26,801 nt of DNA, taken from a virus. The number at the start of each line of letters is the position of its first letter. Within the stretch, counting starts at the first letter, position 1. This document shows positions 1 to 26,801 of this stretch, in pieces. Below the pieces are notes generated by a model. It saw nothing but the letters and a program-made list of their open reading frames with translations. It ran no database searches and was not told the DNA's origin. Where the stretch lies: IMG/VR virus record IMGVR_UViG_3300042515_002139, positions 1 to 26,801 of that record; one strand, written 5' to 3'. The translations under genes were made by a program, and so were the position numbers.

Positions 1-30
1 GGTCTTTTTGCCGCACCTTAGCGAAACCCC

Positions 31-90
31 CTAGGAAGGACCCACCAACATGGGGGGGATGCCCTTCGTCATTGCCTGCCGTTTTGTCAT
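31..90 (-). CDS. possible 19-codon ORF, perhaps frameshifted at a C7 run
   Basis: This short ORF starts with an ATG that overlaps the stop of the upstream gene in an ATGA junction, the usual coupling here. It reads MTKRQAMTKGIPPMLVGPS and stops at a TAG. It crosses a run of seven C on the coding strand (plus 53-59). With one extra C the frame would stay open to the window edge. It could therefore be the start of a longer gene broken by a homopolymer indel, or chance. No function is recognised. Confidence 0.25.
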   Translation of the reverse strand: MTKRQAMTKGIPPMLVGPS

Positions 91-1352
91 GTCGTTACGT
101 CCCTTTTAACGATTGCAATTCCTGGCTCTGTCTTTTCAATCGATCCGCTAACCAAACGGAAATCATACGGATGCGGCCCGAACTCAGTCGCATCGACAAG
201 CAAAGCGAATGCCGTGTCTGTGGTGGTTAGCGCTACCGACAACTGCGTCGAAGAATCGACCGTTGCCGCCTTGGTCAGTAGTATCGCATTTGTGACCCTG
301 TGTCGGATCGTAAACGTCGCTGTGTAGCCCGTATAGTCAGTCGTCACAACCCGCGTTATCTTTGTTGCTCCGCTGTAGCTATCGCCTCTTGTTATGCTGA
401 TTTGATTGACCGGCGTTTGCTGTTGGTTTGCCGTTTGGCTTGTGATTAAATCGGTCTTAGCTTTGACCGCAAGTAGCGTTGTTTGCGATGCGTCTCCGCC
501 CCCACCGCCTGCCGGTGCTTGGCTCAACGACGTCGCCTTCCATCGCCAAACACCCGTTACCAATTCGAGCATCTGGCTGAATGCGTACATTATCAGCCCC
601 ATCGTGCCAGTCGCGGCAGAATAGGCACTCGACGCAGCGGACCAGATTCCCGCCGCTATATCCGCGATCGCATGGACATGGCTTGTCGGGTCGATCAACA
701 CTGTATCGCCCGCAACAGGTGCCGTCACCAAAGCCTCTTCGAGCGTGATTGTCAGCGTTCCGTCGCCGTTATTTACGGTCGTTAGAATCGGGCTATTCTG
801 TTCCGCCGAGGTGCCCGTGCTCATCCACAGGACCGAATGCTCTAGCGCTCCTGTCGGGTAGTCTGCTCCGCTGATTTTGAAAACGGTCGTCGTTGGCGTC
901 GGGCTAGATAGGATCGTGCCTTCGATTACGTTGTTCGACTTTCGCAAAATGTCCATCAATTTTCCAAACGTGCCCGCGGTCGTGTGGCCGCTGTAGGCTT
1001 CGTCCCAAACGGCATCGGCAATTGCCGCCGGTGTGACGTTGCCATTCGTCACAATCGCATCGAATTGATTAGCCGCCAAAACCTCATAGCGAAAGATCGT
1101 CATCGCGTAAGTCGCTTTATTCATGCTGATCGACAATCGGCCTAACGTGTCGGTGTTGCCGGTTGTCAACGCAACAAGATAAGTTCCGTTGTGGCTATGT
1201 GTTGCCGTTGCTGGCGATGCCAATGCCGCTGTCGTTCCGTTCTTGGTGATGTTGAAATCTGCCGCACTGGCTCCGGTATACGGATCGCCGTTTGCGTCAA
1301 GCACTGGCCCAGCTTCGACTGTAGCGGCTGTCGATTGTTTTAGAAATTGCAT
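87..1352 (-). CDS. putative tail/baseplate-associated protein with BppU-like C-terminus
   Basis: This 421-aa protein looks like a tail-associated virion protein. The N-terminal ~75 residues form a Ser/Thr/Ala-rich beta-type domain with an ITKNGT segment followed by HNGTYLVALT and TDTLGRL. An AVWDE segment near residue 115, seen in many phage tail proteins, is followed by GTFGKLMDIL. A glycine run (GGGGGD) near residue 285 separates the C-terminal ~100 residues. These begin ITRGDSY and resemble the N-terminal fold of baseplate upper proteins (BppU-like). The start ATG overlaps the stop of the LamG gene by one base (TGATG). The family assignment rests on pattern memory, and the exact virion role is unknown. 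Confidence 0.6.
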   Translation of the reverse strand: MQFLKQSTAATVEAGPVLDANGDPYTGASAADFNITKNGTTAALASPATATHSHNGTYLVALTTGNTDTLGRLSISMNKATYAMTIFRYEVLAANQFDAIVTNGNVTPAAIADAVWDEAYSGHTTAGTFGKLMDILRKSNNVIEGTILSSPTPTTTVFKISGADYPTGALEHSVLWMSTGTSAEQNSPILTTVNNGDGTLTITLEEALVTAPVAGDTVLIDPTSHVHAIADIAAGIWSAASSAYSAATGTMGLIMYAFSQMLELVTGVWRWKATSLSQAPAGGGGGDASQTTLLAVKAKTDLITSQTANQQQTPVNQISITRGDSYSGATKITRVVTTDYTGYTATFTIRHRVTNAILLTKAATVDSSTQLSVALTTTDTAFALLVDATEFGPHPYDFRLVSGSIEKTEPGIAIVKRDVTT

Positions 1353-2086
1353 CAGACTTGCCCCGTCAAAAGTAGTCGCCGCCGAAGTCCCGTTGCCACC
1401 GAATACGCTCTACGTCTTCGCCGTGGTGTCAACATTCCGCCGCGGCCAATTTGGTAGAGTTGAGCTGCTTCATTTGGAGGTATTGGTCTATTCCAAACGA
1501 CTGCTTCCGAAAACAATCCCTTGCCCCATACGGTCGGCGCCCACGGTCTTCTTGCAATTTGAAAAGCTTCTGTACTTGCTGTTGCCGCTGATGGAATTGC
1601 ACTTGGATAACTCATTGACCGCTGAATGCCATTGATAAACAGTTGCAATCTTTCAGCGTTTGTCGTTCCGTTCGTGTTGTAAGAAATCAAAAAATGTTGC
1701 CAAGTGTTATTCGTTGTAAAGTTAAATTGCCCATACCCTGAATTGATATTCACATAAACAATACTTGGGTAAATCTCAAAGCCGAATCCATTTCCACCAG
1801 TCCTATCAGTTGCGAAAAAAAAATCAGCAGCCGATTTTTTGATCCATATCGAAATGCTTGTCGATGTTGCCGCCGGCCTGAACCATCCTGTTAAAACGTA
1901 GTCATTTACGCCATCAAAGTCTAAAGCGTATCGACCATCGTCGACTACCCAATCAGTAGCCGCGTCCATATCAGTCAGCGTGCCGTGATTACCGCGTCCG
2001 CTGCGATCAAGCAAGCGATAACCGCTAGGGCCTGCTGTAGCGGACCAAAAGCCGACAACGCCATTCCAGAGGTTTGAGCTTCTCAT
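1352..2086 (-). CDS. LamG/concanavalin A-like lectin-fold protein
   Basis: This 244-aa protein is a LamG-like jelly-roll protein, probably displayed on the tail and binding carbohydrate. Visible LamG features are a DRSGRGNHGTL segment near residue 30, a YALDFDGVNDYV core near residue 55, an ISIWIKK strand, and a WQHFLISYN..LQLFINGIQ block. Near the C-terminus, an AVVWNRPIPPNEAAQLYQ segment is typical of the last strand and helix. The tail is very basic (TPRRRRRAY), a feature I associate with planctomycete and planctomycete-phage LamG proteins. It overlaps the preceding gene by 4 nt (ATGA). No signal peptide is seen. The fold is well supported; the ligand is unknown. Confidence 0.8.
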   Translation of the reverse strand: MRSSNLWNGVVGFWSATAGPSGYRLLDRSGRGNHGTLTDMDAATDWVVDDGRYALDFDGVNDYVLTGWFRPAATSTSISIWIKKSAADFFFATDRTGGNGFGFEIYPSIVYVNINSGYGQFNFTTNNTWQHFLISYNTNGTTNAERLQLFINGIQRSMSYPSAIPSAATASTEAFQIARRPWAPTVWGKGLFSEAVVWNRPIPPNEAAQLYQIGRGGMLTPRRRRRAYSVATGLRRRLLLTGQV

Positions 2087-2583
2087 TGGATTTGCGGGTA
2101 AACTCCTTGAAGTCGGAGTTCGTGGTTTCCTGCGGTGCTGTTCAAATTGACGCCGGTGTTGTGAACAATGAAAAGCACAACCTTCGACGGCAGAGCACCC
2201 ATAAAAGCGGATCGCAAACTAACTCCGGTAAACCAGTAAGTTCGATCGCTCGTGTTGTTGGTCGACATAATTGCAACAGGCTTGCAAATCGAGTTTTTTA
2301 TGTCGCTGCTGGTAATTGTCTCCGCTGAACTTGTTCCGTCGAAAACATCCGGCCAGCCGTTGGAATCCCACGCAACCGCCCACACTTCAATCTGTCGCGC
2401 CGCTGTCGGGCTTGTTCCGGTCGTAACCTTTCCGCTTAGGATGATATCTTCAAAACCGTTTGTCGTGTTGTCGATCACGTCAGACTCAAGCCCAGCAAGC
2501 AGGTTCGTGTCGCTCGCTAGGCTCGCAAGCGAAGCGGTGATAACTGTCGTCGCGCCGTACTTTTGTAAAACGTCTTTTGCCAT
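2083..2583 (-). CDS. conserved phage structural-type protein
   Basis: This 166-aa protein begins MAKDVLQKYG and has alternating hydrophobic and Ser/Thr-rich segments predicted to be beta strands. Examples are QIEVWAVAWDS near residue 80 and KVVLFIVHNTGVNLNS near residue 135. It sits between two putative tail-associated genes, overlapping the LamG gene by 4 nt and the upstream gene by one base. I recall similar short proteins beside tail fibre genes, but I cannot name a family. A minor tail or adaptor protein is an inference from context. Confidence 0.55.
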   Translation of the reverse strand: MAKDVLQKYGATTVITASLASLASDTNLLAGLESDVIDNTTNGFEDIILSGKVTTGTSPTAARQIEVWAVAWDSNGWPDVFDGTSSAETITSSDIKNSICKPVAIMSTNNTSDRTYWFTGVSLRSAFMGALPSKVVLFIVHNTGVNLNSTAGNHELRLQGVYPQIQ

Positions 2584-3047
2584 TATTTGTCACCCATCTG
2601 CTTTCGGGCGTTGATCACTAAGCCGATCCCGACTTCGGGAAGCCCGTTGTAGCTTGTCCAAGAAACTGTCGCGTTTCCGAGCGACATAAACGCGGCCGCT
2701 TGCGACTGCGTTACCATTCCAGCGGTGGTTAGTGCGTCAATCATTTGGCCTACGCTTTGACGGTCCAGGTCGACCGATTGCACCTTGCCAGCCGAGTCAT
2801 CGACCCAATCAACTATCGACAAACAAACGCCGCGAAGTGTGCCGAGCGTCGATTCGGTGTTCGCTGCAATTCGAAGCTTTGCCCACAACCCTTGTTCAAT
2901 TAACCACTCTTTCAAATCTCGCGTACTTACCTGCTTTCGAATCGATACCGTTTTGGCGTTAATTGCTTGAGCGGCCTGGAGGTTAGTTAAATCGGAATAC
3001 TCCGGCTTAGACAGCTCCGCGATCAGTGCTATTAGGTCAGTGGTCAT
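2583..3047 (-). CDS. conserved phage protein of unknown function near the tail genes
   Basis: From the ATG at 3047 this is a 154-aa protein starting MTTDLIALIAELSKPEY. The segment LTNLQAAQAINAKTVSIRKQVSTRDLKEWLIEQGLWAKL is typical of a small conserved phage family in which helical residues precede a short beta/turn region. A TTG start at 3077 would add ten residues and leave only three bases after the previous stop. I prefer the ATG because the family normally begins just before the LIAEL helix. Neither start has a strong Shine-Dalgarno sequence. Function is unknown; position suggests virion assembly. Confidence 0.6.
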   Translation of the reverse strand: MTTDLIALIAELSKPEYSDLTNLQAAQAINAKTVSIRKQVSTRDLKEWLIEQGLWAKLRIAANTESTLGTLRGVCLSIVDWVDDSAGKVQSVDLDRQSVGQMIDALTTAGMVTQSQAAAFMSLGNATVSWTSYNGLPEVGIGLVINARKQMGDK

Positions 3048-3080
3048 GGTGGGCAAGATTTTAGGCGGGAGGGTCAATTC

Positions 3081-3257
3081 TTATTTTTGCGTTCGGTGCA
3101 AAGCTTCTTCAACGCATTTTGCAATTCTCAAATCATATTCGGCACGTGCCTTATCGATCTGTCGCTGCCGATACATCTGCCAAGCCAATGCCGCTGACTG
3201 AGTCGCCAAGCAACAAGACGCAACGGCAGCAACAAAAACAATTGTATAAATCGGCAT
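3081..3257 (-). CDS. small single-TM protein with cationic tail
   Basis: The 58-aa protein MPIYTIVFVAAVASCCL... has one N-terminal hydrophobic segment (residues 4-27), then a charged helix rich in Arg, Lys and Glu. The ATG at 3257 is chosen because a GAGGA Shine-Dalgarno sequence lies about eight bases upstream. An in-frame ATG further upstream lies inside the neighbouring gene. Short, membrane-anchored and charged, it fits a holin, spanin or membrane-accessory role in the surrounding cassette. No homology-based name is possible. Confidence 0.6.
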   Translation of the reverse strand: MPIYTIVFVAAVASCCLATQSAALAWQMYRQRQIDKARAEYDLRIAKCVEEALHRTQK

Positions 3258-3259
3258 GA

Positions 3260-3382
3260 TTAGGTCCTCGGTGGAGCGTCGAAAAGCCAACGCAAATAAT
3301 CATCCAAAGTTATCGCGATCTGCCAAGGGTCTGGCCCCGAGATCAGAGGCTGAAACACTAGGTCCGAAAACCATTCGTACAT
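3260..3382 (-). CDS. 40-aa small protein
   Basis: This ORF starts at an ATG preceded by GGAGG at eight-base spacing, one of the better ribosome-binding sites in the cassette. It encodes MYEWFSDLVFQPLISGPDP and then an acidic/aromatic C-terminus. It ends just before the start of the next small membrane protein. It overlaps the nested ORF at 3300-3470 in another frame for 83 nt, so one of the two may be spurious or both may be made. Function is unknown. Confidence 0.45.
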   Translation of the reverse strand: MYEWFSDLVFQPLISGPDPWQIAITLDDYLRWLFDAPPRT

Positions 3383-3470
3383 CGCAAACCCTCCGTGGTC
3401 GCGGTGCGTACAGGACAACACTAACGGCCGCCGTCGCACCACAGACAACAAACAAAAAAAGAATATCCAC
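3300..3470 (-). CDS. 56-aa GTG-start membrane-anchored ORF, nested with its neighbour
   Basis: The GTG at 3470 shares its first base with the TAG stop of the upstream gene. It follows a GAGG Shine-Dalgarno at seven bases. The product begins VDILFLFVVCGATAAVSVVL, a clear N-terminal hydrophobic segment with a cysteine at residue 10, then an Arg/Pro-rich hydrophilic tail. It runs through the start of the 40-aa gene in a different frame. Overlapping short membrane proteins in different frames recall Rz/Rz1 spanin pairs, but that is only an analogy. Confidence 0.4.
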   Translation of the reverse strand: MDILFLFVVCGATAAVSVVLYAPRPRRVCDVRMVFGPSVSASDLGARPLADRDNFG

Positions 3471-3772
3471 TATCGGACCTCGGAGGGTGAGGGTTTGGCG
3501 GGGAGCCTATCACGCATAAGCTCGATAAACAATTCGCGGTCTTTGTCGTGCGATTCAACCATTTTGGTAATCGCTTCATTCTGCCGAGTAACTAAGTCGC
3601 TAATTCGTTGTGCAATTTCTTCCGATCGTTTCTTATCGACCTCCGGGATCAGGACAACCATTGAGTAGGCCAAAAACCCAAGTATACAGAATAACAAAAT
3701 GGTCGGCACGCCCTGCTGTGCAATCCATGCAGCGACAAGTTTTTTAGTGTCGTTGTCGAGCGGCAGATTCAC
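3470..3772 (-). CDS. single-TM coiled-coil protein (holin- or spanin-like)
   Basis: With the start at the GTG at 3772 the protein has 100 residues, beginning MNLPLDNDTKKLVAAW. It has one strong TM helix (PTILLFCILGFLAYSMVVLI, about residues 22-41). A long charged, coiled-coil-like region follows (KKRSEEIAQRISDLVTRQNE). The GTG overlaps the TGA stop of the preceding gene as GTGA and follows GGAGG by eight bases. A longer ORF from an ATG at 3895 would overlap the previous gene by 127 nt and is less likely. Topology fits a membrane protein of the lysis cassette. Confidence 0.65.
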   Translation of the reverse strand: MNLPLDNDTKKLVAAWIAQQGVPTILLFCILGFLAYSMVVLIPEVDKKRSEEIAQRISDLVTRQNEAITKMVESHDKDRELFIELMRDRLPAKPSPSEVR

Positions 3773-4236
3773 GGCCCCGCCCTCCGCGGTGCCACGGACG
3801 GAAGCGGCCCTGTCGGCTGCGATTGTGTGGCCGTCGTCCGTGACACCAAGGCGGAAAGGCTCGATAGACTGAGATGCCCGTTGTGCGTCATCCATGCACC
3901 ACCCGAATAGATGAAAAACTTTGGGTCTGCCATGCCGCTAAGGTCAACCGTTTTGATCTGCCATCCTTTCGATTCGCACTGTGCCGCTTCGTTGGCAAGC
4001 CATCGCCGACCGTATTCGCTTTGAGCATCGCCGACGAAAACGATCGTTGAGGTCGATCGGCTAACGGTTAGCGTGTTCGATTCGCGTTGCTGTTGTTCCT
4101 CAACGGCTTGCTGTACTTGTTGGTCGGCAATTTGGACCGCTTCGTCTTGATCGCGTTTTGATAAAAACGCCAAAACCAAAACGATAAGCACTAAAAACGT
4201 AGAAGCTCGAACGTATAGCTTCGAATCGCCGCTCAT
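3769..4236 (-). CDS. membrane-anchored protein with degenerate thioredoxin-like domain
   Basis: This 155-aa protein has a signal-anchor at residues 11-25 (ASTFLVLIVLVLAFL), a glutamine-rich coiled-coil linker (DQQVQQAVEEQQQRE), then a compact domain. The domain runs from TIVFVGDAQSEYGRRWLANEA to DPKFFIYSGGAWMTHNGHL. Its order of strands and helices resembles the two exported thioredoxin-like proteins upstream, but there is no CxxC. If the fold is right it is redox-inactive. It overlaps the Tad1-like gene by 4 nt and the next gene by 4 nt (GTGA). Periplasmic exposure is inferred from the anchor. Confidence 0.5.
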   Translation of the reverse strand: MSGDSKLYVRASTFLVLIVLVLAFLSKRDQDEAVQIADQQVQQAVEEQQQRESNTLTVSRSTSTIVFVGDAQSEYGRRWLANEAAQCESKGWQIKTVDLSGMADPKFFIYSGGAWMTHNGHLSLSSLSALVSRTTATQSQPTGPLPSVAPRRAGP

Positions 4237-4520
4237 TCCGTCGCCCCAAGTATCGGCACGCCGTCGGGCATTTTGCTGTTGGTTAACACCGCTTCGGCTT
4301 GCAAAAGGTAGCCAATTGCCATTGCGTTCTGTTGGTCCGCAAATGGCCCGCAGCGTTGCTCTGACTCCATTCTGCGACGGGTAACCGCGATCACGTCAAG
4401 CGGTGTAACGCCGTTTTCGCCTCGCCAATGAATAGACAAAACCTGTTCGCCCATGTTTACTGCCGTTGTTTTTCCGCTGCCGTCTTCGCGGTTAGTGCCC
4501 TGAAAGGTTATTCCGGTCAT
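4233..4520 (-). CDS. divergent Tad1/Acb2-like protein (candidate anti-CBASS/anti-Thoeris sponge)
   Basis: This 95-aa protein resembles the Acb2/Tad1 hairpin-domain proteins that phages use to sequester cyclic nucleotide or gcADPR-type immune signals. The recognisable order is ITFQ at residues 4-7, NGVTPLDVIAV at 36-46, GPFADQQNAMAI at 58-69, a helix with QAEAVL at 74-79, then GVPILG near the end. Members typically read NGVT...GPFACRENA...L.EA....RGVEG. Here Cys-Arg is replaced by Asp-Gln and the Trp/Arg-rich end of the second helix is missing. Ligand binding is therefore uncertain. It is coupled by ATGA overlaps on both sides, downstream of the papain-like protease gene. Confidence 0.5.
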   Translation of the reverse strand: MTGITFQGTNREDGSGKTTAVNMGEQVLSIHWRGENGVTPLDVIAVTRRRMESEQRCGPFADQQNAMAIGYLLQAEAVLTNSKMPDGVPILGATE

Positions 4521-5344
4521 GCTGCTATCGCTTTTGGTTTGACTCTTTGAATTGCAATTTGTTCGGCGGCTTTGGCCTTAGATTCGCGAAGCCACCCGCA
4601 ACCGTTCTGGCCCCAAGTAAGCTTCCAACTGTTGGCAAACTTTATCAAAAACTCATTGCCCTCAATCCCTGCACGAATGGCGTAAATCAAATGGCCCCAC
4701 CAATCTAGGCCGATCGTTACCGGTCGAGGCCATCGCGGATCAGTAAGAACCGACACAAGGGCCAATATATCCTTTTGCGGTAGTTCAAGCGATTGCGTGA
4801 TCTTATGGGCGATCGCGTTAACCTTAACCTCTTCGCGTTGCCAATTGCTCATCTGTGCTTGGTGTCCTGGCCACAAGCTTTCTTCTGGCATTCCAAACTC
4901 GTTTATACCCTTAATCGCCTCTTCGCCCCATCCTCCTTCGTTGCGGCCGTTCTTAATGCGGTACGCGGTCGCAAACGGGTTTAGATGCGGCACCGGTGCC
5001 CCGCTCATCGCGTAGGCGGTCATCATCGCACCGCCGACGCCGTAGCACCAACAATAGCCGTAGCCGTTTTGATCCAGGATCGGCACATCGGCAGAGATCC
5101 GCCAATCGTCTGGCGTTGTCTTTTCTTCGTCGGCTCGCTTGATGCGGTCGCGTAGCTTGTTGCGATCGCTTTCGAATTGGTATTGATAGAGCGGTCGCGA
5201 TGCTGACCCGAACGGCGATGCCGAGTAGTCGCGGGCCATGCCGCCGAACGTGTAGCCCTCCTGCCTCCATTGATCGACAAGCTTAGCCGCGTTGCCATCG
5301 TCGATGATGAGCGGGTTCGCCCCGAGGTCAGACTGGTAGCTCAT
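4517..5344 (-). CDS. papain-like (C1-type) cysteine protease
   Basis: This 275-aa protein carries a papain-family catalytic domain. The QNGYGYCW block supplies the oxyanion Gln (Q92) and nucleophile Cys (C98, followed by Trp as in papain). The EGGWGEEAIKGINEFGMPEES region near 136-156 matches the GG-helix and turn of C1 proteases. WWGHLIYAI supplies His218, and KFANSW supplies Asn238, followed by TWGQNGCGWL. There is no obvious signal peptide or long propeptide, though ~85 N-terminal residues precede the domain. It lies among small membrane proteins and exported thioredoxin-like proteins. Cleavage of a proteinaceous cell wall at lysis is a plausible role; virion protein processing is the main alternative. 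Confidence 0.8.
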   Translation of the reverse strand: MSYQSDLGANPLIIDDGNAAKLVDQWRQEGYTFGGMARDYSASPFGSASRPLYQYQFESDRNKLRDRIKRADEEKTTPDDWRISADVPILDQNGYGYCWCYGVGGAMMTAYAMSGAPVPHLNPFATAYRIKNGRNEGGWGEEAIKGINEFGMPEESLWPGHQAQMSNWQREEVKVNAIAHKITQSLELPQKDILALVSVLTDPRWPRPVTIGLDWWGHLIYAIRAGIEGNEFLIKFANSWKLTWGQNGCGWLRESKAKAAEQIAIQRVKPKAIAA

Positions 5345-5664
5345 CGATCACCCCACCGAAAAAAGCCCGACCTTTGACGCCATTCTCGGCCGTTCCAAAT
5401 GCGGGTGGTTGGGTAGCGTTCGGCTTTGCGTTCAATCACGAACACCTCATAACCATCGGCCCTGGCATCGACTAGCGTTTCGCGTTTCATCAACTCGCAC
5501 GGCGGACAACCATCCTTGCTGATCATGATCACCGAAGCCGAACTAACCTCGATGCCCGTGACCGGATCGCGAACGGCATCGACGCGAGATGCGTCGCCGC
5601 CAAACAAAAAAGCCGCTGTCACAATTGCCACTCCGAGCATCGCTAGCACTCCATCGCGTTCCAT
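5341..5664 (-). CDS. exported thioredoxin-like protein with CPPC motif
   Basis: This 107-aa protein has an N-terminal signal or anchor segment (residues 6-22) and a short thioredoxin-like domain. Its active-site motif GCPPC sits at residues 52-56 after strand SVIMIS. The helix CELMKRETLVD follows, then strand EVFVIE, and a probable cis-proline in RYPTTRIW (residues 83-89). A CxxC and cis-Pro in that order support a redox-active thioredoxin or glutaredoxin-type fold. Overlap with the protease gene (ATGA) suggests co-production. It may keep the protease cysteine reduced or act on envelope disulfides; both are inferences. Confidence 0.65.
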   Translation of the reverse strand: MERDGVLAMLGVAIVTAAFLFGGDASRVDAVRDPVTGIEVSSASVIMISKDGCPPCELMKRETLVDARADGYEVFVIERKAERYPTTRIWNGREWRQRSGFFRWGDR

Positions 5665-5667
5665 TGC

Positions 5668-6042
5668 TTATTTAACCAACCCCACCGCCGCATCCACCGA
5701 TTCCGGAACCCGATTAACGGTGATCCGCCCACTGCTGCTGACCACAATCGCCGGCGGCTTTTCGACCGCCTTTTTCATTTCGCCCCAGTAGCCCAACTGC
5801 GAAAAATCGTCCCGCCAATCTTGCGAAAGATACTTGCCGCCCGCTTTGTCGACCGCTTCCTTCAACCGCAACGAATTAGCCACGATGCCCTGGCTCTCGG
5901 TTACCTCTTGCGGCCGCGATCCGTCTTTTACGATCAACACCCACAGCCCGCCTTCGCCGCCTGCACCGCCAGCGGACCCACGAAACCAAACGGCCGCGGC
6001 CAAGAGCAACAGAGCGAAGCCGATTCGCGTTGTCTGATTCAC
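5668..6042 (-). CDS. exported small protein, possible thioredoxin-fold relative
   Basis: This 124-aa protein starts MNQTTRIGFALLLLAAAVWF, a good signal peptide or anchor, followed by a glycine-rich linker. The domain reads LWVLIVKDGSRPQEVTESQGIV, then a helix, SQDWRDDFSQLGYW, and PPAIVVSSSGRITVNRVPES. The strand-helix order and the PPAIVV segment in the cis-proline position resemble the neighbouring thioredoxin-like proteins. The active-site position has Ser-Arg-Pro instead of CxxC. It starts at an ATG overlapping the stop of the upstream gene and ends three bases before the CPPC gene. Function is unknown. Confidence 0.55.
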   Translation of the reverse strand: MNQTTRIGFALLLLAAAVWFRGSAGGAGGEGGLWVLIVKDGSRPQEVTESQGIVANSLRLKEAVDKAGGKYLSQDWRDDFSQLGYWGEMKKAVEKPPAIVVSSSGRITVNRVPESVDAAVGLVK

Positions 6043-6305
6043 GCTTTCGGCTCCGGCTTGCTGTCGTCAACAAACAAACGGGCGGCGGCCGTCCGTGCCG
6101 CCTTCGCGCCTTCCTCGTCGCCCGATGCTTCAAAGTGTTCGATCAACTGGCGAGACGCCACAACGAGCGAAATGAATTTCTTCTCTCCGCTCGCTGTAGC
6201 GTCTTTCCCCCAGATGCCCCCAACAAGGGAACGCAATTTGTCACCAAACAACACAACCGCCGCTCCCGCGGCTAATGCTGCCGGAATGTACTTTTCCCAG
6301 CTCAT
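6039..6305 (-). CDS. small single-TM protein
   Basis: The 88-aa protein starts MSWEKYIPAALAAGAAVVLFG, with one hydrophobic segment at about residues 7-20. A basic stretch and an amphipathic helical C-terminus follow, rich in Glu, Ala and Arg. It is coupled by ATGA overlaps to the two-TM protein upstream and the exported protein downstream. It may be a holin partner or antiholin. No family is recognised. Confidence 0.6.
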   Translation of the reverse strand: MSWEKYIPAALAAGAAVVLFGDKLRSLVGGIWGKDATASGEKKFISLVVASRQLIEHFEASGDEEGAKAARTAAARLFVDDSKPEPKA

Positions 6306-6493
6306 GCCGATGGCTCTTTGGTCTCAAGTGCCTTTCGCGCGATGTTGATCGCGACACTCGCAAACGCCGCGATCATAAGCAGCGTCGCGTTTCCGCTTTG
6401 CTGCATCGCCGGAACCAAAACCGTCGACGCATATGTCAATGCCGCCCCGCCGATCGCTATTGCCGCACCGCGGCCGATTGATGCCCAATCCAT
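6302..6493 (-). CDS. two-TM holin-like protein
   Basis: This 63-aa protein has two hydrophobic segments (about residues 9-28 and 38-52) separated by a short polar turn (AMQQSGNA), with a charged C-terminal tail (RKALETKEPSA). Length and topology are those of small class II-type holins. Context agrees: it lies in a run of membrane genes that also encodes a cysteine protease. No sequence family is recognised, so the holin call is topological. The start ATG overlaps the upstream stop by one base (TAATG). Confidence 0.5.
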   Translation of the reverse strand: MDWASIGRGAAIAIGGAALTYASTVLVPAMQQSGNATLLMIAAFASVAINIARKALETKEPSA

Positions 6494-6897
6494 TACTTTC
6501 CCTCAATGAGTTCGCGGATGTCTGCTGAATTGCCGAACGGGTTGCCGTCGCTCAACAGCCCGTTTTCTTTAGCCCACTGGTAAGCTTTCCAAATCAAAAT
6601 CACCAACTGCACCAAAAGATAGATGGTCGCCGGGTCCAGGTTGAACTTTCCAAACTTTTCGGAAAGTTGGCTTTGGAGTTCGTCGTCACCAAAAAAAGAC
6701 GCAACGCCGATCGACTCAAAAGCGACTTGGTAAGCCGCGTCGATATGCTCCTGGGTCAGCCCTTGCCGAACACACTCGGCTCGCTTGCGACGCACCTTAG
6801 CAAGCTCAATAGATTTTCGTAGGCGTTCAAGCACTTCGGCGACTCCAGGTAGAAAAGAGAGTACGCCGGATTCTAGCAGGCCAATGCGGTTTGTCAA
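6493..6897 (-). CDS. hypothetical protein with C-terminal hydrophobic segment
   Basis: This 134-aa protein is helical. A charged N-terminal half (EVLERLRKSIELAKVRRKRAE) is followed by a polar middle with FGDDELQSQLSEKFGKF. A hydrophobic helix (TIYLLVQLVILIWKAYQWA, about residues 94-112) and a short polar tail complete it. It could be membrane-attached, matching its neighbours in the cassette. It overlaps the end of the C5 methyltransferase gene by 4 nt. Function is unknown. Confidence 0.6.
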   Translation of the reverse strand: MTNRIGLLESGVLSFLPGVAEVLERLRKSIELAKVRRKRAECVRQGLTQEHIDAAYQVAFESIGVASFFGDDELQSQLSEKFGKFNLDPATIYLLVQLVILIWKAYQWAKENGLLSDGNPFGNSADIRELIEGK

Positions 6898-7712
6898 GCG
6901 GTTAGCACTTCCACCACTCGCCTCCCAACATATTCCGCCACTTGTGGCACTACTGCGTTTCCAAGTCCTCTAAGTCGGTCCACCCTAGCGGGAACCCCAT
7001 TAGCCACTCGACCCACTGCGGGCTCAAGCTCCCACCACTCACTTCGGACAAGCTCGGGCCAGCGGTTCGACCTCGCTCCGCTTGTGTTTTGCCCTTGCCG
7101 CTTTTCCAATCGCGTGCCGTTGGCGCTGGAAAGCTTTGAGCAACTGCCCATCCAAGCTTGTTTGGTTTGCTCCTGCCGTCTCCGCTGCATTGCAGAGTTA
7201 TGTCGTTCGCCGCTTTTGATGAGCTTGGCGTAGGCCAGAACAAACACCCTGTCCCGGATATGCGGGGCACCAACGGCGGCAGCCGGTATGCAATGCCATT
7301 CCGCATCAAACCCGATCTCGGCCAACGTCCCGAGTACCCTGTCCAGTCCCCGAGTAAGCAACGCTGCCACGTTTTCCAACACAACGATTCGCGGTCTAAG
7401 TTCGCAAACCAGGCGAATGGCCTCGAAAAACAATCCAGAGCGTTCGCCGTCAAGTCCTGCCCCGAGTCCGGCGTAGGAAATATCCTGACAGGGGAACCCT
7501 CCACAAATAACGTCGACTGCTTCGAGGTTGTGACTTCCGCACTCTCGGATGTCGCGTTCTCTGTGGACGTTCGGCCAATGCTTTTCAAGGACTTTCGTTG
7601 CGTAGTCATTGATTTCTACCTGCCATTTGCAAGCCATGCCGGCACGTTCAAAGCCTAGATCAAATCCGCCTATGCCAGCGAAGAGACTGCCGAAGGTTAG
7701 TTGGCAAAAAAT
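6894..7712 (-). CDS. DNA (cytosine-5) methyltransferase, probable ATT start
   Basis: This is a compact C5-cytosine methyltransferase of about 272 aa. Motif I (FAGIGGFDLG, for SAM) lies in frame upstream of the first ATG (7637), directly after TFGSL. There is no ATG, GTG or TTG before it. An ATT codon at 7712 lies seven bases after GAGG, just behind the upstream stop (7724), and is the best candidate start. Motif IV is GGFPCQDIS with the catalytic Cys, motif VI is VLENVAA, motif VIII is HIRDRVF, and motifs IX/X are RGLGNAVVPQVAE. The target-recognition stretch is short. It probably modifies phage DNA against host restriction. An alternative is an upstream sequencing error that removed a normal start. 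Confidence 0.85.
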   Translation of the reverse strand: MFCQLTFGSLFAGIGGFDLGFERAGMACKWQVEINDYATKVLEKHWPNVHRERDIRECGSHNLEAVDVICGGFPCQDISYAGLGAGLDGERSGLFFEAIRLVCELRPRIVVLENVAALLTRGLDRVLGTLAEIGFDAEWHCIPAAAVGAPHIRDRVFVLAYAKLIKSGERHNSAMQRRRQEQTKQAWMGSCSKLSSANGTRLEKRQGQNTSGARSNRWPELVRSEWWELEPAVGRVANGVPARVDRLRGLGNAVVPQVAEYVGRRVVEVLTA

Positions 7713-7723
7713 TTGGGCACCTC

Positions 7724-8008
7724 TTAATAACGCAACTTTGCAATAATTTCTCTAAGCTCAAGAAAAGTATCGCAAGCACTTCTCTTTAGCTTTAATGCTA
7801 CTTCGCGATTCTCCATCGCCACCGCCGATGCGTTGCAAATCTCGACACGCAAATGCCGGATCGTCGCTTCCTGTTCTTTTAGCCGATCGGCAACCGCGAC
7901 CAGTAGCTTATGCAATTCTCCGCCAGAAACTCCGATCACGGCTTCTACCGCGTCGATTAGCACTGCCGTGTCGATTCTCGGTTGTGTCATCACTTCTTTT
8001 TCTTGCAT
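7724..8008 (-). CDS. small helical/coiled-coil protein
   Basis: From the ATG at 8008 this is a 94-aa protein (MQEKEVMTQPRIDT...). AGGAGG lies seven bases upstream. A second ATG at 7990 overlaps the stop of the preceding gene as TGATG and is an alternative start. The sequence is mainly helical, with heptad-like segments (LHKLLVAVADRLKEQEATIRHLRVEI and LELREIIAKL). No family is recognised. Its stop lies 12 bases before the ATT start of the methyltransferase gene and may be coupled to it. Confidence 0.55.
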   Translation of the reverse strand: MQEKEVMTQPRIDTAVLIDAVEAVIGVSGGELHKLLVAVADRLKEQEATIRHLRVEICNASAVAMENREVALKLKRSACDTFLELREIIAKLRY

Positions 8009-8163
8009 TGCTCCGCCTCCTGTAGTTGTTTTTGTTCGTACCACAGCAGCCCTTCAATCGACCACTTTGTAAACGGCACGCCAGCCCGTGCGGCCGCGGC
8101 TTTGAGTTGCTGCCAAATCGCGTCAGGCACGCGGCCGATTTGCCGGCAAGGATCGTAGGTCAT
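7990..8163 (-). CDS. small ribbon-helix-helix-like protein
   Basis: The ATG at 8163 overlaps the preceding stop (ATGA) and gives 57 aa. The segment GRVPDAIWQQLKAAAARAGVPFTKWSIEGLL has the pattern of a ribbon-helix-helix DNA-binding domain: a short strand, a helix, a G-V/I-P turn, then a second helix starting Phe-Thr-Lys-Trp. It ends in a lysine run (KKKK). A repressor or accessory DNA-binding role is plausible. The fold is inferred from pattern only. Confidence 0.5.
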   Translation of the reverse strand: MTYDPCRQIGRVPDAIWQQLKAAAARAGVPFTKWSIEGLLWYEQKQLQEAEQCKKKK

Positions 8164-8489
8164 ATCGGGGCCTCGGTCGAAAAATAAACATCGTGCGTTT
8201 GCGTTGCTCGCTTTGTTTCGCAATCTTCAACAATTGCAAAATCCTCAAACCAAGCACGCAAAATGCCTTTTCGGTACGTACTAGATGTCGCAGCGTACCA
8301 ACACTCATCGCCCACCCTGTCGGGCCGGCTTGCTTGGGCGGTGTTGTCGCGCTGCATCTGCTCAATCACTTCGCAGACGCTTTGCAATTCTTTTGCCGCA
8401 CGGAATTGCTTTTCTTTTAGCAGTTCTGTTGATGCTTCTTTTAGGGCGTCAATTATTAGCTCGACGCTCGCCGCCGTTAGTCCGTTCAT
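8160..8489 (-). CDS. hypothetical protein
   Basis: The ATG at 8489 overlaps the upstream stop (ATGA) and follows AGGTG. The 109-aa product has a helical N-terminal half (VELIIDALKEASTELLKEKQ, CEVIEQMQRD). A C-terminal region follows with ECWYAATSSTYRKGILRAWFEDFAIVED, which looks like a small beta-rich domain. I do not recognise it. Confidence 0.55.
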   Translation of the reverse strand: MNGLTAASVELIIDALKEASTELLKEKQFRAAKELQSVCEVIEQMQRDNTAQASRPDRVGDECWYAATSSTYRKGILRAWFEDFAIVEDCETKRATQTHDVYFSTEAPI

Positions 8490-8653
8490 ACTGTCACCTG
8501 CGTCGCTTTCCATCCGTCTTTGGTTTTTTCGACTTTTCCTTCGCTGTGCAAAGCTTTAATTGCTTTGGCAAATCCTGAACCAAAAGCGTATGACAAAACG
8601 CTTGTTGGTTGACTGCCAATCGTTCGCAATGCGTTTAAGATCTCGTTTTTCAT
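8486..8653 (-). CDS. small winged-helix-like protein, first gene after an operator module
   Basis: This 55-aa protein starts at the ATG at 8653, preceded by AGGTGACACG. It reads MKNEILNALRTIGSQPTSVL, then FGSGFAKAIKALHSEGKVEKTKDGWKA. Helix-helix followed by a hydrophobic helix and a two-strand wing (VEKTKDGWKA) suggests a minimal winged-helix DNA-binding fold. It is the first gene downstream of the TTGTATCGACAA module at 8693-8747, so it may be regulated by it. Confidence 0.5.
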   Translation of the reverse strand: MKNEILNALRTIGSQPTSVLSYAFGSGFAKAIKALHSEGKVEKTKDGWKATQVTV

Positions 8654-8692
8654 CGTGTCACCTGTTCGCGTTGTGTTGTGTCCGCCCTCTAG

Positions 8693-8747
8693 TTGTATCG
8701 ACAATCGCCAGCCGATGCAATAGCCATGTCGGACAATTTTTTTGGAA
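8693..8747 (-). promoter_or_regulatory. operator/boundary module, copy C
   Basis: The dyad TTGTATCGACAA lies at 8693-8704. The related AATAGCC...GG.CAATT block follows at 8719-8744, between the RusA stop and the next start. The same 12 bases occur in the modules at 21351 and 24736. On the minus strand a weak TTGCAT, 17-bp spacer, TACAAC promoter overlaps the dyad. Terminator character is poor in this copy. The repeat is directly seen; function as operator and promoter is inferred. Confidence 0.55.
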
Positions 8748-9128
8748 TTATTCCAGCGGCCAGATTGATACGATAATCCGGTCGCTGTCGCCCCAGTGCT
8801 TTTCTACGTCCTGCTTTGCCACCTGCCTATCATCGACCCACGCGACGCGGTTTAGGCCGTCCTCGATCGCCTTGACAATGTTGCTAGTGTCGCCGGGATT
8901 CGTGTGCCAATAGCCCTTTGCAACCGTCTTCGGCTTTGCAAACTGAATGTCGACCGACAATCCAAGCGGGCCGGTCAGCGGGTCGTGATTGGGATACTGT
9001 CGCCGAAACTCCGCCGCAACCGTCAACTCAAAGTTGACCGTTCGCTGTGGGGTGTAGTGATGGCCATTCTTCGCCGTTCGGCTTCGCTCCTTCGGCTGCG
9101 GCCGAGCGTTGATGACAAATTTAATCAC
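8748..9128 (-). CDS. RusA-family Holliday junction resolvase
   Basis: The GTG at 9128, preceded by GAGGTGCCGAC, gives a 126-aa protein starting VIKFVINARPQPKERSR. RusA-family features are the N-terminal strand with a PQPKxR motif, the middle LGLSVDIQFAKPK strand and the acidic segment PGDTSNIVKAIEDGLNRVAWVDDRQVA. The DxxN...D...DD pattern there matches the conserved metal-binding aspartates. It resolves branched recombination or replication intermediates. It starts inside the end of the upstream gene (8-nt overlap). Longer in-frame starts have no comparable ribosome-binding site. Confidence 0.85.
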   Translation of the reverse strand: MIKFVINARPQPKERSRTAKNGHHYTPQRTVNFELTVAAEFRRQYPNHDPLTGPLGLSVDIQFAKPKTVAKGYWHTNPGDTSNIVKAIEDGLNRVAWVDDRQVAKQDVEKHWGDSDRIIVSIWPLE

Positions 9129-9363
9129 GTCGGCACCTCTCAACCATGTCTTCGATTGCTGCTCGAATCGTCGGCCACTCCTGCGGGTCGATCCGGATTC
9201 CGCCATTGGCTTCCACTAAATCTAAGCTTTGTTTGACAATCAAGCATTCACTGTCGCCAGCCTCTTGAATTTCAATCGTCGTCGCAAGGTAACCGGACGT
9301 TAACTCACCTTCGGGCACCACGACTACTTGCGTGATCCGCGTTTCGTAATTTATTTCGCTCAT
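9121..9363 (-). CDS. hypothetical protein
   Basis: This 80-aa protein starts MSEINYETRITQVVVVPEGE after GGGGTGACGAC, with an ATGA overlap to the previous gene. The pattern is a beta-strand-rich N-terminal half (ITQVVVV, LATTIEIQEAG, CLIVKQSLDLV) and a short C-terminal helix (WPTIRAAIEDMVERC). It sits directly before rusA in the recombination/replication block. No family is recognised. Confidence 0.6.
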   Translation of the reverse strand: MSEINYETRITQVVVVPEGELTSGYLATTIEIQEAGDSECLIVKQSLDLVEANGGIRIDPQEWPTIRAAIEDMVERCRRD

Positions 9364-10076
9364 GTCGTCACCCCAAAAAACTTAACATCGGAACCGCTCA
9401 CACAAAAAAACGCCGACACAACTTCGCCTGACCGCCGATTGCGAAACCAGCATCCCGCCGCGTACGGTTGCGGCTTGGGATTCACAACCGGGTCAGCCGC
9501 TTGCTCCCTTGCTTTCCTCGTCTCGTACACGCTCGCCATCGCCTTCTTTGGTGGTGCTTTGCGCTTAAGCACTCTGACCGGTAGCCCGCGGGCTCGCTTC
9601 CAGTTTGTGATCGTGTCCCAGCTACAGTTGACAAGATAACGCAAGTCTTCGCGAAGCAAATTGTCGTCGCCGCGCTCCGCTCGAATCGCATCCAGCTTGG
9701 CAAACTGCATTTCGTTATGCCTTGCCGCCTTAATGCGGCCAATGTCGGTGCCCAAATTGTGACGCGATATCGCCGCGTCTCGATGTCTTCGCGATAGCGT
9801 TGATCCTAGTGCAAATCTCTTCGCGATTGCATCCGCCGACATGGGCCAGTTTTTTACGATGTGCTCAATGATTCGTTCGTCTATCTCGACTTTCTTCGCA
9901 CCGCTCTTGAGCTTGGGCGGCTCTTCGCCTCGACGATCTGCGATCGAGTCGCGAATGCGCGCCGCCGTTTTGTCGTCGCAATCGCACAAGCTCGCAATTT
10001 GTGACGCAGCCACCGGCCAAGCGGCTTCAACCTTTTCGATCCATTGCTGCCAAACTGTTTTTGTTCGTGAGTTCAT
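9360..10076 (-). CDS. protein with multiple helix-turn-helix units
   Basis: This 238-aa protein seems to contain three HTH-like units. They are WPVAASQIASLCDCDDKTAARIRD (residues 20-43), WPMSADAIAKRFALGSTLSRRHRDA (77-101) and LREDLRYLVNCSWDTITNWKRARGLP (141-166). A basic linker (RVLKRKAPPKKA) and a C-terminal beta-rich region (GCWFRNRRSGEVVSAFFCVSGSDVKFFGV) follow. It starts after GAGGTGCCGAC, the leader shared by its neighbours. A DNA-binding regulator or replication accessory is likely; which one is not clear. Confidence 0.6.
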   Translation of the reverse strand: MNSRTKTVWQQWIEKVEAAWPVAASQIASLCDCDDKTAARIRDSIADRRGEEPPKLKSGAKKVEIDERIIEHIVKNWPMSADAIAKRFALGSTLSRRHRDAAISRHNLGTDIGRIKAARHNEMQFAKLDAIRAERGDDNLLREDLRYLVNCSWDTITNWKRARGLPVRVLKRKAPPKKAMASVYETRKAREQAADPVVNPKPQPYAAGCWFRNRRSGEVVSAFFCVSGSDVKFFGVTT

Positions 10077-10294
10077 GTCGGCACCTCTCGCCTTGCTTGT
10101 GTCAAATCTTGCTCTGTCGCTCGCCCATTGTCGATTAGTTCCTGTCGTAAAATCCTAGTGCCCTCCGGTGCTCTGATTGCCAGCCGTGGTGTTTTTCCTG
10201 ATCGGCAAACGGCGACACAAACGTCCGGGCCGATTCGCACCGCTTCGCCTACCTTCAGGGCGACGACCAGCCATCCGTCTTTTGTGTTGGTCAT
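10073..10294 (-). CDS. CsrA-like RNA-binding translational regulator
   Basis: This 73-aa protein matches the CsrA layout. LKVGEAVRIGPDVCVAVC aligns with the first three strands (typically RRVGETLMIGDEVTVTVL). GKTPRLAIRAPEGTRILRQELID aligns with the RIGVNAPKEVSVHREEIY end. The Arg after the fourth strand, equivalent to CsrA Arg44, is kept (ILRQE). The strand-1 Arg pair is replaced by Leu-Lys, so RNA contacts may differ. CsrA binds GGA motifs near start codons. A phage copy could redirect host or phage translation. It is coupled on both sides by ATGA overlaps. Confidence 0.75.
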   Translation of the reverse strand: MTNTKDGWLVVALKVGEAVRIGPDVCVAVCRSGKTPRLAIRAPEGTRILRQELIDNGRATEQDLTQARREVPT

Positions 10295-10575
10295 GTCGGC
10301 ACCTCGCTACGCTTACAAGCCTTAACGACGTGTAGCGTTTGTCCGTTATCGCATTCGATATGCCGTATCGGGCCAGTGCAAAAAGCCGGAACCGTGCTAA
10401 ATCCTTCGCAATTGACGCCGGTGATGCTGCATCGCATCTTGCCGGACCCATCGTTACCGATCAGTGTAGTCGGGTACCAGTTTGATCGATTTGTTAACCA
10501 CAGGTCGATAACATCCTGCTTGCTGCCGCTGAAAATAAAATCGGCATCGAGTCGCTGTTCAAATTCGTCGCTCAT
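10291..10575 (-). CDS. hypothetical protein
   Basis: The ATG at 10575 follows AAAGGTGCCGAC. It gives a 94-aa protein, MSDEFEQRLDADFIFSGSKQDVIDLWL..., ending in EVPT. The segment GKMRCSITGVNCEGFSTVPAFCTGPIRHIECDNG has four Cys and could be a small beta fold. A longer ORF from an ATG at 10719 covers the upstream gene in another frame and is rejected. Function is unknown. Confidence 0.6.
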   Translation of the reverse strand: MSDEFEQRLDADFIFSGSKQDVIDLWLTNRSNWYPTTLIGNDGSGKMRCSITGVNCEGFSTVPAFCTGPIRHIECDNGQTLHVVKACKRSEVPT

Positions 10576-10795
10576 GTCGGCACCTTTGTTTCTGTTATTG
10601 CATTTCCGCTTGCGTCGACCTTTCGAAGCCCGTATTTTCTGCTCCACTTGTAAAGAGTCTGCCATTCGAACGGCTGCCGATTTGTACAAGCATGTCGCAA
10701 GCGTTTTCGATTGTTTCAAAGTTACACATTTCGATAACCTCGTTCCGCTTTTTTGGATTGTTAAAAGCGATCTGAATTTGCCTATCGTCGGTCAT
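10572..10795 (-). CDS. small gene apparently interrupted by a frameshift
   Basis: The ATG at 10795, after AAAGGTGCCGAC, opens MTDDRQIQIAFNNPKKRNEV...ACDMLVQIGS, which in its own frame ends at 10595. In a second frame the region downstream of about 10673 encodes PFEWQTLYKWSRKYGLRKV...TKVPT. It ends in the same ATGA junction and the same VPT ending as its neighbours. A single -1 shift near the S41 codon joins the two into a ~74-aa protein. I see no slippery heptamer, so an indel (real or assembly) is more likely than programmed shifting. Confidence 0.45.
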
Positions 10796-11484
10796 GTCGG
10801 CACCTTTTGAAAAGTTACTGGAATTCGTTCGTAAAGCTTTGTAGTCGGTGGTGGCGGATTGATTGATTCGGCCATTGCGGGGCGGGTGATCGGTGCCGTT
10901 ATCGGCCTGTACTCAATCGCTGTCCGCCGCTCCGGGCTGTCGCATTCGATCCGTACAACCGGGTCGACCATCTTGCCGGCGACGCAAGTTTTCTCGCCAA
11001 GCCCAATCAGCGGTCGGCACGATTCGGGCGATAGCCTGTCGCCGACTGCCGTGTAGGCTTTCAAAAAGTTATGCCGTGCCCACTTTTCACTCTCGGAATC
11101 GTTGAACGACTCCAAGAAATTCGGCCAGCCGCCCATGCTGCGAATCGTCGCGTTAATGCGTTGATCGCCAAAGTCGATCCACTTGTAAGGGCCGATGGCA
11201 ACCGCTCGCTGCACGTCGCTCCAAGCCTCTACGGCTCGCGTATCCTCCGCAACGTTGACGCCGGCAAGCTCCCGAAGCTCGGCAGGTCTCGGCATTCGCG
11301 GCAATTCGCGGATCGCCCGAAGTACCGCCGTTTGCATTTGCTCTGGCTCAAGATCGATCATCGCCAAGGAGTAAACTTGCACCATCGCCTCCGTCGGCTC
11401 CACTTGGTGGGCCTGCATCAATCCCTCTAACAGCGTTGTAAAGTGCTTCAAACTTTCCTGACTCTGCGAATTTTTGAAAGACAT
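10792..11484 (-). CDS. replication-associated protein, DUF6475/helicase-loader-like
   Basis: The 230-aa protein starts MSFKNSQSQESLKHFTTLL. Its N-terminal helical half (VQVYSLAMIDLEPEQMQTAVLRAIRE..RMPRPAELREL) resembles phage helicase-loader/replisome-organiser proteins that sit beside initiators. Its centre (INATIRSMGGWPNFLESFNDSESEKWARHNFLKAY, near residues 115-150) fits DUF6475. The C-terminus is proline-rich and probably disordered. The first ~137 nt overlap the end of the initiator gene in another frame, unusually long for this genome. Role as loader is inferred from family and position. Confidence 0.65.
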   Translation of the reverse strand: MSFKNSQSQESLKHFTTLLEGLMQAHQVEPTEAMVQVYSLAMIDLEPEQMQTAVLRAIRELPRMPRPAELRELAGVNVAEDTRAVEAWSDVQRAVAIGPYKWIDFGDQRINATIRSMGGWPNFLESFNDSESEKWARHNFLKAYTAVGDRLSPESCRPLIGLGEKTCVAGKMVDPVVRIECDSPERRTAIEYRPITAPITRPAMAESINPPPPTTKLYERIPVTFQKVPT

Positions 11485-12307
11485 TTTTTGTGTTTTCCTC
11501 GCGGATCTGTGCAAACGTCTTTGGTTGCGACGGTTTACGATCCGCCGCTGTGGTTCGGTCGCTGTTCAGCCAATCGGCTTGGAAGCCCTCCCATTGGCGT
11601 TCGGCCGCGGTTCGAATGGCTTCGTCTGCCGACATGCCAGCCTTAGCCGCTTCGCGTCGGATCCTCACCAGGACTGATTCCGTAACCGGCTTGCGTCGGC
11701 ACGCGGTCCAGTCTCGCCAATGGTGTTCGGAAATGTCTTCGGGTCGATCGATTGCAACCGATGGACGCCGTGTTCGCTTTTGAGAAACAGAAACTAGCGG
11801 CTCTGCCGCTTCGCTCCTTCCCCGTTCCCCTTCCTGTTCCTGTTCCCTTCCTATTCCCTTCCCTTCCTCTTCCTTTCCCTTCCCTTCCCCACTGGGCGCG
11901 TAAGGCACGCGTTCGGCACGCGTGGGGCACGCGTTAACTACGCGTGGAATATCAACGAAATTGTTGGTTTCCGACGGTTCTGGCAATGTGCTCTGCGCTT
12001 CCTTGAAATTAACGACCTGATGCCGTGAAAATCCAGGAACGTATCCATATTCCACGCCTTCCGACGCGTAACGCACAACAAAACCACGCGTGGCCAACGC
12101 GTCAAGCACGCGTGAAAAATCAACGTTATCGTATGGAAGTATCTGTGCTTTGATCGATCGCGGTCGCCATTTGAACCGGCCTTCTCGGTCGCAAATCGTC
12201 CACAAGCCAATGAACGCCAACCGTACCGGAAGCCCTTCCTTTTCTTCCAAGTCGAAGAGTTCCTCGTGGGTGAAAAACTCCGGCTTAATTGTTCGTATTC
12301 TTCCCAT
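11348..12307 (-). CDS. phage replication initiation protein
   Basis: The ATG at 12307 follows AGGTCGATCG and gives a 319-aa protein starting MGRIRTIKPEFFTHEELFDLE. The N-terminal ~110 residues (LPVRLAFIGLWTICDREGRFKWRPRSIKAQILPYD, FSRVLDALATRGFVV) are the typical winged-helix domain of phage replication initiators. A low-complexity Gly/Glu/Lys/Arg stretch encoded by a polypurine tract (plus 11814-11891) follows, then a helical C-terminal half. The gene also contains clustered ACGCGT iterons, as expected if the initiator binds an origin inside its own gene, like lambda O. It overlaps the next gene by 137 nt. Confidence 0.8.
   Translation of the reverse strand: MGRIRTIKPEFFTHEELFDLEEKEGLPVRLAFIGLWTICDREGRFKWRPRSIKAQILPYDNVDFSRVLDALATRGFVVRYASEGVEYGYVPGFSRHQVVNFKEAQSTLPEPSETNNFVDIPRVVNACPTRAERVPYAPSGEGKGKEEEGKGIGREQEQEGERGRSEAAEPLVSVSQKRTRRPSVAIDRPEDISEHHWRDWTACRRKPVTESVLVRIRREAAKAGMSADEAIRTAAERQWEGFQADWLNSDRTTAADRKPSQPKTFAQIREENTKNVFQKFAESGKFEALYNAVRGIDAGPPSGADGGDGASLLLGDDRS
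11814..11891. repeat. polypyrimidine/polypurine tract in the initiator gene
   Basis: About 78 bp of the plus strand are almost only C and T, made of CCTT/CCC/TTCC words with rare G or A. On the coding strand this gives Gly, Glu, Lys, Arg and Gln codons. The tract lies just downstream, in the direction of transcription, of the iteron arrays. It could act as an easily melted or triplex-prone element beside an origin. It may simply be slippage-prone low complexity. Confidence 0.7.
11905..12115. other. candidate replication origin: eight ACGCGT iterons at 11-bp phasing
   Basis: ACGCGT occurs at 11907, 11918, 11929 and 11940, and again at 12064, 12086, 12097 and 12108. Spacing is exactly 11 bp in the first array and 22, 11, 11 in the second. 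The words fall in all three codon phases of the initiator gene, so protein repetition does not explain them. An 11-bp inverted repeat (GCGTGGAATAT at 11942-11952, ATATTCCACGC at 12047-12057) faces across the spacer. Helically phased iterons inside an initiator gene recall lambda-type origins. Origin function is inferred. Confidence 0.6.
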
Positions 12308-12318
12308 CGATCGACCTG

Positions 12319-12408
12319 AAAAAACCACCGCCCAGCAGCTTGGCCGGCTTGTGGAGATTCCCACAGAACGCCGGGCGGTGGCTTGGATTGGTCAGCCGGC
12401 CAAGGCTG
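12319..12408 (-). ncRNA. pseudoknotted terminator-like leader 1, upstream of the replication initiator
   Basis: Read 5'-3' on the minus strand, the leader folds as follows. Strand P1 is at 12408-12394. A 9-bp outer stem pairs CCACCGCCC (12381-12373) with GGGCGGTGG (12333-12325). An inner hairpin TGTGG/CCACA lies at 12365-12350. Loop segment 12349-12336 pairs back to P1 (core AGCCGGCCAA with TTGGCCGGCT, extended to ~14 bp with one bulge). Six T follow, then the initiator's Shine-Dalgarno and ATG eleven bases later. It may be an attenuator or a translational operator. Confidence 0.6.
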
Positions 12409-12417
12409 ATTTCGTAC

Positions 12418-12446
12418 ACTATAACAATCTGTCAACCTGTTCGCAA
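12418..12446 (-). promoter_or_regulatory. sigma70-type promoter for the initiator leader
   Basis: A TTGCGA -35 (12446-12441), 17-bp spacer and TATAGT -10 (12423-12418) predict a start near 12411, three bases before the first pseudoknot strand. A TTGACA inside the spacer lies 21 bases before that strand, the same distance as in leader 2. Confidence 0.5.
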
Positions 12447-12454
12447 CTAAAAAC

Positions 12455-13480
12455 TCACTCTACTTCGCGGAAGCTATCGTGCTCCCAAGACGTATCGTCC
12501 GCATCGTCAAACGGAAGCATCGGAACGTTTTTCTTCTCCTCTTGCAATCGCAAGAAATTGCACCCGTGTTGCCAATATGATTCTTTCAATTCAACGCCCA
12601 CAAACTTTCGGCCGCACCTAAGCGACCCGACGCCCTCGCTACCGACGCCACCGAAAGGCGAAAACACGACGTCGCCCGGAAGCGTCCACAGGTCAACGGC
12701 ACGCTCTATCAACCCAAGCTGTAGCGGACAGATATGCTTCTCATCGTTTTCCGTTGTCGCCAGTTTGAAGTTTAGGACGTCCGTTTGATTGATATCCCAC
12801 CAAACCGGCTCCGCGTATCTTCGCCAAATATCGATCGACGGATCGGCCGCGTTTTTCTTGCGTGAAAACGGCGACGGGTGATTATCGTTTGAGCTTCCGG
12901 CCTCACCAATGTATCGCGCGAATCCCTTCGGCCTAACGATGGGCTTGTCGGACATCAAGCCGCTTCCTTCGCTTGGCGGCTTTCGAAAGACGATCAGATA
13001 ATCCGCCATACCTTGCCGCACCTGCGACGTATCACGCCTAACGGTCTTGTGGAGCAGTCCGTTATTGTTGGTCCGCTCGCGCTCCGTTACGGGGCATTTC
13101 CAGATCGTTACACGCGAATGAAAGACCCAACCAGCGGCCTCGAACTCCTGAATGCAAGCCCCAGGAAAGTCGATAAGCCCCGTCGTGCCGTAGACGTTCG
13201 CATATCGCGGTAAGTCCTTGCAATGGACCGCACAAAGGCGGCCCGGAACCGTCAGTCTGTAAAGCTCTTTAATCGCGAAAGCGTAGTGCCGAAAAAACTC
13301 TTCGTCGTTCGCTGCGTTGCCCATGTCGTTTTCTGAATCGCTGTAGATGTACAGCGAAGAAAACGGCGGCGAGTGAATGCAAAAGTCGATCGAGTTATCG
13401 GGCAAGTCCCGCATAAGGTCAACGCAATCGCCGTTGTAGAATGTCCAATCCGTTCCGTGCTGTTCGTTCATGCAACTCAT
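12455..13480 (-). CDS. DNA N4-cytosine/N6-adenine methyltransferase (SPPF type)
   Basis: This ~341-aa amino-methyltransferase carries its catalytic motif IV as HSPPF near residue 37, and SAM motif I near residue 280 (DVVFSPFGGVGSEG). IV before I is the beta-class order. ICPLQLGLIERAVDL matches motif X before I. SPPF/SPPY is often linked to N4-cytosine methylation but N6-adenine remains possible. Three in-frame ATGs exist. I chose 13480 because AGGTG lies six bases upstream, as for other genes here. It follows the SNF2-like helicase gene by one base, a common phage pairing. It probably protects phage DNA; no cognate nuclease is seen. Confidence 0.85.
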   Translation of the reverse strand: MSCMNEQHGTDWTFYNGDCVDLMRDLPDNSIDFCIHSPPFSSLYIYSDSENDMGNAANDEEFFRHYAFAIKELYRLTVPGRLCAVHCKDLPRYANVYGTTGLIDFPGACIQEFEAAGWVFHSRVTIWKCPVTERERTNNNGLLHKTVRRDTSQVRQGMADYLIVFRKPPSEGSGLMSDKPIVRPKGFARYIGEAGSSNDNHPSPFSRKKNAADPSIDIWRRYAEPVWWDINQTDVLNFKLATTENDEKHICPLQLGLIERAVDLWTLPGDVVFSPFGGVGSEGVGSLRCGRKFVGVELKESYWQHGCNFLRLQEEKKNVPMLPFDDADDTSWEHDSFREVE

Positions 13481-13481
13481 T

Positions 13482-14879
13482 TCATACACCTGCCTTTGAT
13501 TTTAAGAAACTAGGAATCGTCGGAACCGCCGACGCCGATAAACCGACCCTCATCAACTCGGCTTGATTGCCAAGTCCGAACTGCCTAACAACTTCCGCCA
13601 TCGACGCCTGCATCAAGCCGTGATCGGCACCCTTTCGGGCAATGCTCTTTTCGATGTTCGCATCCGCGTCGCTGCCGATGATATGAACCTTGACCGGTCG
13701 CGTTTGGCCAAATCTCCAAGACCTTCGAACGGCCTGATAATACTCTTCAAACGAAAACGAAAGCGACGCAAACACTTGCGTATTGCAAACCTGAAAGTTC
13801 AGCCCGACGCCAGCGATAGACGGCTTTGTCACCAACACCGGAAACTGCCCTTCGGCAAATCCTAAGAGTAGATCCTGCTTTTTCTTCTCCGGCATCGACC
13901 CGCGAACCTCAACAGCCCCGTCGACATGCTTCATCAGTTCCGAAGATTCGTAATCGGTGTAACACCAAACGATTGCCGGCCGCTCTGACTCACGCACAAT
14001 CTCCGCAACTCGCTTAGCTCGCTCGGTGTTGGTCCGCCGCTTTTCTTCGTGGATGTTCGTCGCCGAAATTCCTTCGACGTCGAATAGAAAGCCATCGGCG
14101 ACGCCATCATATGCAACGCTAACAATGTGTCGCTCAACGGTCAGTGGTGGCAAGATGTAGCCGTCGTCGCTAGCCCCAAGATCGGATGGACGCGAAAGAC
14201 AAACCGCCCACGAGGTTACCCATCGCCAAAAGTCCTTTTGAGCGTGTTTCTTCAAGCGGTAGCCGCCTGCTTTCATCGTGTCGTTGATAAACCAACGCGA
14301 AAGCATTTCGTTCGACGGCATGACCCCAAGAAAATCGGCGTGGTTGCCCAGCTCTTTGTGGTCATTGGGCGCCGGTGTCGCTGTGCATGCCAAGCGGTAT
14401 GGCGTTTCGCGATATGAGTCGATCAACTCTTGCTTGATCTTCCCGGTAAAATTTTTGAGGATCTGCGATTCGTCAAGCACAACCCCTGACCAAATCGAAG
14501 CGTCAAACTTGTGGAGCTTTTCGTAATTGATGAGGTTAATGCCCTCGACAATTTCACTCTGCTCATCGACCACGGCAACGGGCGTTTCGATGCCAAACTT
14601 TTCGGCCTCTCGCTTTGTTTGGGCTCGAATGCCAACTGGCGTATGAATCACAACCGGCCGCTTCGATCGCTTGCAAACCGCGTCAGCCCAGGCTAACTGC
14701 TGAATCGTTTTCCCTAGGCCAGTATCTTCAAATAAAGCCGCTCGGCCACGCTGTAGCGACCACTGGACGCATTTGGCCTGCCAGCCCTTTAGGGCCTTCG
14801 GAAGCTCGCCAACCGCAACCTCAAAGCCCAGCGGCCTTGCCGATCGCACCTTCGATCGGATGAATTCTTCGTAATCCAT
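13482..14879 (-). CDS. SNF2-like superfamily 2 helicase/ATPase
   Basis: This 465-aa protein has the full SF2 motif set. Q-region and motif I read GWQAKCVQW...EDTGLGKT (residues 32-58). Motif II is VLDESQ (134-139), motif III is TATPAPND (166-173), the domain-2 segment is AIVWCYTDYE, and motif VI is YYQAVRRSWRFGQTRPV. The DESQ box and RRxxRxGQ are SNF2-like. Such helicases are common in siphophage replication modules next to a methyltransferase, and may remodel forks or clear proteins from DNA. The gene follows leader 2 and a short GGTG Shine-Dalgarno. Confidence 0.85.
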   Translation of the reverse strand: MDYEEFIRSKVRSARPLGFEVAVGELPKALKGWQAKCVQWSLQRGRAALFEDTGLGKTIQQLAWADAVCKRSKRPVVIHTPVGIRAQTKREAEKFGIETPVAVVDEQSEIVEGINLINYEKLHKFDASIWSGVVLDESQILKNFTGKIKQELIDSYRETPYRLACTATPAPNDHKELGNHADFLGVMPSNEMLSRWFINDTMKAGGYRLKKHAQKDFWRWVTSWAVCLSRPSDLGASDDGYILPPLTVERHIVSVAYDGVADGFLFDVEGISATNIHEEKRRTNTERAKRVAEIVRESERPAIVWCYTDYESSELMKHVDGAVEVRGSMPEKKKQDLLLGFAEGQFPVLVTKPSIAGVGLNFQVCNTQVFASLSFSFEEYYQAVRRSWRFGQTRPVKVHIIGSDADANIEKSIARKGADHGLMQASMAEVVRQFGLGNQAELMRVGLSASAVPTIPSFLKSKAGV

Positions 14880-14888
14880 TTAAACACC

Positions 14889-14978
14889 AAAAAGCCACCG
14901 GCGGCGCGGCGTAGCGGGCCAGCCTAGATAGGCACGAAGGCACCGCCGGTGGTTGTGTTGTTGTGAGCCCGCTACGGC
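14889..14978 (-). ncRNA. pseudoknotted terminator-like leader 2, upstream of the helicase
   Basis: On the minus strand, strand P1 (GTAGCGGGC core, 14976-14967) is followed by a 14-nt linker. A 10-bp outer stem pairs CCACCGGCGG (14952-14943) with CCGCCGGTGG (14904-14895). A small inner hairpin lies at 14933-14922. Loop segment GCCCGCTAC (14919-14911) pairs back to P1. CTTTTTGGTG follows, and the helicase ATG is nine bases after the T run. Element order and sizes match leader 1 although the paired sequences differ, so the architecture looks conserved. Confidence 0.6.
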
Positions 14979-14985
14979 TTCTAAA

Positions 14986-15013
14986 ATCTTAACGCATTGT
15001 CAACCGCTGACAA
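14986..15013 (-). promoter_or_regulatory. candidate promoter for the helicase leader
   Basis: TTGTCA (15013-15008), a 16-bp spacer and TAAGAT (14991-14986) predict a start near 14979, right at the first base of the pseudoknot. It overlaps the end of the T5orf172 gene. A TTGACA at 15003-14998 lies 21 bases from the first pseudoknot strand, as in leader 1. Confidence 0.4.
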
Positions 15014-15716
15014 CTGCCAAATCCTCTACCGACTCAAAACCGCAAAGAAAACGCATCCAATCGACTTCCCGATTGGACAAGTCAAACCATTCACCACGCA
15101 CCCGCTTATCTGAAAAAATGCGATGCAAACGAGTCTCGACGTTTTTATGTGCTTGCTTTGTCGCAATCAGTCGCAGCCTTGGGTCTTCCGCTTGAAGCGT
15201 CTTTTCCCTTGCTTGTGGCGAATACGAAAATCCTATTTTTGTTAGTCCGTTTGTGTGCCTCATCAAATAGACGTATGGAGTTCGCCTATCTGTTCCGCAT
15301 TGGCTTCTATCAAGCTGACTAGAAAAATAATCGACCTTTGGTTTTAGCGTTATGTCTTGCTTAATGATCTGTCGACGCAGCTCCGAAATCGTTTGACATG
15401 CTGCGTCAATCGCGTTGCCAAATTGCTCAACAGCAAACTCAAAAATCCTGGCCTGATTGTTTGTCATGCTAAATTGTTCGCGACTATCGAAATCGATCAT
15501 CGCTTTGACAATCTCGTGCACTCCGCAATATGGGCCGCTCTTGTATCGCCATCTCCTGTCAAGCCTCCAGAATTTTCGATCTCCAACGGCGACAACTACG
15601 CTGTGGTAGTCGTCGCCGAAATCTACACGCAAATCGTTCTTGATTAGCCTTGTTAGGTCTTCTGGTAGCTCGGTCATAACCCCAAGACCTGCAAGGCCTC
15701 CCTGTAGTCCGCTCAT
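15000..15716 (-). CDS. T5orf172 (GIY-YIG-like) domain protein
   Basis: This 238-aa protein has a helical N-terminal region of unknown type and a C-terminal T5orf172/Mug113-like domain, a branch of the GIY-YIG superfamily. It begins TPYVYLMRHTNGLTKIGFSYSPQAREKTLQ (about residues 145-174). It continues with ETRLHRIFSDKRVRGEWFDLS (about 195-215), the characteristic Glu, Leu-His and GEWF signature. It may be a DNA-binding or nuclease-like protein of the accessory region. The start at 15716 overlaps the preceding small gene (ATGA) and follows GAGGGGACT; an in-frame ATG 13 codons later is less supported. Confidence 0.75.
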   Translation of the reverse strand: MSGLQGGLAGLGVMTELPEDLTRLIKNDLRVDFGDDYHSVVVAVGDRKFWRLDRRWRYKSGPYCGVHEIVKAMIDFDSREQFSMTNNQARIFEFAVEQFGNAIDAACQTISELRRQIIKQDITLKPKVDYFSSQLDRSQCGTDRRTPYVYLMRHTNGLTKIGFSYSPQAREKTLQAEDPRLRLIATKQAHKNVETRLHRIFSDKRVRGEWFDLSNREVDWMRFLCGFESVEDLAVVSG

Positions 15717-15889
15717 AGTCCCCTCGTCTCCCGCATCTGCCTCTCGATATCATCGGTCAGCCTTCCGTAGGCTTCCCGCGTCGCCCGTGCCGCCTGATAC
15801 TCCGCGACCCGCCGCGACAAGCCGCCGTCGTGCTCGGCAATGGCCGCACGCTCGCCGAAGTGCTCGGTGATGTCGTCATTCGTCGGCAT
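15713..15889 (-). CDS. 58-aa charged helical protein
   Basis: An ORF too short for most gene finders starts at an ATG six bases after GAGG. It encodes MPTNDDITEHFGERAAIAEH, then a helical Arg/Ala/Glu-rich stretch, ending RQMRETRGL. It overlaps the upstream gene by 14 nt and ends in an ATGA overlap with the T5orf172 gene. The tight coupling at both ends supports it. Function is unknown. Confidence 0.65.
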   Translation of the reverse strand: MPTNDDITEHFGERAAIAEHDGGLSRRVAEYQAARATREAYGRLTDDIERQMRETRGL

Positions 15890-16271
15890 TGGCGGCCTCT
15901 ATCTCTTCGGGGGTGGCTAGGCGGCAATAGACCCAAGAGGTAAGTTCGCTAAAATCTGACAATGCGGCAGCAAATCCATACTTTTCATTTGTTTTGCAAA
16001 CCAACACATAAGGACCCTGCCACCTCTGGTCGTGGTTATCCCGGCACATAACCAACTTCCGTTGCTTCGCGTCTTCGTCGGTTAGCTCCGGCTCTACCCA
16101 CGGCTTGCCGTCGTTCGTGCCGTATCGGGCTCGATCGCTAAGGCTCTCGTAGATCTTGTCCCAATACTCTCTGCCTTCTGGGAACAGGCTCCAGTCGCAC
16201 ATTTGCAACACTGCATTTGCTGCGCGCTGAATATCTTTTCTGTCGTTGTCGCTTAGCTTTCGCTGTGTCAT
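15876..16271 (-). CDS. conserved phage protein, paralogue 1
   Basis: This 131-aa protein is paralogous to the one at 23982-24356. Both share DGKPWV/DGRPYV, LTDEDAxQRxxVMxRDN, WxGPxxL, a KYGFAAAL/DYYTFTPSV-type strand and a C-terminal YCRLATPEEI/YCRCATPDEI. Similar short proteins occur in many phages. The pattern suggests a small beta-rich domain after a helical N-terminus. It overlaps the upstream gene by 4 nt. Function is unknown. Confidence 0.65.
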   Translation of the reverse strand: MTQRKLSDNDRKDIQRAANAVLQMCDWSLFPEGREYWDKIYESLSDRARYGTNDGKPWVEPELTDEDAKQRKLVMCRDNHDQRWQGPYVLVCKTNEKYGFAAALSDFSELTSWVYCRLATPEEIEAANADE

Positions 16272-16552
16272 TTGATTTCCCTTTTTGTTGGTCCGTTGCT
16301 TTGTAAAATCTTCGCCCGTGCCTTTAACAGCCCGATCGTCCGTTCGCCGCGTTCCCTAGCTCGCTCTGGTTCGCACCAGCGACAGAGCCATTCACCTTCG
16401 AGCGTCTCGGTTGTCATGTACGACCCGCAATTGCAAAGCGGTATCGCGTCCATCTCTTCCGGTCCGATGGTAAAAAACCGGAAGCCCGGCGGCGGCTCCA
16501 TCGTCTTGACGATCACCGCCGCCGGTTTGTCTGCTGGTTGCTTAGGTCGCAT
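16268..16552 (-). CDS. small zinc-ribbon-like protein
   Basis: This 94-aa protein has a putative zinc-binding site in IPLCNCGSYMTTETLEGEWLCRWCEPER (Cys pairs at about residues 40/42 and 57/60). An acidic N-terminus precedes it and a basic helical tail with many Arg follows. The start overlaps the upstream stop by one base (TGATG). A nucleic-acid-binding or adaptor role is possible but not shown. Confidence 0.6.
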   Translation of the reverse strand: MRPKQPADKPAAVIVKTMEPPPGFRFFTIGPEEMDAIPLCNCGSYMTTETLEGEWLCRWCEPERARERGERTIGLLKARAKILQSNGPTKREIK

Positions 16553-17163
16553 CAGAATGGCGTGTCCGCAATCATGTTGACCGGCTTACCGTTAGCATCG
16601 ACCGCCGAAGCTAGTTCGCGAAACTCTGGAGATTGCCGGATCTCTTCTTTCATTCGGTCGGGAAGCGACTCAAAAACCAGCGGATCAAATTCGTCAGGCG
16701 ACAAACTGAAAAACAAATGCGGTTCGCTTGTCGCTGGTGCTTTCATTCCTTTTGGAAGCCTTGCGATGTTCTGGACATTGGCATATGTCTTACCGTTCGG
16801 CGATTCGGCATGAATCACGTTAAGCATGCAACCTACCGACAAGATCCGCCGCACCTCCCAGGTGCCAAGTTCCTCATCTGTAAACTTCTGGCCGCGCCAG
16901 CTTTCGAGGTCGCGGCGAAAAGTCGCCTTTTCGTTCGTCGAAAGATTGTACGTCTTTCCCATCTTAAACGGCTTTCCGTCGCTTTGCTTTTCTTCTGCAA
17001 TCTCCCACACAATGCGAATCTTTCGACGAAAGACCTCGGGCTTTCCTTCGTAGCTCTCAGCCTGCGTTCCGAGGTCGATCACGGCACAACATACCGCGAC
17101 GTGATTGCCTTCCGGGCATCGCTCGTAATTCGACGATTCGTTTTTCGGTACAACTAGGGGCAT
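16552..17163 (-). CDS. DUF669-like phage replication/recombination protein (possible ssDNA-binding)
   Basis: This 203-aa protein resembles a phage family found beside replication genes. The N-terminal PEGNHVAVCCAVIDLGTQ is followed by RRKIRIVWEI, the GKTYNLSTNEKATFRRDLESWRGQKFTDEEL block and CMLNVIHAESPNGKTYANVQNIARLPKG. This beta-strand pattern is that of an OB-like ssDNA-binding protein. The C-terminal ~45 residues are acidic, as in SSB tails. The start is preceded by AAGG at seven bases. The assignment to DUF669 or a neighbouring family needs an HMM search. Confidence 0.65.
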   Translation of the reverse strand: MPLVVPKNESSNYERCPEGNHVAVCCAVIDLGTQAESYEGKPEVFRRKIRIVWEIAEEKQSDGKPFKMGKTYNLSTNEKATFRRDLESWRGQKFTDEELGTWEVRRILSVGCMLNVIHAESPNGKTYANVQNIARLPKGMKAPATSEPHLFFSLSPDEFDPLVFESLPDRMKEEIRQSPEFRELASAVDANGKPVNMIADTPF

Positions 17164-17249
17164 CTTCTAACCTTTGTAAAGAGTGATGTAAACGCCGCTG
17201 CATTGGCGGCAAAGGCCGTGCGGGAGTTGCACCCGCGACGCTGTGCGGC
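17164..17249 (-). other. intergenic region with two hairpins
   Basis: Read on the minus strand, GCGGG-TGCAACT-CCCGC is enclosed by GGCCG/CGGCC (17248-17205). A second hairpin GCCGC-CAATGCA-GCGGC lies closer to the next start. The TGCAACT loop looks like a tRNA T-loop, but no D or anticodon arm fits. I see no T run, so it is not a standard terminator. It may shape the leader of the DUF669-like gene. Confidence 0.35.
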
Positions 17250-17558
17250 CTATCGGTGCTCTTGGTAATGCTTTGCCATGTTTCGCGCGTCGTGCTGGTT
17301 GCTACAAGTGCTGAACAACTCCCAGCGGCCAGTTCCGTCAATGTCGATAAGCACGTCGCGGCCGCTGTCTTGGAATTGTGCCGAATGGTAGTTCAAAACC
17401 TTCCATTCCTGACGTACGTCGTCAAAGAGCTCTGTCCACGTTTGGCCCGCGATGCAATCGGCTTCGCGGTCCGCTTGTGCAGCAGTCGTGTATTCGTCGG
17501 AATAAATAACGCTGTTGCTGTCTAGTCGGCTCGCAACTCGATAACGTCGCGGCTTCAT
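17250..17558 (-). CDS. hypothetical protein
   Basis: This 102-aa protein starts MKPRRYRVASRLDSNSVIYS after GGAGAAGGG, with an ATGA overlap to the gene before. It is hydrophilic with several Trp and Cys residues (DREADCIAGQTWTELFDDVRQEWKVL) and a C-terminal SNQHDARNMAKHYQEH helix. It looks like a small alpha/beta fold. No family is recognised. Confidence 0.6.
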   Translation of the reverse strand: MKPRRYRVASRLDSNSVIYSDEYTTAAQADREADCIAGQTWTELFDDVRQEWKVLNYHSAQFQDSGRDVLIDIDGTGRWELFSTCSNQHDARNMAKHYQEHR

Positions 17559-17755
17559 GGCTTTACCCTTCTCCTTTCCTCTTCAAATTGATCCCAAATC
17601 CAGTTAAACCTATCAACTGGCATTCTTTGCTTTCTTTTCATATCGGACGAAATCATCGTCACCCATCCATCCAGCACTTTGACGACAAGCCAAGCCCCGT
17701 GCTTTCCTTCTGGCAAGCTACTGCCATGCAGTTCAGGAAACGGCCGATAATTCAT
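17555..17755 (-). CDS. hypothetical protein
   Basis: This 66-aa protein starts MNYRPFPELHG with a good AGGAGGG site upstream and ATGA overlaps on both sides. The AWLVVKVLDGWVTMISSDMKRKQRM stretch suggests a small beta hairpin fold, followed by an aromatic/charged helix (FNWIWDQFEEERRR). Unknown function. Confidence 0.6.
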   Translation of the reverse strand: MNYRPFPELHGSSLPEGKHGAWLVVKVLDGWVTMISSDMKRKQRMPVDRFNWIWDQFEEERRRVKP

Positions 17756-17982
17756 TTTTTCACCCTCCTAGGATCTGTCGGCAACTTCCGCCGCGGTTCA
17801 TAAACTTTTTCTAAATGGTTCATTGTTGCCAAAACCGACCTATACGCTGAGATTTCTTGCCAGCCTGACGACAAAATCATCTTGTGTATGTTTTCCCGCA
17901 AGCTATCCCACCGCCGCTCAAGCGGTGCCGTCGCTTCCTGCACTTTGTGCTTGATCAAGTTTTGCAATTGTTCGTCAGTCAC
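17752..17982 (-). CDS. hypothetical helical protein (GTG start)
   Basis: A GTG start at 17982 follows GAGGTGAAAT, inside the last codons of the upstream gene. The 76-aa product is helical and charged (EQLQNLIKHKVQEATAPLERRWDSLRENIHKM) and ends with a basic tail (PRRVKK). No family is recognised. Confidence 0.6.
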   Translation of the reverse strand: MTDEQLQNLIKHKVQEATAPLERRWDSLRENIHKMILSSGWQEISAYRSVLATMNHLEKVYEPRRKLPTDPRRVKK

Positions 17983-18241
17983 ATTTCACCTCGATTTTTT
18001 TAGCCTGCTGCTCGGCTTTCTCTGCGTAATTGACCAAAGACGCCGCAAGTTCCTTTGCCTCTAGCGGGGTCATGCAGACGCGGAAATCTGATACCGCGTC
18101 GACTCTGACAATCTTGTTCGAAATCATTCTTGACTTTGTTTCTGAAAAAACGACGACAAGCTCGATTACGGTTTCGATGTCTTTTTCGTCTTCGGTAAAT
18201 CCGTGTCGAATGTTGCGAGATGTGCCCTGTAGCCATTTCAT
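17975..18241 (-). CDS. hypothetical protein
   Basis: This 88-aa protein starts MKWLQGTSRNIRHG after AGAGGTGGCAGA. It has strands TVIELVVVFSET and RMISNKIVRVDAV, then VCMTPLEAKELAASLVNYAEKAEQQAKK, a pattern of short phage beta-sheet proteins ending in a helix. No function can be assigned. Confidence 0.6.
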   Translation of the reverse strand: MKWLQGTSRNIRHGFTEDEKDIETVIELVVVFSETKSRMISNKIVRVDAVSDFRVCMTPLEAKELAASLVNYAEKAEQQAKKIEVKCD

Positions 18242-18561
18242 TCTGCCACCTCTTTGACAAATTGCCCGTCGACCATCTTGCCCTTGCGGTCCTTGATTTC
18301 GTCATAAGCCGCTGACATGCAATGCCGCAAAGACAAATCAAGCTTTTCGCAAATGACCGTCAACACGACGACCATATCGCCGATCGCGTCTTGAGTTTCT
18401 TTGCTGTCGTGTTTTGCGATCGCGTCGCGAAGCTCCTGCATTTCCTCGGCAAGCTTGTCTAGTTGCCCTTCGATTGTCGATCCGTCGACTAGGTTGCGGT
18501 CCGTCGCCCAGCCCCATATGGCGTCCTGCCATAGCTCAATTGAATCAAATTGCCTCATCAT
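18238..18561 (-). CDS. MazG-type nucleotide pyrophosphohydrolase
   Basis: This 107-aa protein matches the MazG/all-alpha NTP pyrophosphohydrolase fold. QLDKLAEEMQELRDAI (about residues 33-48) carries the EExxE metal-binding box. DAIGDMVVVLTVICEKL (about 58-74) carries the second box with ExxD replaced by the common D-x-x-G-D form. AYDEIKDRKGKMVDGQFVKE is the usual MazG C-terminal signature. These enzymes cleave NTPs, dNTPs or ppGpp; phages may use them to tune nucleotide or alarmone pools. Two adjacent ATGs (18561, 18558) follow GAGGTAA. Confidence 0.8.
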   Translation of the reverse strand: MMRQFDSIELWQDAIWGWATDRNLVDGSTIEGQLDKLAEEMQELRDAIAKHDSKETQDAIGDMVVVLTVICEKLDLSLRHCMSAAYDEIKDRKGKMVDGQFVKEVAE

Positions 18562-18575
18562 TTACCTCGTATAAG

Positions 18576-18606
18576 AAAAACCCGGCGGGCGGATGGTCCC
18601 GCCGGG
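18576..18606 (-). terminator. rho-independent terminator
   Basis: On the minus strand a perfect 9-bp stem CCCGGCGGG/CCCGCCGGG with an 8-nt loop is followed by TTTTTC. It lies between the 32-aa TM gene and the MazG gene. Confidence 0.8.
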
Positions 18607-18640
18607 ACGCCGCGACAACGAGCCGCAGCGGTGGTTGAAT

Positions 18641-18739
18641 CTACTGCCCCAACGCCTGCGGAACGTACCGCACAAGCGTAAAAAAAAACACGGCCAGCCA
18701 AAAACCGGCCACGATAAGAAAGTCTGCGTACTTCATCAT
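18641..18739 (-). CDS. 32-aa single-TM protein
   Basis: An ATG overlapping the GNAT stop (ATGA), preceded by GGAGGTGGAAGC, opens MMKYADFLIVAGFWLAVFFF followed by TLVRYVPQALGQ. It is one clear TM helix with a short basic tail. The strong ribosome-binding site, coupled start and terminator just downstream support a real gene. A nine-T run inside encodes three Phe. Function is unknown. Confidence 0.6.
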   Translation of the reverse strand: MMKYADFLIVAGFWLAVFFFTLVRYVPQALGQ

Positions 18740-19164
18740 GCTTCCACCTCGGATGCCTCAATTGAGTATGTAAACGATTTGTGCTTGCCGCCGTAAACCG
18801 CAACGCATCGAAAACCGCAAGCCCAAAGAAACTCAACTTGATCGATCGTCGATCCCGGTACGTGTGCGATGAGAAATTTCCGGTCCGCCCGCAGCCGCTG
18901 CCGACACCACGCCACCGCGGCCCGGCCGATGCCCTGGCCACGAAATGCCGGATCGATTACCAGCCGCACGATTCTTGCGTCCCTGCTGCTCAGTTGCACG
19001 ATCAGTAGCCCGACAGTGTGGCCGTCCAGGTCAATCGCCTTGCAATGCCTGCCCGAGACTGCGGTCAATTTTTTGAGGCCCATCGGCGTAATCGCGGCGA
19101 AGGATTCGTGTATCGCGCACAATCGCCGCAGGTCGTCGTTTGTTGCTGTTCTTATCTCGATCAC
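18736..19164 (-). CDS. GNAT-family N-acetyltransferase
   Basis: This 142-aa protein is a compact GNAT enzyme. The N-terminal MIEIRTATNDDLRRLCAIH is the usual first strand and helix. Motif A is IVRLVIDPAFRGQGIGRAAVAWC (about residues 64-86), with the acetyl-CoA pyrophosphate loop RGQGIG. The C-terminus has FLWACGFRCVAVYGGKHKSFTY. The acceptor could be a small molecule, a protein or tRNA. Phage GNATs in this position are not functionally assigned. It sits among small unknown genes and overlaps both neighbours by 4 nt. Confidence 0.8.
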   Translation of the reverse strand: MIEIRTATNDDLRRLCAIHESFAAITPMGLKKLTAVSGRHCKAIDLDGHTVGLLIVQLSSRDARIVRLVIDPAFRGQGIGRAAVAWCRQRLRADRKFLIAHVPGSTIDQVEFLWACGFRCVAVYGGKHKSFTYSIEASEVEA

Positions 19165-19352
19165 TTTTTACTCCGTCGAGCTTTAAGTTTTTTTGCTAGT
19201 AATTTCTTGCGATCGGCAAGTGGCATTGCTTCCGGCTGAATGACCGGAAGGTAAACCTTTTTCGACCACGATAACTTTTGATGCGTCTCAATTTTTTTTG
19301 TACCGCGAATCGCCAGCATTGCCGACAACATCATTAAACCACGATCAATCAT
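19161..19352 (-). CDS. small basic protein
   Basis: This 63-aa protein starts MIDRGLMMLSAMLAI after AAGGAGATTTGCC. It ends in a very lysine/arginine-rich stretch (ADRKKLLAKKLKARRSKK). The N-terminus is mildly hydrophobic. A nucleic-acid-binding or membrane-associated role is possible. No family is recognised. Confidence 0.55.
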   Translation of the reverse strand: MIDRGLMMLSAMLAIRGTKKIETHQKLSWSKKVYLPVIQPEAMPLADRKKLLAKKLKARRSKK

Positions 19353-19492
19353 GGCAAATCTCCTTGGTCGCTGTCGTGGTACTTAGCCGCGTCGCGGTTA
19401 GCCGCAATGGCGATGTAAATAATAAGCAACGCCAACACAATACCTTCGGCCGCTAAACATGCCGCGAAGCCGATCCAAAAAAGTGCGTTCAC
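19349..19492 (-). CDS. 47-aa single-TM protein (GTG start)
   Basis: The GTG at 19492 follows AGGTGACAAG and opens VNALFWIGFAACLAAEGIVL followed by ALLIIYIAIAANRDAAK. This is a strong TM helix with an acidic tail. A longer ORF from 19549 would start inside the upstream gene with no ribosome-binding site. Unknown role; it is coupled to the next gene by ATGA. Confidence 0.55.
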   Translation of the reverse strand: MNALFWIGFAACLAAEGIVLALLIIYIAIAANRDAAKYHDSDQGDLP

Positions 19493-20100
19493 CTTGTCAC
19501 CTCTACTTTTCGAAACTCGACAACCCAGACCCAGGGATTTGCGGCCCATGATTCGGGGCCGTTAATCGATTCCCAGAGTTCGTGAAACCAGTCGCAAGGA
19601 TTTTGCCCGTAAGCGAGGTTTGAGTGCGGGCGCCCCTCGGCCATTGCGTCGCCGCGGCTGATGTCGTTCAAACGCTCAACGCAAACGGCGATAATTTCCA
19701 GCGTAATGCGGGACGCAATTCTCGGCATGTGGATTGACGGCTTCCACGGCCCGCCGATGCCGTCGCTGATCGGCGTCAGGTCTCCGTAATCCGCACGGTA
19801 GATAAACCCGCCGCCGTATTTGCAATGAGTCTCCCGCACCCAAAGCCGGTCGCCGGGTTTGCCGTAGGGCACTCGCCAATACGTTCCGCGCTCGTCCTGG
19901 AATCCCCACCCTACTATCTGGTTGTCGTGGTTTTCGAGTTCGTAAGGCGCGCGTTTGCTTAACTGCCCACCGTGCAGTTCGTCGATCCAGTCGGGCGGTT
20001 GCGGCTTGATTATCCGCCGCGTCTGCGTCTTCCGTCCGTCGATAATCGCCCGGACCATCGGGCCGGAAAACAAAATCGGCCGTTCTTTAGGTTCGCTCAT
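19489..20100 (-). CDS. ASCH/PUA-like phage protein
   Basis: From the ATG at 20100 (after GGTGGGTGAA) this is a 203-aa protein. MSEPKERPILFSGPMVRAII, DGRKTQTRRIIKPQP, the YGKPGDRLWVRET block, KPSIHMPRIASRITLEI, VERLNDISRGDAMAEG and FHELWESINGPESW..NPWVWVVEF follow in order. This is the conserved layout of a prophage ASCH-type protein often labelled morphogenetic or hypothetical. ASCH domains are RNA-binding PUA relatives, so an RNA-linked role is plausible. The motif RKTQTRR near residue 28 is the hallmark. An upstream ATG at 20112 lies in the 14-codon ORF. Confidence 0.75.
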   Translation of the reverse strand: MSEPKERPILFSGPMVRAIIDGRKTQTRRIIKPQPPDWIDELHGGQLSKRAPYELENHDNQIVGWGFQDERGTYWRVPYGKPGDRLWVRETHCKYGGGFIYRADYGDLTPISDGIGGPWKPSIHMPRIASRITLEIIAVCVERLNDISRGDAMAEGRPHSNLAYGQNPCDWFHELWESINGPESWAANPWVWVVEFRKVEVTR

Positions 20101-20141
20101 TTCACCCACCAAAATTTTTTAGGCCAAGAGTCGGGAATCAT
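20097..20141 (-). CDS. 14-codon coupled mini-ORF
   Basis: An ATG overlapping the upstream stop and a TGA overlapping the downstream start bracket MIPDSWPKKFWWVK exactly. GGAGGTGGCAAA precedes it. Both junctions are ATGA, as for full-size genes here. It is either a true aromatic/basic micropeptide or a translational coupling device carrying ribosomes into the ASCH gene. Confidence 0.4.
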   Translation of the reverse strand: MIPDSWPKKFWWVK

Positions 20142-20326
20142 TTTGCCACCTCCACTTCGTCCAGTAAAAGCCGCACCGCACAACTAATCTCATCCGCCGC
20201 TTCGTCTAGCAAGGATCGCACCGCATTTTCAATCTGTCGCTCGTATGCTTCGCGGCAATCGTCGCAGACGTCGCGGCCGCCCGCGGTTGTGGTGGCCGCG
20301 TCGCGGCAGTAGTGGCAGTGGCTCAT
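20138..20326 (-). CDS. small zinc-finger-like protein
   Basis: This 62-aa protein begins MSHCHYCRDAATTTAGGRDVCDDCREAYERQI. Two CxxC pairs (Cys4/Cys7 and Cys21/Cys24) could bind one zinc. An acidic helical C-terminus follows. It starts after AAGGTGCCCGC with an ATGA overlap. Function is unknown. Confidence 0.6.
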   Translation of the reverse strand: MSHCHYCRDAATTTAGGRDVCDDCREAYERQIENAVRSLLDEAADEISCAVRLLLDEVEVAK

Positions 20327-20502
20327 GCGGGCACCTTCTGAGCCTTGGCGACAAATTTTTCAAACTGCTTGCGGCTGCAATAGTTAAAGACGACAACCGC
20401 TTGCCGCATGTGGTGATCTCGCATCTGTGCGTTATTTCGGCGGTCGTGCCAGATGTATTCCATGACGTGATAGTCGATCATCTTTTTGTTTGTTGCGGCC
20501 AT
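20323..20502 (-). CDS. 59-aa basic protein
   Basis: This ORF starts at an ATG following CAGGAACAAAACG and encodes MAATNKKMIDYHVMEYIWHD, then RRNNAQMRDHHMRQAVVVFN and CSRKQFEKFVAKAQKVPA. It ends in an ATGA overlap with the zinc-finger-like gene. It is rich in His, Arg and Lys. The hairpin at 20527-20548 lies in its leader. No family is recognised. Confidence 0.6.
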   Translation of the reverse strand: MAATNKKMIDYHVMEYIWHDRRNNAQMRDHHMRQAVVVFNYCSRKQFEKFVAKAQKVPA

Positions 20503-20526
20503 CGTTTTGTTCCTGTGTGTGTTGGA

Positions 20527-20548
20527 AATCCGGAGCCCATCCCGGATT
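20527..20548 (-). promoter_or_regulatory. leader hairpin, copy 1 (loop GATGGGCT)
   Basis: A 7-bp stem AATCCGG/CCGGATT encloses loop GATGGGCT on the minus strand, 25 bases before the ATG at 20502. The same stem-loop core with a changed outer stem occurs at 24376-24393. The two flanks differ but stay paired, which suggests a selected RNA structure. Confidence 0.5.
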
Positions 20549-20564
20549 AGGGCTCATGGCTGGC

Positions 20565-20975
20565 CTAATTGCCCATCGACTCCCAGTGCGAAAGCGTGTC
20601 GCTGTCTAGGAGAAACGCATTCCCAACCTCCTCGTGCCTTCCGTTGCTGTTCACCTTGCGTCCGATCTGCTCACCCTTGGCGTTGACTCTCGCCTGTAGC
20701 AAGCAGACTCCTCCGTGAGCGGCGGGGTTGTAGTTCCTGCTCGATACGCTGCCGGTGAAGCCTACGGCAGCGATCGTCTCGAATTCGCTTGGTGGTTGCT
20801 CTTCCACAAACTTGCGAAGGCCCGTCATTGATCCGTCACGGGTGATCGTCGCCTGCATCGGACCAGTGCTATGTGACATAAACTCAATCACAACACTTTC
20901 GGCTGCCTTGTCTTGTGCCATAAATTTAACGGCTGCTTGGTAGGCGTCATTGATGCTGCGTAGTTGGTTTTCCAT
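20565..20975 (-). CDS. hypothetical protein
   Basis: This 136-aa protein starts MENQLRSINDAYQAAVKFMA after AGCGAGAAACAAA. The central SVVIEFMSHSTGPMQATITRDG and the C-terminal NYNPAAHGGVCLLQARVNAKGEQIGRKVNSNGRHEEVGN suggest a beta-rich fold with basic loops. Its leader shares a ~22-nt sequence with the next gene upstream (CACCCCAGCAARCGAGAARC), so both are probably co-regulated. No family is recognised. Confidence 0.6.
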   Translation of the reverse strand: MENQLRSINDAYQAAVKFMAQDKAAESVVIEFMSHSTGPMQATITRDGSMTGLRKFVEEQPPSEFETIAAVGFTGSVSSRNYNPAAHGGVCLLQARVNAKGEQIGRKVNSNGRHEEVGNAFLLDSDTLSHWESMGN

Positions 20976-20998
20976 TTTGTTTCTCGCTTGCTGGGGTG
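20976..20998 (-). repeat. shared leader repeat, copy 1
   Basis: The minus-strand leader CACCCCAGCAAGCGAGAAAC just before the ATG at 20975 nearly matches CACCCCAGCAAACGAGAAGC before the ATG at 21292. Two mismatches in ~22 nt and identical position relative to the start suggest a common translation or regulatory element. Confidence 0.55.
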
Positions 20999-21052
20999 TG
21001 TCGTAAACCTAGACGCCTCGCGGCGTTTCGCCCTTCCGGGCTCGTCAGTAGG

Positions 21053-21292
21053 TTAGCGGGCGGCAAGCTTGATCGCTTGCGTAACGTTGTCACAGTAGAC
21101 GCCTGCGGTGTAGTCGTGAACGATGTCGTCGCTATCGCAAGCGGCTCGAACGCGAACGGTTTGAATCGTCTCTTCGCTTCCGGCGGTCAGTTCGATAACT
21201 CGAAAACCTTTCTTTGCCGAAATCCTTCGACCAACGGCAGTAACTTCAAATCCGGCCTTGACTAGCTTCTTAGTTGCGTTTGCGGTCGTCAT
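21053..21292 (-). CDS. hypothetical protein
   Basis: This 79-aa protein starts MTTANATKKLVKAGFEVTAV and continues GRRISAKKGFRVIELTAGSEETIQTVRVRAACDSDD, then a C-terminal helix. The pattern is a small beta-strand-rich domain with basic loops. It is the first gene after operator module A. No family is recognised. Confidence 0.6.
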   Translation of the reverse strand: MTTANATKKLVKAGFEVTAVGRRISAKKGFRVIELTAGSEETIQTVRVRAACDSDDIVHDYTAGVYCDNVTQAIKLAAR

Positions 21293-21317
21293 TTTTGCTT
21301 CTCGTTTGCTGGGGTGT
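21293..21317 (-). repeat. shared leader repeat, copy 2
   Basis: This is the second copy of the CACCCCAGCAARCGAGAARC leader, immediately before the ATG at 21292. A 29-codon ORF starting at 21379 and ending in an ATGA overlap with this gene also reads through it, but lies within the regulatory module. Confidence 0.5.
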
Positions 21318-21350
21318 TGTTATCGTTGTCCGACTCCAAGATCATAATCT

Positions 21351-21391
21351 TTGTATCGACAAAATAAAAGCCCAACATGGCAATTATTTCC
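21351..21391 (-). promoter_or_regulatory. operator/boundary module, copy A (terminator, dyad, promoter)
   Basis: TTGTATCGACAA lies at 21351-21362 and GGCAATTATTT at 21379-21389. On the minus strand GCC-ATGTTG-GGC followed by TTTTATTTT looks like a weak terminator for the HTH gene. The dyad and a TATGAT -10-like box (21346-21341) follow. The arrangement matches copy B at 24713-24772. Confidence 0.55.
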
Positions 21392-21427
21392 AGAATTATT
21401 TTCGCCCCGTAAATTCGTTGGCGAAAC

Positions 21428-21619
21428 TCACTTTCGCGGCCGCCCAGGTCGCGAATTAACAGCCGCCGCCGCTTTTGCCGCTTCGCTGCGGCTGATCAGG
21501 ATAGCTTGCCCGGATCTCTCGCCAGCAATGCCGCAAGTGCGGAGGCCACGCCAAAGGGTTTTCGCGTGGAGGCCGAGTCGGCGAGCGTGGGCGGAGATTG
21601 ATGCTTTAGTCGTTGCCAT
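21428..21619 (-). CDS. small helix-turn-helix DNA-binding protein
   Basis: From the ATG at 21619 this 63-aa protein reads MATTKASISAHARRLGLHAK, then TLWRGLRTCGIAGERSGQAI and an Arg/Lys tail (SRPGRPRK). The SAHARRLGLHAKTLWRGLRTCGI segment is a compact HTH of the excisionase or MerR-like size class. GRPRK recalls an AT-hook-like minor-groove motif. It lies next to operator module A and is a candidate regulator. It overlaps the preceding gene by 14 nt. Confidence 0.55.
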   Translation of the reverse strand: MATTKASISAHARRLGLHAKTLWRGLRTCGIAGERSGQAILISRSEAAKAAAAVNSRPGRPRK

Positions 21620-21842
21620 GGTCTCGCGTCTCTTCGACTGCTTGCTGATAGTATCGCTCGGCAATCGCTGATCGTTCCGCGTTCGCCTGTTCGATCGCGG
21701 TTAGGCGGTCATGTAGCTCTTTGAGCCTTTCGGCTGCCCTAGTAACTACCAAAGCGGTTCCTGGTGCGCCAAACTGTTCAACAGATTTAGCGACTTTGCC
21801 TAGGACTCCAACAAGGTAATCGTCGTCGTTCCATTCGCTCAT
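21606..21842 (-). CDS. hypothetical coiled-coil protein
   Basis: The ATG at 21842 after GAGGCGGTGAA gives 78 aa, starting MSEWNDDDYLVGVLGKVAKS. A helical heptad-like stretch follows (RAAERLKELHDRLTAIEQANAERSAIAERYYQQ). The longer ORF to 22115 runs through the tRNA-like RNA and its terminator and is rejected. No family is recognised. Confidence 0.6.
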   Translation of the reverse strand: MSEWNDDDYLVGVLGKVAKSVEQFGAPGTALVVTRAAERLKELHDRLTAIEQANAERSAIAERYYQQAVEETRDHGND

Positions 21843-21875
21843 TTCACCGCCTCGATTTGGCCATCTGCGACTGTT

Positions 21876-21957
21876 AAAAAGCCGCTGCCGAATCACACGG
21901 ATGAACCCGATTTTTGCCGACGGGTCGTGCCCGTCGGTATAGGATTCGGCTAGCGGC
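21876..21957 (-). terminator. branched terminator of the tRNA-like RNA
   Basis: On the minus strand GCCGCT(A)GCCGAATC pairs with GATTCGGC AGCGGC (one bulge), then TTTTT. An inner 8-bp hairpin CCGACGGG-CACGA-CCCGTCGG sits inside the loop. It resembles leaders 1 and 2 in layout, but I find no back-pairing strand for the long linker. Confidence 0.7.
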
Positions 21958-22059
21958 ATTGGATCGGCAGGAATCGAACCTGAAACGAACGTCAAGGCGT
22001 TGCCCGCGGGACGCGACCCTTTTATTTCGTGCGTGTAGCCACCACCACGCCGCCGATCC
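21876..22059 (-). ncRNA. stand-alone ~184-nt RNA with tRNA-like domain
   Basis: The first 100 nt (22059-21960) begin GGATCGG and end CCGATCC plus A, a 7-bp acceptor-like stem. A D-arm-like GCGTG/CACGC hairpin with a GG-containing loop and a T-arm-like CAGG-TTCGATT-CCTG hairpin lie inside. The anticodon region is abnormal: ACGAA/TTCGT encloses about 36 nt with another GC-rich hairpin. T8 is missing and the acceptor plus T stack has 11 pairs rather than 12. A terminator follows. A canonical tRNA is unlikely; a degenerate tRNA, tRNA-like RNA or regulatory RNA is more likely. Confidence 0.5.
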
Positions 22060-22065
22060 GCAATC

Positions 22066-22093
22066 AGTCTAGCACAATCGCCCGGCGTGTCAA
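22066..22093 (-). promoter_or_regulatory. sigma70-type promoter of the tRNA-like RNA
   Basis: A perfect TTGACA (22093-22088), a 16-bp spacer and TAGACT (22071-22066) predict a start at about 22059, the first base of the acceptor-like stem. The RNA may therefore need no 5' processing. Confidence 0.65.
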
Positions 22094-22117
22094 TTGTCCG
22101 GCCACCCGACACCATCG

Positions 22118-22348
22118 CTACCGCCGCTTGAGAAATAGAGCAATTTCAATCCCGACCGCTACCGGTGCCACAAGCACCGCTGCGTGGGCTAAGAAAATCG
22201 GGAAGATAAGCGGCAGGAATCCAATCCAAGCACCGGCAGACGGGTCGTTGCTTGCGATCGATTTAGCAATCGAAAAAGCGACAGACCCAACCGCAATCAA
22301 AAGCCATGCAATCGAGTAGGCTACAAACCGTGCTGAAAAATTCATCAT
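22118..22348 (-). CDS. small integral membrane protein
   Basis: This 76-aa protein has a first TM segment at about residues 8-26 (FVAYSIAWLLIAVGSVAFS) and a long hydrophobic stretch at 41-70, probably two more. It ends LFLKRR. AAAGGAAC precedes two adjacent ATGs. Membrane location is clear; the role is not. It is followed by the promoter of the tRNA-like RNA. Confidence 0.6.
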   Translation of the reverse strand: MMNFSARFVAYSIAWLLIAVGSVAFSIAKSIASNDPSAGAWIGFLPLIFPIFLAHAAVLVAPVAVGIEIALFLKRR

Positions 22349-22354
22349 GTTCCT

Positions 22355-22651
22355 TTAGTTGTCCGGCCACCGAACGCCCAACCGATCGAGCACGTCGGCA
22401 AGCTCTGTTGATGTTTGGTCGATCCACGCCTCGGCTGCGAAGTGGATCTCCGACAATGCGTGTTGGCATTCGTGGATCAGCGTATCGAGCACTTGCTTTG
22501 CCGACTGATCGTATCGCACTAAGATTAGCCTACGATCCCAATAGCAGATTCCTAGAGCGTTCGGCAGCTTCCTTCGCGTCACAAATTCAATCCGCCATTC
22601 CCGGCCGCCGAGAGTGCAATCAATGGCCGGCGGCTTGCGTCGCTTTACCAT
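22355..22651 (-). CDS. HExxH zinc metallopeptidase-like protein
   Basis: This 98-aa protein carries VLDTLIHECQHALSEI (about residues 54-69), an HExxH zinc site. Downstream acidic residues (EAWIDQTSTELADVL) could give the third ligand. The N-terminal half (IDCTLGGREWRIEFVTRRKLPNALGICYWDRRLILV) matches the strand-rich lobe of small phage SprT/ImmA-like metallopeptidases. Substrate is unknown. It overlaps the phosphoesterase stop by 7 nt. Confidence 0.7.
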   Translation of the reverse strand: MVKRRKPPAIDCTLGGREWRIEFVTRRKLPNALGICYWDRRLILVRYDQSAKQVLDTLIHECQHALSEIHFAAEAWIDQTSTELADVLDRLGVRWPDN

Positions 22652-23613
22652 ATTTTGCCCTCATGGATTCTTATGTTTTGTTCTTTCCAATGGCCTCTGC
22701 TGTCGAGGTCTAAAATAGCGAAGCCCTGACTCCACTGATTGACCAACGCGTAAGCCGGTGCCATGTCGCAGAGACAGCCCGTCGAAAAACACACCCAAGT
22801 TTTCCGCTTGTCGCCCGATGTTTCGATGTGCGTCGACGCTTGATGAAAGTGCCCCGCCATCGATGTCTGCCGCGTTCTGAGCCATAGCCCACGGGCCGGA
22901 TTTACGGCTGCCACAAGCCCTTTCGGTAGCTCGTGGCCGTGATAACAATTGAGCGTGCCGAGCGTGTAGAGCTGCTTCGACGCGATCATCTGCCACGATG
23001 AATCAAGGCCCAATTGATCGGCGAGCACTTTGCATAAATCCCACTTTGACATGCCGATCATCTGCGGGGCGTTTTCAAATAAATAGCTTTCGATCCTGTC
23101 TTCGTGGTTGCCGATTTTGTAATAGCAGTCGCCCGAGAAGTGCGGCCGAATGTCGGCAAGCCAACCGGCCAGCGTCTTGATTTCTTCATCGATGCTCCTT
23201 GCGTTTGGATCGCGTACCCACTTGCTCTGCTGGTAGGCGTCTAGCATGTCGCCATTGAGGATGAGGTGATCGCATCGCGACTCGATTCCGTGCCGAATTG
23301 CTTCGTCAATCGCTTGTGGGTCGTGATAGGGAAAATGGGCGTCGCTGAGAATCAAATAACGCCCTGGCTTGCGAATCGCAATTGTCGGTCGCGTCTTTCG
23401 CTTGGCTTTGGGTGCTTTTGGAATGATGGTATTTTCGTCGGCTCGTTTTTTGTTCGCGTACGTTTCGCCGCGATGGTATCGGATTAAATCGCGAGTCGAT
23501 TCAAATGCCGTGAAGAGTGCAGGGTAACGTGCGACAAGAAACTTCGCTATTTCCCGCGTAGGTCGGTCGGGTGCCTCAGAAATGGCGGCCCTGACTATGT
23601 CGGCTTTTCGCAT
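22645..23613 (-). CDS. calcineurin-like metallophosphoesterase
   Basis: This 322-aa protein has an N-terminal helical region of ~80 residues with an HTH-like pattern (TREIAKFLVARYPALF, STRDLIRYHR). The phosphoesterase domain follows. Metal-site motifs are SDAHFPYHD (residues 90-98), NGDMLD (120-125), GNHE (168-171), YHGHELP near 225 and GHFHQ near 255, the full calcineurin-like set. Substrates could be DNA ends or small phosphoesters. GGAGG lies four bases before the start. Related proteins are common in phage replication or accessory regions. The N-terminal DNA-binding-like domain is unassigned. Confidence 0.85.
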   Translation of the reverse strand: MRKADIVRAAISEAPDRPTREIAKFLVARYPALFTAFESTRDLIRYHRGETYANKKRADENTIIPKAPKAKRKTRPTIAIRKPGRYLILSDAHFPYHDPQAIDEAIRHGIESRCDHLILNGDMLDAYQQSKWVRDPNARSIDEEIKTLAGWLADIRPHFSGDCYYKIGNHEDRIESYLFENAPQMIGMSKWDLCKVLADQLGLDSSWQMIASKQLYTLGTLNCYHGHELPKGLVAAVNPARGLWLRTRQTSMAGHFHQASTHIETSGDKRKTWVCFSTGCLCDMAPAYALVNQWSQGFAILDLDSRGHWKEQNIRIHEGKIW

Positions 23614-23660
23614 TATGCCTCCGGTGTTATTAGATGAGACCGGCTCCGGCCGGTGAATCC

Positions 23661-23698
23661 ATTATAGCCGGATTGTCGAGAGAGTCGCCACCTGTCAA
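23661..23698 (-). promoter_or_regulatory. candidate promoter for the phosphoesterase operon
   Basis: A perfect TATAAT lies at 23666-23661 on the minus strand, and a perfect TTGACA at 23698-23693. The 26-bp spacing is too long for a normal sigma70 promoter. No better -35 is seen at 16-18 bp. An ACCGGC/GCCGGT hairpin follows in the leader. Confidence 0.4.
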
Positions 23699-23708
23699 GG
23701 GTGACAAC

Positions 23709-23745
23709 AAAAAAGCCCGACAGGTTTACAAGGCCTGCCGGGCTT
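23709..23745 (-). terminator. rho-independent terminator
   Basis: On the minus strand AAGCCCGGCAGG pairs with CCTGTCGGGCTT (one mismatch) and is followed by TTTTTT. It ends the transcript of the gene at 23797-23985. Confidence 0.8.
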
Positions 23746-23796
23746 CGGGATCCCATTGCAAAGGGAAGGGCATGCTACCAGATTCGCCGCGGGAAA

Positions 23797-23985
23797 TCAA
23801 GCGTCGGGGGTGGCTGCCTCTGCCTTTGCCGCTTTGTCAAACGCAAGCAGTTTTGCGCGTAGCCTCTCAATCTCAATGTCAATCCGCGTAGGATCGTATC
23901 GCGATCCCCAACTGCATTGATAAAGAACCCGCCGCGTTTGCAACATTATTTCCAAATCTTTGACGATCTTGCCGCGTTCGCTCAT
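23797..23985 (-). CDS. small helical protein
   Basis: The ATG at 23985 overlaps the upstream stop (ATGA) and follows GGAGGTGGCGGA. The 62-aa product starts MSERGKIVKDLEIMLQTRRV and has a second charged helix (RIDIEIERLRAKLLAFDKAAKAEA). No family is recognised. A longer ORF to 24162 overlaps the next gene and is rejected. Confidence 0.6.
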   Translation of the reverse strand: MSERGKIVKDLEIMLQTRRVLYQCSWGSRYDPTRIDIEIERLRAKLLAFDKAAKAEAATPDA

Positions 23986-24356
23986 TCCGCCACCTCCAGC
24001 CCTGCCGAGGCGATCTCGTCTGGCGTGGCGCAGCGGCAATAGCGAAATCCAATGATGCCGCATACTGATGGCGTGAATGTGTAATAATCGCCGCCGCAAC
24101 AAGCCGCTAATGCTCGCGGCCCACGCCAGGGTTCTGCTTCGTTGTCCCGCACCATCACCCACGGCCTCTGCCGTGCATCCTCGTCCGTGAGCGGCGGATC
24201 TACGTATGGGCGGCCGTCGGTGGTGTTGTTGTAAATCATTCCAGCAAGAATGTCGCGGACGCCTTGCAATTCGCTTGAGACATTTCCGCTAATAAATAGC
24301 AATGCCCAAGCTTCGCTTATGCTTTTTTTCTCGCCGTCTGTCAATCGTCTTTGCAT
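23982..24356 (-). CDS. conserved phage protein, paralogue 2
   Basis: This 124-aa protein is paralogous to 15876-16271 (shared LTDEDARQRPWVMVRDN, WRGPRALA, YCRCATPDEI). It has a helical N-terminus and a Cys-Cys-Gly-Gly segment near the middle. GAGGACAAC precedes the ATG, and the hairpin at 24376-24393 lies just upstream. Function is unknown. Confidence 0.65.
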   Translation of the reverse strand: MQRRLTDGEKKSISEAWALLFISGNVSSELQGVRDILAGMIYNNTTDGRPYVDPPLTDEDARQRPWVMVRDNEAEPWRGPRALAACCGGDYYTFTPSVCGIIGFRYCRCATPDEIASAGLEVAE

Positions 24357-24375
24357 GTTGTCCTCGGGGGGTGGT

Positions 24376-24393
24376 GCCGGAGCCTATCCCGGC
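24376..24393 (-). promoter_or_regulatory. leader hairpin, copy 2 (loop GATAGGCT)
   Basis: Stem GCCGG/CCGGC encloses loop GATAGGCT on the minus strand, about 20 bases before the ATG at 24356. It matches the hairpin at 20527-20548 apart from the outer base pairs and one loop base (GATRGGCT). Confidence 0.5.
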
Positions 24394-24445
24394 GGGGGCG
24401 GATCTTACTTTGTGGCCAATCGTTTTTCGAATTCTTCGATCACTA

Positions 24446-24673
24446 CTAGACGCTAATTACCCGATCGCATTGCGCATGCTCGACTAGCTGGCTTTGGTGT
24501 TTTTCATACACTGCTTCGTTTCCGTAGAAAAACGTGGGATACTCGTAACCTATGCCAAGGTCAATCCATCGAAAGAACGTGCCCTTGCATTCGTCTGTGT
24601 CGTTAAAGTACAGCGCCAGCTCAAAAATTTCACCTAACTTCCACTTTGTCAAAATTTCGTCTGGATATTGCAT
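24446..24673 (-). CDS. hypothetical protein, first gene of the block after promoter B
   Basis: This 75-aa protein starts MQYPDEILTKWKLGEIFELA and continues with FRWIDLGIGYEYPTFFYGNEAVYE. It is acidic and aromatic, probably a small alpha/beta fold. GGAACGCAAAA precedes the ATG. No family is recognised. It is the first gene downstream of the strongest candidate promoter of the operator modules. Confidence 0.6.
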   Translation of the reverse strand: MQYPDEILTKWKLGEIFELALYFNDTDECKGTFFRWIDLGIGYEYPTFFYGNEAVYEKHQSQLVEHAQCDRVISV

Positions 24674-24712
24674 TTTTGCGTTCCGTTGTTTGAGTGACTG
24701 CCTGACTCCCTA

Positions 24713-24772
24713 ACTATAATCGACACCCCGCCGCATTGTCGATACAAAAATAGCCCCATCGGGCAATTATTT
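24713..24772 (-). promoter_or_regulatory. operator/boundary module, copy B (terminator, dyad, promoter)
   Basis: On the minus strand GCCC-GATG-GGGC followed by TATTTTT (24764-24748) forms a terminator for the glycosyltransferase gene. TTGTATCGACAA (24747-24736) follows. A promoter with TCGACA (24742-24737), 18-bp spacer and TATAGT (24718-24713) overlaps the dyad, so a protein bound there would block the -35 box. Confidence 0.6.
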
Positions 24773-24825
24773 GGGAAATAGTTTTGGATCGCTTGTTCAC
24801 CTATTTGCGGTCGCTCGCGAAATGG

Positions 24826-25983
24826 TTAGCCGTCATCGCGGCGGTCTGCAAAATACTGTCGGATGTCCGTCGCCAGTTTCCCGAGCGGGTCGCGAAGCTC
24901 GTAGAGGCCAGAATTGGCAAGCGTCAAATCTCGCTGCGGGTCGAAATCGTGCCGCTGCAAAATCTCGTCGCGGCTCACGTACTGCCGGTGCTCTCGATCG
25001 CCGTGCCAAAGATGCCGCACGGTTCCCGGCACGAAAGCGACGGACGCCCGACCGACCCGCTGAACGTAGGCTTGGCAATCGTCGCGAAGGTGCCGTGTCT
25101 GTCTCTCGACGTAGTTCGTTTTTGCACCGCTCACGGCCTCGAAAAACGTAGCGTCTCCGCCTCCGCAGATGTTCCGGTCATATACGCCACCGATCGACTT
25201 CAACCACGCTACGGACGCGATCCAAGCCCCTCCCGGTGCGGTGTTGTCAATCTTGCCACGACGCTGCCACGACGCCACGCTACCGGCTCGATCTTCGATC
25301 TTGTTGCCGTCGCGATCGTAATAAGCCACGACGTCGAATAACTGGACGCAATCGGCACCGCGGTTGATTAGGTCGCATCCGATCTCTAACCAGTCGGCAC
25401 GCTCAAAAAGTAAGTCGTGATCGATCCATGCAAAGTACCGAACGTGCGGCCCAACGCTCGCCAGTGCCAAGTTGATTAGCCGCTCTTTTTGCCAGATTGC
25501 TTGATCGCTCCGAATGTAAACCGAACCCGCGATCTCTTGGCCGCGGTTGCCCACTTCGTAGCATGTGTGTCGACGCCCAAGCTTCGCGGCCCAGTGTGCG
25601 TAGTTCGCCCGCAGTCGCTCGCGGTTGTGGGTGTTGAAATGATAGGTGACGATTTCGGTAGCGGTATCGACGTCAACGCGATCGCTGCACCCTTCGCAAG
25701 TCTGGCCGCGGTAAGTGCTTTTGATCAGCGGCCGCACTAAGCATCGTTCGTGCCGATCGCAATGGTACAGCATTGCGTTACCCTCGCACCCGCAATCGAT
25801 TTTGCGGATCTCTTTGCCGCGATGAATGCAGGGTAGTTCAACAGCCTTTGCCGATTGCAATGTTGAAGCATCGCAAGCCGCGGCCAACTCTTCGCCGCTG
25901 TACATCTTGCCGCAACTACAGCGCACCTTCGGGCCTTCGACGTAGCCGCCTTTTCGGCAATTAGGGCAGCGGAAATAAATCAT
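24826..25983 (-). CDS. zinc-ribbon glycosyltransferase (GT-A-like)
   Basis: This 385-aa protein has Cys-rich N-terminal ribbons (CPNC at 6-9, CSC at 22-24; CGC at 64-66, C75, C81, CEGC at 96-99). A GT-A-like domain of the type found in some phages and planctomycetes follows. FAWIDHDLLFERADW (about residues 184-198) supplies the DxD-like metal site. GGAWIASVAWLKSIGGVYDRNICGGGDATFF is the typical acceptor/GGxD region. HLWHGDREHRQYVSRDEIL...FDPQRDL is the C-terminal signature. It may glycosylate a virion protein or host surface component. Its start overlaps the upstream virion gene by 4 nt. Confidence 0.7.
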   Translation of the reverse strand: MIYFRCPNCRKGGYVEGPKVRCSCGKMYSGEELAAACDASTLQSAKAVELPCIHRGKEIRKIDCGCEGNAMLYHCDRHERCLVRPLIKSTYRGQTCEGCSDRVDVDTATEIVTYHFNTHNRERLRANYAHWAAKLGRRHTCYEVGNRGQEIAGSVYIRSDQAIWQKERLINLALASVGPHVRYFAWIDHDLLFERADWLEIGCDLINRGADCVQLFDVVAYYDRDGNKIEDRAGSVASWQRRGKIDNTAPGGAWIASVAWLKSIGGVYDRNICGGGDATFFEAVSGAKTNYVERQTRHLRDDCQAYVQRVGRASVAFVPGTVRHLWHGDREHRQYVSRDEILQRHDFDPQRDLTLANSGLYELRDPLGKLATDIRQYFADRRDDG

Positions 25984-26798
25984 AGCCGCTCGATTTCTGC
26001 GGTGAATGTTCCAGCGGTTTTAAATGTATCTGTCGCGGTGTCATAGAAGTCATCGATCCCAACCCAATCAGGATCATCGTAGCCGGTTACGTCGCCCCAG
26101 GCACCGAATATCGATTTGTAAAATCGTAGATTGCCGCTGATCGTGTCCGCAACTCTCGGCCCGTCCCAGCCGATGCGGCTTGTGTTGTACGTGACGCCGA
26201 CGTCGGTAGCTTCTCCGTACTGTGCCGATGTCGGCACGAACTCGATCCCCAAAACGGGATGAAGGTCGCCCGCTGGTGGTGGCGATAATCCGCCCGGATT
26301 GAATGCCCCGAGGTCAAGCACAAGGCCGAGCGACAACAATGCAAAAAAGTTCGCTTCGATCACGTTCGTCGGTCGTGTCGATTTCGCTTCGATGTTCGCG
26401 TTTAGCGTGTACGTGTAATCGTATGGAATCGTGTTTTGGTAGATGTTGTACGAAATTTCGACAAGCTCGGAATCGTCTGCGGTCCAGATACAACCGTATT
26501 GCGTTCGGACCACCGATAGATACCACGTGCCGTTTAGCCCGCTCATGCCGGTGATGTCGGTATAGTAGCCGCTTAACTCAATTGAGTGTGCATCCTGGAC
26601 GCCCGAGATAACAAGCTTGGCCCGCAGCCCGTCGCGATAAGCAGAGTAGTTGACCATTTCGCGAACGACTGCCGGCGTGTCGAAAACGTTGGTCCCGTTG
26701 TTGAGTCCACCGCACTGACAGCACCCGCATGAACCATGCCGCGTTGTGCTTGTAAATGACCCGAGAGTCGGCCGCGGACCGAACCATCTGGTCGCCAT
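25980..26798 (-). CDS. putative phage structural (tail-region) protein
   Basis: This 272-aa protein opens MATRWFGPRPTLGSF and has an unusual Cys-rich segment (HGSCGCCQCGGL, about residues 21-32). A mostly beta-strand body follows (AKLVISGVQDAHSIELSGYYTDITG, WYLSVVRTQYGCIWTADD, YTYTLNANIEA). Such proteins sit in phage tail regions before glycosyltransferase or fibre genes. The start is immediately preceded by TA, giving a TAATG that may be the stop-start overlap of the gene beyond the window. Family unknown. Confidence 0.55.
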   Translation of the reverse strand: MATRWFGPRPTLGSFTSTTRHGSCGCCQCGGLNNGTNVFDTPAVVREMVNYSAYRDGLRAKLVISGVQDAHSIELSGYYTDITGMSGLNGTWYLSVVRTQYGCIWTADDSELVEISYNIYQNTIPYDYTYTLNANIEAKSTRPTNVIEANFFALLSLGLVLDLGAFNPGGLSPPPAGDLHPVLGIEFVPTSAQYGEATDVGVTYNTSRIGWDGPRVADTISGNLRFYKSIFGAWGDVTGYDDPDWVGIDDFYDTATDTFKTAGTFTAEIERL

Positions 26799-26801
26799 TA
26801 G

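Follow-up and report, generated by a model that had tools for sequence, protein, structure and literature searches.

A phage gene cassette, found mostly in planctomycete viruses, that couples a putative papain-family protease to thioredoxin-fold proteins and may serve host lysis

What could a papain-like protease be doing among small membrane proteins in a phage genome? This question is raised by a 26,801-nt stretch of viral DNA (IMG/VR record IMGVR_UViG_3300042515_002139, positions 1 to 26,801; hereafter the window), for which an earlier note had proposed a protease-based lysis system with a redox partner, suited to a host with a largely proteinaceous envelope. The cassette comprises the following features:

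6870..6897, minus strand: sigma-70-like promoter (TTGACA-N16-TAGAAT, extended TG), lying about 33 nt ahead of the first cassette gene
6493..6837, minus strand: first gene of the cassette (its listed ORF extends to 6897); the product is helical, with a hydrophobic segment close to the C-terminus (DPATIYLLVQLVILIWKAY)
6302..6493, minus strand: two-TM protein of 63 aa, holin-like by size and topology only; identity 78-90% in L001, L003 and L004
6039..6305, minus strand: 88-aa protein with a weakly hydrophobic N-terminus; homologues in L001, L003 and L004
5668..6042, minus strand: 124-aa membrane-anchored protein, predicted thioredoxin fold without CxxC, the constant partner of the protease
5341..5664, minus strand: 107-aa membrane-anchored thioredoxin-like protein with CPPC (C53, C56)
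4517..5344, minus strand: putative C1 papain-family cysteine protease, 275 aa, without signal peptide (Gln92, Cys98, His218, Asn238)
4233..4520, minus strand: small protein of 95 aa, weakly similar to phrog_2428, a family of unknown function (E 7e-4)
3769..4236, minus strand: TM-anchored protein of 155 aa in which a WxxHNGHxSL motif is conserved; 22 invariant columns with 5 relatives
3470..3772, minus strand: 100-aa protein with a single TM segment and a helical, charged tail; resembles a holin or i-spanin in topology only
3260..3451, minus strand: 63-aa ORF, among the last small cassette genes; identity 54-76% in L001, L003 and L004
3081..3290, minus strand: 69-aa single-TM protein with a charged helical tail; identity 31-48% in L001, L003 and L004

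The assignment of the central gene to the papain family (C1), and hence its description as a putative protease, rests on its modeled fold and its invariant catalytic set. The window protein itself scored 17.5 bits against PF00112, below the Pfam cut-off of 20.7, as did the L001 orthologue (19.9 bits); the cut-off was passed by the orthologues in L005 (33.2), L003 (31.8) and L004 (26.6). The four catalytic residues were invariant across 30 relatives of 18-72% identity and account for 4 of the 10 invariant columns in the 30-sequence alignment. The AlphaFold model had a mean pLDDT of 93 and its top structural matches were exclusively papain-family structures, the cathepsins and xylellain being the nearest folds and xylellain the best match in the PDB (Z 21.1, rmsd 3.0 over 215 residues). 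The apparently complete Gln/Cys/His/Asn set described in the earlier note is confirmed. The fold and this set are shared with known C1 members such as xylellain (3ois) and the procathepsins, and the N-terminal extension aligned with the proregions of C1 proteases in the structural comparison. Unlike the solved members, to which its identity is 13-20%, the protein is phage-encoded, has no signal peptide and carries its own conserved N-terminal region. A hydrophobic N-terminus or export signal was absent in 30 of 30 members, and dN/dS was 0.12-0.17 in the comparisons with unsaturated dS.

The protease is accompanied by thioredoxin-like proteins of two kinds. In nearly every locus that could be read, a homologue of the 124-aa protein lies upstream of the protease, most often with the codons of the two genes overlapping; this linkage holds down to about 20% identity and extends to one Flavobacteriales MAG. 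The model of the 124-aa protein (pLDDT 84.5) shows a thioredoxin fold, and the listed Foldseek matches were thioredoxin-fold proteins, with probabilities mostly of 0.9-1.0 and a best E of only 2.5e-3. CxxC was absent from all 27 homologues, and its role is therefore probably not redox chemistry. In the 107-aa CPPC protein, by contrast, C53 and C56 were conserved in 5 of 5 relatives, which also keep a PT dipeptide (PTT or PTV) at the cis-Pro position; its match to Pfam Thioredoxin_2 was weak (E 0.03). A CPPC, CAPC or CGPC gene adjoins the protease in the window clade, exported CxxC proteins lie downstream of it in L005, L008, L010 and L007, and the L098 counterpart, with CIYC, passes Pfam Thioredoxin_2. 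In the G230 prophage, a trypsin-like protease fused to a WCGPC domain directly follows the papain gene. The link between proteolysis and redox chemistry has gained support from these recurrent CxxC thioredoxins and from the trypsin-WCGPC fusion. The exported CPPC protein of the earlier note is confirmed at 5341-5664, and of the two CxxC-less thioredoxin relatives that it named, the 124-aa protein stands on its modeled fold; the 155-aa protein showed no sequence similarity to either the 107-aa or the 124-aa protein, and its proposed kinship with thioredoxins found no support in sequence comparison.

The genes from 6897 down to 3470 are joined by overlaps of 1-4 bp or by 3-bp gaps, as a compact operon. 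The strong promoter ahead of them was the only site in the window, both strands counted, with an 11/12 match, against 0.09 expected per shuffled strand. Its hexamers and position are conserved in L002/L003 and in L001, while the spacer sequence has diverged, giving the consensus TTGACA-N16-TA[GC]AAT across relatives; none was found upstream of the L034 homologue. The first cassette gene, which has homologues at the matching position in L001, L003 and L034, probably starts at GTG 6837, according to the L003 alignment, rather than at TTG 6897, since the -35 box occupies 6897. A TM segment was predicted in 7 of 11 cassette ORFs and in 3 of 46 in the rest of the window (Fisher P = 1e-4, a descriptive value because the cassette had been picked for its membrane-rich look), in line with the small TM proteins, one of them with two TM segments, that had been noticed around the protease. 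The two-TM protein (6302-6493) is also found in L034, and its slot is taken by unrelated two-TM proteins in other members. In most members the protease gene is followed downstream by genes for TM-plus-coil proteins; the 100-aa protein of this type had a dN/dS of 0.02 against L001 and no match in Pfam or PHROG. Homologues of the 95-aa protein occur in the window clade, with TM-anchored versions in L005, L008 and L010. Homology searches identified neither a holin nor a spanin: with 65 queries, the small TM proteins reached at best chance-level matches in PHROG (holin, 0.007; Rz-like spanin, 0.0048), and the NCBIfam search gave no useful match.

The protease gene was found in 33 viral contigs and in several bacterial assemblies, mostly Planctomycetota. 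In G230 the cassette lies within an integrated prophage, with matches to Phage_capsid_4 and Phage_portal_2, on a 3.02-Mb Planctomycetota contig, and two Planctomycetaceae MAGs also carry the protease gene. From sequence, the cassette thus appears to be mostly a conserved block of planctomycete phages. The close relatives G001 and G004 have the order replication genes, cassette, tail-fibre-like genes, HNH, terminase, portal, ClpP, capsid and tail, and their cassette runs in the same direction into the tail-fibre/terminase operon. The cassettes of G005 and G015 directly follow the portal gene and precede the tail genes, and that of L006 follows the capsid and head-completion genes. SNase-like membrane proteins, as judged by eye, lie upstream in L019, L027 and L036.

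Phage proteases often serve capsid maturation, and the proximity of the cassette to the portal in some members could be read in that way. However, a ClpP-like protease (PF00574, E 3.6e-21) sits between portal and capsid in G001/G004, and the context of the cassette is one of membrane proteins. Since the ClpP-like protease fills that slot in close relatives, we consider a maturation role for the papain-like protease, which the earlier note had named as a finding against lysis, to be very improbable. By genome place, the ClpP match fits the neighboring ORF L076:15252-15953; L076:15907-16545, tried as a prohead protease, had no Pfam match. The gene orders of G005, G015 and L006 would also suit an entry enzyme carried in the virion, one that breaches a protein layer as the DNA is injected. 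Small TM-anchored constant partners would nevertheless be unusual for tailed-phage virions, and the cassette stands apart from the head genes in the window clade, which makes an entry function improbable.

Pfam searches of the window revealed no peptidoglycan hydrolase, in agreement with the earlier note, which had seen no muramidase, amidase or transglycosylase there. A standard endolysin elsewhere in the genome would have spoken against proteolytic lysis; Pfam recognised none in the three records with direct terminal repeats (G005, G028, G032), in the almost whole genome of G001 or in the G230 prophage, and seven hydrolase families searched in 27-34 records gave no match, although Pfam could miss a divergent hydrolase and many of the phage genes had no match at all. 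The papain-like enzyme could itself be the endolysin, cutting peptidoglycan in its peptide stems or its cross-links like the enzymes of related fold, NlpC/P60 and CHAP. Planctomycete peptidoglycan does exist (PMC4432640), and C1-like folds occur among predicted viral structures in two phage proteins named 'Peptidoglycan binding-like' (A0A6J5MXS7) and 'N acetylmuramidase' (A0A8S5PQA2), suggesting C1 modules in lysin architectures, although these architectures are known by database names only. Against this, the protease family has neither a peptidoglycan-binding nor a further catalytic domain, in fold it stands closest to the protein-cutting cathepsins and xylellain, and the thioredoxin linkage and trypsin-thioredoxin fusion point to protein substrates. 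We therefore regard a peptidoglycan-cutting role as unlikely.

The combination of a protease and thioredoxins at a lysis-gene position, without a known cell-wall hydrolase, suggests that the phage may burst its host by envelope proteolysis. The SDS-resistant envelope of Planctomyces has been described as protein rich in cysteine and proline that disulfides stabilise (PMC3035269), and our preferred reading, plausible but short of probable, is that the cassette is a proteolytic lysis module that replaces an endolysin and attacks such protein in the planctomycete envelope. The conserved promoter, acting late, would drive the small membrane proteins, the thioredoxin-fold protein and the protease, which would build up in the cytoplasm for want of a signal peptide until a small TM protein (the 63-aa two-TM or a TM-plus-coil protein) released it in the manner of a holin. 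Once in the periplasm, it would take the part of a peptidoglycan hydrolase by cleaving envelope proteins; the exported thioredoxin with CxxC might reduce disulfides of the cross-linked protein layer or keep the catalytic cysteine reduced, and the CxxC-less partner might dock or control the protease at the membrane. We infer lysis, holin release, the substrate, the role of each thioredoxin and the late timing. The broader proposition, that planctomycete phages lyse by proteolysis and disulfide reduction without any peptidoglycan hydrolase, with thioredoxins as dedicated lysis factors, is doubtful. Planctomycetes possess peptidoglycan sacculi, and lysozyme (with EDTA) disrupts their cells (PMC4432640); a phage would therefore need some way of dealing with peptidoglycan as well. 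Of the lysis system first proposed for this locus, the redox link has gained support and no standard endolysin was recognised in the records searched, whereas the largely proteinaceous host envelope is only partly right.

The cassette could instead serve superinfection exclusion or surface remodeling, its products altering the envelope of the infected or lysogenic host, for instance through the trimming of receptor proteins. Many of its proteins are membrane-anchored with predicted periplasmic domains, the SNase-like proteins judged by eye would fit, and the cassette occurs in an integrated prophage. On the other hand, it continues in the same direction into the tail-fibre/terminase operon, no regulator was recognised in it, and the protease lacks an export signal in all 30 members, so that we hold this to be distinctly unlikely.

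For proteolytic lysis, the nearest comparison is with holin-endolysin-spanin cassettes of the lambda S-R-Rz type. In lambda the lysis genes precede terminase, a position common to the close relatives studied here, and both cassettes have a cytosolic hydrolase gene without signal peptide next to small TM proteins (two-TM, TM-plus-coil). They differ in that a putative papain-family protease is the only hydrolase here, with membrane-anchored thioredoxin-fold partners as a constant feature, and in that holin and spanin have no homology-based identification. PeiW and PeiP, the pseudomurein endoisopeptidases of methanogen viruses (family C71), are likewise cysteine peptidases that act as lysis enzymes where the host wall is not ordinary murein; they differ in family and substrate and have no thioredoxin partners. 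If lysis is indeed proteolytic, a cathepsin-like protease with redox helpers would have replaced the murein-cutting endolysin in a group of bacterial viruses. This would offer a direct experimental handle on the long-debated share of load-bearing protein in the planctomycete envelope, with the phage showing the layer to cut, and would supply a tool for lysing members of a phylum in which phage genetics barely exists.

No description of papain-like phage lysins or of planctomycete phage lysis was found in the open-access literature, and tblastn with two diverse members gave no match among 50,697 deposited phage records. In the genome search (E <= 1e-10), where few candidates were scored per genome and the counts are lower bounds, at least 4 of 392 Planctomycetota genomes and at least 1 of 296 genomes in the phylum of the Flavobacteriales MAG were positive, the seed genome being included in each case.

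Nearly all genes of this 26.8-kb viral record lie on the minus strand, and from 6897 to 3470 they are spaced by overlaps of 1-4 bp or by one 3-bp gap. A transmembrane (TM) segment was predicted in 7 of the 11 ORFs of the cassette, compared to 3 of 46 in the rest of the window. The features discussed here are:

3081-6897, minus strand: the cassette
4233-4520, minus strand: small protein matching phrog_2428 (E 7e-4; function of phrog_2428 unknown), may be similar to the hairpin family of Acb2/Tad1-type proteins
4517-5344, minus strand: papain-family (C1) protease, 275 aa
5341-5664, minus strand: CPPC protein
5668-6042, minus strand: anchored protein of 124 aa, without CxxC
6302-6493, minus strand: two-TM protein of 63 aa

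Immediately 5′ of the first cassette gene is TTGACA-N16-TAGAAT, the sole 11/12 match on both window strands (0.09 expected per shuffled strand). In the related loci L001 and L002/L003, both hexamers stand unchanged at a conserved distance from the same first gene, while the spacer sequence has diverged. The uniqueness of the match and this selective conservation provide good evidence, at the sequence level, for a real promoter heading the cassette operon.

The window protease scores slightly below the Pfam C1 cut-off, and three orthologues score above it. An alignment of 30 relatives (18-72% identity) contained 10 invariant columns, among them Q92, C98, H218 and N238, and dN/dS was 0.12-0.17 in comparisons with unsaturated synonymous change. 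The top structural matches to the AlphaFold model (pLDDT 93) were exclusively papain-family proteins, the best being xylellain (Z 21.1, rmsd 3.0 over 215 residues). Since procathepsins align with the model starting at about residue 6, the N-terminal extension may occupy the path of a proregion. No hydrophobic N-terminus was found in any family member examined. By eye, a second DCAVA-motif protein, possibly another papain-like fold, lies directly upstream of the cassette in one related locus (L025:8110-8964).

Two scans found the protease in 33 viral loci and in three MAGs, of which two are Planctomycetaceae and the third Flavobacteriales. Where a locus could be read, the protease nearly always follows, usually with a 4-bp overlap, the gene for an N-terminally anchored or exported protein whose C-terminal thioredoxin-like domain lacks CxxC; the model of this protein shows a thioredoxin fold, with statistics of moderate strength. 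Members of the window clade encode a further anchored protein between these two, and both cysteines of its CxxC are invariant in five relatives. In L005, L007, L008 and L010 an exported CxxC protein instead lies 3′ of the protease, and that of L098 exceeds the Pfam thioredoxin cut-off. In many members, a two-TM protein is also encoded upstream of the protease, and TM-plus-coil proteins are encoded downstream of it. Membrane-anchored or exported staphylococcal-nuclease-like proteins were seen by eye upstream of the unit at L019:7793-8461, L027:7924-8502 and L036:850-1509. In G230 the unit is part of a prophage, with matches to capsid and portal proteins, on a 3.02-Mb Planctomycetota contig. The protease gene is followed there by one that encodes a trypsin-like domain (PF13365, E 1.5e-10) and, after it, a WCGPC segment with a weak thioredoxin match. 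No other observation points as strongly to a connection between proteolysis and thiol chemistry in this system.

In the close relatives G001 and G004, the order is replication genes, cassette, tail-fibre-like genes, HNH, terminase, portal, ClpP-like protease, capsid and tail, with homologues of the window's right-hand genes after the tail genes; the window is therefore, judging by gene order, a rotated portion of such a genome. The lysis genes of lambda lie 5′ of terminase, a placement that the cassette shares in G001/G004. The combination of a cytosolic protease, small TM proteins, a location preceding the genes for tail fibre and terminase, and no recognisable murein hydrolase gives the cassette the look expected of a lysis module with a protease as its enzyme, and we consider it probable that it is one, whichever the substrate. 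The protease would act as the lysis enzyme alongside the small TM proteins. In G005, G015 and L006 the unit lies near portal or head genes, which would also fit a virion role; in G001/G004 the capsid-protease slot is already taken by the ClpP-like enzyme.

Direct terminal repeats make G005 (70.9 kb), G028 (50.3 kb) and G032 (37.0 kb) appear complete. Pfam scans of their ORFs of at least 80 aa, covering all but a few ORFs crossing piece boundaries and parts of one 2033-aa protein, revealed no peptidoglycan hydrolase among the matches listed (25 of 28 and 25 of 26 families in two of the scans), and the only plausible candidate for a lysis enzyme in G005 is the papain gene. Nor was one found in G001, which covers HNH to terminase, and Amidase_2, Phage_lysozyme, SLT, M15_4, NLPC_P60, CHAP and M23 had zero matches across 27-34 records; these absences are profile-search results and fall short of proof. 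Remote from the cassette, a 98-aa HECQH protein (22355-22651; SprT-like and DUF6782 matches, E ~1e-3), also present in G001 and G004, is a possible small metallopeptidase by sequence.

Planctomyces envelopes have been described as SDS-resistant protein that is rich in cysteine and proline and stabilised by disulfides (PMC3035269); planctomycetes also possess peptidoglycan, which is lysozyme-sensitive (PMC4432640). Lysis by the classical endolysin route, with the protease targeting peptidoglycan peptides, seems unlikely, though C1-like folds do occur in phage proteins whose database names refer to peptidoglycan binding or muramidase. A lysis protease with a protein substrate is a reading we favour tentatively, at a little under even confidence. 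The redox partner may act on disulfides of the substrate or may hold the catalytic cysteine in its reduced form; the data fit both roles.

No relatives were found among 50,697 deposited phage records, and searches of open-access papers turned up no description of a papain-like phage lysin or of lysis by planctomycete phages. Phage lysis modules as a kind are known; what would be new here is the class of enzyme and its pairing with thioredoxins, and a target other than peptidoglycan would place the cassette farther from known systems.

Elsewhere in the window, a DNA methylase and helicase-like pair (12455-14879) is 97.6-98.1% identical to L002/L003. Most other genes compared reach about 45-87%, and a small number of short genes as much as 93%, so the pair may have been exchanged recently. 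Small paralogues with a DEDARQRPWVM-like motif lie at 15876-16271 and 23982-24356 (11 copies in five records). The metallophosphoesterase at 22645-23613 has full-length phage relatives including Verrucomicrobia phage P8625 and Microcystis phage Mvi-JY20 (34-38% identity).
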